Positions 1 to 64,000 of a stretch of 64,000 bases of DNA are shown piece by piece (position 1 is the stretch's first letter; the number at the start of each line of letters is the position of its first letter). The notes under the pieces were generated by a model. That model was not told where the DNA came from. It did no database searches and saw nothing but the letters and a program-made list of their open reading frames with translations. Source of the DNA: Planctomycetota bacterium (GTDB lineage: Bacteria > Planctomycetota > PLA2 > JAEUHO01); assembly GCA_029259775.1 (NCBI GenBank), contig JAJDEN010000058.1, positions 1 to 64,000 on the forward strand, written 5' to 3'. Made by a program: the position numbers and the translations under genes.

Positions 1-873
1 CACGTAGTCGAAGCCGTAGCGTCCCTTCACGCAGAGTCGGCCCTGGTTGCCCGGACTCTCGCGCCCTTCGGCGAACACCACTTCATTGCGTGCGCGATCG
101 ACATGATAGGTGAGCGCGCAGCCGACACCGCAGTACGGGCAGACCGAATCGACCGCTTCAAGTTCGGCGCGCGGGCGAAGCGCTCCCGAGATCGGCTTGT
201 TCGTGAGGGCGCCAGTCGGGCAGGCGGCCACGCATTCGCCGCAGCTCACACAGCTCGATTCGCGCATTTCCTGATCGAGGTCGAACGAAATCCTTGCGCC
301 GACTCCCTTGCCGGTGCGGCCGATCACGTCGTTGTGCTGCACGTCGGAACATGCGCGAATGCACCGGTCGCACAGGATGCAGGCCTGGTGATCGACCTCG
401 ATGACGGCCGAGCTCGGATCTTGCACGCGGCCGTTGCCCTGGGGCCAGCGCGAGCCATCCGCGTCGAGTTCACGTGCGAGGTCAAACAACTCGTCGTCGC
501 CGGTGCGCTTCTCCCGCGCGCTCGTCTCGTGCTGGTCCGCCATCATGAGCTCGGTCAGCACCTTGCGATTGCGCCGGATCTGCTCGTTGTCGGTCTGGAC
601 TTCCATGCCCTCCTCGACCTTGCGGATGCACGAGGCCTGGAGCACGCGCGCGCCCTTGACCTCGACGACGCACATGCGGCAGACGCCGGCCGGCTCCATG
701 CGCGGGTCGTGGCAGAGGACGGGCACGGTCTTGCCGATCTCGCGCGCCGCGTCCCAGATCGTGTAGTGCTCGGGCACGGTCACCGAGTCGCCGTCGATCT
801 CCAGGGTGATCCGGCCGGTGGGCTTGGCGGCGGCACGGGCCTTGGCAGCCTCGGAGATCAGGGGCGAGTTCAT
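1..873 (-). CDS. Formate dehydrogenase-type molybdopterin oxidoreductase, catalytic subunit (N-terminal 291 residues, runs off window)
   Basis: The frame is open from ATG at 873 to base 1, so only the N-terminus is visible. It starts with a 2Fe-2S ferredoxin-like domain (C54, C65, C68, C82), then a pair of 4Fe-4S motifs (C165/168/171/175 and C208/211/214/218), then the beginning of the Mo/W-bisPGD domain with the CPYCGVGC motif (C245/248/252) and C281. This order is that of NAD- or ferredoxin-linked formate dehydrogenase alpha subunits (FdhA/FdsA, NuoG-like). The His-Cys3 cluster usually found between the 2Fe-2S and ferredoxin parts is not evident: a histidine is present near residue 115 but no cysteines follow. 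The ATG overlaps the stop of the upstream oxidoreductase gene as ATGA (870-873), implying translational coupling. The catalytic Cys/Sec lies outside the window, so the substrate is inferred. Confidence 0.88.
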   Translation of the reverse strand, partial: MNSPLISEAAKARAAAKPTGRITLEIDGDSVTVPEHYTIWDAAREIGKTVPVLCHDPRMEPAGVCRMCVVEVKGARVLQASCIRKVEEGMEVQTDNEQIRRNRKVLTELMMADQHETSAREKRTGDDELFDLARELDADGSRWPQGNGRVQDPSSAVIEVDHQACILCDRCIRACSDVQHNDVIGRTGKGVGARISFDLDQEMRESSCVSCGECVAACPTGALTNKPISGALRPRAELEAVDSVCPYCGVGCALTYHVDRARNEVVFAEGRESPGNQGRLCVKGRYGFDYV

Positions 874-2681
874 CGAAAGGCCTCCAGGCCGAGTTCCCGC
901 GCGCGGTGCGCGGGGACCCTGCCGTCGTCGGTCCATCCGCGGGTGCGGTAGTAGCTGAGGATCATACGGTCGAGATCCTGGGGGCTCAACGAGACCCCGT
1001 CCGCCGGCGAAGGCCCGTCGCTCGGGGCCTGCAGCGGCTCGGTCAGGAATCGCGCGGGGAGCGTGTCCTCGGCTCGGGTCCAGCCCTCGCGCTCGTTGAA
1101 GAGCTTCTTGAGCGTGACGATGCGCTCGGCGGTCTCGAGCAGCTCCTCCTTCGTGACATCCCAGCCCGTCACGGCGCTTAGCATCGTCGCGGACTCCGCC
1201 TCGAGGTCGCTGAACACGCCACGCAGGAACTTGCAGAGGATCAGGCTGTCGAGGAGTGCCGCCTTGTTCTCGGTCCCCGCGGCGGCAGGCCCCTTGGAGG
1301 TGCTGGCGGCGAGGCGATCGGAGCCCGGCCTGAAGTCCTCCTCGTAGGCGCCCGAGCGGTTGTGGTCCGCACCACGCGCGCCGACCGCGAGCCCCAGCCC
1401 CATGGCTTGGAGTGCACGCGGCTCGTAGCCCGGCAGCTCGAGGCCCTTCACGTGGCAGGCGAAGGAGGGGGCGTCGCCGCCCAGGCGGTCGGCCGCGATC
1501 CTGGATCCTTCGGCGAGGAGATCACCGATGCCGCGACGATGGGCGACGTCGTCCAGGAGAGCGAGCAAGCCCGCGCCGTCGCCAAAGTCGGGGGCGCCCT
1601 CGAGCAAGCCGCGCTGCGCACACTCCATGGCGAACGCCACCGTGCCGCCGGCGGAGATCACGTCGAGCCCGAGATCGTCGCAGCGCGCCGCGGCCTCGAG
1701 CACGACCTCCCGGTCGTCGATGCCGCACAAGGAGCCCAAGGCGAAGACGCCTTCGTACTCCAAGCGCACCATCCTGCCCGACTTCGTGCCGAAGACGTGC
1801 TCGCAGCCGATCGTGCAGGCCGCGCAGTGCTTGCGGACCTTGGTCGGCGTGGCGTGAAAGGCTTCGCCGGAGATCTCTTCGGCGCCGTCGAAGGTGCCCG
1901 ACTGGAAGTTGCGCGTCGGCAGCGCGCCCAGCCGGTTCAGTACGAGCACGTTGGCGATCGTGCCGAGCTCGCGGTACTTGGCCGTGCCTTCGCCGAGCGA
2001 GCGCTTCGAGAGGTCCTTGGCCAGGGCGAGCACGGCCTCGCGGTCGGCGACCTCGCACGGCGTGGTACCCCGCACCGCGATGCCCTTGAGCCGCTTCGAG
2101 CCGAAGACCGCGCCGAGGCCGCCGCGGCCGGCGTGGCGGTTGTCGCCGGAGATGGTCGCGTAGCGCACGAGGTTCTCGCCCGCCGGGCCGATGCCGAACC
2201 AGCGGAAGGACGGCCCGAGCCGCTCGCGCATGCGCTCCTCGGCGTCGATCGAAGACCGTCCGACGAGGTCGGCGGCGTCTTCCAGGCGCACGTCGCCGTC
2301 CTCGATCACGAGGATCGACCATGCGGGCGCGGCGCCCGTGATCACGAGGGCGTCCAGTCCGGCGTGCTTGAGCTCGATCGCGAAGCGATCGCTGGCCAGG
2401 GCGTCGCTGATGCGGTTGGTGAGGGGTGACTTCGCTACGACAGCGAACTTCGCGGAGGTTGTCAGGGGCGAGCCGACGAGCGGCGAGAGCGCGACGACGA
2501 TCGCGGCTTCGGGCGCGAGCGGATCGACGCCGGTGGGGGAGGCGTCGAGCAGGAGGCGCGTGCCGAGCCCGGAGCCACCGAGGAAGGCGCGCAGGGTCGC
2601 GTCTTCGATCGGTGCATGCCGCGCGGCGCCGTCATCGAGACGGACGTGGAGCGACTGGCCGTGATATCCACCGGGAGGCAT
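870..2681 (-). CDS. Tungsten-containing aldehyde ferredoxin oxidoreductase family protein
   Basis: The protein has 603 residues, the usual size for AOR. This family oxidises aldehydes to carboxylic acids with a tungstopterin and a 4Fe-4S cluster, passing electrons to ferredoxin or a partner subunit. The cluster ligands are visible: C286-x2-C289-x3-C293 and C483, spaced as in Pyrococcus AOR. The GRGGLGAVFGSKRLK stretch (about 186-199) and the DDLGLD motif (about 335-340) bind the two pterins. It is followed with a 4-bp overlap by the formate-dehydrogenase-type subunit, so the two may form one complex or share an electron acceptor (inference). There is no Shine-Dalgarno; a TACAAT box lies at 2688-2693, 6 nt before the ATG, suggesting a leaderless transcript. 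Tungsten rather than molybdenum is inferred from the family. Confidence 0.92.
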   Translation of the reverse strand: MPPGGYHGQSLHVRLDDGAARHAPIEDATLRAFLGGSGLGTRLLLDASPTGVDPLAPEAAIVVALSPLVGSPLTTSAKFAVVAKSPLTNRISDALASDRFAIELKHAGLDALVITGAAPAWSILVIEDGDVRLEDAADLVGRSSIDAEERMRERLGPSFRWFGIGPAGENLVRYATISGDNRHAGRGGLGAVFGSKRLKGIAVRGTTPCEVADREAVLALAKDLSKRSLGEGTAKYRELGTIANVLVLNRLGALPTRNFQSGTFDGAEEISGEAFHATPTKVRKHCAACTIGCEHVFGTKSGRMVRLEYEGVFALGSLCGIDDREVVLEAAARCDDLGLDVISAGGTVAFAMECAQRGLLEGAPDFGDGAGLLALLDDVAHRRGIGDLLAEGSRIAADRLGGDAPSFACHVKGLELPGYEPRALQAMGLGLAVGARGADHNRSGAYEEDFRPGSDRLAASTSKGPAAAGTENKAALLDSLILCKFLRGVFSDLEAESATMLSAVTGWDVTKEELLETAERIVTLKKLFNEREGWTRAEDTLPARFLTEPLQAPSDGPSPADGVSLSPQDLDRMILSYYRTRGWTDDGRVPAHRARELGLEAFR

Positions 2682-2708
2682 CCGCGCATTGTAGGTGCGC
2701 GGGTGTGC

Positions 2709-3617
2709 CTACGGCTTCAACGGCGAGCGTCCGCCCAGACGGATGATCGGCTTGAGGATGTGGCCGTTGCCGCCCTGCTTCCAGCGCAGTTCGTAGACGA
2801 CGAGGCCGGGCTGGGCGGTCTTCAGATCGGCCAGCAGCCCGATCAGCTGGGCATTCGTAGCGGTCTGGAAGGTGTACTCACGCGAGTGCGTGACGTAGCC
2901 CTCCGACCGGTTGGGGTCTTCGGCGATGGCGCTGGCACGGACGAAGTTCATCTTGTTCTTGGAGGAAGCCTTCTCGATCGCATGGGCGTCGATCGAGTGG
3001 AGGTGGGGCGCCGGGCCGGCGGCACGAGCCGTTTCGTCGAAAGCGATGAGGACGTGGCTCTGGACGGTCCCGTTCGTGTTGCGCTGCAGCGCGCCGAGCT
3101 GGACCTGCTTCGTGTGGCGTCGCAGGTAGGGGCTCGCCTCGAGGGCCGTGCGGATCTTGTCGACGTCGGTCGCGGAGGCCGCCGTCACGCGGAACGCGGC
3201 GCGGCGCAGCTGGATCGTCATCTCGGTGACATGCGGCGTGGCGCTCTTGGCCTCTGGCTGGACGGACCGGACGGCCGCCAGGATCGCGTGCATCGTCGCG
3301 CCGGCATCGCGCAGCGTGGGCACCGCCGTCGACGCGGGCGCCTTCGGTGCGGGGGCCTTCGGTGCGGGGGCCTTGTCCGGCAGCGCGACGCTCAGCCGCT
3401 TCATCGTCTTCAGGTCCCAGACCTCCGCCTTCGTCTGGACGAGGGCCGCGAGGACGTTCGTGAGTTCGCCCTGCTCGCACTTCACGAGCAAGCGCACGCG
3501 GTCGAGGTCGGCCGCGTCGCTCGTCCGCTGGAAGAGGAAACCGAGCAGCGCGCCGCCGGCGACGAGCGACCCCAGGGCGAGGCAGGTGAAGCCGGCACGC
3601 CAGATGATGCGCATCAT
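2709..3617 (-). CDS. Hypothetical membrane-anchored protein with Pro/Ala/Lys linker
   Basis: The protein has 302 residues and is not recognised. The start is the first ATG of MMRIIW, preceded by GGAGGG at 3625-3630 with 7-nt spacing; the longer upstream reading has no such signal and looks like non-coding sequence. It begins with one membrane segment (about residues 6-25), followed by a short region rich in leucine and then a KAPAPKAPAPKAPA linker (about 85-100) encoded by a 15-bp tandem repeat at 3340-3374. The rest is a soluble, probably extracytoplasmic domain with an alpha/beta pattern. The layout of one N-terminal helix plus a periplasmic domain resembles pilus or secretion assembly proteins of the PilO/GspM type, but I see no diagnostic motif. 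It sits just upstream of the AOR gene on the same strand, with 27 bp between them. Confidence 0.65.
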   Translation of the reverse strand: MMRIIWRAGFTCLALGSLVAGGALLGFLFQRTSDAADLDRVRLLVKCEQGELTNVLAALVQTKAEVWDLKTMKRLSVALPDKAPAPKAPAPKAPASTAVPTLRDAGATMHAILAAVRSVQPEAKSATPHVTEMTIQLRRAAFRVTAASATDVDKIRTALEASPYLRRHTKQVQLGALQRNTNGTVQSHVLIAFDETARAAGPAPHLHSIDAHAIEKASSKNKMNFVRASAIAEDPNRSEGYVTHSREYTFQTATNAQLIGLLADLKTAQPGLVVYELRWKQGGNGHILKPIIRLGGRSPLKP

Positions 3618-3693
3618 GAGTGGACCCTCCGAAGACCGTCCATTCGACGCCCGACCGCGCTCGTTGCTTCCCGGGCTGCTTCCCGGGCTTGCC

Positions 3694-4329
3694 ATGATCG
3701 GCCTCGGCGCCGATAACCGGCCTCTCCCAAGGATCCCCTGCATCTGGAGCCTCCCCCTGAGCGCCAGCCACCTCTCGACCGCCGCCATCGTCTGCGCCCT
3801 CCTGGGGGCCGTGACCTGCCTGCTGGACTGGGCGGTGCCGCCGCGCTCGCTCGCGGCGGCCACCGCTGCTGCGCACGCCAGCCGGTTGGACGGCGGCGGA
3901 AACGACGCAGCGCATCGCGTGCGTGAGGTCGCTACCGCCTTCCCGCTGCAGGGCACAGACCAACCGCTGCACGGCATCTGGGTGATGGTGCTGGCCGCGC
4001 TGGGCGCTGGCTTGATCGCGGGCGGGCTCCTCTTGGCCGGCCAGCCAGGTCGTCAGCAGGTTGCCGAGGGAACCGTTCGCGGTGCAGGGGTCGTCCTCGC
4101 GCTCGGGTTCCTCCTCGTCCTGATGGATGTGGGATCGGACGTCTTCGCCCAGCGCGAGCGGGGCCTCCCACTCTGGATCACGGGCGTGCTCCTGGTCGCA
4201 GGTTGCTTGGCCGCCACCTTCGCCAGCGTGAAGCTCGCGCCGAGCACGGCATCAACCCCCGGCGAGGGCACCCGGGAGGTTGCATCAACCCCCGGCGAGG
4301 GCGCTGATGATGAGGACGGTCTCGTCTGA
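3694..4329 (+). CDS. Hypothetical four-helix membrane protein
   Basis: The frame encodes about 211 residues with four hydrophobic segments (roughly residues 28-48, 94-116, 128-148 and 158-180) and a short acidic tail containing two copies of STPGEG. Codon third positions are strongly G/C, as in neighbouring real genes, and no convincing gene reads on the other strand here. The start is uncertain: ATG at 3694 is used, but the frame is open further upstream (ATGs at 3604, 3607, 3616) and would then overlap the divergent gene's start. No ribosome binding site is obvious. The 3' end overlaps the convergent moaD-like gene by 45 bp, and the STPGEG repeat corresponds to a duplicated DNA segment. Function unknown. 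Confidence 0.5.
   Translation: MIGLGADNRPLPRIPCIWSLPLSASHLSTAAIVCALLGAVTCLLDWAVPPRSLAAATAAAHASRLDGGGNDAAHRVREVATAFPLQGTDQPLHGIWVMVLAALGAGLIAGGLLLAGQPGRQQVAEGTVRGAGVVLALGFLLVLMDVGSDVFAQRERGLPLWITGVLLVAGCLAATFASVKLAPSTASTPGEGTREVASTPGEGADDEDGLV
4249..4302. repeat. 21-bp direct repeat duplicating the 3' end of the moaD-like gene
   Basis: Two identical 21-bp copies lie at 4249-4269 and 4282-4302, separated by 12 bp. The right copy encodes the last residues (ALAGG) and stop of the minus-strand moaD-like gene; the left copy is just downstream of that stop. On the plus strand the repeat encodes the paired STPGEG segments at the end of the membrane protein. Confidence 0.85.
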
Positions 4330-4545
4330 GTCGAGCGGCGTCGCCGGATCATCGACGAACGCGCGGCCGCCCACGTTCGCGCGCCAGTGGGGGGCAAGAC
4401 CTCCGGGGAGGAGCACGCGCGGCTCGAGCTCCGGATGCAGCCGACGCAACGCATCGAGGGCATCACCCAGTGTCGCGGCCTCGACCTCGACGCTCGCCAC
4501 GCCGGCAAGCTGACGCGCGCCTTCGTAGAGCTCGATGCGGATCAC
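4285..4545 (-). CDS. MoaD/ThiS family sulfur-carrier protein
   Basis: The protein has 86 residues with a beta-grasp ubiquitin-like pattern and ends in Gly-Gly, the residues that become thiocarboxylated. MoaD is the small subunit of molybdopterin synthase and donates sulfur to the pterin dithiolene. The start is GTG at 4545, overlapping the mobA stop as GTGA. The neighbours MobA and MoeA, and the downstream AOR and formate-dehydrogenase-type genes, argue for molybdenum/tungsten cofactor work rather than thiamine. No moaE, moaA, moaC or adenylating moeB is present in the window. The last 21 bp are duplicated directly after the gene. Confidence 0.87.
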   Translation of the reverse strand: MIRIELYEGARQLAGVASVEVEAATLGDALDALRRLHPELEPRVLLPGGLAPHWRANVGGRAFVDDPATPLDSDETVLIISALAGG

Positions 4546-5144
4546 GACGCCTCACGCTGCAGGCGTTCGAGCGCTGCTTCGTAGGCCTCGGGCGTGTTGA
4601 GGTTGGCGAGCGACAGCAGCTCGGGATCGGCCGCGCGCAAGTCGGCCTCTGCGACCCGGACGGTCGGGACCTCGCCAAAGAGGAAGATGGGCCGCCGGCG
4701 CTCCTCCGCCAGCAACCGCTCGACGATCGGGAGCACGGTCGTGCGGTAGACCGCGGCCAGTGGATGGGTGAACCCCCCTTCATCCGCCACGGCGATGTCG
4801 GCCTCGCCGAGGCGCTCGAAGAGAAGCTCGACGAGCGCGGCCTGGAGGAACGGTACGTCGCAGCCGGTCGTGTAGAGCGCGTCGGCTGTCGCCACGCGCA
4901 GCCCGGCCTGCAGGCCGCCCAACGGACCCTGGTCCTTGATCTCGTCGCGCGCGATGCGCACGTCGACGGGCAGCTCGGGCAGTTCCTGCCCGGGGCGGCC
5001 GACGACCACGACCTCGTCCACGAGCGGACGCACGAGACGTACGACGCGCTGCAGCAGGGTCTCCGCGCCGAACGCGAGCGACGCCTTGTCGCGGCCCATA
5101 CGCGTACTGTGGCCGCCGCAGAGGATCAACGCGCCGCGCTTCAT
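4542..5144 (-). CDS. mobA: Molybdenum cofactor guanylyltransferase
   Basis: The protein has 200 residues. MobA attaches GMP to molybdopterin to make the bis-MGD cofactor used by DMSO-reductase family enzymes such as the formate dehydrogenase-type protein at the window edge. The N-terminal nucleotide-binding signature LILCGGHSTRMGRDKASL (about 6-23) matches the GGxSxRMGxDK motif, followed by QGPLGG and a TGCDVPF segment that supplies the metal-binding aspartate. The ATG at 5144 overlaps the moeA-fusion stop (ATGA at 5141-5144), and its own stop overlaps the moaD-like GTG, so the cluster is translationally coupled. Length is normal for the family. Confidence 0.93.
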   Translation of the reverse strand: MKRGALILCGGHSTRMGRDKASLAFGAETLLQRVVRLVRPLVDEVVVVGRPGQELPELPVDVRIARDEIKDQGPLGGLQAGLRVATADALYTTGCDVPFLQAALVELLFERLGEADIAVADEGGFTHPLAAVYRTTVLPIVERLLAEERRRPIFLFGEVPTVRVAEADLRAADPELLSLANLNTPEAYEAALERLQREAS

Positions 5145-7081
5145 GCCGGCTCCTCGGCGGCGGGGAGCTCCGGGACGCGGAAGCCGGCGTCTGTCAAGGC
5201 CGCCCGCACGGCGGCGTGCTCGAGCGCCGCGCAGAACGCGCGCACGGCCACGCGCTCGCGACGTTCGTCCGGAACCAGGAAGTCGAGCTGCTCTTCGCGC
5301 CACGGCCGCCAGGCGAGACCCGCGGCGTGCGCGGCCTGCTCGAGGCACAGGCCGTAGTCGGCGCGTCCCTGCGCGATGGCGGAGGCGACGGCGGTGTGCG
5401 AGCGGTAGGCCGTCGACCAGCCGGGCGGCGACGCGCCTGCGCGCCCGCTGAGCATCGCGTCCATGAGGATGCGTGTCCCGCTGCCGGGGTTGCGATTGGC
5501 GATGCGAAGACGGCCCTCGTCCATGATCCGGCCGACCACGGCAGCGATCTCGCCCGCACCCAGGTCTCCCGCGTGATCCTCGCGGTAGGCAAGGCCCTGC
5601 CGTCGCTCGTAGCCGCGTACGACACGTACGCCGTCGGCCGCGAACGGCGCGTTCCACGTACCGCTCGCTTCGTCCAGCATGTGCACCGGTGCGACGTCGC
5701 ATGCGCCGCTCGCCGCGGCCTCGATGCCGCCGCGCGAGCCGGTGGTGAGCACCTTGGCGTCGTAGCCGGCGTCCGCGAGATGGGTGAGCACCAGATCGAG
5801 GCCCATGCAGTGGCTTCCGACGATGACGAGGTCGGCCGGGTGCACGTCGCGCCCCAGCAGGGTGACATCGACGGTCTCGCCCTTCTCGATGTACTCCTCG
5901 TCCGATGCCAGGTCGAAGAACCCGTCCGCCCGCGCGAAGGTCGTGATCGATCCGGAGCCGCTCCCCAGCGGGAAGGCCAGGTAGCCATCGCGGCCCTGCA
6001 CGAGATTCACGAGGTTGAACTCGCGCCGTCCCCTCACGCTTTGTACGTGACGCGGCAGGCGCGCCTTGACGCGTGCGGCCTCGTCCTCGCGCCGGCCGAG
6101 CAAGCGGCGCAAGACGGGGGCGACGACGGCGTGGAAGGTGAAGATCGCGGAGGTCGGGAACCCCGGCAGGACGACCACGGGCTTCCGATCCCACACCGAG
6201 AGGCACAGCGGCTTGCCGGGCTTGAGCGCCACCCCGTGCACGACGGGCTCGGCCAGCGTGTGCAGGACGCGGTAGCTGAGGTCTCCCCCGCCCTTGCTCG
6301 TGCCGCCGGAGAGGAGCGCCGCGTCGTAGCCGCGCGCCTTGGTCAGCACGGCGCGGAGTTCGTCTTCGTCGTCGCGCGCGATGCCCAGCATGTGCGGCTC
6401 CGCGCCCATCTCGCGCAGCGCATCCGCGAGCATGGTGGCGTTGGCGTCGTGCACCTGGCCCGGGGCGAGGGGCGTACCCGGCGGCACGATCTCGTCGCCC
6501 GTGCTGACGATCGCGACCCGCAGGCGTCCGACACAGAGAACGTCCGCGATGCCGCACGCTGCGAGCGTGCCCGTCTCGCGTGCCGACAGGTGCGTTCCCT
6601 TGCGGAGCACGATCTCGCCGCGTGCCACGTCGCTGCCGGCCAGGCTGATGCGCCCCCCCGGCGCGACGGGCTTGTGGATGGCGACCGAGACGCCGTCGCT
6701 GTCCGTGTCTTCGACCATGACGATCGCGTCGGCGCCGCGCGGGACCACGCCACCCGTCGCGATCGTGCAAGCGGTGCCGCGCTCGATCTCCACGTCCGGC
6801 GCGTGGCCGGCGTCGATAGGCTTGCCTGCGAGGCGGAGCGGGGCGGGCTGCCGCTCGGAGGCGCCGAAGGTGTCGACGGCCATCACGGCGAAGCCGTCGA
6901 CATTCGAGCGGTCGAAGGCCGGTACGTCGCCTTGGGCGATGACGTCTTCCGCGAGCACGCGGCCGTGCGCGTCGGTGAGCGACACGCGTTCGGAGGGCCG
7001 GGGCGCGAGGTCGAGTACGGCGTCCCAGCGCCGGCGGGCTTCGGCCAGGGTCACGACATCGAGGAACTGTTCTTGCTTCAC
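5141..7081 (-). CDS. MoeA-type molybdopterin molybdenumtransferase fused to a periplasmic-binding-like (LysR substrate/PBP) domain
   Basis: The protein has 646 residues. The first 400 or so form MoeA (MoeA_N from the LAEAR region; the GGTSKGGGDL metal/pterin motif in the MoCF domain; a C-terminal domain ending near RREFNLVN). MoeA inserts molybdate or tungstate into adenylated molybdopterin. From about residue 435 (HPADLVIVGSHCMGLDLV) a PBP-like/LysR substrate domain follows; MoeA-PBP fusions of this kind are known in archaea and anaerobic bacteria, and the extra domain may sense or deliver the oxyanion (inference). The start is GTG at 7081, overlapping the upstream metallophosphoesterase stop as GTGA; the longer ATG reading has an Arg/Pro-rich non-coding look. 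Confidence 0.92.
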   Translation of the reverse strand: MKQEQFLDVVTLAEARRRWDAVLDLAPRPSERVSLTDAHGRVLAEDVIAQGDVPAFDRSNVDGFAVMAVDTFGASERQPAPLRLAGKPIDAGHAPDVEIERGTACTIATGGVVPRGADAIVMVEDTDSDGVSVAIHKPVAPGGRISLAGSDVARGEIVLRKGTHLSARETGTLAACGIADVLCVGRLRVAIVSTGDEIVPPGTPLAPGQVHDANATMLADALREMGAEPHMLGIARDDEDELRAVLTKARGYDAALLSGGTSKGGGDLSYRVLHTLAEPVVHGVALKPGKPLCLSVWDRKPVVVLPGFPTSAIFTFHAVVAPVLRRLLGRREDEAARVKARLPRHVQSVRGRREFNLVNLVQGRDGYLAFPLGSGSGSITTFARADGFFDLASDEEYIEKGETVDVTLLGRDVHPADLVIVGSHCMGLDLVLTHLADAGYDAKVLTTGSRGGIEAAASGACDVAPVHMLDEASGTWNAPFAADGVRVVRGYERRQGLAYREDHAGDLGAGEIAAVVGRIMDEGRLRIANRNPGSGTRILMDAMLSGRAGASPPGWSTAYRSHTAVASAIAQGRADYGLCLEQAAHAAGLAWRPWREEQLDFLVPDERRERVAVRAFCAALEHAAVRAALTDAGFRVPELPAAEEPA

Positions 7082-8157
7082 GGCCGCGGCTCCCGCCGGC
7101 GGGCCACGAGCACGTCGCGTTCCGGGACGTGGCGCTCGACCGCGTGGCGCACGATCGGCACGTCGCGGCCGAGCAGCTTGAGCAGGGCGCCCATCGGCCA
7201 CCCGAGGACGTGGCCCCAGGGCTTGCGGCGGCCCGACCAGAAGCGCACGGCGAGTTGATCGAGGGCCGTCGCGCCGTCCCGCTGTCGCGGGTAGGCCTTG
7301 CGCTCGACCTCGAGCTCTCCGCCCCGGCCGTGCACGTGCAACAGCTCGAAGTCTTCACGCCGGAGGGCCAGGCCGTGCACGTCACCCCCGTGCGCGTTGA
7401 CGATGCAGCGCACGCCGTGCACCACCTCGTCGTGGTAGCTGTGCATGTGTCCGGTCACGACGAGCGCGGGCTTCAGCCGGCGCAGCGCGGCGGCGAAGGC
7501 GTCGAGATGCGGAAGATGCGCGTGGTCGGGGCTGCCCAGGTCGAACGGCAGCTCGTGGCAGACGCAGATCCACGGCACGCCCGGATGCTCGGCCAGCGTG
7601 GACTCGAGCCACGGCAGTTGGTCGTCGACCAGGTAGGGGGCGCCGTCGTCGAGCCCCACGATCAGGACGGGGCCGGCGCGCAACGCCCAGTGGCGAGCAC
7701 CGAAGACGCGTTCGAACTCCGCGCCGCCGATGCGGTCGTCGCGGTTGCGGCTCGGCCAGAGGTCGTGGTTGCCCGGTACGACGCGCGCAGGCGTCTTGAT
7801 GCCGGCACGGGCGAACGCGGCGAGCGCGATACCGTAGTACGGGCCCTCGCCATGGCTCGCGAAGTCGCCGCTCGAGACGAGCAGGTCGGCTTTCGTCTCC
7901 GCGAGGACGCGGGCGAGCGTGCGCGGCACGTCGAGCACACCGCGCTGCAGGTCGCCCAAGAAGGCGATGTGGACGTCTTCCGGGCTGCCTCCCGGCGCGG
8001 CGCGGAAACAGGCCGGCGCGGCCATGCGACCGAGGCGTGCCGCCCGCAGCGCGCCCCACTGCACCCAGCAGGAGATCGCGATCCACAGCCCGGCGGCGGC
8101 GAGGATGGCGATCCACCACGGATCGAGGACGGCGAGGAGGGGCGGGCACGCGGGCAC
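7078..8157 (-). CDS. Calcineurin-like metallophosphoesterase, membrane-anchored
   Basis: The protein has about 359 residues with one N-terminal hydrophobic segment (about 10-30) followed by a metallophosphoesterase domain. The motifs appear in order: GDLQRG, GDFASHG, GNHD, CHE and GHMHSY, which bind the two metals. Start choice: GTG at 8157 is favoured because a TACCGT box lies 7 nt upstream (8165-8170), as in other apparently leaderless genes here; an upstream GTG at 8193 would add 12 residues. It is the first gene of a 4-bp-overlap operon with moeA-PBP, mobA and the moaD-like gene, but no role in cofactor synthesis is known for this family, so its substrate is open. Confidence 0.85.
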   Translation of the reverse strand: MPACPPLLAVLDPWWIAILAAAGLWIAISCWVQWGALRAARLGRMAAPACFRAAPGGSPEDVHIAFLGDLQRGVLDVPRTLARVLAETKADLLVSSGDFASHGEGPYYGIALAAFARAGIKTPARVVPGNHDLWPSRNRDDRIGGAEFERVFGARHWALRAGPVLIVGLDDGAPYLVDDQLPWLESTLAEHPGVPWICVCHELPFDLGSPDHAHLPHLDAFAAALRRLKPALVVTGHMHSYHDEVVHGVRCIVNAHGGDVHGLALRREDFELLHVHGRGGELEVERKAYPRQRDGATALDQLAVRFWSGRRKPWGHVLGWPMGALLKLLGRDVPIVRHAVERHVPERDVLVARRREPRP

Positions 8158-8291
8158 GCCTCTGACGGTACGGCAAACCGGCCCGCAGCCCACGCGATGG
8201 GCGGCCTCTGTCCGGGCGGCGCGGAATCGGGGTAGACTCTCTCGTCAGCCGGGGGGCTGGGCTGCGGTGACCTCGAGGAGCCTGCACGACG

Positions 8292-10898
8292 ATGCACGAT
8301 TCCGAGATGCACGATTCCGAGATGCCCGATTCCAATCCACCGCCCGCACCGGAGGCACGCCCCTTGACGGTGCTCCGCAGCCTCTCGCGCGCAGCGCTCA
8401 TGACGGCCCTCGTCGCCTTGGGCGCGGCCTGTGGTGGCGGTGGTGGGGGCAGCCTGCCGCCTCCGCCCGTGGTTCCCGTCGACGGGCTCAGCGGGCGAGT
8501 GCTCCTCCCTGACACGCATGTCGGGCGCATCATCGAGCAGGAGCCGAACGACGACGTGGCCCAGGCCTTCCGCCTGCCGCCCGCCTGGCCTCGCGGCACG
8601 CTCGAGGTCACCGGGCAACTCGGCGCGACAGCCGCCCACTTCGAGCGCGTCGACCGCCGTGATGTCCTGCTCTTCACGGCCATCCAGCCGCAAGCGATGA
8701 CGCTTGAGCTCGAGTTCCTCGAGGATGATCCGATCACGACGGCCCCGAACGACTTCGACGTTGCGGTCGTCCGGCGCGCGACGGGCGTGCAGGTCGCCGT
8801 CACGGGGCCCGGCGGATCGCCGCGATCGCTGACCTTCGATGCCGCCGCCGACGAGGAGTACGAGATCGCCGTCACGGCGACGTTCGGGCATGGGTGGTAC
8901 GTGATGCGACTGACCGGTGTCGACGCCGGCGTCGCCCCGCCCCCGTCCAAGCCGGCGGCCCTCAGCGCCCCCGCAGCCCGGACGGCCCTGGCCGTGCCGG
9001 CGAGACCCCTCGGCGCGGACCGCAGCTGTGCCGGGACGCACGTCCTCGTGCGCTTCGAGGCCACGTGTGATCGTGAGGAACTGTGTACGCGCGAGGGTCT
9101 GACGCTCGGCCGCCGCACGGGAACGGGAAGCTACCTGGTGCATCTGGCCGACGAGGCCTGCGGTGAAGACCATGCACGCGCCCTCGCGACGCGACTCGGC
9201 GCCGTGCCCGGCGTGACGTCAGCGGAGCCGGACTGGGTTGTGCGAACCCTGAGCACGCCGAACGATCCCGAGTTCAACCGCCAGTGGAACATGCGCGCCA
9301 TCGGCGCACCGTCGGCCTGGGACATCGAGACGGGAGACGAGAGCATCGTCGTCGCTGTCGTCGATGCCGGCATCGTGGCCCACCCCGACCTCGCCGGCCG
9401 CCTCGTGCCCGGCTACGACTTCGTGAGCTCGGCCGAGGTCGCCGCCGACGGCGACGGCCGCGACACGGATCCGACCGATCCGGGCGACCAAGCCAGCTCA
9501 TCCGGCCTCTCGCTCTGGCACGGCACGCACGTGGCGTCGATCATTGCGGCCAATCAGGATGACGGCTACGGGTGCACGGGCGTCGCGCCCGGCTGCCGCG
9601 TGATGATGCTCCGCGCCCTCGGCCTCGGTGGTGGATTCGTCAGCGATGCGTCCGACGCCATCCTGTTCGCCGCGGGACGCTTCACGACCGCGGACGGCAG
9701 CGCCTTGCCCGCGCCGGTCCGCGTCATCAACCTGTCGATCGGCCTGGACCAGGACAGCCAGGAGCTGCGCGATGCGTGCCAGACCGCGCGCGACAGCGGT
9801 TCCTTCCTCATTGCCGCCGTGGGCAACAACGGCGGCTCCGTGCAGTACCCCGCGCGCTATCCGAGCACGTTCGCCGTCTCCGCGGTGGACGGAAAGCTGC
9901 TGACGACGGCGTACTCGAGCTTCGGCGCGACCGTGGACATCGCCGCGCCCGGTGGCGGCACGAACGTGGATCAGTGGAACGACGGCTGGCACGACGGCGT
10001 GCTTTCCGCCGTTCGCGACGAGACGGTCGACCCCGCCGTGTGGGCCCACGGCTACCTCGTCGGAACGAGTCAGGCCGCGCCGCACGTCGCGGGCGCCGCC
10101 GCGCTGCTGCTGTCGATGGACCCCTCGCTGACGACGTCCGACCTCGACGCGATCCTGCGTGCGACGGCGCTCGATCTAGGTCAGCCCGGGGATGACATCG
10201 CCTACGGATCGGGGCTGCTGCAGGTGCACGAGGCGGTCAAGATCGTCCTGGAGCGGCTGGGCAATCCTCGCAATGACGCGCCGTACTTGATGCTGCCCAC
10301 GGAGTCGGTGCAGTTCGAGGGGCTGCGCTCCTCCATCGACATTCCGCTTGCCAACGGCGGGGGCGGCACGCTGAACATCTTCTTCGCGATCGGCGTGACC
10401 GACGACGGCGGCGACTGGTTGACCGCCTCCCTGGATCCCGACTCCGCGCCCGAGCCGCCGGTGAACAACACGAAGGTCACCATCAATGTCGAGCGCGCGT
10501 TCCTGCCGCCCGGCGCGGGCTACTTCGGCGGCACCGTGCGGCTGGGCAACTCGCTGGGCTCGCAGGGAACGATCCGCGTCGTCGTCTACGTGTCCGAGCG
10601 ATCACGCGCGGGCCAGATCCTCCCCGTCGCTGCGATCGACGCGAACTCGAACATCGCGCGCCGCAAGGCGTACGCGTTCCCCGAGTTTGGCTATCGCTAC
10701 TGGATCCGCGGGATCCCGGAGGCCACGTATCACCTCCAGTCGGGCGAGGACATCGACTTCGACGGCTTCTTCTGCGAGTCGTTCGAGGCCTGTGGCTGGC
10801 TGGGCGGCCCCACGCAGGACGACGCCATCGCGGTGCCGTTCGTACCGGACGAACCCGCCGTCAAGGGCCTCAGCATCGAGCTGAAGCCGCCGCCTTAA
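8292..10898 (+). CDS. Secreted subtilisin-like serine protease (S8) with PPC domain
   Basis: The protein has 868 residues. A hydrophobic segment ends in LGAACGGGGGG (about 37-52), a probable lipoprotein-type export signal. An EPNDD...-starting pre-peptidase C-terminal-like domain follows (about 73-212), then an inhibitor-like segment and the S8 catalytic domain with D358 (VVDAG), H410 (HGTHVAS) and S593 (GTSQAAPHVAG). The last 200 residues look like beta-rich domains. The start at 8292 has GAGGAG at 8275-8280, 11 nt upstream, and a TAGACT box at 8233-8238; three 15-bp repeat units encode MHDSE-MHDSE-MPDSN, so translation could begin at any of three ATGs. The stop shares TTAA with the convergent MFS gene. 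It is expected to act outside the cytoplasm. Confidence 0.93.
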   Translation: MHDSEMHDSEMPDSNPPPAPEARPLTVLRSLSRAALMTALVALGAACGGGGGGSLPPPPVVPVDGLSGRVLLPDTHVGRIIEQEPNDDVAQAFRLPPAWPRGTLEVTGQLGATAAHFERVDRRDVLLFTAIQPQAMTLELEFLEDDPITTAPNDFDVAVVRRATGVQVAVTGPGGSPRSLTFDAAADEEYEIAVTATFGHGWYVMRLTGVDAGVAPPPSKPAALSAPAARTALAVPARPLGADRSCAGTHVLVRFEATCDREELCTREGLTLGRRTGTGSYLVHLADEACGEDHARALATRLGAVPGVTSAEPDWVVRTLSTPNDPEFNRQWNMRAIGAPSAWDIETGDESIVVAVVDAGIVAHPDLAGRLVPGYDFVSSAEVAADGDGRDTDPTDPGDQASSSGLSLWHGTHVASIIAANQDDGYGCTGVAPGCRVMMLRALGLGGGFVSDASDAILFAAGRFTTADGSALPAPVRVINLSIGLDQDSQELRDACQTARDSGSFLIAAVGNNGGSVQYPARYPSTFAVSAVDGKLLTTAYSSFGATVDIAAPGGGTNVDQWNDGWHDGVLSAVRDETVDPAVWAHGYLVGTSQAAPHVAGAAALLLSMDPSLTTSDLDAILRATALDLGQPGDDIAYGSGLLQVHEAVKIVLERLGNPRNDAPYLMLPTESVQFEGLRSSIDIPLANGGGGTLNIFFAIGVTDDGGDWLTASLDPDSAPEPPVNNTKVTINVERAFLPPGAGYFGGTVRLGNSLGSQGTIRVVVYVSERSRAGQILPVAAIDANSNIARRKAYAFPEFGYRYWIRGIPEATYHLQSGEDIDFDGFFCESFEACGWLGGPTQDDAIAVPFVPDEPAVKGLSIELKPPP

Positions 10899-12088
10899 TC
10901 CTTCGCCCCAGGCACCTGCTCCTTCGTGGGCTGGGCGCTCAGGAGCAGCGCCACCAGGAACGCGACGGCCATGAGGCCCGCGCCGACAAGGAACGGGAGA
11001 GGCAGCCACACGCCGAGCAGCGGTAGGCCGACGACCGGGCCGACGATGCGCGCCAGGCTCTGGAGCGACTGGTTCACGCCCATGATCCCGCCCTGCACGT
11101 CGGCGCTCGAGCGCAGCGATAGCAGGGAGTTGAGCGACGGGCTGATCATCGCGAAGCCCAGCACGGCCAACGGCGCCAGGACGAGCAACCAGGTGAGCGA
11201 CGGTGCCACGCTGAAGGCGACCATGCCGAGCGCAAGGAGCACGCAGCCGATGTGCACGAAGCGCACCTCGCCGACCTTCTTCATGTAACGCCGCACGATC
11301 ATGCCTTGGGCGAGTGCCGACCAGAACCCGAGGTAGGTGAAGAGGAGTCCGACGTCGCCGTACTCGAGCGCATGGGCGTTGCGGGCCAGCAGGCCGAGCG
11401 TGGTCTCCATCATCGCGAAGCACGTGATCGTCAGGAAGCCCAACACGAGCAGCAGGCGCACGCCGGCGGCGCCGACGGCCGACCGGAATGCACCCAGGTC
11501 CAGCCAGGTGCGGCGCGGCGCCGGTACGTGACGCTCGGGCTCCGGCAAGCGCAGGTAGCAGAACACGAACGCGATGAGCGAGAAGCCCGCGGCGATGAAG
11601 CCCGGGGCTGCGGGATGCAGCTGGTGACCGAGTCCGCCGATGGCCGGGCCGATGGTGAACCCGATCCCGAAGGCCATGCCGATGAGCGCCATGCCGCGGC
11701 CGCGCTCCTCCGCGGTGGTGACGTCGGCGATGTAGGCGTAGGCCGTGGAGATCGTGCCGCCGAACACACCCGCTGTCAGGCGCGAGGCGAACAGCAGCGC
11801 CAGGGCCATCTGGGCCGACGCGATGCCGAAGAGGACGTAGGACGCGATCGAGCCGACGAGGCCGATCAGCAGGATCGGCCGGCGACCCACGCGGTCGGAG
11901 ACCCGGCCCCAGATGGGTGCGGTGATGAACTGCAGACCCGAGAACGAGACGAACAGGAGCGCGACCATGAGGTTCGAGGCGCCGAGGTCCTTGCCGTAGA
12001 GCGGCAGCAGCGGGAGCACGATGCCGAAACCGAGCAGGTCGATGACGACCGTGAGGAACACGGAGAGCAGGGGGGAGGATCGGCGCAC
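10895..12088 (-). CDS. MFS multidrug/tetracycline-type efflux transporter
   Basis: The protein has about 397 residues with twelve predicted membrane helices. The MFS motif A (GRVSDRVGRRP, between helices 2 and 3) and a motif C-like GIGFTIGPAIGG in helix 5 mark a drug:H+ antiporter of the TetA/DHA1 type. The substrate cannot be told. Start choice: GTG at 12088 has GGAG at 12096-12099 with 7-nt spacing and a TAGAAT box at 12115-12120; the longer reading from GTG 12130 would begin upstream of that -10-like box. The stop codon overlaps that of the subtilase gene through a shared TTAA. Confidence 0.9.
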   Translation of the reverse strand: MRRSSPLLSVFLTVVIDLLGFGIVLPLLPLYGKDLGASNLMVALLFVSFSGLQFITAPIWGRVSDRVGRRPILLIGLVGSIASYVLFGIASAQMALALLFASRLTAGVFGGTISTAYAYIADVTTAEERGRGMALIGMAFGIGFTIGPAIGGLGHQLHPAAPGFIAAGFSLIAFVFCYLRLPEPERHVPAPRRTWLDLGAFRSAVGAAGVRLLLVLGFLTITCFAMMETTLGLLARNAHALEYGDVGLLFTYLGFWSALAQGMIVRRYMKKVGEVRFVHIGCVLLALGMVAFSVAPSLTWLLVLAPLAVLGFAMISPSLNSLLSLRSSADVQGGIMGVNQSLQSLARIVGPVVGLPLLGVWLPLPFLVGAGLMAVAFLVALLLSAQPTKEQVPGAKD

Positions 12089-12174
12089 GCGGGGGCTCCG
12101 TGGGGGAGCGCCGGATTCTACGGGGGCCACGGCTCGGGGAAGGCCTCGGGTCCGCGCGTGGGTACCATTCGCGC

Positions 12175-12729
12175 ATGAAGATCTACACCCGTGGCGGCGA
12201 TGACGGCTCGACCGGACTCTATGGCGGGGCGCGCGTCAGCAAGGCGGCGCCGCGCGTGAACGCCTACGGCTGCATCGACGAGCTCAATGCATGCCTCGGC
12301 TGGGCCCGCGCGGCCGGTCCCTCCGAGAACGTGGACGCGACGCTCGCCGCGTCTCAGGATGCCTGCTTCCGTCTGGGCGCGTGGCTCGCCAGCGCGCCGG
12401 GCAAGGATCCCGGTGTTGCTCCGCTCGGCGATGACGACGTCGAGCTGCTCGAGGCATCCATCGATGCGATGGAGACGCAGCTCGAGCCGCTGAAGACGTT
12501 CATCTTGCCGGGAGGCTCGGAGCTCGGCTCTCGGCTGCACATCGCGCGCACCGTCTGCCGCCGCGCCGAGCGGGAGATCGTTGCGCTGGCCGAAGCCGTC
12601 GAAGGGCAGATCGACGCCGTCGCTGTTCGCTGGGTCAACCGGCTGTCCGACCTGCTCTTCGTCCAAGCACGCTGGGTCAACCACCGTGCGGGGACTGCGG
12701 AGGTGCCGTGGCTGCCGACCAAGGACTGA
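12175..12729 (+). CDS. PduO-type ATP:cob(I)alamin adenosyltransferase
   Basis: The protein has 184 residues. It transfers the adenosyl group of ATP to cob(I)alamin to make coenzyme B12. The N-terminal KIYTRGGDDGSTGLYGG motif binds ATP, and the helical core carries the RxxCRRAER segment and VNRLSDLLFVQAR, all typical of the PduO/MMAB family. The ATG at 12175 has no Shine-Dalgarno; a TACCAT box at 12163-12168 is 6 nt upstream, so the mRNA is probably leaderless. The next gene starts 22 bp before this one ends. No B12-dependent enzyme is visible in the window. Confidence 0.94.
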   Translation: MKIYTRGGDDGSTGLYGGARVSKAAPRVNAYGCIDELNACLGWARAAGPSENVDATLAASQDACFRLGAWLASAPGKDPGVAPLGDDDVELLEASIDAMETQLEPLKTFILPGGSELGSRLHIARTVCRRAEREIVALAEAVEGQIDAVAVRWVNRLSDLLFVQARWVNHRAGTAEVPWLPTKD

Positions 12730-13649
12730 AGGCCGCGCTGCACCGGCGCGCCGGCTTTGCGACGCTCCTCCTCACGGGAGCGGACCGCACCGACTACCTC
12801 CACCGCATGCTCACGCAGGACGTGAAGGGGATTGCGGCGGGCGAGGCCGGCTACGCGTGCTTGCTCACGGCGAAGGGCCGCATTCTCGGTGACCTGCTCC
12901 TCTGGAACGTGGGCGACCACCTCCTGGTGGAGACCGACGCGGCGGCGCAGCCCGCCGTGCAGCCCGTGCTCGAGCGCTACGTGATCATGGACGACGTCCA
13001 GATCGAGGACGTCTCGCCGTTGGGCGTTCGCTACGTCCTCGTCGGACCGGATGCGGAGCGCGTCCTCACCCGTGCGGGCTTCGACGTTCCCGCGGACCGT
13101 TGCTTCATCGAGGTCGAGGCCGGCGGCGCGCCGGGGCGCATCTTGCGCTTCGATCGCCGCGGGCTGCAGAGCTTCGAGATCGCCGTCGCCCCCGCTGCGG
13201 CAGCGCAACTCGAGGAACGCCTCGGCCTGACTGCGGACAGCGTCGCCTTCGCAGCCTGTTGCGTGCATCACGGCGTGCCCCGCTTCGGCCCCGAGCTGAG
13301 CGAGGACGTGCTGCTCAACGAAGCCGGTCTCGAGGAGGCGATCGCTTGGGGCAAGGGCTGCTATCCCGGCCAGGAGCCGGTCGTCATGGCGCGCCACCGC
13401 GGCCGCCCGCCGCGCCTGCTGGTGAAGCTCAGCTTGGACGACGGGGCCTTGGTGACGCCCGGGACGGAGGTGCTCTCCGAGGGTCAGGTCGTCGGCCACG
13501 TCACATCGACGGCCCCGGGCGACGGGTGCCCCGCGGTGGCCTTGGCCTACGTCAAGTTCGCGCTCGCCGAGGCCGGCCGCCGATTCGAGCTGGCGACCGG
13601 CGGCACCGCCACGGCCGAAGATGCCGCCCCCGCGGAGCCCACGGCATGA
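12708..13649 (+). CDS. ygfZ: YgfZ/GcvT-like folate-binding protein
   Basis: The protein has 313 residues. YgfZ proteins bind folate and support assembly or repair of certain iron-sulfur clusters. The signature KGCYPGQE (about 223-230), including the conserved cysteine, is present, and the N-terminal DRTDYLHRMLTQDVKG region matches the GcvT-like fold. Translation starts at GTG 12708 with GGAGG at 12699-12703; this overlaps the adenosyltransferase gene by 22 bp. The stop overlaps the next ATG (ATGA at 13646-13649). The C-terminus ends in an Ala/Pro-rich tail. Iron-sulfur proteins at the left of the window are plausible clients, but this is inference. Confidence 0.88.
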   Translation: MAADQGLKAALHRRAGFATLLLTGADRTDYLHRMLTQDVKGIAAGEAGYACLLTAKGRILGDLLLWNVGDHLLVETDAAAQPAVQPVLERYVIMDDVQIEDVSPLGVRYVLVGPDAERVLTRAGFDVPADRCFIEVEAGGAPGRILRFDRRGLQSFEIAVAPAAAAQLEERLGLTADSVAFAACCVHHGVPRFGPELSEDVLLNEAGLEEAIAWGKGCYPGQEPVVMARHRGRPPRLLVKLSLDDGALVTPGTEVLSEGQVVGHVTSTAPGDGCPAVALAYVKFALAEAGRRFELATGGTATAEDAAPAEPTA

Positions 13650-14419
13650 GCGCTCAACCTCTCGCGGACCGCATGGCCATCGTCACCGGCGCTTCGCGCG
13701 GCATCGGCTTGGCGATTGCCGAACGCTTGGCCGCCGACGGTGCGCACGTCGGCCTCGTGGCGCGCAGCGAGGATGTCCTGGGCGAGGTGGCGGAGCGCAT
13801 CCGCGCGCACGGCGGCGCAGCCACCGTGATCACGGCGGACGTCACCGACCCTGCCTCGAGCGAGGCCGCCGTGCGTCGCTTCGTAGGCTTGCACGGGCGC
13901 GTCGACATCCTGGTCAACAACGCCGGAGGCAACGTGCGGTCGGCGGCCGCGGACACCGACCTCGAGCTCTGGAACCAGCTGCTGACCCTGGGACTCACCG
14001 CGCCGTTCCACTGGGCCGTGCTGTGCGCGGAGGGCATGCGCGAGCGTTCGTGGGGACGCATCGTGAATGTCGGAAGCGTGGCCGGGATGCGTGCGCTGCC
14101 GACAGGCGCTGCCTACGCGTCCGCCAAGGCCGGTCTCGCCCAGCTGACCAGGAATCTGGCCCGCGAGTGGGGGCCCGACGGCCTCACCGTCAATCTCGTG
14201 GCGCCCTGGTACGTCCCGACGCCCCTGACGGAGGGGGTGCTTTCCGATCCGGCGTTCAAGGAGGCTGTGCTGGCGTGCACCCCCGCGGGGCGCCTGGGCA
14301 CCCCGGCCGAGGTTGCCGCGGCCGTTGCGTTCCTCTGCCGCGAGGAGGCGGGCTGGATCAACGGCGTGAACCTGCCGCTTGACGGCGGCTTCAGCGCGGC
14401 GTCCTTCTTCCCGTCGTAG
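13646..14419 (+). CDS. Short-chain dehydrogenase/reductase (SDR)
   Basis: The protein has 257 residues, normal for a classical SDR. The NAD(P)-binding motif TGASRGIG (about 16-23), the NNAG motif (about 92-95), the catalytic serine in NVGSVAG and the YASAK motif (Tyr and Lys) are all in place. The family ranges from beta-ketoacyl-ACP reductase to gluconate 5-dehydrogenase; nothing here fixes the substrate. It is the third gene of an overlapping operon after the adenosyltransferase and ygfZ. Confidence 0.92.
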   Translation: MSAQPLADRMAIVTGASRGIGLAIAERLAADGAHVGLVARSEDVLGEVAERIRAHGGAATVITADVTDPASSEAAVRRFVGLHGRVDILVNNAGGNVRSAAADTDLELWNQLLTLGLTAPFHWAVLCAEGMRERSWGRIVNVGSVAGMRALPTGAAYASAKAGLAQLTRNLAREWGPDGLTVNLVAPWYVPTPLTEGVLSDPAFKEAVLACTPAGRLGTPAEVAAAVAFLCREEAGWINGVNLPLDGGFSAASFFPS

Positions 14420-14515
14420 CGCGGCAGGGCCGGAGAGATCGCTCTCTGTACGCACGAAGGTGGCGTGCCGCCCGTCGTCTGGCAGGCTTCTGCGCTTCCC
14501 GCCCAGGAGTCATGC

Positions 14516-15367
14516 ATGCCTCGCCTCCTTTTCTGCTCTCTCGCGGCGCTTGCTTCGCTCGCCGCGCTTGCGCCTGCCGCCCTCGCTGAAGGCGACGCCC
14601 CGACACCCGCCGAGGTCATCGACGCCGCGCTCCTGGAAGCCGCGCCCCTCGACGGACGTGCGGCCGAGCGCCTCGTGCGTACCCCGCGCGCGTGGTCGAT
14701 CGGCGGTGAGGAGCCGAAGAGCCCCTGGTCGTTCTCGCTGGGGCTCGCGCTGAGCCTCGCGCAAGGCAACAGCGACTCGTTCGACCTCACGGCGGACGGT
14801 GCGTTGACCTACGAGAGGGACCCTTGGCAGCTCAAGGTGAAGACGACCTTCGCCTACGGCGAGAAGGACGGCTCGACCGCCACCGAGGCGCTCCACGTCA
14901 CCGTGCACGCCGAGCGCAAGCTGAGCGAGCGGGTCTACCTCTTCGGCAACCTGGACTTCGACCGCGACGAGCCTGCCGGGCTCGAGTACCGCTGGACCCC
15001 TGTGGGAGGCATCGGCTTCGTGCTGATCAAGGGGCGGACGATCGAGCTCAAGGGGGAGATCGGCGCGGGCTACACATCCGAGAAGCGTATCGGAAGGTCC
15101 AGCACCGGGAGCCCGGCGGGGTACCTCGGCTTGGAGTACGCCAAGACGTGGGACAGCGGGGCGAAGCTCACGGCCGAGTACAAGTTCATCCCGAACCTGG
15201 GTGACTTCGATCTGAGCGTAATGACGTGGAGCCTGAAGTTTGCCCAGCCGCTCAGCGGCGTGATCGACCTGACGATCTCGCTGCGCGTCGACCACGTGCT
15301 CGAGCCGCCCGCACCGTCCGACGCCACGGACGTGCTGTTCGGTTTGGGGCTGCGCGCGAACTTCTAA
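14516..15367 (+). CDS. DUF481 family outer-membrane beta-barrel-like protein
   Basis: The protein has 283 residues with a clear signal peptide (about 1-25, cleavage near ALA-EGD). The rest is a run of alternating beta strands (for example WQLKVKTTFAYGEKDG, RVYLFGNLDFDRD and KLTAEYKFIPNL) ending in an aromatic residue, ANF, as in outer-membrane barrels. DUF481 proteins are salt-induced outer-membrane proteins of unknown role. AGGAGT at 14504-14509 is 6 nt upstream of the ATG at 14516, which decides the start over the upstream in-frame ATG at 14465. Confidence 0.83.
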   Translation: MPRLLFCSLAALASLAALAPAALAEGDAPTPAEVIDAALLEAAPLDGRAAERLVRTPRAWSIGGEEPKSPWSFSLGLALSLAQGNSDSFDLTADGALTYERDPWQLKVKTTFAYGEKDGSTATEALHVTVHAERKLSERVYLFGNLDFDRDEPAGLEYRWTPVGGIGFVLIKGRTIELKGEIGAGYTSEKRIGRSSTGSPAGYLGLEYAKTWDSGAKLTAEYKFIPNLGDFDLSVMTWSLKFAQPLSGVIDLTISLRVDHVLEPPAPSDATDVLFGLGLRANF

Positions 15368-15396
15368 CGCGGGGCGGCCCGGCTACCCTGGGCGCC

Positions 15397-15966
15397 ATGC
15401 TCAGCGTCAGCGATCTCAAGAAGGGCCTCGTCATCGATTACGACGGCGCCCCGTGCAGCATCCAGTCCGTGAAGTCCACGTCGCCGAGCGCGCGCGGGGG
15501 CAACACGATCACGCACGTCCGTCTGCGCAACTTGCGGACGCGGCAGAAGATCGATGTCTCGTTCCGGGGCAGCGAGTCGTTCGCCGAGTCCGATTTCGAG
15601 AAGCGGCCCTGCCAGCTCCTCTACACGGAGAAGGGCAACTACCACTTCATGGATGCGGAGAACTACGAGCAGTTCGCCATCCACGAGGACGACCTCGAGT
15701 GGGAGAAGGGCTTCCTCGTCGACGAGATCGAAGGCGTTCGCGCCTTGCGCTCGGACGAGGAGTTGCTGGGCATCGAGCTGCCGAACTCCGTCGCGCTGAA
15801 GATCACGGACACGACGCCGGCCATCAAGGGTGCGTCCGTCAATGCCCGCACCAAGCCTGCCACGCTCGAGACCGGCTTCACCGTGCGTGTCCCCGAGCAC
15901 ATCGGTGACGGCGAGACCATCAACGTCGATACGCGCACCGGCGAGTTCCTCGGCCGCGCGACGTAG
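15397..15966 (+). CDS. yeiP: EfpL (YeiP)-type elongation factor P-like protein
   Basis: The protein has 189 residues with three EF-P domains (KOW-like N-terminal, central OB and C-terminal OB). EF-P proteins enter the ribosomal E site and relieve stalling at consecutive prolines. The tip loop reads SPSARGGNT with arginine at residue 33, as in E. coli YeiP/EfpL; canonical EF-P has a modified lysine or arginine in another loop context. KGASVNARTKPATLETG is the typical C-terminal signature. The start is ATG 15397, with TACCCT at 15384-15389, 7 nt upstream, and no Shine-Dalgarno. The TAG stop is also the first three bases of a strong hairpin. No epmA/epmB, earP or canonical efp lies in the window. 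Confidence 0.92.
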   Translation: MLSVSDLKKGLVIDYDGAPCSIQSVKSTSPSARGGNTITHVRLRNLRTRQKIDVSFRGSESFAESDFEKRPCQLLYTEKGNYHFMDAENYEQFAIHEDDLEWEKGFLVDEIEGVRALRSDEELLGIELPNSVALKITDTTPAIKGASVNARTKPATLETGFTVRVPEHIGDGETINVDTRTGEFLGRAT

Positions 15967-15989
15967 GTGTGCCTGCGGCGCAGGCACAC
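15967..15989. repeat. Perfect 11-bp inverted repeat abutting the yeiP stop
   Basis: Arms GTGTGCCTGCG and CGCAGGCACAC flank a single central G. It begins directly after the TAG stop of the EfpL gene. It could act as a 3'-end stabiliser or terminator for the mRNA; there is no following T run. Confidence 0.8.
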
Positions 15990-15993
15990 CGGG

Positions 15994-16017
15994 TAGGGGC
16001 GACCCTTGTGGTCGCCC
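15994..16017 (+). repeat. 24-bp TAGGGGCG palindromic repeat, copy 1
   Basis: TA, then 8-bp arms GGGGCGACC/GGTCGCCC (one base slip) around the loop CTTGT. It is one of at least ten copies in the window. Confidence 0.9.
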
Positions 16018-16049
16018 GGGACGCGTACTCCGTCGTGCGCCCTTACCCG

Positions 16050-16073
16050 TAGGGGCGACCCTTGTGGTCGCCC
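16050..16073 (+). repeat. 24-bp TAGGGGCG palindromic repeat, copy 2
   Basis: Identical to copy 1 (arms GGCGACC and GGTCGCC, loop CTTGT). It forms the head of a composite unit whose tail is the GTGTCC hexamer array. Confidence 0.9.
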
Positions 16074-16090
16074 GCGAGCCTCGTAGGCGC

Positions 16091-16126
16091 GTGTCCGTGT
16101 CCGTGTCCGTGTCCGTGTCCGTGTCG
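16091..16126 (+). repeat. GTGTCC hexamer tandem array
   Basis: Five exact GTGTCC units plus one GTGTCG lie between the words GTAGGCGC and GTGGGC. A degenerate array with the same flanks is at 26402-26440. Confidence 0.9.
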
Positions 16127-16143
16127 GTGGGCACGTACAATAC

Positions 16144-16167
16144 GGGCGGCCACAAGGGCCGCCCCTA
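16144..16167 (-). repeat. 24-bp TAGGGGCG palindromic repeat, copy 3 (inverted)
   Basis: Read on the minus strand the inner arms are GGCC/GGCC around CTTGT; compared with copy 1 the arm changes are compensated. Confidence 0.88.
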
Positions 16168-16199
16168 CATGGTAAGTCCCGACGTAGCAGGACGCGCTC

Positions 16200-16223
16200 G
16201 GGCGGGGACAAGCCCCGCCCCTA
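16200..16223 (-). repeat. 24-bp TAGGGGCG palindromic repeat, copy 4 (inverted)
   Basis: On the minus strand the inner arms are GGGG/CCCC around CTTGT. It is the same variant as the copies at 29950-29973 and 58865-58888. Confidence 0.88.
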
Positions 16224-16226
16224 CCC

Positions 16227-16251
16227 GGCACGGTTCGGCACGAACCGTGCC
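16227..16251 (-). repeat. Perfect 11-bp hairpin abutting the ettA stop
   Basis: Arms GGCACGGTTCG and CGAACCGTGCC surround a 3-nt loop. On the minus strand the ettA TAG stop runs directly into it, as the yeiP stop does on the plus strand. It is a candidate mRNA 3' end for ettA. Confidence 0.82.
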
Positions 16252-17936
16252 TACTTCAATCGCCGATGCTTGCCCTTGCGCTCGCCCTGCCTGCCCATAT
16301 CCGCCAGCTCCTGCGCACGGCGCTCGTGGTAGGTCTCGTAGTTGCCCTCCCAGAAGCGCGCGCGACCCTCCTCCTCGAACGAGAGGATGTGCGTCGCGAC
16401 CCGGTCGAGGAAGAACCTGTCATGGGAGACCACGATGGCCGAACCGGCGAACCCATCCAATGCTTCCTCGAGCACCTGGATCGTGGTCACGTCGAGATCG
16501 TTGGTCGGCTCATCGACCAGCAGCACATTGCCGCCCTTGCGCAGCATCTTCGCGAGCTGCACACGGTTGCGCTGGCCGCCCGAGAGCGTGCCGACCAACT
16601 GCTGCTGATCGGCGCCCCGGAAGTTGAACTTCGACACGTAGGCGCGTGAGTTGACCTTGCGCTTGCCGAGCGAGAGCTCGTCCGCGCCGTCCGTGATGAC
16701 CTGCCAGACGTTCTTGTCCGGGTCGAGATCGCCGCGGTCCTGGTCGACGTAGCAGAGGTCGACCGTGGATCCCATGTCGACCTCGCCGCTGTCGGCCTTG
16801 AGCTGGCCCGCGATGATCTTGAGCATCGTGGTCTTGCCCGTGCCGTTGGGGCCGATGACGCCCAGGATGGCACCAGGCGGCAGCTCGAACGTGACGTCCT
16901 TCAGAACGGACTTGTCGCCGAACGACTTGCACACCCCGTTCAGGTTCACGACCTTCGTGCCGAGCTTTTGCGTGACCGGGATCATCAGCGCGAAGTCGTC
17001 CGTGCGCTTCTGCTGGTCCTGGTGCGATTGGAAGAGCTCCTGGTAGTCACGGATACGCGCCTTGTTCTTGGCCAGGCGACCCTTCGGGTTGCGTCCGATC
17101 CACTCGCGCTCGCGCTCGAGGCGCTTCTTGCGCGCCTTGGAGTGCGCGTCCTCGCTCTTGGTCTCGCGTGCGCGCTGCTCGAGGTAGATCGAGTAGTTGC
17201 CCTTGTAGGGGTTGGCCCTGCCCTCGCGCATCTCGAGCATCCACTGCGCGACGTTGTCGAGGAAGTACCGGTCATGCGTGATGGCGATGACCGTGCCGTC
17301 GTACTCATCGAGGTGGCGCTCGAGCCAGTACACGGCATCAGCGTCCAGGTGGTTGGTCGGCTCATCGAGCAGCAGCACGTCGGGATGCTGCAAGAGGATC
17401 TTGCAGAGCGCCACGCGGCGGCGCTCGCCACCCGACAGGGGGCCGACGTCGGCGTCCCACGGCGGCAGACCCAGGGCATGGCTGGCCTGCTCGAGCGTGT
17501 GCTCGATCTCCCAGGCGCCCTTGCTCTGGATGTCGAGTTCGACCTGCGCCATCTCCGCCGAGACACGCTCCATGGCGGCCTCGTCGCTGTAGACCTCTTC
17601 CTTGCCCATCTCGTCGCCGAGCTCGTCGTAGCGCTTGAGCAGGCCGACGACCTCGCTCATGGCCTCATCCAGGTTCTCGCGCACCGTCCCGGGCGTGAGT
17701 TCGGGTTCCTGGGAGAGGTAGCCGATGCTCAGGCCGTCCGGGGTCCAGCGGGTTCCATCGAACTCGTCGTCCACCCCGGCCAGGACCCGCAAGAGGGTCG
17801 TCTTGCCGCTGCCGTTGTGGCCGATCACGCCGATGCGGGCGCCGCGGATGAACCGCAGGTTGATGTTGTCCAAGACGACCTTGCGGCCGTAGGTCTTGTT
17901 TACGCGCTGAAGGTCGAAGACGTACTCGCTGCTCAT
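16251..17936 (-). CDS. ettA: Energy-dependent translational throttle protein EttA (ABC-F ATPase)
   Basis: The protein has 561 residues, the EttA length. Two ABC cassettes are complete: Walker A GHNGSGKTT and GPNGTGKTT, signatures LSGGERRR and LSGGQRNR, Walker B LLLDEPTNHLD and LLVDEPTNDLD. Between them lie the arm and the linker (charged region around KARKKRLEREREWIGRNPKGR), the P-site tRNA interaction motif that separates ABC-F translation factors from transporters. There are no membrane segments. EttA gates the first elongation step according to ATP/ADP ratio. Its gene is convergent with yeiP across the 284-bp repeat cluster. Confidence 0.95.
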   Translation of the reverse strand: MSSEYVFDLQRVNKTYGRKVVLDNINLRFIRGARIGVIGHNGSGKTTLLRVLAGVDDEFDGTRWTPDGLSIGYLSQEPELTPGTVRENLDEAMSEVVGLLKRYDELGDEMGKEEVYSDEAAMERVSAEMAQVELDIQSKGAWEIEHTLEQASHALGLPPWDADVGPLSGGERRRVALCKILLQHPDVLLLDEPTNHLDADAVYWLERHLDEYDGTVIAITHDRYFLDNVAQWMLEMREGRANPYKGNYSIYLEQRARETKSEDAHSKARKKRLEREREWIGRNPKGRLAKNKARIRDYQELFQSHQDQQKRTDDFALMIPVTQKLGTKVVNLNGVCKSFGDKSVLKDVTFELPPGAILGVIGPNGTGKTTMLKIIAGQLKADSGEVDMGSTVDLCYVDQDRGDLDPDKNVWQVITDGADELSLGKRKVNSRAYVSKFNFRGADQQQLVGTLSGGQRNRVQLAKMLRKGGNVLLVDEPTNDLDVTTIQVLEEALDGFAGSAIVVSHDRFFLDRVATHILSFEEEGRARFWEGNYETYHERRAQELADMGRQGERKGKHRRLK

Positions 17937-18004
17937 CGGCGCTGTTGTACGGCTAGGATCTAGATTGCGCGGCCTTTGGGCCGAGCGCCCCGTGGAGGCA
18001 TCTC

Positions 18005-18205
18005 ATGCGCTCAGGCATCAAGACGTGGCTCGTCAACGTGACCTGCGGCCTGCTGGCCTACACTGGATCCCGATTCATCTGGGCCGAGAAGGACTCCGGC
18101 TTCACCAAGCTGCCCTTCGAGCTGCTCACCTTCGCGGCCTTCTACCTGATCCTCCAGGTGCTGATTCGGGGCCGGAAGCTCGCCCAGAAGAGCAAGGCGT
18201 CGTAG
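18005..18205 (+). CDS. Small hypothetical membrane protein
   Basis: The protein has 66 residues and is not recognised. It has a possible amphipathic or membrane segment at about 7-25 and a clear one at about 38-55, with a basic C-terminus (RGRKLAQKSKAS), which suggests a cytoplasmic tail. GTGGAGG at about 17992-17998 lies 6-7 nt before the ATG, and a TAGGAT box is at 17954-17959. It is followed after 26 bp by the first of two secreted paralogues, so it may be the first gene of that unit. Confidence 0.68.
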   Translation: MRSGIKTWLVNVTCGLLAYTGSRFIWAEKDSGFTKLPFELLTFAAFYLILQVLIRGRKLAQKSKAS

Positions 18206-18231
18206 GTCGCCCGGAGGGACCGGATCCACCC

Positions 18232-19947
18232 ATGCAGCTCCGCTTCGTCCTCTTCAGCCTGCTCGCAGCCGCTCTGGTCGCCGCGCTGCTTCTCGGCTGG
18301 GACGAGATCTTCCCGGGCCCGCTCGAGGACGGCGCCGACCCTGCAGCGCAGGGGCCCCCCGAGCTCCTCCAGGCCGAGGGACCGGGCGACGTGGCCGCGA
18401 GACCCGGGCTCGAAGGACGCACCGGATCCGAGGCGGAGGCCTTGCGTGCGAAGCGAGGCGACGTCGAGGTGCTCGTCCTCGGGCGTGGGGGCGCTCCCTT
18501 CCCCGGCGCGCTGGTCGTCGTGCGCACCGTTGACGGTCGAGTGGCGGGCGATGTCGCTGACCACGTGGAAATCACGGACTTCGACGGCCGGGTCGTGTTC
18601 CGGGACCAGCCGTACGACGGCAGCCGCGTTCTCGGGATTCAAGCGCTGCATCAGGAGACCTTCTTCGGCGATCGCCCTGCCTCGCAGGCCCCACGCGTGG
18701 GGACCGTCCCCATCACGGGTCCTCGCCACACGTACATGGCGGAGACCGGATTCTGGATGACTGTCCGTGTCGTCGACGCGGAGAGCGGCAGGCTCGTCAA
18801 GGGTGCGCAGCTTCGTGGCGATGATTCGAGGGAGAAGGACAACAAGGCCTGGGTGAAGGCGCCGGCACGCTTCTTCGTCGTACCGCCCGTGCCGCCCATC
18901 ACGCGCCATGCACACCTCGGCTTCACAACGGCGCCCCTCGCCGGGTGGAGCCTGTGGGAGAGCAACGAGGTCCGGACCGTGATCAGCCCGTACGCGCGCG
19001 AGCTGCTCTACATCTACCCCATGCGGCGGGAGCTTCCTCTCACCGTGGCCTTGGTTGACAGCGAGGGGCGTGCCATGGAGGCGACGTACAAGGAGTTGAA
19101 GATCGGTGACGTGAAGCCGCGTCACCTCAGCTGGGACACCGACGCCTTCGGCCGGCTCGTGTTCAAGGGCGTGCCGTGGTTGCGCGACGAGCTGGTGCTG
19201 CTCGAGGTCGCGTCCAAGGATAAGGAACGCACGGCGCTCGACGTGTTCCGAATCCCGCCGCACGAAGGCGCACGCGTTTCGCGAACCATGCGCATTGACA
19301 CCCATGTCGTCCTCCACGGGGACCTGCCTCGCCCGTTCCCCTTGGGGGGCGCCGTGGGCGGCAAGCCGTTCGGCGGCCGCACCAAGAACAAGAGGGACAA
19401 GGAACTGATCGTGAGGGTCCTGCGCAGGGACGGTGCACCGGCCGTGGACTGCCGGGTGGCCGTGGACGACGAGTGGCCGGGCGTCTCGCTCACAACGGAC
19501 GCCCGCGGACGTGCGCACTTCCGGGGTCTCCGGTCGGGCAAGGTCCTCGTCGTCGCGCGCCAAGCCGGCCTCCTGCCCATGACCGGCGGCACCAAGCTGA
19601 GTTCGGGCAAGGTCACCAAGCTGACGTTGCGCGAGGGCTCAGGAGGTAGCCTAGACATCGAGGTCGTCGACGACGACGGCAAGCCGCTCAGCTACGCGAC
19701 CCTGCGTGTCGCCACGCCATCGAGGCTTCCTTGGCTGGACGTTCACGACGGCATCCAGCGCTTGGATCCGTTCGCAGATCACCGGGGGCGGCGGACCCTT
19801 GAGCACGTCGAGCCGGGTTCCATCTTGATCCACACCTACTGGGGCTCGCGCAAGGGCGAGCAGCGCCTCAAGCTGGCGGAGGGTGAGAGGAAGAGCGTGC
19901 GCATCGTTCTTCCCAAGCCCCACAAGTTCAAGGGCGAAGGCAAGTAG
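18232..19947 (+). CDS. Secreted/membrane-anchored protein with carboxypeptidase-regulatory-like domains, paralogue A
   Basis: The protein has 571 residues. An N-terminal hydrophobic helix (about 5-25) is followed by a low-complexity Pro/Ala/Glu spacer, then repeated beta-sandwich segments of the carboxypeptidase-regulatory-like or Ig type (for example VEVLVLGRGGAPFPGALVVV and LIVRVLRRDGAPAVDCRVAV). The C-terminal 100 residues, with IQRLDPFADHRGRRTLEHV, are shared with the next gene. The ATG at 18232 is preceded by CGGAGGGA (about 18210-18218), somewhat distant. The likely place is the cell envelope. No enzymatic motif is seen; a structural or ligand-binding role is a guess. Confidence 0.78.
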   Translation: MQLRFVLFSLLAAALVAALLLGWDEIFPGPLEDGADPAAQGPPELLQAEGPGDVAARPGLEGRTGSEAEALRAKRGDVEVLVLGRGGAPFPGALVVVRTVDGRVAGDVADHVEITDFDGRVVFRDQPYDGSRVLGIQALHQETFFGDRPASQAPRVGTVPITGPRHTYMAETGFWMTVRVVDAESGRLVKGAQLRGDDSREKDNKAWVKAPARFFVVPPVPPITRHAHLGFTTAPLAGWSLWESNEVRTVISPYARELLYIYPMRRELPLTVALVDSEGRAMEATYKELKIGDVKPRHLSWDTDAFGRLVFKGVPWLRDELVLLEVASKDKERTALDVFRIPPHEGARVSRTMRIDTHVVLHGDLPRPFPLGGAVGGKPFGGRTKNKRDKELIVRVLRRDGAPAVDCRVAVDDEWPGVSLTTDARGRAHFRGLRSGKVLVVARQAGLLPMTGGTKLSSGKVTKLTLREGSGGSLDIEVVDDDGKPLSYATLRVATPSRLPWLDVHDGIQRLDPFADHRGRRTLEHVEPGSILIHTYWGSRKGEQRLKLAEGERKSVRIVLPKPHKFKGEGK

Positions 19948-19984
19948 CGCGAACCCCGGGCCCCTCGGTAGCGTTCGGAGACGC

Positions 19985-21724
19985 ATGCGACGTCGACTCT
20001 CCTGGCTGCCGTTCCTGCTCGCGATCCTCGCGGGCATGTGGCTGCTCTGGCCTACGGACGACGTTGGCCGCGGAGGGGTGGAGGTCGACGATCCCGCTCG
20101 AAGCGGTGAGGCGCCCGACCTGATGTCGGCGGAGGGCCTCGGCAAGGATGCGAAGCCCCCCAAGCTCAAGACGCGCGCGCCAGGCACCGGCGCCACGAAG
20201 ACCGCGGGGCCGTCCCAGGCCTGCACGATCAAGGTCTACGGACCCGCACGACAGCCGCGTGTCGGCATGCCCGTGCGCATCCGCGATCCGCGCGACGCAC
20301 GGGAACAGGTCACCCTCCTGACCAACCACGCGGGCATCGTCACCGTGCCCGGTGTCGCGCTCGACGGCTCCGTCGAGGCGGCGGCGCTCTCGTCGTGGCG
20401 CCCGGACGCTGCGGTGCTCGGGCGCGTACGGCTGACCAAGCCAATCCACCAGATCCTGTGCCCCGGCGGCCTCGTCCTCGAGACGACCTTCGTCGATGCC
20501 GTCAGTGACGCCGACATGGATCTTGCGTGGACGCCCTTCCCAACGATCGAACACCCGCCGCCGCTCGCGGTCGCTGGCCGCGCAACGGTCGCCGTGCTGC
20601 CGGGTGACAAGACGCGCATCGGTTTCTCCCTCGAGAACTCCCTGTTGCCCGCGCACGTCGCCTGGGAACCGTCAGGCTGGACCACCCGCGTGTCGCGGCG
20701 CGCGCGCAAGCTTGTCATGACGTATCCGCTCAGGCGCCACGCGCGCGTCCACGTGGTGGCCGAGGAACATGACGGCAGCGGCACGCAGCGGGCCCGCGTC
20801 GAGGGGTTTGCGATCGCCGGGCGCCACGTCACGCGCGACGTCACGTGGATTCCCGATCGCGGCGGCATGCTCGTGCGCGGCATCCCCTACTTCCGCGATC
20901 GTCCCCTCGAGGTGCTGGTCACCCGTCCCGCGAAACCGCCCGGCCCCGACGAAGAAGAGATCGAGGACCGCATCGAGTTGGACGTCGAGGTGATGGAGGA
21001 GGCGTCCGAGCGGGAGTTCGTGGTGCACAGCGATGTCTACGAGGAGGCCCACGAGGACGCCGCGCTCGGCAGGAAGCCGTTGCCGCCGACGTGGGAACAG
21101 CTCTGCACGGTGAAGGCTCGCTTTCCCAAGAACCCGCTGCAATCCGTGCTGTTCGGCGCCGACGGCGACACGATGGAGATCGGCTTCGACCACAATCGTC
21201 GTGGTACCGCAGTCCCGGAGGGGGAGGCCGAGGTCCTGGTGCTCGACCGTGCGGGCAAGCCGGTCGGCGGAGCGCGGGTGTGGTGCTCCCGTCTCGCCGA
21301 ACGCACGGATGCAAGCGGTCGCGCGCGTTGGCGCGCCCTCCCAGCCGGGGAGCAGACCGTGCGCCTCGACGAGCCGGGCTTCGTCTCCACGAGCGCGCCC
21401 GTCGTCGTGCGCTCCGGCCAACGCACCAAGATCACCCTGCGCGAAGCCGCGGGCAGCACGCTCGAGGTACGGGTCGTTGACAAGAAGGGCGAGCCGCTGC
21501 CGTACGCCATGGTCGCGCTCGACGTGAAGTCAGGCTGGATCGACATCGAGGACGGCGTGCAGCGCATCGATCCGTTCACCGACATCCGCGGCCGCCGCAC
21601 CATGCGCAACGTCCCGTCGGGCAAGCGCATCGTGCGCGCGCACTGGGGCGGCCTGGACGGCTACGCCACGGTGGTCGTGAAGCCAGGCCAAGCGGCCAAG
21701 GTCACGGTCACGCTGAAGGAGTGA
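19985..21724 (+). CDS. Secreted/membrane-anchored protein with carboxypeptidase-regulatory-like domains, paralogue B
   Basis: The protein has 579 residues with an N-terminal helix (about 5-24), a charged spacer, and several beta-sandwich repeats (such as AEVLVLDRAGKPVGGARVW). Its C-terminal segment VQRIDPFTDIRGRRTMRNV aligns with the same region of paralogue A, so the two arose by tandem duplication. A distinctive acidic loop (about 318-342, PGPDEEEIEDRIELD) is absent from A. The gap to A is 37 bp. The 3' end overlaps the convergent alcohol dehydrogenase by 17 bp. Function unknown. Confidence 0.77.
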   Translation: MRRRLSWLPFLLAILAGMWLLWPTDDVGRGGVEVDDPARSGEAPDLMSAEGLGKDAKPPKLKTRAPGTGATKTAGPSQACTIKVYGPARQPRVGMPVRIRDPRDAREQVTLLTNHAGIVTVPGVALDGSVEAAALSSWRPDAAVLGRVRLTKPIHQILCPGGLVLETTFVDAVSDADMDLAWTPFPTIEHPPPLAVAGRATVAVLPGDKTRIGFSLENSLLPAHVAWEPSGWTTRVSRRARKLVMTYPLRRHARVHVVAEEHDGSGTQRARVEGFAIAGRHVTRDVTWIPDRGGMLVRGIPYFRDRPLEVLVTRPAKPPGPDEEEIEDRIELDVEVMEEASEREFVVHSDVYEEAHEDAALGRKPLPPTWEQLCTVKARFPKNPLQSVLFGADGDTMEIGFDHNRRGTAVPEGEAEVLVLDRAGKPVGGARVWCSRLAERTDASGRARWRALPAGEQTVRLDEPGFVSTSAPVVVRSGQRTKITLREAAGSTLEVRVVDKKGEPLPYAMVALDVKSGWIDIEDGVQRIDPFTDIRGRRTMRNVPSGKRIVRAHWGGLDGYATVVVKPGQAAKVTVTLKE

Positions 21725-22748
21725 CGACGGCCTTCAGCGGCCCGCCGCCCGACGCGGCGCGTTTCATGAACGCGGGCAGTTCTTCGAGCGGCAGATGCTC
21801 CTGCAGAAGCAGCCCAGGCTCGATGAAGCCGCCTTCCAGCAGGCGCAGCGCCTCGGCGAAGTGAAACGGCGTGTGGTGGAACGAGGCGGTCACCAGCAGC
21901 TCTTCGTAGTGCAGCCGCTGCGTGTCGAGGGCCACATTCGTGCGCTCGGGGGGGCCGCCGAAGAGGTTGACGCGCCCACCCGGTGACACGGCGGCCAACG
22001 CCAGCTCCCAGGCGGCGGTCGAGCCCACGGCCTCGATGACCAAGTCGGCCTTCACCGGGTCGGGGTCGAACTCATGGGCGAGCTCGGAGCGTTCCGCGCC
22101 GAGCTCGAGCGCGATCGTCGCGCGCTCGGGGCGGCGACCGACGGCCAGGACATGCGCCCCGCTCGCCGCCAGCACCTTGACCCAGAGCAAGCCGAGCGCG
22201 CCCGTGCCGATCACCACCGCGCGCTCGCCGCGCCGCGCCGGCGTGCGGTCGTTGCCCTTGATGACGCACGCGAGCGGTTCGGTGATCGCCGCCGCTTCGG
22301 TGGCCAGGCCCTCGGGGATGCGGTGCAGGTTCCCGGCCACGATGCGCGCCGGCACGATCAGCTTCTCGGCGAAGAAGCCGCCGAGCCAGACCATGTCCTC
22401 GCACTGCGCCGTCATGCCGTGGTCGCACGCGCGGCACGTCCCGCAGGAGGCGGAGTTCGCCGGTACGACGCGGTCGCCGACGGCGAAGCTCGTGACGCCC
22501 TCGCCGACGGCGTCGATGACCCCCGCGCCTTCGTGGCCGAACGGCAGCGGCGGTCGGCCCATGCGCGCGTGGTATCCGCGCCGGTAGACCTTGATCGACG
22601 TGCCGCCGGTGACCGCAGCCTCGACCGCGACGCGCACCTGGCCGGGACCCGGCGCGGGGGCCGCGACGTCCTTGATGACGAGGTCGGCCGGGCCTCGCAA
22701 GATCGCCGCGCGCATGCTCGACGAATCGCTCGTCGAGGTGTCAGTCAC
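21708..22748 (-). CDS. Zinc-dependent alcohol dehydrogenase (MDR family)
   Basis: The protein has 346 residues. The GHEGAGV motif (about 72-78) with the zinc-binding His-Glu, the structural zinc cysteines CGTCRACDHGMTAQC, and the Rossmann glycine motif GTGALG (about 177-182) are present. The usual catalytic Cys near residue 45 is replaced: the sequence reads VTGGTSIKVYRRG, so the first zinc ligand is not the standard one, a variation seen in some sorbitol-dehydrogenase-like and bacteriochlorophyllide-dehydrogenase-like members. It overlaps the upstream dehydrogenase by 8 bp. Substrate unknown. Confidence 0.87.
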   Translation of the reverse strand: MTDTSTSDSSSMRAAILRGPADLVIKDVAAPAPGPGQVRVAVEAAVTGGTSIKVYRRGYHARMGRPPLPFGHEGAGVIDAVGEGVTSFAVGDRVVPANSASCGTCRACDHGMTAQCEDMVWLGGFFAEKLIVPARIVAGNLHRIPEGLATEAAAITEPLACVIKGNDRTPARRGERAVVIGTGALGLLWVKVLAASGAHVLAVGRRPERATIALELGAERSELAHEFDPDPVKADLVIEAVGSTAAWELALAAVSPGGRVNLFGGPPERTNVALDTQRLHYEELLVTASFHHTPFHFAEALRLLEGGFIEPGLLLQEHLPLEELPAFMKRAASGGGPLKAVVTPSA

Positions 22749-23823
22749 CGAAGCCCTCGCCTTGCAGCACCATCACCTTGCACACGTCGTCGCCGGGTTC
22801 GGCCGCGTGCGCGAAGGCTTCCGCCGTCTTCGCCAGCGGGTAGCGGTCGCTGATGAGCGAGCTGACGTCGATCTCACCGTCGAACACGACACGCGCGGCT
22901 TCCTCGGCCAGATCCACGGACGCCGAGTAGCTTCCGAGCAGCCGTTTCTCGCCCATGCAGAGGTCGCCGACGTCGAGCTGGGCGCTCTCGCCGCGGCGCG
23001 TGTTGGCGAACAGCAGGACGGTTCCCCCGGGACGCGTCGCACCTACGGCTTCGGAGACGGGCACGCCACCCGGTGCCGCGACCAGGGCATGATCGGCGCC
23101 GCGACCGCGGGTGAGCTCGCGGCAGGCTTCGCCGAGGTCGCGCGAGAGGGGATCGATGGTGTCGATGGCACCCATGTCGCGGGCGCGCTGACGCCGGCCC
23201 GGAAGCGGATCGCTGCCGACGACCTCCGCGCCTTCGCGCGCGGCCAACTGCATCAGGATCAGGCCGATGCTGCCGAGCCCGACGACGACCACCAGGTCGC
23301 CTTCGTCCACGCCGGCCAGCCGCACGGCCTTCAGCGCCGTGTTGACCGGCTCGACGAACGTGGCGTCTTCGAAGGACACACCACCCGGCACGGCGGTCAG
23401 CCCGCCCTCAGCCACGATCCACGGCATCACGCGGACGTACTCCGCGTACCCGCCGCCGGCGGCCTCGAAGCCGGCCGTGATGCCCGTCTTCTGGTACTGC
23501 GGGCACTGCGCGAACAAGCGCCGCCGGCTGTACCAGGAGTCGCGCTCGGGCACATGGTGGTAGAGCGCCACGCGGTCGCCCTCGGTCCAGCCGTCCACAT
23601 CGCCCCGCGTCGCGACGATCGTTCCGGCGGTCTCATGCCCGTAGATCCGCGGCGGCTCGTGCAGCCCCAGGCGGACCTTCTTGATGTCGGTCCCGCAGAC
23701 GCCGCAGGCCGCCACGCGGACGAGGACTTCGCCCTCGGCGAGCTCGGGGACCGGGATCTCCTCGATCCGGAGGTCGTCCTTGCCGCGGTAGACGGCAGCC
23801 TGTTGGGTCGTGGGAAGCGTCAC
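22741..23823 (-). CDS. Zinc-dependent alcohol dehydrogenase (sorbitol/threonine dehydrogenase-like)
   Basis: The protein has 360 residues. Its catalytic zinc motif CGVCGTD (about 37-43) and GHETAG (about 61-66) are standard; the structural zinc loop is degenerate, with only one clear cysteine (FAQC). The nucleotide-binding motif is VGLGSIG. The start is GTG at 23823: a TAGGAT box (23832-23837) lies 8 nt upstream with no Shine-Dalgarno, and the longer open frame reaches far into the divergent gene. It is coupled to the downstream dehydrogenase by an 8-bp overlap. It resembles L-threonine 3-dehydrogenase and polyol dehydrogenases; the choice cannot be made from the sequence alone. Confidence 0.88.
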   Translation of the reverse strand: MTLPTTQQAAVYRGKDDLRIEEIPVPELAEGEVLVRVAACGVCGTDIKKVRLGLHEPPRIYGHETAGTIVATRGDVDGWTEGDRVALYHHVPERDSWYSRRRLFAQCPQYQKTGITAGFEAAGGGYAEYVRVMPWIVAEGGLTAVPGGVSFEDATFVEPVNTALKAVRLAGVDEGDLVVVVGLGSIGLILMQLAAREGAEVVGSDPLPGRRQRARDMGAIDTIDPLSRDLGEACRELTRGRGADHALVAAPGGVPVSEAVGATRPGGTVLLFANTRRGESAQLDVGDLCMGEKRLLGSYSASVDLAEEAARVVFDGEIDVSSLISDRYPLAKTAEAFAHAAEPGDDVCKVMVLQGEGFGD

Positions 23824-23895
23824 AGGGCGCGATCCTATCCGCGAAGCAAGTGTGTGGCGGCTAGACTCCTGGGCCCAACCCCCGGAGGTGAGCGC

Positions 23896-24927
23896 ATGCG
23901 CGCTGTGGTGATTCGTGAGCACGGCGGCTACGACAAGCTGGTCTTCGAAGAGCGCGATGTGCCCGAACCGGGGCCCGGTGAGGTGCGCATCGCGGTCCGG
24001 GCAGCGGGTCTGAATCACCTCGACGCCTGGGTCCGGCGCGGTGTGCCGGGCCACCGCTTCCCGCTGCCGATGGTGCCTGGCTGCGATGGGGCCGGCGTCC
24101 TCGACGCCCTGGGCGCCGGCGTGACCCGCTTCGAGCTGGGGCAGCGTGTCTTGATCGCGCCCGGCGTGGTCGAGGGCGACGACGGCGCCACCGCCGCGGG
24201 CCGGGACCATCTCTCGCCGAGCTACGGCATTTTCGGCGAGACGCGCGACGGCACGTGCGCCGAGCAGATCGTCGTTCCGGCGCGCAACGCGATCCCGATC
24301 GCCGACCACGTGTCCTTCGAGGACGCGGCGGCCTTCCCCCTCGCGACGCTCACGGCGTGGAACATGGTCGTGCGTCGCGCGCAGCTGGAGGCGGGGGAGA
24401 CGATCCTCATCCACGCGGCCGGCAGCGGCGTGTCGACCGCGGCGATCCAGATCGCCAAGCTCGCCGGCGCGTCGAAGATCATCACGACCACCAGCACGGC
24501 GGCCAAGGCCGACCGCGCCCGCGAGCTCGGCGCCGACGAGGTGATCGACTACAGCGATCCCACCTGGTCGAAGCAGGTGAAGTCCCTGACGGCCGGCCGC
24601 GGTGTCGACGTCGTCATCGACCACGTCGGCGAGGCGACGTTCGCGAACTCGCTGAAGACGCTCGTCCGGGGCGGACGCTACGCCTTCTGCGGCGCGACCA
24701 CCGGCCCCAAGGGCGACATGAACCTCAACCTCGTGTTCTTCAAGTACATCAGCGTGCTCGGCAGCACGATGGGTAGCCTCGGCGACGTGCACGTGATCAC
24801 GCGGTTGCTCGAGGCCGGCAAGCTCAAGCCCATCGTTGACGCCGTGCTTCCGCTGAGCGAGATCGGCGAGGCCCACCGGCGGCTCGAGGCGCGCGAGGTC
24901 TTCGGCAAGCTCGTGCTCACCCCGTAG
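23896..24927 (+). CDS. Quinone oxidoreductase-like zinc-independent MDR dehydrogenase
   Basis: The protein has 343 residues. The N-terminal GroES-like domain includes AAGLNHLDAWVRRG and the GCDGAG motif; the Rossmann domain has HAAGSGVSTAAIQIAKLAG (about 172-190). There are no structural zinc cysteines, as in QOR/crotonyl-CoA-reductase-like members, so it probably reduces an enone or quinone with NADPH. GGAGG at 23884-23888 precedes the ATG by 7 nt and a TAGACT box is at 23862-23867. The enoyl-CoA hydratase gene follows after 8 bp, hinting at an acyl-CoA or alkenal pathway. Confidence 0.88.
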   Translation: MRAVVIREHGGYDKLVFEERDVPEPGPGEVRIAVRAAGLNHLDAWVRRGVPGHRFPLPMVPGCDGAGVLDALGAGVTRFELGQRVLIAPGVVEGDDGATAAGRDHLSPSYGIFGETRDGTCAEQIVVPARNAIPIADHVSFEDAAAFPLATLTAWNMVVRRAQLEAGETILIHAAGSGVSTAAIQIAKLAGASKIITTTSTAAKADRARELGADEVIDYSDPTWSKQVKSLTAGRGVDVVIDHVGEATFANSLKTLVRGGRYAFCGATTGPKGDMNLNLVFFKYISVLGSTMGSLGDVHVITRLLEAGKLKPIVDAVLPLSEIGEAHRRLEAREVFGKLVLTP

Positions 24928-24935
24928 GAGATTGC

Positions 24936-25724
24936 ATGTCGTACGACACGATCACGGTCGACATCGACGACGGCATCGCCGTCATCACACTCAACCGTCC
25001 CGACGTGCGCAACGCCATCAACCAGCAGATGGTCGATGACCTGCACGTGGCTCTCGAGGCCCTGGAGCAGGACGAATCCCTCTCGGCGCTCATCCTCACC
25101 TCGGCGGGCGGCAAGGCCTTCATGTCGGGGGCGGACATCGCCGAGCTGCGGGAGCGCCGCCGCGATGACGCGCTGAAGGGCATCAACAGCAGCCTCTTCG
25201 CCCGGCTCGAGCGCTTTCCGAGGCCGACCGTCGCGGCGATCGTTGGTTGGTGCCTGGGCGGTGGCTGCGAGCTGTCCCTGACGTGCGACTTCCGGGTGGC
25301 CGGGCGCTCCTCCAAGTTCGGGCAGCCCGAGGTGGGGCTGGGCATCATGGCGGCAGCCGGGGCGACGCGCCGGTTGCCTGCGCTCGTGGGCTTGGCGGCC
25401 GCCCGCCGGCTGCTGTTCTCGGGCGCGATCATCGACGTGGACGAGGCCGCGTCGATCGGCCTCGTCGACCGGGTCGTCGAGGACGCCGAGGTACTGGCCG
25501 CGGCGCGCGAGCTGCTGGCGCCGATCCTGAAGCAGGCGCCGGAGGCCGTGAAGCAGACCAAGCGAGCGCTGCAGGCCTGGGTGCACGGGGCCGGCGAGGC
25601 CGAACTGATGGAGCTCGACAACGAGATCCAGTCCGGCCTCTTCGAGCATCCCGACAAGTTCGCTCGCATGGACGCCTTCCTGGCGCGCCGCAAGGCCAAG
25701 CAGGACGCCAAGAAGGACGCCTGA
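24936..25724 (+). CDS. Enoyl-CoA hydratase/isomerase family protein
   Basis: The protein has 262 residues, the normal crotonase length. The CoA-binding oxyanion hole AFMSGADI and GWCLGGGCELSLTCDFRVA are present, and the two catalytic acids of true hydratases appear as the Glu in GGGCEL and the Glu in FGQPEVGLG. The C-terminal helix is lysine-rich. It most likely hydrates short-chain trans-2-enoyl-CoA in beta-oxidation or an amino-acid degradation route. It lies 8 bp behind the quinone-oxidoreductase-like gene; the 3-hydroxyacyl-CoA dehydrogenase that would take its product is 0.8 kb downstream. Confidence 0.93.
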   Translation: MSYDTITVDIDDGIAVITLNRPDVRNAINQQMVDDLHVALEALEQDESLSALILTSAGGKAFMSGADIAELRERRRDDALKGINSSLFARLERFPRPTVAAIVGWCLGGGCELSLTCDFRVAGRSSKFGQPEVGLGIMAAAGATRRLPALVGLAAARRLLFSGAIIDVDEAASIGLVDRVVEDAEVLAAARELLAPILKQAPEAVKQTKRALQAWVHGAGEAELMELDNEIQSGLFEHPDKFARMDAFLARRKAKQDAKKDA

Positions 25725-25850
25725 CCTCCCATGAAGATGGGCGACGGGATTCGCGGCGGGAGCCGCGACCGGCCCTACACTTGGGGCCAGTTTGCTTCGG
25801 GCAACGCGCGCATCCGGACGCGTGGGATGGGCCCGGGAGGTAGCTTCGTG

Positions 25851-26207
25851 ATGATTCGCACCCTTGCCGTCCTTGGACTTCTCGCCGTCGGCGTCGCCCT
25901 GCAGGGCTGCGCGGCGGGTCCCGGTCACACACGTGCTGCGGGCGCGGGCCTCGGGGCCGCGACGGGCGCCATCATCGGCGCGGACGTCGCCGGCCGCGGC
26001 AACCGCGGCACGGGCGCGCTGCTCGGCGGCCTGCTTGGCTACGTGGTCGGCTCGGACATGGGCGACAACGTCGCGCGCGACCAGGAGCGGTGCGGCCAGC
26101 CGTGCCCCCCGCGCACGCGCAAGGTCCGGCGTCGCGTCATGCGGCCTCGTCAGGTGACCGTCTACGAGGAAGTGATCGTGGAGGAAGACGTTCCGTGCGG
26201 CCGGTAG
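25851..26207 (+). CDS. Glycine-zipper lipoprotein
   Basis: The protein has 118 residues. The lipobox ALQGC (Cys about 21) ends a signal peptide. A glycine-zipper pair follows (GAGLGAATGAIIGADVAGRGNRGTG and ALLGGLLGYVVGSDMG), as in SlyB/OsmB/YMGG-type envelope proteins, then a basic segment and a TVYEEVIVEEDVPCGR tail with cysteines. The start is ATG 25851, with GGAGG at 25836-25840, 10 nt upstream; an in-frame ATG at 25731 would place 40 non-signal-like residues first. A TACACT box is at 25776-25781. The likely site is the inner leaflet of an outer membrane. Confidence 0.85.
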   Translation: MIRTLAVLGLLAVGVALQGCAAGPGHTRAAGAGLGAATGAIIGADVAGRGNRGTGALLGGLLGYVVGSDMGDNVARDQERCGQPCPPRTRKVRRRVMRPRQVTVYEEVIVEEDVPCGR

Positions 26208-26237
26208 CGCCGCAGCACGACTGATACGTCGTCGGCG

Positions 26238-26317
26238 TCTCCCACACGACGTTCCGTCGCGCAGGGCCCATCGGGCGTAGGCGGGCCTGTGCACGCTCGC
26301 CAGCTCGCGTGCTGGCT
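26238..26317 (+). repeat. About 80-bp repeat (family B), copy 1
   Basis: It begins CTCCCACACGACGTTCCGTC and ends in GCCAGCTCGCGTGCTGGC, which forms a 6-bp hairpin; CGACG/CGTCG forms another at the left. Near-identical copies are at 59052-59132 and 59181-59260. Confidence 0.87.
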
Positions 26318-26360
26318 CGGCTGGCACATTCTGGGGTGGGCCCGCACTGCCAGCTGCATG

Positions 26361-26384
26361 TAGGGGCGGCTCATGGAGCCGCCC
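26361..26384 (+). repeat. 24-bp TAGGGGCG palindromic repeat, variant with CATGG loop
   Basis: Inner arms GGCT/AGCC with loop CATGG. This copy differs from the others at both arms and loop but keeps perfect pairing. Confidence 0.87.
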
Positions 26385-26401
26385 GCGAACCTCGTTGACG
26401 C

Positions 26402-26440
26402 GTGTCCGTGTCGGTGACGGTGTCCGTGTTCGTGTCCGTG
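26402..26440 (+). repeat. Degenerate GTGTCC hexamer array
   Basis: GTGTCC-like units with substitutions, framed by GTTGACGC on the left and GTGGGC on the right, following a 24-bp hairpin repeat exactly as at 16050-16133. Confidence 0.8.
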
Positions 26441-26486
26441 GGCAGCAGCCCACGTGATACCGTTCCCGGCCAACGGGAGCGGAACC

Positions 26487-27380
26487 ATGAGCATCGACCC
26501 TGTCACCGCCATCGACCCTGTCACCGCCATCGAACGGGTACTCGTCATCGGCGCCGGCACCATGGGCCACGGCATCGCGCACGTCGCCGCCCAAGCAGGC
26601 TGCAAGGCGTTCCTCTACGACGTCGATCCCGCCGTTGTCGAGAGCGGCCTGGGCAAGGTGAAGGCCAATCTCCAGAAGGGCGTCGATCGCGGCAAGGTCA
26701 CGCAAGAGGCGATGGACGCCGCGCTGGCGAACCTCGCTGCCGCACCGGCCGACCTGGCCGAAGCCGCCGCCGACATGGACCTCGTCGTCGAAGCCGTGCC
26801 GGAGCGCATGGAGCTCAAGCAGTCGATCTTCCAGACGCTCGGCGCTGCCTGCCCAGACCACGCGATCCTCGCTTCGAACACCTCGTCGCTGCCGGTGACG
26901 GAAATCGCCGCAGCGAGCGGCTGCCCCGAGCGCGTGCTCGGCATGCACTTCTTCAATCCGGTGCACCTGATGAAGCTGCTCGAGATCGTCAAGACCGAGC
27001 AGACGTCGGACGAGGTGCTCACGGCGGTACGCGAACTTGGCGAGCGCTGGGGCAAGACGTGCGTGGTCGTCAAGGACTCGCCCGGCTTCGCCACGAGCCG
27101 CCTGGGCCTCGTGCTCGGCCTCGAGGCCATCCGTATGGTCGAGGAGGGCGTGGCGAGCGCGCAGGACATCGACACGGCGCTCGAGCTTGGCTACCGCCAT
27201 CCGATGGGACCGCTGAAGCTCACGGATCTCGTCGGCCTCGACGTGCGTCTGGGCATCGCCGAGCACCTCGCGAACGTGCTCGACGACCGCCGCTTCGATC
27301 CGCCGCAGCTCATGCGCGATATGGTCGCGGAGGGCAAGCTCGGCAAGAAGAGCGGCCAGGGCTTCTACGACTGGTCCTAG
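26487..27380 (+). CDS. 3-hydroxyacyl-CoA dehydrogenase (3-hydroxybutyryl-CoA dehydrogenase type)
   Basis: The protein has 297 residues, close to the family's usual 280-290. The Rossmann motif GAGTMGHGIA (about 22-31) binds NAD; the catalytic His lies in GMHFFNPVHLMKLLEIV, with the SNTSSLP serine before it, and the C-terminal domain has GYRHPMGPLKLTDLVGLD. It converts L-3-hydroxyacyl-CoA to the 3-oxo form. The N-terminus carries a perfect 18-bp tandem duplication (26497-26532) encoding IDPVTAIDPVTA before the normal start of the fold. GGGAGC precedes the ATG and a TACCGT box is at 26458-26463. With the hydratase and the thiolase at 59288 it completes a beta-oxidation or butyrate-type set. Confidence 0.93.
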   Translation: MSIDPVTAIDPVTAIERVLVIGAGTMGHGIAHVAAQAGCKAFLYDVDPAVVESGLGKVKANLQKGVDRGKVTQEAMDAALANLAAAPADLAEAAADMDLVVEAVPERMELKQSIFQTLGAACPDHAILASNTSSLPVTEIAAASGCPERVLGMHFFNPVHLMKLLEIVKTEQTSDEVLTAVRELGERWGKTCVVVKDSPGFATSRLGLVLGLEAIRMVEEGVASAQDIDTALELGYRHPMGPLKLTDLVGLDVRLGIAEHLANVLDDRRFDPPQLMRDMVAEGKLGKKSGQGFYDWS

Positions 27381-27493
27381 CCGCCGATCTCCGTATCTCG
27401 GCAGGACCCGGGAATGCCGCACGATTCGCGTCCGTCCTTGATCGGCATGCGGGTGGCGCGTCCAATGCCCCCAGGTAGCGGAGATCGTGAATC

Positions 27494-29887
27494 ATGAGTA
27501 CCCCGGCCCCGTCCGTCGCCTTGGAGCCCACCGCCCTACGTTGGCGGTGTGATCCGTCCCTCTTCGAGTTCGCTACGACGGCGGAGGTGACGCCGGCCGA
27601 TACCGTGGTCGGTCAAGACGTCGCGGTCGATGCCCTGCGCTTCGGCCTCGAGACGAGCGCGCCGGGGCAAAACGTCTTCGTGCGCGGCCTGACGGGCACG
27701 GGGCGCGCCACGCTCGTGCGGCGGCTGCTGGAAACGATCCGCCCGGACTGCCCGCTGCCGTCCGATCGCGCCTACGTCTACAACTTCGCCCAGCCCGATC
27801 GGCCCCGCCTGCTGAGCCTGCCGCGCGGCCAGGCCGAGACCTTCCGCCGGCGCATGGACGCGTTCATCACGTTCATCCGCGACGACTTCGCCCAAGCGCT
27901 GGGCTCCGACGTCGTGAAGGCGCGCTCCGCGGACATCGAGCGGCAAGCCGCCGAGGACCTGCAGGAGATCGCCCGTCCATTCGAAGAGGAGCTGCGCGCC
28001 GCGGGCCTGACGATGCTCATGCTTCAGGCCGGGCCGGTGAGCCGGCAGATCATCGCGCCGCTCATCGAGGACGAGCCCGCGCCGCCGGAGCGCATCGAGA
28101 GCCTGCGCCGTGAGGGCAAGCTCACCGACGACCAGATCAAGGAGCTGGCCGAGAAGATCAGCACGTTCACCGACCGCATGCGGATCCTGGGCAAGGGCGT
28201 GCAGGAGATCCAAGATCGACGCATCGCCTCGCTCAACGAGCTGATCCAGCGCGAAGCGCATGCGCTCGTGGATGGCGCCCTCGCCTCGATCCGGAAAGAC
28301 TTCGAGGCGGCGGACACCAGCGCCTTCCTGGATGACGTCGTCGAGGACCTGCTGACGCGTCGCCTGGGCGAGCTAGGCGACGGTGGAGGCTTCTCGGAGC
28401 GCTACCGCGTCAACGTCGTGCTCAAGCACACCCTCGATGACCCGTGTCCCGTCATCGTGGAGAACGCACCCTCCGTCCAAGCGCTGCTCGGCATGATCGA
28501 CCGCTCGCTCGATCCGGACGACGACGTCTACGCCCCGCAGATGATGATTCGGGGCGGCTCCCTGCTCCGGAGCGACGGCGGCTACCTCATCGTCGAAGCG
28601 CGCGACATCCTCAGCGAGCCGGGCGCATGGAAGGCGCTCGTGCGCACGCTGCGTGGGGGACGAATCGAGCTCTCACCGCCGGACATGCCGGTGCCGTGGC
28701 AAGTGCCCGCCCTCAAGCCGGAGCCCATCCCCGTCAATCTCAAGATCGTCCTGTTGGGGGATCCTGGGCTGTACTACGCGCTCGACGCGCAGAACCCGGA
28801 TTTTCGCGATCACTTCAAGGTGCTGTCGGACTTCGAGAGCACCGTGCCGCGCGACAGCGAGGGCATGGGGTTCTACGCGACGGTGCTGGCATCCATCATC
28901 CAGCGCGAGGAACTGCTGCCCTTCGACCGGGCCGGCGTCGCGGCCCTCTGCGAGCACGGCGCACGCATCGCCGCACAAGAGGATCGTCTCACCGCACGAT
29001 TTGGCCGATTGGCCGATGTCGCGCGTGAGGCCGCCTACCTCTGCGAGAAGGGCGCCGAGCGGCTCGTGAACGCAGAGCACGTCACCCATGCGGTGCGCCG
29101 CACGAAGGCGCGCGCCGACCTGCCCGCTCGCCGCTTCCGCGAGATGATCGCGAAGGGCAAGATCCGCGTGAACACCCAAGGCAAGGCCGTCGGCGAGGTG
29201 AACGGCCTCGCGGTCATGACCGCCGGGCCGCTCACATACGGCTTCCCGAATCGCATTACGGCGACGGCGGGCGCCGGTTCGGCCGGCACGATCAGCATCG
29301 AGCGCGAAGCGGAGCTGTCGGGTGCGATCCACACGAAGGGCTTCTACATCCTTGGGGGCTTGCTGCGCTACCTGCTGAAGACGGATCACCCGCTCGCGTT
29401 CAGCGCGTCGGTCGCGTTCGAGCAGAGCTACGGCGGCATCGACGGTGACTCCGCCTCGGGGGCCGAGATGTGCTGCCTGCTCAGCGCGCTGACCGACGTG
29501 CCCATCCGCCAGGATCTCGCCATGACGGGCGCGATCGATCAGGTGGGCAACATCCTGCCCATCGGTGGCGTGAACGAGAAGATCGAGGGCTTCTACGACG
29601 CGTGCGTTGATTGCTGCGACCTGACCGGGACGCAGGGTGTGATCATCCCGCTGACGAACAAGGGCGACCTGATGTTGCGCCACGACGTCGTGGCGGCGTG
29701 CGCGGAGGGCCGGTTCCACGTCTACACGGTGGACACCATCCAAGAAGCCATGGCCCTGCTGCTCGGTCGGCCGGCGGGAACGCGCGACGCCGACGGCGCC
29801 TATGGCGAGGGATCGCTGCTGCGCCTCGCCGTCGACCGCATGCGTGCGTTCTGGGAGATGGCGATCCGCACGCGGGGTGGTGCGTAG
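27494..29887 (+). CDS. Lon-like ATP-dependent protease (AAA_32 / LonB-type)
   Basis: The protein has 797 residues. The N-terminal ATPase part has a Walker A of the form GLTGTGRATLV, with arginine where lysine is usual, then a helical insertion (about 130-270). The C-terminal Lon protease domain has the dyad serine in GDSAS (S653) and the lysine in GGVNEKIEG (K696), in the LonB style. There is no LonA N-terminal domain and no membrane segment, so this is the soluble AAA_32 'Lon-related' group, whose members handle misfolded proteins. CGGAGA sits about 10 nt before the ATG. The gene is monocistronic in appearance. Confidence 0.92.
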   Translation: MSTPAPSVALEPTALRWRCDPSLFEFATTAEVTPADTVVGQDVAVDALRFGLETSAPGQNVFVRGLTGTGRATLVRRLLETIRPDCPLPSDRAYVYNFAQPDRPRLLSLPRGQAETFRRRMDAFITFIRDDFAQALGSDVVKARSADIERQAAEDLQEIARPFEEELRAAGLTMLMLQAGPVSRQIIAPLIEDEPAPPERIESLRREGKLTDDQIKELAEKISTFTDRMRILGKGVQEIQDRRIASLNELIQREAHALVDGALASIRKDFEAADTSAFLDDVVEDLLTRRLGELGDGGGFSERYRVNVVLKHTLDDPCPVIVENAPSVQALLGMIDRSLDPDDDVYAPQMMIRGGSLLRSDGGYLIVEARDILSEPGAWKALVRTLRGGRIELSPPDMPVPWQVPALKPEPIPVNLKIVLLGDPGLYYALDAQNPDFRDHFKVLSDFESTVPRDSEGMGFYATVLASIIQREELLPFDRAGVAALCEHGARIAAQEDRLTARFGRLADVAREAAYLCEKGAERLVNAEHVTHAVRRTKARADLPARRFREMIAKGKIRVNTQGKAVGEVNGLAVMTAGPLTYGFPNRITATAGAGSAGTISIEREAELSGAIHTKGFYILGGLLRYLLKTDHPLAFSASVAFEQSYGGIDGDSASGAEMCCLLSALTDVPIRQDLAMTGAIDQVGNILPIGGVNEKIEGFYDACVDCCDLTGTQGVIIPLTNKGDLMLRHDVVAACAEGRFHVYTVDTIQEAMALLLGRPAGTRDADGAYGEGSLLRLAVDRMRAFWEMAIRTRGGA

Positions 29888-29949
29888 TCTCGTAGGGGAG
29901 ACGCTGGTGCCGTCACGCCACGGCGCAAGGTCGAACATCAGGCTGGGTA

Positions 29950-29973
29950 GGGCGGGGACAAGCCCCGCCCCTA
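29950..29973 (-). repeat. 24-bp TAGGGGCG palindromic repeat (inverted)
   Basis: Arms GGGCGGGG/CCCCGCCC around the loop CTTGT on the minus strand, between two convergent genes. The rest of the gap 29888-30016 shows only a short GTCTC/GAGAC palindrome. Confidence 0.88.
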
Positions 29974-30016
29974 CGCGGGTGCTGACGACGGCCGAGCGGG
30001 GCGCCCAGCCGAGACG

Positions 30017-31438
30017 CTACGGCAACTTCGTGATGCGGTAGATCCCGATGAAGGTCGAGACGTAGAGCGAGCCGTCCGGGGCCGTGCAGATGTCCAGCGG
30101 ATGGTTGGCGTCGCCCGTTACGACGAAGGCGGCGAACGTCGACTCGGAGTCGATGTCGACGAAGCCGTCGCCCGACATGGCGAAGCGCTCGATCGTGTGA
30201 TCCTCGTAGGTGCAGAGGAACAGGTTGTTGGCGTAGGCCGCACCCCAGGCCGTGCCGTCGTGCCAACAGAGGCCGGTCGGCACGATGACCGTCTGCCAGT
30301 TCTTGATCTTGAAGCCCGTCTCGGGCGGCGGCGGCGACCCGCCCCACTCGAAGTTCTTGCCGGCCTGAAGGAAGTTGAGTTCGTCATCCGCGGCGGGGCC
30401 GTTGTCGACGGCGAACAGGCCGCCCGCCGTCGGGTGTACCGCCATGCCGAACGTGTTGCGGATGCCGCGGCACCACTCGGGGTCCATGGGGACCGGGTTG
30501 CCGGCCGCGGCGACAGCGGGGACCGTACTGACGTCGTAGCGCAGGACCTTGCCCGCCAGACTCGTGCTGGAGTCGGCCTGGGCGTTGGCCTCCACGCCGA
30601 CGTCGCCCAAGCTGAGGAAGAGGTTGCCGGCGAGGTCGAAGACGAGTTCCCCGCCGTTGTTGATGCCCATGGGCGGCGAGACGGGCAGATCGTCGATCAT
30701 CACCGTCTCGTTCGTGCCGACGTTGCCGGCCGCCGTGTAGCGGAGCACCTGGATGCGGTCGACGGTCATCGCCATCCCGTCGCCCGGGACGCACGCAAGG
30801 ACGTAGACGTACGGCGTGTTGCTCGTGCCGAAGTCCGGCGCCAACGCCAGGCCCAGGAGGCCGTTGTGTCCGCCGTTCAGCACGTCGATTGTCGCGAACG
30901 GCGTGGCCTCGAGGCCGCTGGTCGGGTCGATCACGCGCACGTTGCCCGTGTCGACCTCGGTGAAGAACACGCGGTCGTCGCCGGCCGGCGCCACGGCGAC
31001 CTTGCCGTGCTTGACGGGTGTCATCGCCGGCGCGCTGTGGACCGTCTCGGCGACGAAGCCCGCGGCCAGGCTCTCGAATACGGCCGGGATCACGGCCACG
31101 GTCACGGTGTCGGAGGTCTGCCCGCTCGCGTTCATCGCCGTGATGACGTGCGCGGTCGTCGAGGCTTCGGCGGCCGGCGTGCCGGTGATCGTGCCCGTCG
31201 TCTGATCGAGCGTCAGCCCGCCCGGCAGGGCCGGCACGGCGGTGAACGACGACGGCGCGCCGCCGCCGATCGAGGGAACGTTGGCTGCGATGGCCGCGCC
31301 CGCGATGTACACCGCCGGATCGATGGCGTACTGCAGGTTGGACGGCGCGGCGGAAGACGAGCCGCCTCCGCCGCAAGCGGTCGTCGAGGCCAGGAACAGG
31401 AGGACGGCGGCGGCTCGGAGCGTGGGATGGAGGAACAT
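30017..31438 (-). CDS. Lipoprotein with Ig-like domain and glucose/sorbosone dehydrogenase-type beta-propeller
   Basis: The protein has 473 residues. A signal peptide ends in LASTTAC with a GGGGSSS linker. Residues about 35-115 (ALPGGLTLDQTTGTITGTP) are a putative Ig (He_PIG-type) domain. The rest is a GSDH/NHL-like propeller: NGGHNGLLGLALAPDF, NNGGELVFDLAGNLFLSLGD and RGIRNTFGMAVHP are characteristic blades of PQQ-dependent sugar dehydrogenase-like proteins. The expected loop cysteines are few, so PQQ binding is uncertain. It is the last gene of a three-gene minus-strand unit with the DUF1501 and DUF1800 genes; all three are exported. Confidence 0.87.
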   Translation of the reverse strand: MFLHPTLRAAAVLLFLASTTACGGGGSSSAAPSNLQYAIDPAVYIAGAAIAANVPSIGGGAPSSFTAVPALPGGLTLDQTTGTITGTPAAEASTTAHVITAMNASGQTSDTVTVAVIPAVFESLAAGFVAETVHSAPAMTPVKHGKVAVAPAGDDRVFFTEVDTGNVRVIDPTSGLEATPFATIDVLNGGHNGLLGLALAPDFGTSNTPYVYVLACVPGDGMAMTVDRIQVLRYTAAGNVGTNETVMIDDLPVSPPMGINNGGELVFDLAGNLFLSLGDVGVEANAQADSSTSLAGKVLRYDVSTVPAVAAAGNPVPMDPEWCRGIRNTFGMAVHPTAGGLFAVDNGPAADDELNFLQAGKNFEWGGSPPPPETGFKIKNWQTVIVPTGLCWHDGTAWGAAYANNLFLCTYEDHTIERFAMSGDGFVDIDSESTFAAFVVTGDANHPLDICTAPDGSLYVSTFIGIYRITKLP

Positions 31439-31473
31439 CGGGGGATGACCCTTTCAGGCGGACGAACCGTCAG

Positions 31474-32772
31474 CTAGACATAGTTGAGGGTCGTGTTGAT
31501 GTCCTGGGTCTCGGGGAACACGGGTGCCGCGCTCTGGCCCATGTGGTTGGCGACGGCTTCCTTGAAGATGTCGCGGTAGTCGAGGCCGTAGCCGAGCCAG
31601 TTGTTGTCGGCGATGTCGGACTCGGTGACGGGCGGGCCGTAGAGACCCTTGTTCACGCCTCCGCCCAGGGCGAAGAACATGTTGCCGTGGCCGTGGTCCG
31701 TGCCGTTGGAGCCGTTCTCGAAGTTGCGGCGGCCGAACTCGCTCGAGATCAGGATCAGCATGTCGTTCCACACACCGAGCGCCTTGCACTCGTCGGCGAA
31801 GACACCGATGCCTTGGTCCAGGCGCGCGATGAGATTGGCCATGTTGCCGGCCTCGTTGCCCTGGTTGCCGTGCGTATCCCAACCACCGACGCCGGTCATG
31901 AAGATCTGCGTCTCGAATCCGCCGCGAATCAGCATCGCGGCGTCCCGGATGTAGCGGCCCGGGGAGTTCGTCGGATAGAGGTCTGCGAACGGTGAACCCG
32001 TGCCGTCATCCAGGTAGTCACCAACCGCCTGCTGGATCTGGTCCGTGAGTTGGACACCCTGATTGAGGGCGTTCTTGGCTTCTGTGGTGAGCGTGTCGCC
32101 GGAGTAGCTCTGCAGCACGTTCGCCAGAGCCGCCAATCGGTGCTGGTGGTCCTCGGTCGAGATGCTGCGGCTCTGGAAGTCGAAGCCCGACAGCGATCCC
32201 GCCATGAACGGGTTCGTCGATCCGCCCTCGAACTCCAGCGGCCGGCCGAGGCCGATCGCCGCCGCACCCATGGGCGTGGGCGCGTAGTTGTCGGCGTAGC
32301 GGGCGATCCATCCGCTCTCGGAGATACCGAGCGGATCGAACTCGTCGCGCACGCCCCAGCTGTGGACGTCCTGGCTGATGAAGTGACTGAGGTTGGCGCT
32401 CGGGTAGCCGACCATCCGGAACGCGGCGCCATCGCCGTCGTTGAAGATCTGCGCGACGTTCGCCAAGCTCGGATGGAGCTTGTAGCCGGTCTCGCCGATG
32501 TCCAGCGCGTTGGCTTCCTGGATCGCGATGGTCGAACGGCGTGCGTAGTACGCGTTGTTGCCCGTCGGTACCAGCAGGCTGAGCCCGTCGTAGCCGCCGT
32601 AGGCGAACAGCGACAGGATGCGCTTGTGGTTCGTCAACGGAGCACCCGTCGCGGTGGGCAGCAAGCCCTTGCCGAACGGGCCGAGGGCGGCCAGGCCGGC
32701 ACCCGCGAGGGTGTAGCGAAGGATGTCACGACGGGTGACGCTCTTGGGAAGATGGTTGGTACGCTTGCACAT
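31474..32772 (-). CDS. DUF1501 family Tat-exported protein
   Basis: The protein has 432 residues. The N-terminus has a twin-arginine signal, SVTRRDILRYTLAGAGLAALG (read about residues 11-30). The body has the DUF1501 features FAYGGYDGLSLLVP, GGWDTHGNQG and SSEFGRR, and resembles alkaline-phosphatase-like sulfatases. GGAAGGG precedes the ATG at 32772, favouring it over an upstream ATG that lies inside the previous gene. DUF1501 and DUF1800 proteins are regularly adjacent in planctomycetes and proteobacteria; their joint function is unknown. Confidence 0.92.
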   Translation of the reverse strand: MCKRTNHLPKSVTRRDILRYTLAGAGLAALGPFGKGLLPTATGAPLTNHKRILSLFAYGGYDGLSLLVPTGNNAYYARRSTIAIQEANALDIGETGYKLHPSLANVAQIFNDGDGAAFRMVGYPSANLSHFISQDVHSWGVRDEFDPLGISESGWIARYADNYAPTPMGAAAIGLGRPLEFEGGSTNPFMAGSLSGFDFQSRSISTEDHQHRLAALANVLQSYSGDTLTTEAKNALNQGVQLTDQIQQAVGDYLDDGTGSPFADLYPTNSPGRYIRDAAMLIRGGFETQIFMTGVGGWDTHGNQGNEAGNMANLIARLDQGIGVFADECKALGVWNDMLILISSEFGRRNFENGSNGTDHGHGNMFFALGGGVNKGLYGPPVTESDIADNNWLGYGLDYRDIFKEAVANHMGQSAAPVFPETQDINTTLNYV

Positions 32773-32789
32773 GGTGTTGTTCCCTTCCT

Positions 32790-34661
32790 CTAGCGCGTCT
32801 GGTACGTGGGGTGTTGGGCGAGGATCCATAGCAGGCCCCGGACTCGGTTTTCGGCCTCGGAGGCATCGCCCACGGGGTCGAAGGGATCAGGGGTCACGAC
32901 GCCGCTGCTGTTGCGCTCGGTGTCGAGGTACGTGATGCACTCCGTGCGCTCGGCAGCCGAGAGCTGCACGTTGAGGCGCGTGGCCAACGAGTCGACCGTG
33001 GCGGCGGATGCCGCGTCGGGTGCGGGCAGGAGCTGCAGGGCGGTGATGCCCAGTTCGTTCTGGCCGCCCTGCGACTGTTCTGTCAGGTAGTTCAGCAGAT
33101 TGGCGCGATCCACCATCCCCTGCGCGGACAGCCACTGCGTGCCGCCGGGCCAGCCATCGACCGTCGGCGGCTGCGTCGGGCGGTGCCCCATGAGACGTAG
33201 CGACGTGTCGATGGTGTTCGGGGAGCCAACGAGGTTCGTCGCTCGCATGAAGCCCGTCACGTGCTCGAGGGGGCCCTTCACGAAGCCCGTCTTGGCCTTC
33301 GCCGAGAAGAAGGCCTCGCTCCGGAACATCTTCATGAGCACCGGCTTGAGCTCCCAGCCGCCTGCGCGCAGGTCGTTGGCGAGCTCGTTGATCACGTTCT
33401 GCGGCGGGGTCTCGTACATGAAGTACTCGAGCAACGCGCGGAGGATCCACTGCGCGACACGATTGACGCCGGTGCCGGCTTCATCCGTCGTGAGGACGAT
33501 GTCGACCATGCGCTCGTAGTCGTCCGTCTCCCCGTCGCCCGGCGTCTGCGCAGGGATGGTCTGCCCCAGCACGACCTTCGGCTCGTGGTCGTGCCGGCTC
33601 GCGTCGAACGTGATGAAGCTCTTGCCCGAGACCTGGTCGAAGCGCTGCCGGTAGCCCGTGAAGGCGCGCGCGGCCGCTACGATGTCGGCCTGCGTGTACT
33701 CGATGTCCACACCGAGGCAGAAGAGCTCGAAGAACTCGCGGCCGAAGTTCTCGTTCGGCGCGCTGTCCTGGTTGCTGATGCCGTCGAGCCACACGAGCAT
33801 GGCGCTGTCGCGCGTCATGTCGATCAGCAGCTGGCGCAGGTTGCCGGCGCCTTGCTTGCGCCAGAGATTCACGTGGTCGATGTAGTAGTGCGTGTTCGAT
33901 CCGCTCAGCACGGTCGTCGCGGCGGCGAAGTGATCATGCAGCTTGAACGCCAGGTTCTCCTGGAACGGGTTGTCGTTGAGCATGATCATGTACAGCCACC
34001 AACGGGCCAGGTCGGTCTCCGAGGGGAAGTCACCGGTCGGGTCGTTCATGTCGACCAGGTAGGTGTTCTTCGCGTCGGTCTCGAGCAGGGTCGTGTCGGC
34101 GAACGTCGTCATCGTGTCGATGTAGGTCGAGAGACCGCTCGTGTTGATCTGGTCGTAGTGCGACTGGCTGAACCCAAAGTGCGTGCGGTCGAGGAAATGG
34201 CGGATGTCGGCGTCCGTGATGCCCTGCTTGGGGGCAAGCGACTTCTCCTCGGCCCACATCACCTCGATGTTGACCATCGTGACCGCGTCGCCCGAGCCGT
34301 TCGATGCGGTGATCTCGTAGTCCTGCGCCGCGGCGGGCGCCGTGGGCATGCCCGTGATGGAACCGTCGACGCCCAGCGTCAGTCCCGCGGGGAGCGTCGG
34401 ACTGCTGATCCAGGTGTCGGGGTCACCGCCGGTGTAGGCGGGCATGTTGGGCACGATCACGGCGTCGGTGCGGTACATGACCGGCGACGAATCGTAGGAG
34501 AGGTTCTGCGGCGCGTTGGCGGGCGGTCCGCCGCCGCCTCCGCCGCCGCAGGCCGTCATCAGGCCCGCGCAAGCGAGGAGCAGAAGTACCGCTGTCGTCA
34601 GCGACGCGACGCTGTTCGCGCGTCCGTCCTGCGAACGCGGGGGGAGCGTTCTGGCATGCAT
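32790..34661 (-). CDS. DUF1800 family lipoprotein with Ig-like domain
   Basis: The protein has 623 residues. The signal peptide ends in LMTACGGGGGGG. A putative Ig (He_PIG) domain (about 52-135; LPAGLTLGVDGSITGMPTAP) is shared in style with the propeller protein of the same operon. DUF1800 follows: HFLDRTHFGFS, the DNPFQENLAFKLHDHF motif, NENFGREFFELFCLG and the FTGYR segment. GGAGG lies about 7 nt before the ATG at 34661. It is the first gene of the operon with DUF1501 (17-bp gap) and the GSDH-like gene. Probably located in the envelope. Confidence 0.92.
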   Translation of the reverse strand: MHARTLPPRSQDGRANSVASLTTAVLLLLACAGLMTACGGGGGGGPPANAPQNLSYDSSPVMYRTDAVIVPNMPAYTGGDPDTWISSPTLPAGLTLGVDGSITGMPTAPAAAQDYEITASNGSGDAVTMVNIEVMWAEEKSLAPKQGITDADIRHFLDRTHFGFSQSHYDQINTSGLSTYIDTMTTFADTTLLETDAKNTYLVDMNDPTGDFPSETDLARWWLYMIMLNDNPFQENLAFKLHDHFAAATTVLSGSNTHYYIDHVNLWRKQGAGNLRQLLIDMTRDSAMLVWLDGISNQDSAPNENFGREFFELFCLGVDIEYTQADIVAAARAFTGYRQRFDQVSGKSFITFDASRHDHEPKVVLGQTIPAQTPGDGETDDYERMVDIVLTTDEAGTGVNRVAQWILRALLEYFMYETPPQNVINELANDLRAGGWELKPVLMKMFRSEAFFSAKAKTGFVKGPLEHVTGFMRATNLVGSPNTIDTSLRLMGHRPTQPPTVDGWPGGTQWLSAQGMVDRANLLNYLTEQSQGGQNELGITALQLLPAPDAASAATVDSLATRLNVQLSAAERTECITYLDTERNSSGVVTPDPFDPVGDASEAENRVRGLLWILAQHPTYQTR

Positions 34662-35150
34662 CCTATGCCTCCGGGTTCGGGCCCTGTGGTGTCGGCGCGC
34701 GGCGGTCGTTCAGACGACCTCGCGTCGGCATGGCGGGAGCCCTTGCGATGGGTGGTGAGCCCTTGGCGATGGGGTGGTGTGTCGTGTCCGTTCGTAGACC
34801 GTCGGCGTGCTTCGCGGCAGGTTGCGATGCGTGGGTGCTGGCGATCGTCGTACGGCTCACCCTCGGGCCCCGGTAGAACCCCCCGGTGGCGTGCCGCACA
34901 TGCATAGACATACCCGACATGGGTCGGACGGGTTTCTCTGCAATCGGGGAAAGGACATGGGGCACGTGGTGGGGAGCCGGCGGAGTTCGAGGTAGTTCCT
35001 TCCGCCCGTCCCATGGGCCCAGATGCGTCCTTCGACATGCGGCGTGAGCGGCATGAGGGGAAAGGTGACGGCGGTCTTCATTCCTTAACGAGTTGCCCGA
35101 AATCCGGCCGGAGAGCACGGCTCGGGCGGCCGCCCGTAGACTCTTCGGCC
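34662..35150. other. 489-bp intergenic region without a recognisable gene
   Basis: It separates the divergent DUF1800 operon and the aminopeptidase gene. Reading frames here are short and have no ribosome binding site or family motif. I see GGAGG at about 34668-34672 serving the DUF1800 gene, a small CCGAC/GTCGG inverted repeat near 34914-34926, and the TAGACT box at 35137-35142 for the plus-strand gene. It presumably holds both promoters; nothing else is supported. Confidence 0.6.
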
Positions 35151-36584
35151 ATGACGATCCGAGCCGCCCAACGTCCTGACGCCGACCGCTTGCGAGCCGC
35201 CCTCGTGGCCCGACGCGCTGGCCTGCGCACCACCTGGGAGGCCGACGATGACCTCGGCGCGGGTCTCGAAGACGCCGTCGTGGTCGTTCCGGGCGGTCTG
35301 GTGCTGCCTGTCGAGGGCTCCGACCAGCACTACGGCTTCCGCGCCCACGACGACCACTACTACCTCAGCGGGACGCGGGCCCCGGGGCAGGTGCTGGTCC
35401 TCGATCCCGAGGAGGGCTGGACGCTGTTTGCGTTCGTGGCGTCGCAGGAGGACCGGGTCTGGCACGGCGACTCCGCACCCATCGAGGCCCAGGGCGAGGC
35501 CTACGGCGTCGACAGCGTGCGGCCGATCGCCGAGCTGGGCACCTGGCTCGGTGAGCGCGCCGGAAGGCCCGCCGCCCTGCTTGGCAGCCACGATGTGCTC
35601 GAGCAGCCGATCGGCTACGACCTCCATCCCGGTCACCTCGAGGGGCTCGCCTTCGACGCCGATCTCATCGGTCGCTTGCAGGGCCGACTCACGGCGGCCC
35701 GCCGCATCAAGGACGACGTCGAGCTCGACCTCATGCGTGCCGCCGCGGTGTGTTCGCATGCGGGGCACCACGCGGGCATGACGCTGGCGCGGGCCGGCAT
35801 GACCGAGCGCGCGCTGCAGGTCGAGATCGACGCCGGATTCCAGCGCGCCGGAGCCGAGCGCCCGGCCTACGGCACGATCGCGGCGACGGGATCCAACGCT
35901 GCCGTGCTGCACGCTCATCCCGGCGCGCGCCCCCTGGCCGAGGGCGACATGGTCCTCGTGGATGCCGGTGCTGAGTTCGATGGCTACGACAGCGACGTCA
36001 CGCGGACCTGGCCGGTGTCCGCGACGTTCACGGCTTCGCAGCGCGCGATCTACGACATCGTGCTCGACGTGCAGCGTACCGCGATCGCCGGCTTGGCGCC
36101 CGGCGTCGAGTACCGCGATCTGCACATGCAGGCCGCCCGCGGCGTAGCCGCGGGCCTGGTCGACTTCGGGCTCTTGAGGGGCGATGTGGAGGGCCTCGTC
36201 GAGCGGGACGCGCACGCGCTCTTCCTGCCCCACGGCCTCGGACACCTCATCGGCCTCGCGACGCATGATGTCGGGGGCTACGCCGAGGGCCGCGAGCGCA
36301 GTGAGCGCCCCGGCCTGAAGTTCCTGCGGATCGACCTGCCCATGGAGGCGGGCCACGTCGTGACGATCGAGCCTGGGATCTACTTCGTGCCGGCGCTGCT
36401 GCAGGACGCCGAACTGCGGCACAAGCACCATGACGACGTCAACTGGGAGTTGGCCGACTCGATGCTCGCGTGGGGCGGCATCCGGATCGAAGACGACGTG
36501 CTGGTCACCGAGAGCGGCAGCGAGGTGCTGACCGCCGACATCCCGAAGCTGCCGGATGAGATCGAGGCGCTACGGGCTGTCTGA
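35151..36584 (+). CDS. pepP: Xaa-Pro aminopeptidase (aminopeptidase P, M24B)
   Basis: The protein has 477 residues. It removes N-terminal residues that precede proline. The N-terminal AMP_N domain (about 15-160, including RAHDDHYYLSG) is followed by the pita-bread domain. The metal ligands are visible: the two Asp in VDAGAEFDGYDSDVTRTW, the His in PHGLGHLIGLATHDVGG, and the Glu in IEPGIYFVP and in GIRIEDDVLVTE. The ATG at 35151 is 8 nt after a TAGACT box with no Shine-Dalgarno, so a leaderless transcript is likely; the longer upstream reading is not gene-like. It converges on the NTF2-like gene with a 15-bp overlap. Confidence 0.94.
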   Translation: MTIRAAQRPDADRLRAALVARRAGLRTTWEADDDLGAGLEDAVVVVPGGLVLPVEGSDQHYGFRAHDDHYYLSGTRAPGQVLVLDPEEGWTLFAFVASQEDRVWHGDSAPIEAQGEAYGVDSVRPIAELGTWLGERAGRPAALLGSHDVLEQPIGYDLHPGHLEGLAFDADLIGRLQGRLTAARRIKDDVELDLMRAAAVCSHAGHHAGMTLARAGMTERALQVEIDAGFQRAGAERPAYGTIAATGSNAAVLHAHPGARPLAEGDMVLVDAGAEFDGYDSDVTRTWPVSATFTASQRAIYDIVLDVQRTAIAGLAPGVEYRDLHMQAARGVAAGLVDFGLLRGDVEGLVERDAHALFLPHGLGHLIGLATHDVGGYAEGRERSERPGLKFLRIDLPMEAGHVVTIEPGIYFVPALLQDAELRHKHHDDVNWELADSMLAWGGIRIEDDVLVTESGSEVLTADIPKLPDEIEALRAV

Positions 36585-37016
36585 AGCTTCGCCCTTCGGC
36601 AGCCACGTCTCGTGGACGTGCATCCAGCGCACCCCATGGGGTGCGGCGGCGTGGCGCTCGAAGACCGCGCTGCTCAGCCGGCCACGCTCGATGCCGTCGA
36701 TGCGCTGCCACTCCTCGTACGTAGCGAGGATGACGTCGCCCGCGACCCGGCGGCAGGCGTAGTTCTCGATCCAGATCGCGAAGCCTTGTTCGGGCGGGCG
36801 GCAGCCATGCAGCGCGCGCAGCCCCGAGAGCAACTCGTCCCGCTCCTGGTGGGAGCCGCTCGGGGAGACGAGGCCGAAGTCGGGCGCCATGACGGCGTCG
36901 AAGCGCTGCCACGTCGCGTCGTCGTCGGGGGCCGTGCCGTGGAACCACGCGACGAAGAAGCGATGCAGCGCCTCGATCTCGCGCCGGCAATCGTCCGTGA
37001 TGCTGTGCTCGGCCAT
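36570..37016 (-). CDS. NTF2/SnoaL-like (DUF4440-type) small protein
   Basis: The protein has 148 residues. The pattern, a helical start (EIEALHRFFVAWFHG), FDAVMAPDFGLVSPSG, then beta strands with ILATYEEWQR and RWMHVHETWLP, is that of the SnoaL/DUF4440 cone-shaped fold. Such proteins have diverse ligand-binding or enzymatic roles. No catalytic residues can be named. It is transcribed toward pepP and away from the acetyltransferase gene 38 bp upstream. Confidence 0.75.
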   Translation of the reverse strand: MAEHSITDDCRREIEALHRFFVAWFHGTAPDDDATWQRFDAVMAPDFGLVSPSGSHQERDELLSGLRALHGCRPPEQGFAIWIENYACRRVAGDVILATYEEWQRIDGIERGRLSSAVFERHAAAPHGVRWMHVHETWLPKGEASDSP

Positions 37017-37054
37017 GACGTCGACCGTATCGTGGGGCGCGAAGGAGGAGCCAG

Positions 37055-37933
37055 ATGGAAACCGTGCGCGTCCTCGAAGCCGCCGATCAGGAAGCTCTCA
37101 TGCGCTTCCTGGAGACCCACCCCGACACGACGATGTTCCTGCGCGGCAACGCCATGCAGGCGGGGGTCGTGGATCACGGCGTGCGCCCCCAGGGGACCTA
37201 CGTCGCGGCCTTCGACGGCGACGCCGTCGTGGCGGCCGCGGGCCTGTTCTGGAACGGCGCGCTCATCATGGAGGCGCCTACGCGACTTCCCGAGATCGTG
37301 CGTACGGCCGTACGCGCGGCGCCACGCGGCGTCACGGGTCTCCTCGGCGCCCACGCCCAGGTCCAGGAAGCGCGCGGGGCGCTCGGCCTCGAGAACGTGG
37401 CAACGGGGCACGACGGCAGGGAGCCGCTCTTCCGGCTCGAGCTGGACCGGCTCAAGGTGCCCCCGGCGCTCGAAGACGGCACCCTGGCCTGCCGGCGCGC
37501 GGAGCCGCGAGACCTCGAGACCATGGTGGTCTGGGGCCGCGCGTACCACGTCGAGGCGCTCAACGAAGACGACGGGCCTGAGCTCGAGGTGCGCGTGCGC
37601 GAGAACATGGAGACGCGCATCGCTCGCGGTCGTGGGTGGGTCCTCGCCCGAGACGACGAGCTCGTCGCGACCACGGCCTTCAACACGACCACGCCCGACT
37701 GCGTGCAGGTGGGTGGGGTGTACACGCCGCCGGAGCTGCGCGCGAATGGCTACGCACGGGCGGCAGTCGCGGGGTCGCTGCTGGATGCCCGGGCGGAGGG
37801 GCACGTGCGCTCGATCCTCTTCACGCCCGAGGACAACCTGGCGGCGCAGGCCTGCTACCTGGGCCTCGGCTACGAGATCGTGGGCGACTACGCACTCGTC
37901 ACCTTCCGCGACGAGCAGCATCCGGCGCTGTAG
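37055..37933 (+). CDS. GNAT family N-acetyltransferase
   Basis: The protein has 292 residues. The C-terminal half is a GNAT domain: VGGVYTPPELRANGYARAAVAG matches motif A with the acetyl-CoA pyrophosphate loop (R/Q-x-x-G-x-A, here RANGYA), and NLAAQACYLGLGYEIVGDY is motif B. The N-terminal half (about 1-130) looks like a divergent GNAT-like domain, as in two-domain family members. GGAGGAG at 37044-37050 sets the ATG at 37055, with a TATCGT box at 37028-37033. The acceptor is unknown. Confidence 0.87.
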   Translation: METVRVLEAADQEALMRFLETHPDTTMFLRGNAMQAGVVDHGVRPQGTYVAAFDGDAVVAAAGLFWNGALIMEAPTRLPEIVRTAVRAAPRGVTGLLGAHAQVQEARGALGLENVATGHDGREPLFRLELDRLKVPPALEDGTLACRRAEPRDLETMVVWGRAYHVEALNEDDGPELEVRVRENMETRIARGRGWVLARDDELVATTAFNTTTPDCVQVGGVYTPPELRANGYARAAVAGSLLDARAEGHVRSILFTPEDNLAAQACYLGLGYEIVGDYALVTFRDEQHPAL

Positions 37934-37986
37934 CGGGCATCCCGGGTCCAGACATCAGGGCTCTCCGCGGCGCATCGACCAATTCG

Positions 37987-38031
37987 ACCCGATCGGGTTG
38001 ACAGCTCTAGATTTGGGAATATTATCCCAAA
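37987..38031 (+). promoter_or_regulatory. Sigma-70-like promoter overlaid by two palindromes
   Basis: TTGACA at 37998-38003 and TATTAT at 38020-38025 are spaced by 16 bp, the best -35/-10 pair in the window. The 12-bp palindrome ACCCGATCGGGT (37987-37998) abuts the -35, and the inverted repeat TTTGGGA/TCCCAAA (38012-38018 and 38025-38031) straddles the -10. The site is unusually AT-rich for this genome. It lies about 52 bp upstream of the acidic-lipoprotein start and is a likely repressor-controlled promoter for the 38084-41870 unit. Confidence 0.75.
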
Positions 38032-38083
38032 CGGTTGGTCTCTGGCTCCATGGCACCTAGCAACATTCCGAATGGAGATACCC

Positions 38084-39406
38084 ATGCGCTTGCACCTGAT
38101 CGTCCTGCTTCTGCTGCCTCCGGCCCTCGTGGCCGCTTGCGGTGGGGGAGGCGGAGCCCAGCTACCCGTATCCGAGTCCAAGGCCGTCCTCGACGGCGGC
38201 GTCACGGAGGTCGACGGCGAGACCGCCAACCTCGGCGGCATCCGGTTCCTCGTCCGTGAGACGGGCGAGATCGTCACCACCGCCGCCGATGGGGCCTTCG
38301 CGTTGAGCGCCACGCCGTACGGCTCGCTCACGCTGGCCCTCGCTGCGGCACCCCTTGCGGGCAAGCCGGGCACGTCCAGCGGCAACCAGACCAGCGACAG
38401 CGACGATGACAGCGACGAGCACAGCGACGACGACTCCGACGATGACAGCGTCGACGACGACGAGGTGGAGGACGGCGACGACCGGGATGACGATGAGGTT
38501 CGCCTCCATCGTCTGCGGCCCGGCGAGCGGATTCGCCTGCGTCTGCGGATCCGCAACGGCCGCCTCGAGCGCGCGGACGTCTCCCGCTCGGAGCACGACG
38601 AGCGCGAGGTCGAATGGTGCCTGCGCCGCACCGAGCAGAGCGACGACCGCGACATGACCGGCTGTCTCGAGATCGAGCGCCGCGACGATCGTGTGCGCAT
38701 GGAGCTGGAAGTCGAGCACGCCACACCCGGTCGCGACCTCGAGTTCGTCGTCATCAACCTCGACGGTCGCGAGGAGTCGCAGGGCATCATGAGGGTCGAT
38801 CGCGAGGGGGAGGCCGAGTGGCACCTGTTCCGCGGTGGTCTCCCGTTCGCCGTGGCGCTCCTCGAACGCCTCGAGGGCTTCACGGTCGTCGTGCGTGACG
38901 CGACCGACGGGGCCGATCTCCTCAAGGGCATCGTGCCCGAGCTCCCGCGCCCGGCCCCCCGCCCGGATGACAGGCACGATGACGACCGGGACGACGACCG
39001 GGATGACGACCGCGACGACGATCGTCACGAGGAGGACGGCCGCGAGCGCGGCAGGTCCCGGCTTACCGCCCAGCTCCCGGGTCTGGAGGGTTACATCGAG
39101 ATCCGCAGCCGCTCCGATGACGGGCGTCAGCGGTTCAAGATCAAGGCGGAGCATCTCGAGGTCGGCCGCGACGTCGAGTTCTTCTTGGAGGACGCAGCGT
39201 CACCGGGCTCGTTCGTGAGCCTCGGCGTCCTCACGGCGGACCTCGAGGGCGAAGCGGAGCTCGAGCTGGACACCGGCGACGGCGAGACGCTGCCCCTCGG
39301 CGTCCTGTCCGTGGCCGAGCTCGTAGGCCTCGGTGTCGAGGTCCGCGACGCGGCCACAGGCGATCTCTTGCTGGATGGGGCCGTCCCGGCCCTCCACGAA
39401 GACTAG
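38084..39406 (+). CDS. Acidic Asp/Arg-rich lipoprotein
   Basis: The protein has 440 residues. A signal peptide ends in LVAACGGGGG. After a carboxypeptidase-regulatory-like stretch (about 25-85, FLVRETGEIVTTAADGAFAL) comes a run of Asp/Ser (about 104-140) and, near 305-330, repeated DDRD/DDDR units encoded by a 12-bp tandem repeat (about 38964-39030). The two flanking domains (about 142-300 and 332-440) resemble each other (ERIRLRLRI, LEVGRDVEFFLED, GEAEWHLF and GEAELELD). GGAGA at 38074-38078 favours ATG 38084 over ATG 38072. It is the first gene after the palindromic promoter and precedes DUF6502 by 18 bp. The Asp runs could bind calcium; function unknown. Confidence 0.8.
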   Translation: MRLHLIVLLLLPPALVAACGGGGGAQLPVSESKAVLDGGVTEVDGETANLGGIRFLVRETGEIVTTAADGAFALSATPYGSLTLALAAAPLAGKPGTSSGNQTSDSDDDSDEHSDDDSDDDSVDDDEVEDGDDRDDDEVRLHRLRPGERIRLRLRIRNGRLERADVSRSEHDEREVEWCLRRTEQSDDRDMTGCLEIERRDDRVRMELEVEHATPGRDLEFVVINLDGREESQGIMRVDREGEAEWHLFRGGLPFAVALLERLEGFTVVVRDATDGADLLKGIVPELPRPAPRPDDRHDDDRDDDRDDDRDDDRHEEDGRERGRSRLTAQLPGLEGYIEIRSRSDDGRQRFKIKAEHLEVGRDVEFFLEDAASPGSFVSLGVLTADLEGEAELELDTGDGETLPLGVLSVAELVGLGVEVRDAATGDLLLDGAVPALHED

Positions 39407-39424
39407 GCACGGCCGCAGGAGAGC

Positions 39425-40246
39425 ATGCAGGCGACCGCACCCCTCACCGCAGCACTCGACGGGCTCCTGGAGCCTCTTGTCCGGTTGTTGATCCGCAACG
39501 GTATGCCTCATGGGGCATTCGCGGATATCGCCAAGCGGGTCTACGTCCGGGTCGCGGAAGACGAGGAGCGCATCGCAGGTCGCAAGCAGACCACATCCCG
39601 CATGTCCGTACTCACGGGCCTCACCCGCAAGGAAATCAGCCGGCTGCGCAAGCTCCCGGCGGAAGTCGACGTTGACACCACCGCGCGGCACCACCGCGCT
39701 GCGCGCGTCATCACCGGCTGGATCCGCGATGAGCGCTTTCTCGACGGGCAGGGCGAACCGCGTCCGCTCGCCATCGACGGGGACGGCGACACGTTCGCCG
39801 TCCTCGTCAAGTCCTTCAGCGGGGACGTGCCGCATCGCGCGATCCTCGACGAGCTTCTGCGCGTCGGCGCGGTGCGTCGGGACGAGGAGGAACGTCTTCA
39901 CCTCGTCGAGCGTGGCTACATGCCGCGCAAGGGTGAGGCGGAAACGCTGCAGATCCTGGGCACCGATGTCCGTGGCCTGATCGCGACCATCCGCCACAAT
40001 CTCGACGCCGGTGACGACGAGCGCTTCTTCCAGCGCAAGGTCTACTACGACAACCTCCAAGCCGACTGCCTACCGGACCTGCGGGATCTGACCGCGACGC
40101 AGGGCCAGGAACTGCTCGAGCTCATGGACCGCTGGATGGCGGAGCGCGACCTCGACGCCAATCCCGATGCAGCAGGGCCCGGGGGCAAGCGCGCGGGCCT
40201 CGGCATCTACTACTTCGAGGAAGACGACGACGGGGGGAACGCATGA
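39425..40246 (+). CDS. DUF6502 family protein, possible regulator
   Basis: The protein has 273 residues. It matches my memory of DUF6502 proteins, which are often encoded beside DUF5666 lipoproteins, as here. There is no signal peptide. Residues about 55-77 (TTSRMSVLTGLTRKEISRL) read like a helix-turn-helix, so it may be a DNA-binding protein (inference). The C-terminus has LLELMDRWMAERDLD followed by GLGIYYFEEDDDGG. The ATG follows AGGAGAGC (39418-39425) closely. The stop overlaps the next ATG (ATGA at 40243-40246). The palindromic promoter upstream of the lipoprotein gene is a candidate target for autoregulation. Confidence 0.8.
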   Translation: MQATAPLTAALDGLLEPLVRLLIRNGMPHGAFADIAKRVYVRVAEDEERIAGRKQTTSRMSVLTGLTRKEISRLRKLPAEVDVDTTARHHRAARVITGWIRDERFLDGQGEPRPLAIDGDGDTFAVLVKSFSGDVPHRAILDELLRVGAVRRDEEERLHLVERGYMPRKGEAETLQILGTDVRGLIATIRHNLDAGDDERFFQRKVYYDNLQADCLPDLRDLTATQGQELLELMDRWMAERDLDANPDAAGPGGKRAGLGIYYFEEDDDGGNA

Positions 40247-40449
40247 CGCGCTCGACCTGCCTCGGCTTCCTCACGGTCGACCAGTTCACGGGGCCTGAGC
40301 GCCGTGAGCTGTTCGGCCTGATCGATGACTGGATGCGGCGCCACGGCCGCTTCGAGGCGCCCGACGTGCAGGCGGAAGAACCGGCCGGGGACGCGATCGG
40401 CATCTATTGGATCCGCGACCCCGCGGACAGCGAAGGCGGTGTGTCATGA
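40243..40449 (+). CDS. Small protein homologous to the DUF6502 C-terminal tail
   Basis: The protein has 68 residues. It aligns with the last 60 residues of the preceding DUF6502 protein: LTVDQFTGPERRELFGLIDDWMRRHG corresponds to LTATQGQELLELMDRWMAERD, then a Pro/Asp linker, then IGIYWIRDPADSEGG against LGIYYFEEDDDGG. It overlaps the DUF6502 stop by ATGA and its own stop overlaps the DUF5666 ATG (40446-40449), so all three are translationally coupled. It has no signal peptide. It could be a partner or competitor of the DUF6502 tail; this is inference. Confidence 0.72.
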   Translation: MTRSTCLGFLTVDQFTGPERRELFGLIDDWMRRHGRFEAPDVQAEEPAGDAIGIYWIRDPADSEGGVS

Positions 40450-41870
40450 CCCACAAGCACTGGATCCCCTCCCTGCTCGCGGGCCTCGCCCTCACGATGC
40501 TGGCCGCGTGCGGCGGCGGCGCGACGTTCGGCGGCGGCATCAGCGGCTCGGGCAAGCCCGGCCTCAAGGTGGGCGACAACGGGGCGGACGGCGCCGTCCT
40601 CGTCGGCGGCACCAGCTTCGACAGCGCGATGGCCGTCATCACCATCGGCGGGGCAGCCGCCACACTCGCCGATGTGAAGGCGGGACACGTGGCCCTGGTC
40701 GAAGGCCTGATCGACGGCGCCCTGGGCGTCGCCGACCGCGTCACGATCGAGCAGCTCGTGCAAGGAGAGCTCACGGCCAAGCTCGATGCGAACCGGTTGC
40801 GCGTCCAAGGGCAGATCATCCAGATCGACGAGAAGACGGTCTTTGAGAGCGGCATCAGTCCCGCCTCGCCCGACGGCTTGGTCACGGGCGATCTGCTCAA
40901 GATCTACGGCTTCGTGAAGGGGCGCGGGCAGGCCCTCGCGACCCGCGTCGAACGCGCCGCGTCGCTCGGCGAGTTCCGCATCATCGGCGTCGCTGAGAAC
41001 GTGCGAGAGGGCGACAAGACGTTCGACATCGGTACGCAGCCGATCGACCACGGCATGGCCGACGTCAGCGAGCTGCCCGGCGGCGATCCGGCCAACGGCC
41101 AACTCGTCAGCGTGCGCGGCTCGACGACCCTCAGCATGAACGGCGAGGTCGTGGCGCATCGAGTGTCCCCCCTCGGTCTCGACGATCGACCCGACAACGA
41201 CGAGAGCGAGATCGAGGGTTTCGTCACCGCCATCCTCTCCGCGACGGAGTTCCGGCTCGGTGCGGTAACCGTACGCACCAGCGGCATCACGCGCTTCGAG
41301 GGCGGAACCCCGGCTGACGTCGTCGTCGGTGCGCGCGTCGAGGTCGACGGCATGCTTGGCAATGGCGTGCTGGCCGCACGCAAGGTCGAGTTCGAGTCGA
41401 GCGTGGAGCTCGAGTCCAATGTCGACAGGGTTGTCGGCGAGACCATCACGCTGGTCGGTCTGCCCGGCATCACGATCGATGTCAACAGCCTCACCGAGTT
41501 CGACGAGGACGCCTCCTCGCTCGCCGACATCCTTCCCGGGGATCACGTCAGGATCCGCGGACGCAAGACAGGCACCTCTTCCGTGGTCGCGAGTCGGGTC
41601 AAGGAGACCGGCGCGGACACGGATGTCATTCTCCAAGGCCCGGTCGACGCTTCACCAACCCCCCAGAACCCGTTCCTCTCGATTCTTGGCGTGCTGATCA
41701 ACACGTCGGGTATCGCAGAGAGCGAGTTCAAGAGCCCCGAGAACGAAGCGCTCGGCCGGGCCAATTTCTTCCAGCGTGTGGCGCCAGGCGTGATCGTCAA
41801 GCTCGCGGGCACGCTCGTGGGTTCAGCGCCGTCTTGGGAGAGCGCGGAGTTGGAAGACGTGGACGACTGA
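40446..41870 (+). CDS. DUF5666 domain lipoprotein
   Basis: The protein has 474 residues. The signal peptide ends in TMLAACGGGATFGGGISGSGKP. The rest is a series of OB-like beta repeats typical of DUF5666 (LRVQGQIIQIDEKTVFESG, SEIEGFVTAILSATEFRLG and ITRFEGGTPADVVVGARVEVDG), at least three copies. DUF5666 proteins are exported and of unknown role. It is the last gene of the lipoprotein-DUF6502-mini-DUF5666 operon and starts at an ATGA overlap. Confidence 0.86.
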   Translation: MTHKHWIPSLLAGLALTMLAACGGGATFGGGISGSGKPGLKVGDNGADGAVLVGGTSFDSAMAVITIGGAAATLADVKAGHVALVEGLIDGALGVADRVTIEQLVQGELTAKLDANRLRVQGQIIQIDEKTVFESGISPASPDGLVTGDLLKIYGFVKGRGQALATRVERAASLGEFRIIGVAENVREGDKTFDIGTQPIDHGMADVSELPGGDPANGQLVSVRGSTTLSMNGEVVAHRVSPLGLDDRPDNDESEIEGFVTAILSATEFRLGAVTVRTSGITRFEGGTPADVVVGARVEVDGMLGNGVLAARKVEFESSVELESNVDRVVGETITLVGLPGITIDVNSLTEFDEDASSLADILPGDHVRIRGRKTGTSSVVASRVKETGADTDVILQGPVDASPTPQNPFLSILGVLINTSGIAESEFKSPENEALGRANFFQRVAPGVIVKLAGTLVGSAPSWESAELEDVDD

Positions 41871-41932
41871 CCGGACGGGCCGACGAAATGGCCCCAGACG
41901 GAACGACGGGTGACGTTGCTACACTTCGTCAT

Positions 41933-43486
41933 ATGAGGTTGTCGACGACGAGATTCGCACGCTTGGCTGCAGGGTCCCTGGCTGCGGTCCTCCTGTGCGC
42001 CGCACCGATGGCCTGGTCGGACGATGACCCGGCTGCAGAGGTGATCGCGCCCCGCTTCGACCGCGTCGACTACAGCACGCCCGGCAAGGCCCTCGACCTC
42101 TGCGAGGCGTTTGGGAGCGAGGCGGAGATTCGCAAGGTCGCCGCCCGACTCAAGGCGACGTCGCGCCTCGACACCCTGCGGGCGATCGACACGTGGATCC
42201 GCAAGGATTTCGTCTACGACGCGGAAGCGGCCTTTGCGTGGCGCACGTTCGACACGATGCGCGCCGACAGGACGTACGGAGGCTGCGCGGATCACGCCGT
42301 CTTGTTTGGCAGCCTCGCCCGCGCGGCCGGCATCCCGACGGTGTTCGTCAAGACGATGGACTGCGACTGGATTCGCGAGTTCGTGAAGGGACCCGAGCCG
42401 GCCCGTTGGTCGGGCCATTGCTTCCTCGAGGTCAATGTCGACGATCGCTGGATGCTCCTGGACGCGTCGCAGATGGTGCTCTACCGCGAGCACGACACGG
42501 ACGCGCGGATCTACCCCGGGTCGCGCTACGCCTACGACAAGGGCCACGACCCGTTCGCCATGGTGAAGTCCATGCGCTGGCAGCTCTGGAAGAAGCAGAC
42601 GCGTACCTACTTCACGGGCTTCGACCTCGCCAAGTTGCCCGTCGGGGGCGGCGAGTCGCTGCGCGGCACGGCCCTCAAGGGCCGCGAGCTCGACCTGCGC
42701 GGCGGAATCACGCTCGTCTGCACGGCGTCGCTGCTCGATCGTGCGCGCGGCAGGCTGGGCACGTCCGGCCTCAAGGTGGACCGTACGGTCACCAACGCAG
42801 CCCCGGCGCTCCCCGCCGCAGCGCGGGGCAGTGCGGTCGTCTTCCTGGCGCCCGGCAAGCAGGCCCTGTACGCGTCCGCGTTCTTCGAGGGCGCCTACCT
42901 CGGATCCTACGAGCGCTTCCGGACGCAGCTCCTCAAGCACAGCGCGGGCATCTTCGGACGAGAGCTGGCCGACGGCACGCGCCTCTACGTCATCTTTGCG
43001 GCCGACGCCGACGCCGTGGTTGCGCTGCTCGGCACGTGGTCTCCCGTGAAGACGGCGCCCATCAAGACGGCACCGGGGAGCGCCGCCGACCTGCCCGCGA
43101 AGGTCTTCGTTGCCGCGCATGCGCCCTACTGGCAGTGGCTCAGCGCCCGCTGTGAGAAGCTCGGCATGCCCCGGCGGATGGTGCGCTCGTTCAACTACCG
43201 CTTCGACCAGGAACTCCCGCGCGCCAAGGGCCACACCCTGGTGATCACGTGGGTGGGGGATGTGCTTGTCCTCCCGGATCGCTATCACGGTCAGTTCCTT
43301 CCGGCTCCCCGCGAGCGTGTCGAGAAGCTGTTGAAGAAGCAGGCGCACGGTCGCCTCGACAAGACCCTGGACGACGGCACACGGGTCGTCCTGCTGTTTG
43401 CGCGGGATGAGCCTGCGATGCGCGCCGCCGTCGCGGCCTTCACGTTCGCGCCACGGGCCAAGCCGCTCAAGAAGGAGGCCAAGTGA
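41933..43486 (+). CDS. Exported transglutaminase-like protein
   Basis: The protein has 517 residues with a signal peptide (about 1-28, AWS-DDD). A transglutaminase-like domain follows with the triad C118 (TYGGCADHA), H162 (WSGHCFLEV) and D177 (MLLDAS), typical of cysteine proteases or transglutaminases of the bacterial Transglut_core type. The C-terminal half (about 230-517) is unfamiliar, with two similar segments (AVVFLAPGKQALYASAFFEG and KVFVAAHAPYWQW). A TACACT box (41920-41925) is 7 nt before the ATG, with no Shine-Dalgarno. Its stop overlaps the GTG of the selenoprotein-like gene, so the two are co-expressed and probably work together in the envelope. Confidence 0.87.
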   Translation: MRLSTTRFARLAAGSLAAVLLCAAPMAWSDDDPAAEVIAPRFDRVDYSTPGKALDLCEAFGSEAEIRKVAARLKATSRLDTLRAIDTWIRKDFVYDAEAAFAWRTFDTMRADRTYGGCADHAVLFGSLARAAGIPTVFVKTMDCDWIREFVKGPEPARWSGHCFLEVNVDDRWMLLDASQMVLYREHDTDARIYPGSRYAYDKGHDPFAMVKSMRWQLWKKQTRTYFTGFDLAKLPVGGGESLRGTALKGRELDLRGGITLVCTASLLDRARGRLGTSGLKVDRTVTNAAPALPAAARGSAVVFLAPGKQALYASAFFEGAYLGSYERFRTQLLKHSAGIFGRELADGTRLYVIFAADADAVVALLGTWSPVKTAPIKTAPGSAADLPAKVFVAAHAPYWQWLSARCEKLGMPRRMVRSFNYRFDQELPRAKGHTLVITWVGDVLVLPDRYHGQFLPAPRERVEKLLKKQAHGRLDKTLDDGTRVVLLFARDEPAMRAAVAAFTFAPRAKPLKKEAK

Positions 43487-44760
43487 AGGCCCTCGCCACG
43501 GTGCTGCTCGTTCTCGGCTTGATCGTGCTCGTGGGTGCGGTCGTGGGCGCGCCCCCCGCCTCCGGGGAGGAGGAGATCCAGGGCGTCACCTGGCTGACGG
43601 ACCTGGACGCCGCGCGCGCGGAGGCCCGCACGACGGGACGACCGATCCTCATCGTCTTCCGCTGAGAGCCGTGAAAGGACTGCAAGTCCTTCGACGGGCA
43701 GGTTGTCCGCGCCAGTGCCGAGCTCACCGCAGCAGCGCAGAAGTACGTTTGTGTACGGGTCACGAACATGAAGGGCGTGGACATCAACGTCTACGACTTC
43801 GACTTCGATCTCACCTTTGCCGTGCTGCTGATGAACGCCGACGGAACCATCTACCACCGCTACGGCGGCCGCGACTGGACGGATCCGCAGTCGCATCTCT
43901 CGGTGGCCAGCCTGGTGGACGTCCTCGAGAAGACCCTGCCCGATCATGCCAGCTACGCGAAGAAGCCTTCACCTCCGAAGAAGCGCAGGGCCGTGAGCGT
44001 CGATCGCATGCCGGCCATGCTGCGCAAGAAGAGGCAGCCGAACTGCTACCACTGCCACATGGTGCACGACGCGATGACCGAGGAACGGCAGCAGCGCAAG
44101 GTGTTCAAGCGGTCCGACGTGTGGCGCTATCCGGATCCGCATGAGCTCGGCTTCCAAGTCGAGCGGGACGACCAGGTTCGCATCAAGGAGGTCGTGCCGA
44201 CCTCCGCTGCCGCCAAGGCCGGACTGAAGGAGGGTGCGCGCATCTACACCATCGCAGGCAAGCGCGTGCTGAGCCTGGCGGACGTCATGCGGGCGCTGCA
44301 CGAAGCACGGTCCGGCCCCGGCCGGCTTGAGGTGACCTTCTGGCAGGACGGCGAGGAGCGCACGGGGGCCTTCCCGCTACGCAAGGGCTGGAAGGAACCC
44401 GTCCCGCTCAACTTCTCGTGGCGCGCCTCGAAGTGGAAGCTGTCGCCCAAGCCCGGCTTCGGCGGTCAGCAACTGAAGCCTGCGCAGCTCGCCAAGCTCG
44501 GCCTGGACGAGGAGGCCTTCGCTTTCCGGGTCGGCTACGTGGTGACGTGGGGGCCCGCGCGGCACACAGGCCAGAACGCCATCCGCGCGGGCATTCGCAA
44601 GGGCGACGTGATCCTTTCCTTCGACGGCGACAACGAGTTTGAGAGCGTCGATCATTGGCATGCGTGGTTCCGGCTACGCAAGAAGGCCGGCGAGAAGATC
44701 AAGGTCACGCTGCTGCGAGGCGGCAAGCGCAAGACGATCACGCTGCCCGTCGTGGACTGA
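43483..44760 (+). CDS. Candidate selenoprotein: thioredoxin-like Sec-x-x-Sec, CxxCH and two PDZ-like domains (reads through TGA at 43663 and 43672)
   Basis: The frame from GTG 43483 (GGAGG at 43474-43478, GTGA overlap with the previous stop) to TGA 44758-44760 contains only two in-frame TGAs, codons 61 and 64. Before them is a signal/anchor helix and TTGRPILIVFR, and after them KDCKSFDGQVV and YVCVRVTNM..., a thioredoxin-like fold in which related proteins have Cys-x-Pro-Cys. Reading TGA as selenocysteine gives U61-E-P-U64-K-D-C67. Then follow CYHCH (C188, C191, H192; a haem-c-type motif) and two PDZ-like domains (about 220-295 and 330-425). Total length is 425 residues. Two SECIS-like hairpins follow the TGAs. 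The alternative is a pseudogene, but both stops exactly at paired Cys codons, with an intact frame after them, make that unlikely. Confidence 0.8.
43669..43709 (+). promoter_or_regulatory. Two overlapping bacterial SECIS-like hairpins
   Basis: Hairpin 1: AAGGACT (43675-43681), loop GCA, AGTCCTT (43685-43691), extended below a 2x2 internal loop by CCGT/ACGG (43669-43672 and 43694-43697); its loop is 16 nt after the first TGA. Hairpin 2: CGGGCA (43695-43700), loop GGT, TGTCCG (43704-43709) with one G-U pair; its loop is 26 nt after the second TGA. Both loops start with G, as the bacterial SECIS model requires. Confidence 0.72.
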
Positions 44761-44761
44761 G

Positions 44762-47146
44762 TCAGCGGGCCTTCGCCATCGTGATCGTCACGTGGCGGAG
44801 ATTGCCGGTACGAACCTCGATCGTCTCCGTTCCGAAGAGCTTTCGCTCGGGTGCGTAGGCTCGGAGTTCGTAGTGGCCCGGCGGTAGATGCAGGCGCTTT
44901 CCCTGGAGGCGGCTTGGGACGCGATACGTTCGATCGATCGGTCGTGGATCGCGGCGCGCCCGCTTCGCCGGCTTGGCGCGGACCTGGAGCATGACCATGC
45001 CGGGGTCTCCTCCATTGTGCGTCTGCATCTGTACGTGGATCTGCTGCGCGCGCTGCACGAGGATGAACTGCCGGTGGAACTGGCTCGTGGTCTGGAGCAC
45101 CGCCGGCGTCGTCGGAAAGCCCTCGGCCTCGATCTCGAGGTGGACACGCAGGTCCGGCATGCGCGGGAACGCGAAGTCCCCCTCCGTGTCGCTGCGGGTG
45201 CTGCGGTTTGACCACGCCTCCTTGATGGTGATCTTCGCTCCGTGTACGGGACGCTTCTTCTCGTCGACCACCCGGCCCATGCGCGGGTTGGTTGCCTCGA
45301 AGCGTAGTGGCCCAAGATCGCGCGCCTCTTCGCTGGTGAAGGGGCGCCGCTCCTCGACGAGGAGCGGCGGGTAGCCACGCGTCCGAAAGACGAAGATCGT
45401 GGCTCCGTTCTTGTTGGGTCGCGGTCCGCGGCGATCGAAGCGCCGATCGTCCTTCACCTGGTGGTCGGCGACGTCGTGCTCGCTCCCGCGTGCGAGCTCG
45501 CTTGTGACGCGCGTTCCCACGGGCAGGTCGTCGAACCGCCCGAACGCGCGCGTGCCGTCCAGCAAGCGGATCTCGAGCGGTGTGTCGGCGGGCGCCAGAT
45601 GCTGGAGCTCCTGGCCCTCGTAGGCCTTGCGTGTCCACAGCAGATCGCGCGCGCTGACGTAGAGGGTGCCGGTGTTCGAGGTCAGGCGCCGTAGGGTGAA
45701 GCGCCCCTTCTCATCAGCCCGCACGTCGACGCGTTCGCGATGGTCATCGCCACGCCATCCCACGCGTGCCTTCCATAGCGGCGCACCGCGCTTGTCGAGC
45801 ACCGTCCCGTGGATGCGCTTGCCGCGGGGGAACGTGAGCACGACCTCGCCTTCCTCGCCCGGCTTCAGTCGGGTGCGGGCACGTTGGGCGGGCGCGCCCG
45901 GCAAGCTGGCCATGACCACGACCGAGACGGGCGCCACGTCCGTCAGCAGGTACCCGCCTTCGGCGTGCGCGTCACCGGGCTTGATCGGCCACTGCCCGCC
46001 GTCGGCGAGGATGTGCGTCTCGACCGCCCCGACGGGCGTCCCGTCCTCTTCCTGCAGGCGGATCCGCAGCGAGGCGGCCTTGTCCACCTCGATATCGATC
46101 TCCCGCGTCTCACCGAGATCGCTGAACCAGGCCCCGTTCCGGGCATCGATCACGCGTCGCGGATTGAGTACCGCCGCCGGCACCATCACCTGGCGCAGGG
46201 GCACGCCGACGAACTCGTAGACCCCCTTCTCGTTCGTCCGCGTGACGCTCGTGCGCGTGGCGCGCAGCCGCGCCTCGGCGCGCGCGCGGCGATCGCCGCC
46301 CATGTCGATCTCGGCGATCGGACCGCCCTGCGGCAACAGACGCACTTCGGTGTCTGCCAGGGGCTTCTCCTCGGGCGTCAGGACACGCCCGGTCAGCCGA
46401 CCTCCCTCGCCGATACGGATCTCGAGATCCTTCACCTCGACGAAGAAGATCTCGCTGTGGACGTAGGGCACGAGACCGTCCGCCACGACCACGATCTGCA
46501 CGGGGTGGTGGGGGCGCACGGCCCGGATCCGGAACCGGCCCTCCTCGTCGGTGCCGACGGCGGCAACCTCGGAACCGTAGTCCTCGTCCCAGACCACGAG
46601 GCTGGCGTTCGCGACCGGCTTGCGCGTACGCCCGTCGATCACCGTACCGGCGATCGCGACGCCGGGCTCGAGCACGATGCGCGTGACTTCGCCGGGCCGA
46701 GCCGTGCCCTTGTAGGTGACGAAGCCGTCCTTGGTCGCACGAACCTCGAGCTTGCTCACGCCGGCGTCCTCGATGAGCAGGTACCCGTCTTCGTCGGTCG
46801 TCCCGAGGGCATCCTCCGTCCCGAATGGCGTGATCGCCACCTCGTCCAAGGGGGCCTCGCTCTCGGCGGCGACGGCGGAGAACTCGTAGGGCCCTGTGCG
46901 CTCCTTCGGCGCCGCCTCGCTCTCGCCGCGTGCTGCGTCCTTCGTGCCGGTGCCGCCCTCCCGCGTGCTGCCACGCAACGTCGGTGCCGCACCGTCATTG
47001 ACTCCCTCGGTCCCCGCGCCGGTCCACGTCTCCGGGCGTGTGGGATCGCCACGCTCTTCGCGCGTGGGCTCGCCGCTGGGGAAGAGGACCACGGCCCCCA
47101 GCACGAGCAAGACGATGAGGCCTGCAAGGGCGAGCTTCCGCTGCAT
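44762..47146 (-). CDS. Large membrane-anchored protein with multiple carboxypeptidase-regulatory-like domains
   Basis: The protein has 794 residues. The start is ATG 47146 with AGGAG about 6 nt upstream; one membrane helix (about 5-24) follows. After a low-complexity Glu/Gly/Thr spacer there are about six beta-sandwich repeats of the CarboxypepD_reg type (examples: VAIAGTVIDGRTRKPVANAS, GRLTGRVLTPEEKPLADTEV, KRIHGTVLDKRGAPLWKARV and GRVVDEKKRPVHGAKITI). No catalytic module is attached. It is convergent with the selenoprotein gene, with only one base between the stops. Its role is probably structural or in surface binding; this cannot be told. Confidence 0.83.
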   Translation of the reverse strand: MQRKLALAGLIVLLVLGAVVLFPSGEPTREERGDPTRPETWTGAGTEGVNDGAAPTLRGSTREGGTGTKDAARGESEAAPKERTGPYEFSAVAAESEAPLDEVAITPFGTEDALGTTDEDGYLLIEDAGVSKLEVRATKDGFVTYKGTARPGEVTRIVLEPGVAIAGTVIDGRTRKPVANASLVVWDEDYGSEVAAVGTDEEGRFRIRAVRPHHPVQIVVVADGLVPYVHSEIFFVEVKDLEIRIGEGGRLTGRVLTPEEKPLADTEVRLLPQGGPIAEIDMGGDRRARAEARLRATRTSVTRTNEKGVYEFVGVPLRQVMVPAAVLNPRRVIDARNGAWFSDLGETREIDIEVDKAASLRIRLQEEDGTPVGAVETHILADGGQWPIKPGDAHAEGGYLLTDVAPVSVVVMASLPGAPAQRARTRLKPGEEGEVVLTFPRGKRIHGTVLDKRGAPLWKARVGWRGDDHRERVDVRADEKGRFTLRRLTSNTGTLYVSARDLLWTRKAYEGQELQHLAPADTPLEIRLLDGTRAFGRFDDLPVGTRVTSELARGSEHDVADHQVKDDRRFDRRGPRPNKNGATIFVFRTRGYPPLLVEERRPFTSEEARDLGPLRFEATNPRMGRVVDEKKRPVHGAKITIKEAWSNRSTRSDTEGDFAFPRMPDLRVHLEIEAEGFPTTPAVLQTTSQFHRQFILVQRAQQIHVQMQTHNGGDPGMVMLQVRAKPAKRARRDPRPIDRTYRVPSRLQGKRLHLPPGHYELRAYAPERKLFGTETIEVRTGNLRHVTITMAKAR

Positions 47147-47235
47147 CCGGTCTCCTGGGCGCGAGTATAGGAAGGCGAGCGCGATCGACGTGCCGACGCG
47201 ACTAGACTGTCGCACCCAGTCCAGGAGCTCCGATC

Positions 47236-48051
47236 ATGCCGCGACGCACCACGACGATCCTTTTCCTCTCGTTCGCCCTCCTGGCGGCAGCCTGCGGTGG
47301 CGACGACGCAGCGGACTCATCCACGAAGGTCGTCACGGAGACCGTGACCTACAAGGACGGCGACACCGAGTTGCAGGGCTTCCTCGCCTATGACGCCAAC
47401 GCCAAGGGCAAGCGTCCCGGCATCCTCGTGATCCACGAGTGGTGGGGGCTGCAGGGCCACCCGAAGGAGCGCGCGGAGCGCCTGGCCGGCATGGGCTACG
47501 TGGCCTTGTGCGTCGACATGTATGGGGACGGCAAGGTGACGGACGACCCCAAGCAGGCGGGCGCGTGGGCCGGAGCCTTCTACGGTGACCGTGCGGGCCA
47601 CGGCCGTGCGCGCCTGAAGGCCGGGCATGACCTGCTCGCAGGGCACGAGCGTGTGGACGCGTCCCAGATGGGGGCCATGGGCTTCTGCTATGGCGGCAGC
47701 GTGGCGCTGGAGGCGGCGTGGGCCGGCTGGGGCCTCAAGGGCGTCGTCTGTTTCCACGGCACCTTGACCACGCCGACGGACGAGGACGCGAAGAACGTCA
47801 AGGCCGCCGTGCTCGTCTGCAATGGCGCGGCAGATGCCTGGGTCGGCCCCGACAAGGTAAAGGCGTTCGAGGCCGCCATGGCGAAGCACGGCCTGGTGCA
47901 CGACGTCGTCTCCTACGAGGGCGCGGTGCACGCGTTCACGAATCCGGGTGCGGACGCGCGCGAGATGGACAACGTCAAGTACCACGAGGCTGCGGACGAG
48001 CAGTCGTGGGAGGCGATGACCGCCTTCTGGAAGAAGCACCTGGGCATGTAG
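47236..48051 (+). CDS. Dienelactone hydrolase family lipoprotein
   Basis: The protein has 271 residues. The signal peptide ends in LLAAACGGDD, a probable lipoprotein (C20). An alpha/beta-hydrolase of the DLH type follows, with the nucleophile C151 (GFCYGG), D200 (GAADAW) and H232 (GAVHAFTNP). IHEWWGLQGHPKERAERLA near residue 66 is a family hallmark. A TAGACT box is at 47203-47208, with CAGGAG at 47222-47227 upstream of the ATG. The TAG stop is the first three bases of a 24-bp palindromic repeat. Substrate unknown; it likely acts outside the cytoplasm. Confidence 0.9.
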   Translation: MPRRTTTILFLSFALLAAACGGDDAADSSTKVVTETVTYKDGDTELQGFLAYDANAKGKRPGILVIHEWWGLQGHPKERAERLAGMGYVALCVDMYGDGKVTDDPKQAGAWAGAFYGDRAGHGRARLKAGHDLLAGHERVDASQMGAMGFCYGGSVALEAAWAGWGLKGVVCFHGTLTTPTDEDAKNVKAAVLVCNGAADAWVGPDKVKAFEAAMAKHGLVHDVVSYEGAVHAFTNPGADAREMDNVKYHEAADEQSWEAMTAFWKKHLGM

Positions 48052-48072
48052 GGGCGGGCCTTGTGCCCGCCC
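48049..48072 (+). repeat. 24-bp TAGGGGCG palindromic repeat starting at a stop codon
   Basis: Arms GGGCGGGC/GCCCGCCC around CTTGT. Its first three bases are the dienelactone hydrolase stop codon. Downstream, 48087-48208 contains imperfect inverted words (TTTGACGTTGCC and GTCAACGTCAAGG), and no gene. Confidence 0.9.
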
Positions 48073-48237
48073 GGGTGCCTCCCCTCACTTTGACTTTGAC
48101 GTTGCCTTTGACTCTGCCTCCCGACGGCTCAGGCGCGGTCCGTGTGGACGTGCGCCTGGCAAGCCAGGGGACGTGGAAGGCAAAGTCAACGTCAAGGTGG
48201 ATGAGCGCATGTCCCACCGTCCGCTCATCATGCCGCC

Positions 48238-49347
48238 ATGCCCACTTGGCTCGATCGCTGGCTCAAGTCCCTCGAGGTCCTCTCCTGGTGGGAAATCCTC
48301 ATCTACACGGCCGTCGCTGCGTTCGTCACGCAGTGGCTGGTGACCAAGGTCGTCCGGCTGCTCTCCAAGCGGACCAAGACGAGCCTGGACGACACGGCGA
48401 TCGGCGCCCTGCGCTGGCCGCTGTTCATCACGGTGGTCTTCGTCGGCATCAACATCGCGCTGAAGAGCGTCGAGCCGGTCGATCCCGGGAGCAACGCGGC
48501 CAACGCGGCGCTTGCCGCCTACAAGGAGAGCCACGCCTCCTGGGCTGGCTGGGTCAAGACCCTGACTTCGCTCATGATCAGCCTCGCGGTGATCTTTTGG
48601 ATGCGCGCCTTCATGCGCGTCAGCGACGCGCTCTTGAGCGCCCTCGCGCGACGAGCCGACGACTTCAAGTGGATCGAGCCCGCTTCGCTCCCGCTCTACG
48701 AGATCTTCACCAAGCTCGCGCTGCTCGCGGGGGGCATCTACGGGTTGATGGTGGCGTGGAAGATCGACCTCACCGCATGGCTGGCCTCGGCCGGTATCCT
48801 CGGTATCGCGATCGGCTTCGCGGCGAAGGACACGCTGGCCAACCTCTTCGCTGGCATCTTCATCCTTGCCGACGCGCCCTACAAGATGGGCGACTTCATC
48901 GTGATCGAGTCCGGCGAGCGCGGCAAGGTGACCGACATCGGCATCCGCTCCACGCGGATCCTCACGCGTGACGACATCGAGATCACGCTGCCCAATGGCC
49001 TCATGGCGAACAGCAAGGTCATCAACGAGTCGAGCGGCCCCTACGTGAAGCGCCGCTTGCGCGTGCAGGTCGGCATCGCCTACGGCTCCGACATCGAGAA
49101 GGCCCGCGAGGCCATGCTCGCCGCGGCCGGCGCCTGCGATCTGCTGGCCAGCAACCCGGCGCCGAGCGTGCGCTTCCGGTCCTTCGGCGAGTCAGCGCTC
49201 ATCTTCCAGCTGCGTGGCTACATCAACCAGCCCGTGCTCCATGGCCGTGCGCTCGATCAGGTGTGCACGAAGGTCTACGAAGCGCTGAATGAGGCCCAGG
49301 TGACGATCCCGTTCCCCCAGCGCGTCGTGCACATGAAGTCGAGCTGA
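48238..49347 (+). CDS. MscS-family mechanosensitive channel
   Basis: The protein has 369 residues with about four N-terminal membrane helices (near 20-38, 58-76, 107-125 and 150-170), then the pore helix and MscS core: WLASAGILGIAIGFAAKDTLANLFAGIFIL (read about residues 182-210) with the AxGFAAKDxLxNLFAG pattern, then the beta domain PYKMGDFIVI...GKVTDIGIRSTRI and PNGLMANSKVIN. The cytoplasmic domain ends near residue 365. It opens under membrane tension to release solutes. The ATG has no clear Shine-Dalgarno. Confidence 0.93.
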   Translation: MPTWLDRWLKSLEVLSWWEILIYTAVAAFVTQWLVTKVVRLLSKRTKTSLDDTAIGALRWPLFITVVFVGINIALKSVEPVDPGSNAANAALAAYKESHASWAGWVKTLTSLMISLAVIFWMRAFMRVSDALLSALARRADDFKWIEPASLPLYEIFTKLALLAGGIYGLMVAWKIDLTAWLASAGILGIAIGFAAKDTLANLFAGIFILADAPYKMGDFIVIESGERGKVTDIGIRSTRILTRDDIEITLPNGLMANSKVINESSGPYVKRRLRVQVGIAYGSDIEKAREAMLAAAGACDLLASNPAPSVRFRSFGESALIFQLRGYINQPVLHGRALDQVCTKVYEALNEAQVTIPFPQRVVHMKSS

Positions 49348-49363
49348 GGCCTTTCCCTGAGGC

Positions 49364-51004
49364 CTACTTCTTCGTCTTGCGCGTCTTGGCGTCCTTGCGC
49401 TTCACGGGGAACAGCAGATTCGGCGGGGCCTTGTCGATCACCGTGCACGTCCCGCCCGTCGCCTTGGACAACTGCCGCATGAACCCCTTGATGGCCGTGA
49501 GGTCTTCCGTCGACACGGCGTTGGGCTCGTCCTTCTCCAGCGTCAGCGCGAACGTGTGGATCGCGACGCGGCGGTAGCGGTTCCAGCCGTTCACACTGGC
49601 GAGGATGGCCTCGGGCACGATCGGCTCACCATCGGTCGCGAGTCCGTCCGTGAGGAGGCACACGGTGTCCATGGCCGGATTTTCGGCGAACGCGCGCTCG
49701 AGGGCGGCGTGCATGAACGTGCCCCCCTGGGGTTCCTCGAGGGTCCGGTCGATCCACCGGAGAGCCCTCGCGACGTTGTCTTTGCGCGCCAGCGTTTCGC
49801 CGCGGCGCCACGACTTCACCTTGTCCGAGAACACGATCACGTTGAACAACGTATTCGGGTCGAGGTGCTTGAGCACCCGCGTGAGCTCGCTCCGCGCCAC
49901 GTCCATGCGCGTGGTCTTGTTGCCGCGCGGCATCGCCATGGAGCCGGAGATGTCGACGATGAAGAGCAGGCGGTCGGAGCGCACGTTCACGCCGTAGTAG
50001 GTCACGGTGCTCTTGGAAGGGGAGGGCTTCAGGCGCTCGGTCGTCTCGTCTTGGCGATCGAACCAGCGCATCCAGTCATCGCGGCCGTATCCGAGGTCCT
50101 TGCCCGTCATCTCCGCCAGCGCGTCGTGGGCAACGGCCCGCGTCCGGATGTGCGGATCGTCCAGGCGGGCCGCGACGTCCGGGAGCAGTTCGGTCAGCTT
50201 CACGGTGCCGATCGACGCGGCCACCCGCTGACGGATGACGGGTTCGTCGTCCACGAGCAGCCGGCGCAGTGCGCCGCGGATGTTGACGTCGTCCGGCCGT
50301 TGCCAGGCCATCACGTCCGCCGCGGCGAGTCGCACCCGCCAGTCCTCATGGCCGACGGCAGCGATGAGGAACGACCGGACGCCGGGTCCGTTGATGGCCC
50401 CCAGCGCTCGCACCACGGCGTGCGCGATGGCCATGCCGGCGCGCTTGGGGCTGTAGATCGCGTAGAGTTCGCGGGCGCGTTTCTCGCAGCGGGCATCCCC
50501 GTGGATGTATTGCGCGTCGAGCGCCGCCTGCAGGACGGCCGTGCTCTTGTGCTGCAGCGCGTCCGTTGCCAGCCAGGTGAGGACCTCCGCGCTCGTGGTG
50601 CCGGCGAAGGCGTCGCCCAGGGCCTGCACGAGGACGGCCCGGGGGCGGCGCGCGACGAGGTCGGCCAGGTTGCGCGCCGTCGCCGCGTCGAGGTGGGCGC
50701 CCAGGGCCATGACCGCAACCGCCTTGTCGTCGAGCAGCTTGGAGCGGCGCACCACGTTCAGGAGGAACTCGCGAGACCGCGCATGGTCGATCTCGCCCAG
50801 CGCCCGGAGGACGCTCATGCGCTGCATGAAGGACGTGTTGTCCCGGTGGGCGAGCAGCTTCTCGTAGCTCGCGCGGAGTGCGTCGGCCCGGGCCGCGGCG
50901 GAATCCTTGCCTTCGTCGGCGGCCGCCGGGAGGAACGTGGCGCCTGCCGTGAGGAGGGCAAGCAGGGCCGCCAGCGGCAGCAGGCGGATCCAGCGGGACT
51001 TCAC
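49364..51004 (-). CDS. Exported protein with HEAT-like repeats and a VWA domain
   Basis: The protein has 546 residues. The start is GTG 51004 with GGAG 7 nt upstream; a signal peptide (about 1-29) follows. Residues about 55-310 form HEAT/PBS-like helical repeats (VGHEDWRVRLAAADVMAW and VDDEPVIRQRVAASIG). A von Willebrand factor A domain (about 340-530) carries the MIDAS motif DISGS in LFIVDISGSMAMP, with a later TDG (LLTDGLATDG). The C-terminus is lysine-rich. VWA proteins of this sort mediate metal-dependent protein contacts. It converges on the MscS gene. Confidence 0.88.
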   Translation of the reverse strand: MKSRWIRLLPLAALLALLTAGATFLPAAADEGKDSAAARADALRASYEKLLAHRDNTSFMQRMSVLRALGEIDHARSREFLLNVVRRSKLLDDKAVAVMALGAHLDAATARNLADLVARRPRAVLVQALGDAFAGTTSAEVLTWLATDALQHKSTAVLQAALDAQYIHGDARCEKRARELYAIYSPKRAGMAIAHAVVRALGAINGPGVRSFLIAAVGHEDWRVRLAAADVMAWQRPDDVNIRGALRRLLVDDEPVIRQRVAASIGTVKLTELLPDVAARLDDPHIRTRAVAHDALAEMTGKDLGYGRDDWMRWFDRQDETTERLKPSPSKSTVTYYGVNVRSDRLLFIVDISGSMAMPRGNKTTRMDVARSELTRVLKHLDPNTLFNVIVFSDKVKSWRRGETLARKDNVARALRWIDRTLEEPQGGTFMHAALERAFAENPAMDTVCLLTDGLATDGEPIVPEAILASVNGWNRYRRVAIHTFALTLEKDEPNAVSTEDLTAIKGFMRQLSKATGGTCTVIDKAPPNLLFPVKRKDAKTRKTKK

Positions 51005-51104
51005 GGGGCGCTCCAGCGACGAAGGCAGATCCTACAGGAACGGGCGGCGCCCGGCCTTTACCCCCCTGTGACACCGCCCCACGACTTCCCGGGAGCATGG
51101 ACGC

Positions 51105-52886
51105 ATGCTTCGTCCCGGCCCGCGTCTCTGGACCACGCTTCTCTTGGCTGTGGGGGGGCTGCTGCTCGGCTTCCTCGGCTTCCTCCACCTGGCCTCCGAG
51201 CGCGAGCGTACGGACGACCGCGCGCGTGCGCTCGAGCGTCGGCGTCTCGCCCAGGCGGTGGCCGACGCGCCGCGCCTCGCGCGTCAGCCGCGCGGTGCCG
51301 CGCTCCGCGCGTGGGAGATCGAACCGGCGCGTGTGACGACTGACGACCGCAGCGTCAGCCCCGAGCTGCTCGCCGCCGTGCGCGGCGCGGAACGGCCCGG
51401 TCTGGCGCCGCGCGCGAGCTTCAACCTCTGGATACCGCTGACGACCAAGACCCATCCCACGTGGCTGCGACACATCGCGAGCTACCGCGCCGGCATGCTC
51501 GCCGTAGCGTTGCGTGACTTCGACCGCGCGCGCGAACTTCTCTCCGAAGCGGCCCAGGCGCACCAACTCGTGGTCACCGACGGCATACGCGTTCGCGCCG
51601 GTGCTCTCAAGGAACTCGCCCGCCGTGCCCTGCTGGTCGAGGACACGCGTCCGCTGGTGCGCTTCCTCGATGCGGCGCGCGACGGCCACCGCCTGGCCCG
51701 TGGCGACGTCGAGGGCCCCGACGATCTGCTCCTTGCGCTGCACGCGGAGATCCAGGCATCGGGAGTCCCCCTCACCGGGAAGATCGCCAAGCGTCTCGAC
51801 GATGCCGCTGCGCATGCCCGCGAAGGAGTTGCCCTGCTCGCCCAGGTGCCCCAGCGCGGCGTCGCCCTCGTCGGGAACCGGGTTGTCCACCATGGCGAGA
51901 TCGAGCTGCAGATGCATGACCTCGAGAGTCTGGTCGCGCCGCCCCCGGGCTTCCCGGCGCGTGCCCATGTGGCGTTGACGCCGATCGGCAGGGCCCTGGG
52001 CCCGCTGAGCGCGCGTCTCGCCGCGCCCCTCGAGGCGGTCGTCGTGACCGTCGATCGTGAGCCTCTGCAAGCCAAGAGCCTGCTCGCCCTGTTCGCCCTG
52101 GCCCTCGGGCTCGGCTTCTACAGCGTCGGCGCCCTGCTCGCGTTGCGCGGCTGGCGCCGCAGCCGGGAGGCGGCACGCATGCAGGCCGACTTCACCGCTG
52201 CCGTGAGCCATGAGATGAAGACGCCGATCGCCTCCGTGCGTGCCATGGCGGAGCTGCTCGGGGACGGCGAGGGCGATCCTGAGCTCGCCCGCCGCTACGC
52301 GGGACGCATCGAGAGCGAGATGCTGCGGCTCGGAACGACCGTGCGCAACGTCCTGGACGCGGCCCAGGTCGAGCGAGGCACGCTGCCCGTCCACCCCGTG
52401 GCGGCCGACCCGGCCGGTCTCGTGGAGGGCGTGCTGGCGGCGGTGCGCCCCGTTCTCCAACAGCGCGGCTTCGAGATCGAAGCCGAGATCGAGCCGGCTG
52501 CCGTGCCGATCCCGGTCGATTCGGACGCTATCCAAGGCGTGCTGCACAACTTGATCGACAACGCGATCAAGTTCTCGAGCGAGACAATGCGCCTGCGGAT
52601 CGAGGCAGGGCCTGTTTCGTCGGGCTACCGCATCGCCGTGCTCGACCGCGGGATTGGATTTGATCCGTCGAAACACACGCGGCTCTTCGAACGTTTCTAC
52701 CGTGGGATAGCAGCGCGCGAGGGCGCGGTGCCGGGCGTCGGACTGGGGTTGCACATCGCCAAGCAGGTGATCGAAGCGCATGGCGGCACACTGGAAGCCC
52801 GTTGCCGGGCTGGTGGCGGCGCCGTCTTCGAGATCGGTCTGCCTGCCGGGGATGGCAGTTCCACCAGGATGGCCCGCCATGACTGA
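51105..52886 (+). CDS. Sensor histidine kinase
   Basis: The protein has 593 residues with two membrane helices (about 8-28 and 322-342) bracketing a 290-residue extracytoplasmic part that contains helical segments. The HisKA motif SHEMKTP has the phospho-acceptor H369, followed by an HATPase_c domain with the N box NLIDNAIKFS, G1 DRGIGFD and G2 GVGLGLHIAKQVIEAHGG. The ATG at 51105 has a weak GGGAG upstream. Its stop overlaps the response regulator start by 8 bp. The signal sensed is unknown. Confidence 0.93.
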   Translation: MLRPGPRLWTTLLLAVGGLLLGFLGFLHLASERERTDDRARALERRRLAQAVADAPRLARQPRGAALRAWEIEPARVTTDDRSVSPELLAAVRGAERPGLAPRASFNLWIPLTTKTHPTWLRHIASYRAGMLAVALRDFDRARELLSEAAQAHQLVVTDGIRVRAGALKELARRALLVEDTRPLVRFLDAARDGHRLARGDVEGPDDLLLALHAEIQASGVPLTGKIAKRLDDAAAHAREGVALLAQVPQRGVALVGNRVVHHGEIELQMHDLESLVAPPPGFPARAHVALTPIGRALGPLSARLAAPLEAVVVTVDREPLQAKSLLALFALALGLGFYSVGALLALRGWRRSREAARMQADFTAAVSHEMKTPIASVRAMAELLGDGEGDPELARRYAGRIESEMLRLGTTVRNVLDAAQVERGTLPVHPVAADPAGLVEGVLAAVRPVLQQRGFEIEAEIEPAAVPIPVDSDAIQGVLHNLIDNAIKFSSETMRLRIEAGPVSSGYRIAVLDRGIGFDPSKHTRLFERFYRGIAAREGAVPGVGLGLHIAKQVIEAHGGTLEARCRAGGGAVFEIGLPAGDGSSTRMARHD

Positions 52887-53574
52887 ACGCGTGCTCCTCG
52901 TCGAGGACGACCCGAGCCTAGGCTTGGTCCTTCACGACGCCCTCGAGCGCGAGGGCTACCGAGCCACCCTCGTCCGCGACGGCCGCGACGCCCTCGACCG
53001 GGCGTTGGCGGAGCCGTTCGATCTCCTCGTGCTCGACCTCATGCTGCCCAGCATGGACGGCTACGAGATCTGCCGGCGCCTGCGGGCAGCCGGGAGCGAC
53101 GTACCGATCCTCATGCTCACTGCGCGGGCCCGCGAGGAGGACCGCGTCATGGGCCTCGACCTCGGCGCGGACGACTACGTCGTGAAACCGTTCTCGCTCA
53201 AGGAACTGCTCGCGCGGGTCCGCGCGCGGCTCAGGGCCAAGAAGCCCATCGCCCCCGATCTTGTCCACCTCGGCGAGCTCGAGATCGACCTCGCTTCCAT
53301 GGAGGTGCGCGACACGGCCTCCGGCAACGGCGACCGCACGCAGCTCACCAAGCTCGAGGCGGGCGTCCTGACGCTCTTCTTCGCCAACCCCGGCGAGGTC
53401 CTCTCCCGCGGCCGCTTCCTCGATGAGGTCTGGGGCTACCACCGCCACCCCACGACACGGACCGTGGACATGCACGTGGCGCGCGTGCGCGAGAAACTCG
53501 GAGATGCGGGCCCGACGCCGCGCTGGATCCGGACGGTCCACGGCGTCGGCTATCGCTTCGATCCCGACACGTAG
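52879..53574 (+). CDS. OmpR/PhoB-type response regulator
   Basis: The protein has 231 residues. The receiver domain has the acidic pair in VEDDPSLG, the phosphorylation site D53 (LVLDLMLPSMDG), the Thr in MLTAR and Lys in DYVVKPFS. The C-terminal winged helix has TRTVDMHVARVREKLG and RTVHGVGYRF. The start is ATG 52879, overlapping the kinase gene by 8 bp, so the two form a cognate pair. Likely targets nearby include the SLC13-type permease genes downstream, though nothing in the sequence proves this. Confidence 0.94.
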   Translation: MTERVLLVEDDPSLGLVLHDALEREGYRATLVRDGRDALDRALAEPFDLLVLDLMLPSMDGYEICRRLRAAGSDVPILMLTARAREEDRVMGLDLGADDYVVKPFSLKELLARVRARLRAKKPIAPDLVHLGELEIDLASMEVRDTASGNGDRTQLTKLEAGVLTLFFANPGEVLSRGRFLDEVWGYHRHPTTRTVDMHVARVREKLGDAGPTPRWIRTVHGVGYRFDPDT

Positions 53575-53685
53575 CTTCCTGGCCTTGGCCCCTTCCACCG
53601 CGGCTGGTGTCTTTCTGCGGCCATCTGCCGTGGCAGGCGACATCGGCGCGCGCCGGAGGCATGCCTGCGCTAGCATGCCGCGCGC

Positions 53686-55506
53686 ATGGATCTCGACATC
53701 CACGGCTGGATCGCGCTTGCCACGCTCGTGGGCGCCACGACCCTCTTCATCACGAAGTGGCTGCCGATTCCCATCACCGCGCTGGCCATCCCCGTCGTCC
53801 TGTTCGCAACGAACGTGCTGCCGGACGCCAAGGACGCGCTGAAGGGCTTCGGCAACCAGGCGGCGCTTGCGATCGCCGCGATCTTCGTCCTCGGCGCCGG
53901 CCTGAAGGAGGCGGGCGTCGCCACGCTGATGGCCAAGGGGCTGCAGCGGCTCGGCGGCAAGAGCGAAGCCGTGCTCATCGTCTTGCTCATGATCGCTTGC
54001 GGCATGCTCTCGGCCTTCATGAGCAATGCGGCCGTCGTGGCGATCCTGCTGCCGGTCGGCATCTCGTTGGCGCGCCGCTCGGGCGTGCCCGCATCCAAGC
54101 TGCTGATGCCGCTCGCTTTCGCTGCGGTGCTCGGCGGGACCGTGACGTTGATCGGAACAGCCCCCAACTTCCTCGTGGGCGACTACCTCGCGAACGAGGG
54201 CGCGCAGTTCGCCCAGGGGCTGGAGCTGACGATCTTCGACTTCGCGCCCGTCGGCCTGGCGATCCTCGGGACGGGCATCCTGTTCATGGTGCTCGTTGGC
54301 CGGCGGATGCTGCCCGAGATCCGCGAGGAGGACCGTTTGGCCGCGGCTCATCTGCCGGCCCAGTCCGCCGAGAACTTCGGCGTGTCGGACAAGCTGTTCG
54401 CGCTCCCGATCACCGAGGCATGCGGCATCCACGGACAGACCATCGCCGAGAGCGACCTGCGCAACCGCTACGGCTTGGGCATCGTGATGGTCTACCGGCC
54501 CAAGGCGGTCGCGCAGCGCTGGCTCGACCCGGTCCCCGAGCGCCGGATCCGGGACGGGGACGTGCTCTACGTCCAGGGCGACGAGGTCGCCGCCTGGAAC
54601 TTCTGCGAAGAGGAGTCTGTGCAGTTCGGGATCGCGGACGAGAGCGCCCTGAACCGGATCCTGCGCCACGGCAACACGCTCGCCGAAGTGGCCGTCCCTC
54701 CGCACTCGCGTGCTGCGGGCCGCACGCCGCGGGATATGGCGTTCCGTCGTCGCTTCGGGCTGAACGTGCTGGCGATCTCCCACCGCACGGGCGTGCACGT
54801 CGACAGCCCGACGGACCAGCGGCTTGAAGTGGGGGACGCATTCCTCGTTTCCGGCCCGCCCGAGAAGGTCCACAAGCTGAGCCTGCACCCGGACTTCACG
54901 CTGCTGACGGACATCTCCCAGGAGGAGGACGTCACACGGGCACCGCTCGCCATCCTCCTGCTGTTCACCGCGCTCATCCCGCCGATCGTGCAGAAGGTGC
55001 CGCTGGCGATGAGTGGCATCGGCGCCGCGCTCCTCATGTACGCGACCGGGTGCATCAGCAAGCGCGCGATTCGCCGCGCGGTCGACTGGAACGTGATCTT
55101 CCTGATCGTAGGCACGCTGCCGCTGGGCATCGCGCTCGACCGGCACAACGTGGCAGCGGTGGCGGCGGGCTGGATCAACGACTTCGGCGGTCTGACCGGC
55201 ACCGTCGGGGTGCTCGGGGCACTCTTCGTGCTCGCGGCCGGCCTGGCGGTCCTGACCAGCAATGCGGCCGCGGCCGTGATCATGGCGCCCGTGGCTGCAC
55301 GCGCGGCGATGGCAGCGGGGATCGACCTCAAGGACGCCCTGCTCGTGATGGGCTTCGGATGCAGCTGCGCGTTCCTGCTGCCCTTCGCGCAGTGCAACAT
55401 CCTCGTGATGGCCCCCGGCGGCTACAAGACGTCGGACTTCGTGAAGGTCGGGGCCTGGATGAGCCTCGTCATGGCCGTTACGACGATCGTGCTCTTCTCC
55501 CTCTAG
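53686..55506 (+). CDS. SLC13-family permease with two RCK_C domains, copy 1
   Basis: The protein has 606 residues: an N-terminal set of membrane helices (about 6-205), a cytoplasmic insert with two TrkA-C (RCK_C) domains (about 215-390), and a second helical set (about 415-606). The repeated helix-hairpin motif is visible as SNAAVVAILLPVG and SNAAAAVIMAPVAARAA. Members of this group are sodium-coupled carboxylate/sulfate transporters. A TAGCAT box (53671-53676) is 9 nt before the ATG, with no Shine-Dalgarno. The TAG stop opens a 22-bp inverted repeat. A very similar gene follows. Confidence 0.92.
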   Translation: MDLDIHGWIALATLVGATTLFITKWLPIPITALAIPVVLFATNVLPDAKDALKGFGNQAALAIAAIFVLGAGLKEAGVATLMAKGLQRLGGKSEAVLIVLLMIACGMLSAFMSNAAVVAILLPVGISLARRSGVPASKLLMPLAFAAVLGGTVTLIGTAPNFLVGDYLANEGAQFAQGLELTIFDFAPVGLAILGTGILFMVLVGRRMLPEIREEDRLAAAHLPAQSAENFGVSDKLFALPITEACGIHGQTIAESDLRNRYGLGIVMVYRPKAVAQRWLDPVPERRIRDGDVLYVQGDEVAAWNFCEEESVQFGIADESALNRILRHGNTLAEVAVPPHSRAAGRTPRDMAFRRRFGLNVLAISHRTGVHVDSPTDQRLEVGDAFLVSGPPEKVHKLSLHPDFTLLTDISQEEDVTRAPLAILLLFTALIPPIVQKVPLAMSGIGAALLMYATGCISKRAIRRAVDWNVIFLIVGTLPLGIALDRHNVAAVAAGWINDFGGLTGTVGVLGALFVLAAGLAVLTSNAAAAVIMAPVAARAAMAAGIDLKDALLVMGFGCSCAFLLPFAQCNILVMAPGGYKTSDFVKVGAWMSLVMAVTTIVLFSL

Positions 55507-55680
55507 GAGCCTGTCTCCGAATGTCCTGCTGCGCCTTCCGATCCTCGAGCTGCGAGCCACGCCCATCCGATTTCGCATCCTCAACGGGCAGGAAGCCCGC
55601 CTCCGGTACGAAATCGAACGTCCGTCGGCTCTCACTTCGGTCTCGAAACGCTCGCGACGGACATTCGGAGACAGGCTCCT
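55505..55680. repeat. 176-bp inverted-repeat element (MITE-like or structured RNA)
   Basis: Perfect 22-bp terminal arms lie at 55505-55526 and 55659-55680 (beginning AGGAGCCTGTCTCCGAATGT). Inside are nested pairs CGATTTCG (55569-55576)/CGAAATCG (55610-55617) and CGGGC/GCCCG (55586-55590, 55596-55600), so the whole can fold as one long hairpin. It has no coding content. Target-site duplications are not evident. Confidence 0.8.
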
Positions 55681-55707
55681 GACCTCGGGTGTGTATCGTT
55701 CGGCCGC

Positions 55708-57516
55708 ATGGAGATGACCCTCCACGCTTGGATCGCCATCGGCACGTTGGCCTTTGCCACCACGATGCTCATGACGCGCTGGCTGCCGATCCCGATCACG
55801 GCGCTCAGCATCCCCGTGATCCTGAGCTCGACGGGGGTCCTCGCCGACCCCAAGGACGCCCTAAGGGGGTTCGGCAACAACGCCGTCATCGCGATCGGCG
55901 CGATCTTCGTCGTCGGCGCCGCGCTGCGTGAGAGCGGCGTCGCCACGCTGATCGCGCGCGGTCTCCAGCGTGTCGGGGGCAAGAGCGAGCTGGGCATCTC
56001 GTTCCTCTTGATGAGCGCCACGGCGATCATGGCCGCGTTCATGAACAACACCGCCGTCGTGGCGATCCTGCTCCCGGTCGGCGTCGTGCTGGCCCGGCGC
56101 TCGAATCTGGCCCCCTCGCGGCTGCTGATGCCCTTGTCCTTCGCCGCCGTGCTGGGCGGGACGATCAGCCTCATCGGCACCGCGCCGAACTTCATCGTGG
56201 CGGACTACTACAACGAGGGCGGCTTCGAGGGGCAGATCGGCATCTTCGACTACGCCTTCGTCGGCATCCCGATCACGATCGTCGGCGTGCTGTTCATGGC
56301 GTTCGTTGGCCGGCGCCTGCTCCCGACGATCACGACGGCGGACCGGCTTGCGGCCGCGCAGCTGCCGGAGCATGTCGCGACCTCCTACGAGGTGAGCGAC
56401 AAGTTGTTCACGTTGCGCGTCGCTGAGGCGTCTGCGCTCGTGGGCGTGACCATCGCCGCGTCAGGCGCGCGTAACACGTACGGTCTCGAGATCGTGATGA
56501 TTCGGCGCGCGAGCGCGCTGGGGACCAAGTGGCTGCAGCCCGAACCCGACGTGCGCCTCGAAGCGGACGACGTGCTGTACGTCGCAGGCGACGACACCGC
56601 TGTGTGGAACATCTGCGAAGAAGAGGAGCTGCAGTTCGGCCTTGCGGACCCCAAGGCCGTCGATGAGCTTCTGGGCCACGGTGCGACGCTCGCTGAACTC
56701 ACGCTGACGCCGCACTCGCCGGCCATCGGCCGCACGCTCAAGAGCATGGACTTTCGCAAGCGGTTCGGCGTCAACGTGCTCGCACTGTTCCGCCGCCAGG
56801 CGGTGCTCCACGACAATCTGGCCGACGAGCCGCTGCAGCTGGGCGACGCGCTGCTGGTCACGGGCACGCCGCGCAAGGTGCGCGCCTTGGGCAAGGATCC
56901 TGACTTTGCGCTCCTCACCGACCAGAGCCAGGTCGAGGACGTGACGCGGGCCCCGCTCGCGTTCCTGCTGCTGCTCGTGGCGCTCGTGCCGCCCATTGCC
57001 TGGGGCTTTCCGCTGCCGCTAAGCGCGATGGGCGCGGCGATCCTCATGGTCATGACGCGCTGCATCTCGCGCTCGGGCCTTCGGCGCTGCATGGACTGGA
57101 ACGTGCTCTGCCTGCTCGTGGGCACCATGCCCCTCGGTCTGGCTCTCGAGGAGCAGGGGATCGCGGGTGGCGTGGCCGGCTTGCTGGCGGGTGTTGCGAC
57201 GGAGCCGATCGTCATCTTCGCCATGCTCTTCGGCCTGGCCGCCGTGTTCTCGAACCTCGCCAGCAACGCGGCCGCTGCCGTGATCATGGCGCCCGTGGCG
57301 GCACGGGTCGCCGAGGCGGTACCGGGCATGGAGCCCAAGGCCGCCCTGCTGGCCATGGCCTACGGCTGCTCGTGCAACTTCATCGTCCCGTTCGCCCAGT
57401 GCAACCTGATCGTGATGGCTCCGGGCGGCTACCAGGCCCGGGACTTCATCCGGACCGGGCTGGCACTCAGCGTGGTCATGGCCGTCACGACGATCATCAT
57501 GCTCTCCTTCCTGTAG
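55708..57516 (+). CDS. SLC13-family permease with two RCK_C domains, copy 2
   Basis: The protein has 602 residues, same architecture as copy 1 and clearly paralogous throughout (for example WLPIPITALSIPV, NNTAVVAILLPVG, LLMPLSFAAVLGGTISLIGTAPNF, and SNAAAAVIMAPVAARVAE). The RCK_C insert again lies between the two helical halves. A TATCGT box (55694-55699) is 8 nt upstream of ATG 55708, with no Shine-Dalgarno; ATG 55714 is an alternative. Tandem duplication followed by divergence is likely, so the two may differ in anion specificity. Confidence 0.92.
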   Translation: MEMTLHAWIAIGTLAFATTMLMTRWLPIPITALSIPVILSSTGVLADPKDALRGFGNNAVIAIGAIFVVGAALRESGVATLIARGLQRVGGKSELGISFLLMSATAIMAAFMNNTAVVAILLPVGVVLARRSNLAPSRLLMPLSFAAVLGGTISLIGTAPNFIVADYYNEGGFEGQIGIFDYAFVGIPITIVGVLFMAFVGRRLLPTITTADRLAAAQLPEHVATSYEVSDKLFTLRVAEASALVGVTIAASGARNTYGLEIVMIRRASALGTKWLQPEPDVRLEADDVLYVAGDDTAVWNICEEEELQFGLADPKAVDELLGHGATLAELTLTPHSPAIGRTLKSMDFRKRFGVNVLALFRRQAVLHDNLADEPLQLGDALLVTGTPRKVRALGKDPDFALLTDQSQVEDVTRAPLAFLLLLVALVPPIAWGFPLPLSAMGAAILMVMTRCISRSGLRRCMDWNVLCLLVGTMPLGLALEEQGIAGGVAGLLAGVATEPIVIFAMLFGLAAVFSNLASNAAAAVIMAPVAARVAEAVPGMEPKAALLAMAYGCSCNFIVPFAQCNLIVMAPGGYQARDFIRTGLALSVVMAVTTIIMLSFL

Positions 57517-57600
57517 GGCCCTCCCACGGCCCTCCGCCCCTGTCCCGGCCTCGCGCCCGCCCCTGTTCCCGCTACCCTCATGGGCTCAGGAGAACCCGCC

Positions 57601-58833
57601 ATGCGCTTGCTCCCCCGTGTTCCCGCCTTCACCGCCCTGGCCCTCGCAGGCCTGCTCGTGCTGCTCAGCGTCCCGGCTATCGCCGAGGAGGAGCCCGCAC
57701 CCGCGCCGGTGCCCACGCCGACCGAGGAGGCCGAGCCGGCGCCCGCGCCGAAGCCGGATCCGAAGATCCCCGGCTACAGCATCGAGTTCCTGATGCCGAC
57801 CGAGGCCAACACCCCGGAGGGCTGGAAGCTCGGTGGTGCGGCGCCCACCGGAGCGCCGACGGAGGACGGGCTCACGGAGATCGCCGAGACCTGCAAGCTC
57901 GACGACGAGACCTTCTACGTCGAGACCGGCGTCCTCAGCCAGGACGGCGACAAGGTCGGCTTCGCGATGATCGACATCGACAAGAACGTCTACGCGTTCC
58001 GCGCCAAGCTGGACGCGCAGGCGACGGTCGGCAGCTGGCGCGTGCACGAACTCGGAAGTCCCGCGCGCGTGGTGGTGATCGGTGGCGAGCAGGGCTTGCT
58101 CGCCTCGGCCGCCAAGGCGCTCACGGAGCATGTCGTCTACGCGATGGCCGAGCTCGGCATGTCGCGCGTCGGGGGTCGGCGCGGGCACGAAGAGGCCAGC
58201 CGTGAAGCTGCGCTGGCCTACACCCAGGCGATGCGCGGTATCGCGTCTGAGTCCGGCGTCGCCAACGCCATCGTGGGGGTCGTGCATTGGTACCGCTCGC
58301 AGCCGAAGAAGCGCGGCGAGAAGCCCGACATCGAGATCCAGAACGATGCGCTGGCGGCCTTCGAGAAGGCGCTTGCCGAAGGGGTCACGTATCCGCCGAA
58401 GGGGCACCTGCGGGTGTTCGTGGCCGGGCAGCTGGGAAGCATCCTCCTCGCGCGCCATCAGAAGAACACGCTGGCCAAGGCCACGCGCGCGCTCGAGATT
58501 GCCGTCAAGCACGAGCAGGACGGCAAGAACAACACGCGTCGGTTCGGAAGTCGCTACGACCTGGCATGCGCCTACGCGCGGGCCGGCAAGATCGATGAGG
58601 CCTTCGCCATGTTGGAGAAGAGCATTCAGACAGGCGCGAACCTGGGACCTGCGGAGTGGGCCGGGCACTACAAGCACATCTCGGAGAAGGACCCCGACAT
58701 GGATCCCCTCCGCAAGGACCCGCGCTTCAGCAAGCTGATGGCGGACAACAAGCCGCCGGAGCCCAAGAAGCGCAATCCGCACGGCGGCGCGCCGCCGAAG
58801 AAGCCCGAGGGCAAGAAGCCCGCGGACCACTAG
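57601..58833 (+). CDS. Exported hypothetical protein with TPR-like C-terminal region
   Basis: The protein has 410 residues. The signal peptide (about 5-28, PAIA-EEE) is followed by a Pro/Ala/Glu linker with PAPAPVPTPT and PAPAPKPDPK. A globular middle (about 60-175, GYSIEFLMPTEANTPEGWKL) is followed by a helical repeat region (about 230-370) with TPR-like spacing (RYDLACAYARAGKIDEAFAMLEKSI). The tail is Lys/Pro-rich. AGGAG at 57587-57591 favours ATG 57601 over 57580, and a TACCCT box is at 57573-57578. No enzymatic motif is seen; a scaffold role outside the cytoplasm is possible. Confidence 0.78.
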   Translation: MRLLPRVPAFTALALAGLLVLLSVPAIAEEEPAPAPVPTPTEEAEPAPAPKPDPKIPGYSIEFLMPTEANTPEGWKLGGAAPTGAPTEDGLTEIAETCKLDDETFYVETGVLSQDGDKVGFAMIDIDKNVYAFRAKLDAQATVGSWRVHELGSPARVVVIGGEQGLLASAAKALTEHVVYAMAELGMSRVGGRRGHEEASREAALAYTQAMRGIASESGVANAIVGVVHWYRSQPKKRGEKPDIEIQNDALAAFEKALAEGVTYPPKGHLRVFVAGQLGSILLARHQKNTLAKATRALEIAVKHEQDGKNNTRRFGSRYDLACAYARAGKIDEAFAMLEKSIQTGANLGPAEWAGHYKHISEKDPDMDPLRKDPRFSKLMADNKPPEPKKRNPHGGAPPKKPEGKKPADH

Positions 58834-58864
58834 GCTGCAGCGGTCGAGGTCTTCCTGGTTGCTG

Positions 58865-58888
58865 TAGGGGCGGGGCTTGTCCCCGCCC
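58865..58888 (+). repeat. 24-bp TAGGGGCG palindromic repeat
   Basis: Inner arms GGGG/CCCC around CTTGT. It opens the 454-bp gene-free region 58834-59287, which consists largely of repeats. Confidence 0.9.
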
Positions 58889-58920
58889 GAGCGCGTGCTG
58901 CCAGGTCGGGACTTACCACG

Positions 58921-58944
58921 TAGGGGCGGGCCTTGTGCCCGCCC
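58921..58944 (+). repeat. 24-bp TAGGGGCG palindromic repeat
   Basis: Inner arms GGGC/GCCC around CTTGT, the same variant as at 48049-48072. Confidence 0.9.
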
Positions 58945-58964
58945 AACGGGCCACATTTGGCGGA

Positions 58965-58988
58965 GGGCGACCACGAGGGTCGCCCCTA
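58965..58988 (-). repeat. 24-bp TAGGGGCG palindromic repeat (inverted)
   Basis: On the minus strand the inner arms are GACC/GGTC with loop CTCGT. Its last bases run directly into a duplicated thiolase gene tail. Confidence 0.88.
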
Positions 58989-59024
58989 CACCCGCTCGAC
59001 GAGTGCCGCGAGGCCGAGGCCGCC
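58987..59024 (-). repeat. Duplicate of the thiolase gene 3' end
   Basis: These 38 bp match 59289-59326 (last codons and stop of the thiolase gene) with a single mismatch. It lies 302 bp downstream of the real gene end, wedged between a 24-bp palindrome and a family B repeat. Confidence 0.88.
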
Positions 59025-59132
59025 TCCCACGCGACGTTCCGTCACGCGGGGCTCCCACGCGACGTCCCGTCACGCGGGGCCCACTGGACATGGGCACGCC
59101 GATGCGCGCTCGCCAGCTCGCACGCTGGCTCC
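59024..59132 (+). repeat. Family B repeat, partial copy plus full copy 2
   Basis: A truncated unit (59024-59050) is followed at once by a full unit (59052-59132) ending in GCCAGCTCGCACGCTGGC, a 6-bp hairpin. It is the same family as 26238-26317. Confidence 0.87.
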
Positions 59133-59180
59133 AGCGCTCTCCATTCAGATGCGTTCGCATCCCACGTTGCCGTAGGGGCG

Positions 59181-59260
59181 TCCCACACGACGTTCCGTCG
59201 CGCAGGTCCCATCGGGCGTAGGTAAGCATATGCGTGCTCGCCAGCTCGCACGCTGGTTCC
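59181..59260 (+). repeat. Family B repeat, copy 3
   Basis: It begins TCCCACACGACGTTCCGTCG; the last 30 bases contain the CCAGC/GCTGG hairpin. It is preceded by a truncated 24-bp palindrome (TAGGGGCG at 59173-59180). Confidence 0.87.
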
Positions 59261-59287
59261 GACGCTCCCCGCGTGCGCGGCGGCCCG

Positions 59288-60475
59288 TTACACCCGCTCG
59301 ACGAGTGCCGCGAGGCCAAGGCCGCCGCTGATGCAGAGCGTGGCGATGCCGCGCTTCACGTCGCGCTCCTGCATCGAGTGCAGCAACGTGACGAGGATGC
59401 GGGCGCCCGTGGCGCCGATTGGATGGCCGAGGGCGATCGCGCCGCCGTCCACATTCATCTTCTCGGGGTCGATCTTCAGCTCGCGGTTGCAGGCCAGCAG
59501 CTGAGCGGCGAACGCCTCGTTCAGCTCCCAGAGATCGATGTCGTCGACCGTGAGGCCTGTCGCGGCGAGCAGCTTGTTCACGGCCGGCACGGGGCCGATG
59601 CCCATGATGGCGGGATCCACGCCCGCCTCCGTGTAGGCCGTGAGCTTCGCCTGCGGCGTGACGCCATGCGTCTCGATGGCCTTCTCCGATAGCACGATGA
59701 TCGAGGCGGCCCCGTCCGTGATGCCGCTCGAGTTGCCGGCGTGCACCGAGCCGCCTTCCTTGCGGAAGACCGGCGGGAGCTTGGCAACCTTCTCGAGGGT
59801 GATGCCGTCCCGCGCATGCTCGTCGGCGTCGAAGACCCACGCGCCCTTCTTGCGGTCCTTGAGGGGGATGCCGACCTTCTCGGCGTCGAAGCGGCCCCGC
59901 TTGCGCGCCGCTTCGCAGCGGTTCTGGCTGAGGACCGCCCAGGCGTCCTGTTCCTCGCGCGTGATGCCGTACTTGTCGACGAGGTTTTCCGCCGTGGCAC
60001 CCATGAGCTGGTCCGAGAGCATGCAGTGGAAGCCGTCGCGGTACATGCCGTCTACGACCTGGTCGTTGCCCAGGCGGTAGCCCCAACGGGCGCGGGGCAG
60101 GTAGTAGGGCGTGTTCGACATGCTCTCCATGCCGCCGGCCATGACGACCTCGGCCTGGCCGAGGCGGATGGCGTCCGCTCCGAGGAGGACGCTCTTGAGC
60201 GCGCTGCCGCAGGCCATGTTCACGGTCCAGGCCGGGCTCTCGACCGGGATGCCGCTCCGGACCGCCACCTGGCGCGCCGGACCCGGGCCCTGCCCGGCCT
60301 GGCGTCCGTGGCCGTAGATGGTCTGGTCGACCGCTTCGGCGGGTACGCCGGCGCGCTCCAGCGCCGCCTGGGTCGCGTGCACGCCGAGGTCGGGAGCCGA
60401 GAGGCCGGCCAGGGAGCCGCCGAACTTGCCGATCGGGGTGCGAACGCCGCCTGCGAGGTAGATGCCGTCGAGCAC
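59288..60475 (-). CDS. Acetyl-CoA acetyltransferase (thiolase)
   Basis: The protein has 395 residues. The three catalytic elements are present: the nucleophilic Cys (about C89) in [10 protein letters not shown], the His in [13 protein letters not shown] and the second Cys in [11 protein letters not shown]. Biosynthetic and degradative thiolases cannot be separated by these motifs. The start is GTG 60475 with GGAGG at 60482-60486, 6-7 nt upstream. With the hydratase and 3-hydroxyacyl-CoA dehydrogenase at 25-27 kb it could form an acetoacetyl-CoA/butyrate or beta-oxidation route, although the genes are 32 kb apart. The 3' end of the gene is duplicated downstream. Confidence 0.95.
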
Positions 60476-60625
60476 GTGGGTCCTCCGTCTCCTGCGCCGC
60501 CGTCATGGGCGCGGGCCGGGGATCGTACCGCTGGGCTGGAATCCGAACCTGTTCGGACGGCATGTTGGCGCGCCCTTGGCGATGCCGCGGGGTGGGGTAG
60601 CCTTGCCCGGCCCGCAGGAGATCCC

Positions 60626-61771
60626 ATGGCCGCGAAGAAGAAGGCAGCCCCGAAGAAGAAGGCCGCCCCCAAGAAGGCGTCTGCCAAGAAGGCCGCCACG
60701 AAGAAGGCTGCGCCGGAGGAGGCCCCCGAGGCCGCTGCCGAGACGGTAGCTCCTGCCGAGGCCCCGGCCGCCGCGTCGCCCTCGACGGGCGAGGTCGCAT
60801 CGCCGACGCCCGAAGAGGTTGTGGCCGCCGTCTTGGCCGCCGCCGCCGCGCCGGACGTCGAAGAAGAACCGGTCGAAATTCTTCCGCCGATGCCGAAGAT
60901 GCCCAAGCGCAAGGCTGGGCCCATCACGCTCGCGTACGGCTCCGCTGCAGACCAGGCGTTCATGGTCTTCGCGCTTGCCAACGAGATGGTCGACACGGAG
61001 GACCGGACCTACAAGCTGGTCCGTTCCGAGATGCAGGAGCTCGAGGCGGCCTCTGCGAAGGTCAAGCACGACGTGAGCGCGATCTCCTTCGGTGCCTACC
61101 CCGCGCTTCGCGCCCGCTACCTGCTGCTCGCCTGCGGCGGCGCCTATGGGGATCACCAAGGACCGGTCCTCGTTGCGCGGACGCCGATCCGCGCAGGCGA
61201 GGTCGAGGGCCTCGAGGTCGCTGTGCCCGGTGAGGACTCTTCGGCAGCGATGGCGCTGCGGCTCTGGCTGCCACGCGCCGAGCTGAAGCTGAAGGCCATG
61301 CCCGTGCGCGAGATCGCGCTGCGCGTGCGCGCCGGACATGTGCGCGCGGGCCTGCTCACGAACGAGGACATCGTCACGTACCGGAACCACAACCTCACGC
61401 GTGTCGTCGACCTCGGCCAGTGGTGGGGCGATCGCACAGAGGGTCTCCCGCTGGCTCTCGGCGCGAACATCATCCGCCGCGACATCCCCGAAGAGGAGCG
61501 CTCGAAGATCGCCCTCGATATCAAGCGCTCGATCGCCTACGCGCTGGGCCACCGCGAAGAAGCGCTCGATTGGGCGCTGCAGCACGCCGGCAAGAACACG
61601 CGCGAGACGCTGGACCGCTACATCGGCCGCTACGTCAACGATCTCTCGCTGGACTGCGGCGAGCGTGGACGTCAGGCCGTGCGGCTCCTCTACCAGGAGG
61701 GCGAGCGCCACGGCTTCCTGCCGGAGGCCTACGAGCCCGTCTACCACGGCGACGAAGCCGCCGGCGCCTAG
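60626..61771 (+). CDS. MqnD-like menaquinone (futalosine pathway) protein with histone-H1-like N-terminal tail
   Basis: The protein has 381 residues. From about residue 98 (AGPITLAYGSAADQAFMVFAL) it follows MqnD (1,4-dihydroxy-6-naphthoate synthase): SAISFGAYPALRARYLLLACGGAYGDHQGPVLVAR, the LLTNEDIVTYRNH region and the C-terminal YVNDLSLDCGERGRQAV. These enzymes are cytoplasmic with a periplasmic-binding fold. The first 35 residues are AAKKKAAPKKK-type lysine/alanine/proline repeats, like a histone H1 tail, followed by an acidic Ala/Pro-rich linker. AGGAG at 60616-60620 and ATG 60626 fit, with a TAGCCT box at 60598-60603. Divergence from MqnD is noticeable, so the reaction is inferred. Confidence 0.8.
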   Translation: MAAKKKAAPKKKAAPKKASAKKAATKKAAPEEAPEAAAETVAPAEAPAAASPSTGEVASPTPEEVVAAVLAAAAAPDVEEEPVEILPPMPKMPKRKAGPITLAYGSAADQAFMVFALANEMVDTEDRTYKLVRSEMQELEAASAKVKHDVSAISFGAYPALRARYLLLACGGAYGDHQGPVLVARTPIRAGEVEGLEVAVPGEDSSAAMALRLWLPRAELKLKAMPVREIALRVRAGHVRAGLLTNEDIVTYRNHNLTRVVDLGQWWGDRTEGLPLALGANIIRRDIPEEERSKIALDIKRSIAYALGHREEALDWALQHAGKNTRETLDRYIGRYVNDLSLDCGERGRQAVRLLYQEGERHGFLPEAYEPVYHGDEAAGA

Positions 61772-61811
61772 TCGCCCCGGGGCGTGACCACCCGGGCCGC
61801 TCGCGCGATGG

Positions 61812-62633
61812 ATGCGCGTGCGTCCCCTCCGCCCGCCTCTCCCGCTCCTCCTGCTCCTCCTGAGTGCTTGCGGCGCCCCGGACGCTTGCCTGGAGGTATC
61901 GCCGCGCGCGCCCTCCATCGAGTTCCAAGAGAGCGTTGTCGACCTCGGTCGTCTGCCGCCGGACGCCCCGCATGAGGTGCGCGTGCCCTGGCGGCACGTC
62001 GGCACCGGCGGGCTGCGTGTCCTCGCCGTCGAGAGCGACTGCGGCTGTGTCGTTTCATCTTGGCTCAGCGGCTTCGAGAACTCCCGACTCAGCGGTTTCG
62101 AGAACTCCCGACTCAGCGGCTTCGAGAACTCCCGACTCAGTGGCTTCGAGAACTCGCGACTCAGCGGCTTCGTGGCGCCCGGCGCGACGGGGAGCGTCGT
62201 GGTGCGGGTCCGCGGGCCCCGCCGGCTCGGCGTCACGTCGCATCGCGTGCGCGTCTTCACGGACCAGCCGCCACCGGGCGACATCGTGACGTTCACGCTG
62301 CGGGTCCGGTCCGAGCACGATGCCGAGGTCGTTCCGCACGTGCTCGACGTCGGTCGTCGCTCCCCCGGTGCTCGCATGCGGCGCGACGCCGAAATCCGCC
62401 TTGCACCCGAGCTTGGACCCCAAGCGGACGACCTGACCATCCGCCTGACCGGCATCGATGGCGACGTACGCGTGCTGCCGCCCGTGCAGGGCGATCATCC
62501 GGGCCGACTCGTGCGCATGGAACTCCGCGCCCCCTCGTCGGCCGGCGACTTCGGCGGGCGGCTGCTCGTGCTGCGGGACGGTGCGCTGCTCGCCTCGGCC
62601 CGGATCTCGGGCTGGGTCGATGACAAGCCCTAG
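61812..62633 (+). CDS. DUF1573 lipoprotein with internal 8-residue tandem repeats
   Basis: The protein has 273 residues. The lipobox LLSAC (C20) ends the signal peptide. A DUF1573-type Ig-like domain follows (VDLGRLPPDAPHEVRVPW..., GLRVLAVESDCGCVV), ending in the usual CGC motif. Directly after it LSGFENSR is repeated four times plus LSGF (24-bp DNA units, 62064-62172), then VAPGATGSVVVRVRGPRR continues the domain. The C-terminal part is another beta domain. The protein is probably in the periplasm or on the cell surface. DUF1573 proteins are common in planctomycetes and Bacteroidetes; their function is unknown. Confidence 0.83.
   Translation: MRVRPLRPPLPLLLLLLSACGAPDACLEVSPRAPSIEFQESVVDLGRLPPDAPHEVRVPWRHVGTGGLRVLAVESDCGCVVSSWLSGFENSRLSGFENSRLSGFENSRLSGFENSRLSGFVAPGATGSVVVRVRGPRRLGVTSHRVRVFTDQPPPGDIVTFTLRVRSEHDAEVVPHVLDVGRRSPGARMRRDAEIRLAPELGPQADDLTIRLTGIDGDVRVLPPVQGDHPGRLVRMELRAPSSAGDFGGRLLVLRDGALLASARISGWVDDKP
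62064..62172 (+). repeat. 24-bp intragenic tandem repeat, 4.5 copies
   Basis: Units start at 62064, 62088, 62112 and 62136, with a partial unit at 62160. They begin CTCAGCGGCTTCGAGAACTC and differ by at most one or two bases (for example GGT for GGC in the second). The length in multiples of three keeps the frame. Confidence 0.93.
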
Positions 62634-62682
62634 GGATTCGAGAGACACCGCGAGCAGGCCAAGGCGGAGGCCACGAGGGGGG

Positions 62683-63891
62683 CTAGGAGGGGCTACCGCT
62701 CAGGACGCCCAGATCGTGGCCGACCTCGGTGAAGGCGGCGATCGCCTTGTCGATGTCCGCCTCGCTGTGCGCCGCCGAGAGCTGCACGCGGATGCGCGCC
62801 GCGCCCTTGGGCACGACCGGGTACGAGAACCCGATCACGTAGATGCCCTTGGCGAGCATCGCGTCGGCCATCTGCATGCTCAGGCGCGCGTCGCCCAGCA
62901 TGATCGGCACGATCGGGTGCGTGCCCGGCCGGATGTCGAAGCCCGCGTCGGCCATGCCGGTGCGGAAGCGCAGCGTGTTGACCTCGAGCTTGTCCCGCAG
63001 CTCGGTCGAGCCTGTGAGCAGGTCCATGCAGGCGATCGTCGCGGCCACGATGGGCGGCGCGACGGTGTTGCTGAAGAGGTAGGGCCGCGAGCGCTGCCGC
63101 AGCAGATCGACGATCTCCTGGCGTGCGGCCGTGAAGCCGCCGGACGCGCCACCCAGCGCCTTGCCCAGCGTGGACGTGATGATGTCGACACGGTCCCGAA
63201 CGCCGCAGTGCTCGGGCGTGCCGCGGCCCGTTGTGCCGACGAAGCCCGTCGCGTGCGAGTCGTCGACCATCACCATCGCCTCGAAGCGCTCCGCGATGTC
63301 GCAGATCTGGTCGAGCTTGGCAATGTCACCGTCCATCGAGAACACACCGTCCGTCGCCACGAGGATGCGGCGCGCTCCGGCTTCACGGGCCGCGGCCAGT
63401 TGCGCCTCCAGATCGGCCATGTCGTCGTGGCCGTAGCGGAAGCGCTTGGCCTTGCAGAGGCGCACGCCGTCGATGATCGATGCGTGGTTCAGGCTCGCCG
63501 AGACGATCGCGTCCTCCGCACCGAGCAGCACCTCGAAGAGGCCGCCATTGGCGTCGAAGCACGACGTGTAGAGGATCGCGGCCTCCTGGCCGACGAAGTC
63601 CGCGAGGCGGGCCTCGAGTTCGGTGTGCTGGTCCTGCGTGCCGCAGATGAAGCGCACCGAGGCCATGCCGTAGCCGCGCTCATCCAACTCCTTGCGCACG
63701 GCGTCCACGAGCGCGGGGTGATTGGCGAGCCCGAGGTAGTTGTTGGCGCAGAAGTTGGTGACGGGGGGGCCGTCTCCCACCTGGATATGAGCGCTCTGCG
63801 GGCTGAGGATGATGCGTTCGCGCTTCATCAGCCCAGCTTCCTCGATCTCAGTGAGCTCTTGGCGCAGGCTCGCGCGAACGGTGTCGAACAT
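62683..63891 (-). CDS. kbl: Glycine C-acetyltransferase (2-amino-3-ketobutyrate CoA ligase)
   Basis: The protein has 402 residues. KBL cleaves 2-amino-3-ketobutyrate with CoA to glycine and acetyl-CoA in threonine degradation. It is a PLP enzyme of the alpha-oxoamine synthase family; the PLP lysine lies in [13 protein letters not shown] (about residue 245), the Asp of [11 protein letters not shown] and the His of DDSH contact PLP, and [10 protein letters not shown] is typical. GGAGG at 63896-63900 is 4 nt before the ATG at 63891. No tdh is next to it; one of the MDR dehydrogenases at 21.7-23.8 kb is a possible but unproven partner. Confidence 0.94.
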
Positions 63892-63968
63892 CGGTCCTCC
63901 TCGGGGCGCCTACGGTAGCCGATACCGCGCCGGTGGGCCCTCGCCTCACCAACCGCTACCCTGGGGGG

Positions 63969-64000
63969 GTGCTCCGCCGTCCCGCCCGCCTTCTGCTCGC
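63969..64000 (+). CDS. Start of a gene truncated by the window edge
   Basis: GTG at 63969 opens a frame reading (M)LRRPARLLL..., which looks like the beginning of a signal peptide. A TACCCT box at 63957-63962 lies 6 nt upstream, the arrangement seen at several other genes here. Only ten codons are visible, so the product is unknown. Confidence 0.4.
   Translation, partial: MLRRPARLLL

Follow-up and report, generated by a model that had tools for sequence, protein, structure and literature searches.

Within the window, the whole 64,000 nt stretch of planctomycete DNA that was analysed, a single plus strand frame runs from 43483 to 44760. The frame begins with GTG, has no in-frame start upstream of this codon, and ends with a TGA terminator (44758-44760). 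The only in-frame TGAs before the terminator are at 43663 and 43672. Mechanical ORF calling yields two fragments (43483-43665 and 43768-44760). The frame check and ORF calling bore out the coordinates, the fragments, and the motif of the original prediction, in which the locus was read as one gene for a Sec-x-x-Sec selenoprotein. The features of the locus are as follows:

41834-43486, plus strand: transglutaminase-core gene upstream, 550 aa, whose last 4 nt (GTGA) overlap the GTG start
43471-43478, plus strand: Shine-Dalgarno-like GAAGGAGG, 4 nt before the GTG, by direct reading of the sequence
43483-44760, plus strand: predicted trx7_PDZ selenoprotein gene, 425 aa when U61 and U64 are counted, GTG start and TGA stop
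43483-43566, plus strand: hydrophobic N-terminal stretch, residues 1 to about 28, probably a signal peptide, from inspection of the sequence; low confidence in the structural model
43588-43839, plus strand: Thioredoxin_7 domain, residues 36-119 (Pfam PF13899, 49.4 bits, cut-off 27)
43663-43665, plus strand: UGA codon 61, a predicted Sec codon for the upstream, accessory redox residue; TGA or Cys in 129/129 relatives
43672-43674, plus strand: UGA codon 64, a predicted Sec codon where the thioredoxin CxxC has its first Cys (codon census and alignment to 3fk8)
43681-43683, plus strand: Cys67, aligned through 3fk8 with the second Cys of the canonical CxxC, here U64-K-D-C67; Cys in 121/129 relatives
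43693-43711, plus strand: predicted SECIS hairpin, arms 43693-43700 and 43704-43711, loop GGU 43701-43703; 6/8 consensus pairs in the window copy
44044-44058, plus strand: C188-Y-H-C191-H192 (CxHCH), conserved in every member of the 129-member census, the Cys-Cys ones included
44137-44313, plus strand: first PDZ domain, about residues 219-277 (domain search)
44578-44748, plus strand: second PDZ domain, residues 366-422 (domain search, Pfam)

Because the start overlaps the upstream stop by 4 nt, the transglutaminase-core gene and the trx7_PDZ gene are possibly translationally coupled. A transglutaminase-core gene lies beside a homologue at one compared locus only (L006), and is not a conserved partner. 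Comparison of gene neighborhoods found no partner gene shared across the family. Transglutaminase, DUF5666, carboxypeptidase-regulatory, dienelactone hydrolase, and MscS neighbors recur in close relatives only, and the neighborhood was discarded as a clue to the substrate because it holds no conserved gene. When every TGA in the window was scanned for coding potential around it, 43663 ranked first and 43672 third. We read the other listed candidates as low-complexity, shadow-like frames without recognizable proteins, and the scan gave no convincing further selenoprotein gene in the window. Elsewhere in the window are a tandem array of a 24-base unit (62064-62172, 4.5 copies, 94% matches) and a putative lipoprotein-like ORF (38072-39406) in which 12-base repeats form two Asp/Arg-rich stretches (DDDRDDDR..., 38395-38458 and 38981-39021).

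The joined frame matches the NCBIfam model NF041199, "Trx7/PDZ domain-containing (seleno)protein," with 419.1 bits over residues 36-422. This is above the curated cut-off of the model (trx7_PDZ_seleno, 300 bits), and the protein thus belongs, by sequence, to a family that is already known. The family was first reported in 2008 from ocean metagenomes (GOS) as a "putative secreted serine protease MucD," with two Sec and 12 Cys sequences and a CxxU motif (PMC2398784). Two further papers also give it as CxxU (PMC9312934; PMC13188914), the latter under NF041199 and with one Sec. In our search of the open-access literature, PMC13188914 was the only paper found to name NF041199. The family shares with the window protein the layout of Trx7, CxHCH, and two PDZ domains, and Sec at position 64. 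The difference is at position 61, which is also a Sec codon here, giving U-x-x-U with two Sec codons in place of the published C-x-x-U. Since membership rests on the family model, we treat the window protein as a variant inside NF041199. The view that such a protein had not been described is therefore wrong for the family; what the tables of PMC9312934 and PMC13188914 lack is the double-Sec state alone.

The CxxCH motif and the two PDZ domains proposed from the sequence are real (CYHCH at 188-192; Pfam PDZ matches). The PDZ domains are related in sequence to those of the DegP/DegQ/MucD (HtrA) proteases, which differ in having a trypsin-like protease domain. No such domain was found in the window protein, HtrA models match its PDZ domains only, and the old name MucD is misleading. 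An AlphaFold model is confident (pLDDT 91), less so near the active site. The hits of a fold search with the whole model were mostly HtrA and RseP proteins that contain PDZ domains, and they said nothing about the Trx half.

Codons 61 and 64 were compared in 129 distinct relatives. Both are TGA (UU) in 75, the commonest form; 37 are Cys-TGA (CU), 17 are Cys-Cys (CC), and none is TGA-Cys (UC). TAA or TAG was found at neither codon in any of the 129. The homologues thus have Sec or Cys and nothing else at the two sites, and in-frame UGA aligned with the Cys of homologues is the pattern by which selenoproteins are recognized. Most of the UU relatives are 30-65% identical to the window protein. 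Genomes related to the source have full-length matches (44-64% identical) in which one or both of these codons are TGA. The named relatives are from Planctomycetota, Verrucomicrobiota, Poribacteria, and Abditibacteriota, plus a single bin that carries the label Actinomycetota. A tree of 125 members has at least 22 changes between the UU, CU, and CC states. These comparisons strongly support a single gene in which both codons appear to be under selection as Sec or Cys. A decayed copy or sequencing errors at the TGAs, for which the only support is that standard gene calling yields two fragments, is already refuted on sequence grounds by the conservation of TGA or Cys only, has next to no probability left, and would also have to account for the same two TGAs in 75 relatives from separate assemblies, the identity kept on both sides, the absence of other damage, and the SECIS covariation described below.

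Several genomes carry more than one copy of the family. The source genome has a second, more distant member with Cys61-Sec64 (one TGA), just below the NF041199 cut-off (L152; G000:C40:1-4500, ~174-1361, minus strand). One planctomycete contig (L144) has tandem copies at 3950-5143 and 5823-6971, one Cys-Cys and one Sec-Sec, and two others (L154 and L155) have two adjacent UU copies each. A genome of the window's GTDB family encodes a Cys-Cys member (L156; G008:C56) that on the tree joins the f25 family's Cys-Cys clade. This placement suggests transfer or paralogy, judging from the sequences, and the genome carrying this member has selA.

The source genome encodes the full set of selenocysteine genes that the original prediction had named as a check, selA, selB, selC, and selD. 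SelA was found at 501.8 bits, SelB at 336.7 bits, and SelD at 349.7 bits. The tRNA-Sec (70.7 bits; anticodon tca, or UCA, by ARAGORN) is encoded on the window's own contig. The selD gene has an in-frame TGA of its own and adjoins selA on the same contig (L038; G000:C57:29656-30576); this SelD is probably itself a selenoprotein. Across the family, selA was over the cut-off in 41/46 TGA-bearing genomes. The five misses consist of two partial hits at contig ends and three incomplete assemblies. Among near-complete Cys-Cys genomes of families f25, f68, and f98, selA is missing in 13/14; four Cys-Cys genomes outside these families do have it. The original claim of a Sec-x-x-Sec selenoprotein is supported by the homologues and the machinery together. 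A variant code or suppressor tRNA reading UGA as Trp or another standard residue would keep the frame open just as well, but we find it hardly credible: the alternative codons at both sites encode Cys only, the gene's own terminator is TGA, tRNA-Sec and SelA/B/D are in the genome, and selA accompanies the TGA-bearing genomes and is absent from most of the Cys-Cys ones.

Downstream of the two UGAs, RNAalifold predicts one hairpin for the 75 UU sequences, with a fuller form from the consensus of GACGGGCA-GGU-UGUCCGUC. Its loop follows UGA64 at 26 nt and UGA61 at 35 nt. Published bSECIS loops are 16-37 nt from the UGA (PMC13188914), and for both UGAs of the window the hairpin, the G in the first two loop positions, and this spacing were found. 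The UU loops are GGU (n = 60) or GUU (n = 15). Pairing of the stem is 92% in UU, 80% in CU, and 20% in CC members, and sliding the partners by 1-3 bases lowers UU pairing to 25-49%. UU members keep 7.35 of 8 pairs vs. 4.86 after synonymous shuffling; the Cys-Cys members keep 1.56 vs. 1.80, no excess. In the adjacent copies of L144 the hairpin pairs 8/8 in the UU copy and 3/8, a broken hairpin, in the CC copy. The pair 34-44 is formed in 108/112 Sec members, vs. a mean of 62.3 and a maximum of 73 in 2000 shuffles; shuffling of this kind does not correct for the relatedness of the members. It occurs in all four Watson-Crick orders (G-C, A-U, C-G, U-A). One partner in this pair is the second base of a Gly/Glu/Ala/Val codon, the other the third base of a Val/Ala codon, and because a second codon base is used, the amino acid is altered on one side. 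A few Sec members pair poorly in this register, and the majority of them have a shifted hairpin with an AGUU loop at the same place. When the 60-nt RNA of the window was folded alone, the best structure was a different, proximal hairpin of ordinary energy (z -0.61). A proximal, perfect inverted repeat at 43675-43691 (AAGGACTGCAAGTCCTT) was considered as a second, UGA64-specific hairpin and rejected for lack of conservation (pairing of 65% in UU and 51% in CU members). A scan of the window at the Rfam gathering thresholds gave no match. The comparative data support a covarying, putative SECIS hairpin within reach of both UGAs.

Efficient decoding of UGA64, combined with inefficient decoding of UGA61 as a selenium-dependent gate on expression, would fit a loop distance of 35 nt, near the far limit of the published range, and the finding that Cys61-Sec64 is common and Sec61-Cys64 never seen. 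Against it, no residue other than Sec or Cys is found at position 61, which means that the identity of the residue is important, and we consider such a gate improbable.

Thioredoxin folds in general have a cis-proline opposite the CxxC. In an alignment to the disulphide isomerase 3fk8, U64 and C67 fall on the CxxC, U61 falls on an Ala, and F112 falls on the cis-proline. By this alignment U64-K-D-C67 corresponds to the usual thioredoxin motif in its Sec-x-x-Cys form. U61, three places upstream, is an additional redox residue specific to the family, and the predicted center is U-x-x-U-x-x-C. The original prediction was thus right to place two Sec at the redox site but not to equate UxxU with the canonical CxxC. 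D107, D109, T111, C188, H190, C191, and H192 are invariant. An ordinary disulfide oxidoreductase would not need the invariant D107, D109, T111, and CxHCH, nor Phe at the cis-proline place.

These residues are also an argument for a different function, in which U-x-x-U-x-x-C, alone or with CxHCH and D107/D109/T111, would bind metal or heme, and the protein would be a metal-handling or heme-linked redox protein instead of a disulfide oxidoreductase. CxxCH is the attachment motif of heme c, and here it is invariant in a protein that, from its N-terminus, appears to be exported. Metal-binding double selenoproteins have also been catalogued, e.g., MbdU (PMC13188914). Yet CxHCH is equally kept in the Cys-Cys members and so is not tied to selenium, and, at the thresholds applied, neither Pfam nor NCBIfam gave a match to a cytochrome c family. 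We regard this function as doubtful, although it fares better than the selenium-dependent gate. A narrower combination, a PDZ-targeted periplasmic selenoenzyme in which a diselenide U-x-x-U-x-x-C center is coupled to heme or metal at CxHCH, we also hold to be quite unlikely; if true, it would represent a novel type of redox chain.

The best explanation overall, with a probability of roughly 0.75, is a double-Sec, exported selenol/thiol oxidoreductase decoded by SelA/SelB/SelC/SelD. In this oxidoreductase both UGAs would be read as Sec by the genome's own system, and one SECIS hairpin, 35 and 26 nt downstream, would serve both. The protein is likely to act in the periplasm. Since Sec61 never occurs without Sec64 in the census, U64, which stands where the thioredoxin CxxC has its N-terminal Cys, would attack as the nucleophile, and U61 would be its resolving partner. 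The oxidized intermediate may be resolved by U61 as a diselenide (a selenenyl-sulfide in the Cys61 form), by C67, or by both; C67 is dispensable in eight members. The two C-terminal PDZ domains may hold client polypeptides near the redox center.

We infer the Se-Se bond from the i, i+3 spacing of the two Sec and from the precedent of fish Selenoprotein L. Like the window protein, SelL has two Sec two residues apart and a single SECIS (PMC3316567). It differs in its eukaryotic 3′-UTR SECIS, in belonging to another protein family, and in having no PDZ domains. For SelL a diselenide has been shown, according to the title of a 2007 PNAS paper cited in PMC3316567, while for the window protein it is predicted by analogy. 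The UxxU Prx-like thiol:disulfide oxidoreductase and the double-Sec ferredoxin-thioredoxin reductase are also bacterial and have two Sec at the redox site (PMC2398784; PMC13188914), but are of other families, with other folds outside the redox site and no PDZ domains. The VPGUxxT thioredoxin-like selenoproteins (NF041383, NF041382) gave a weak N-terminal match to residues 24-100, far below the cut-off. We know of no second Sec or PDZ layout in these proteins.

Thus, the locus almost certainly holds a real selenoprotein gene, on sequence evidence a double-Sec variant of a catalogued family; the system as such is not of a new kind. Standard annotation that does not handle selenoproteins would cut such genes into two. 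A family catalogued with one Sec is mostly double-Sec in the census of 129, and one bacterial SECIS apparently serves two UGAs that are 9 nt apart, at fixed distances. The repeated switches between UU, CU, and CC, together with the tandem UU/CC pair of L144, offer a system in which to probe the chemical benefit of the second selenium and the reach of the SECIS.
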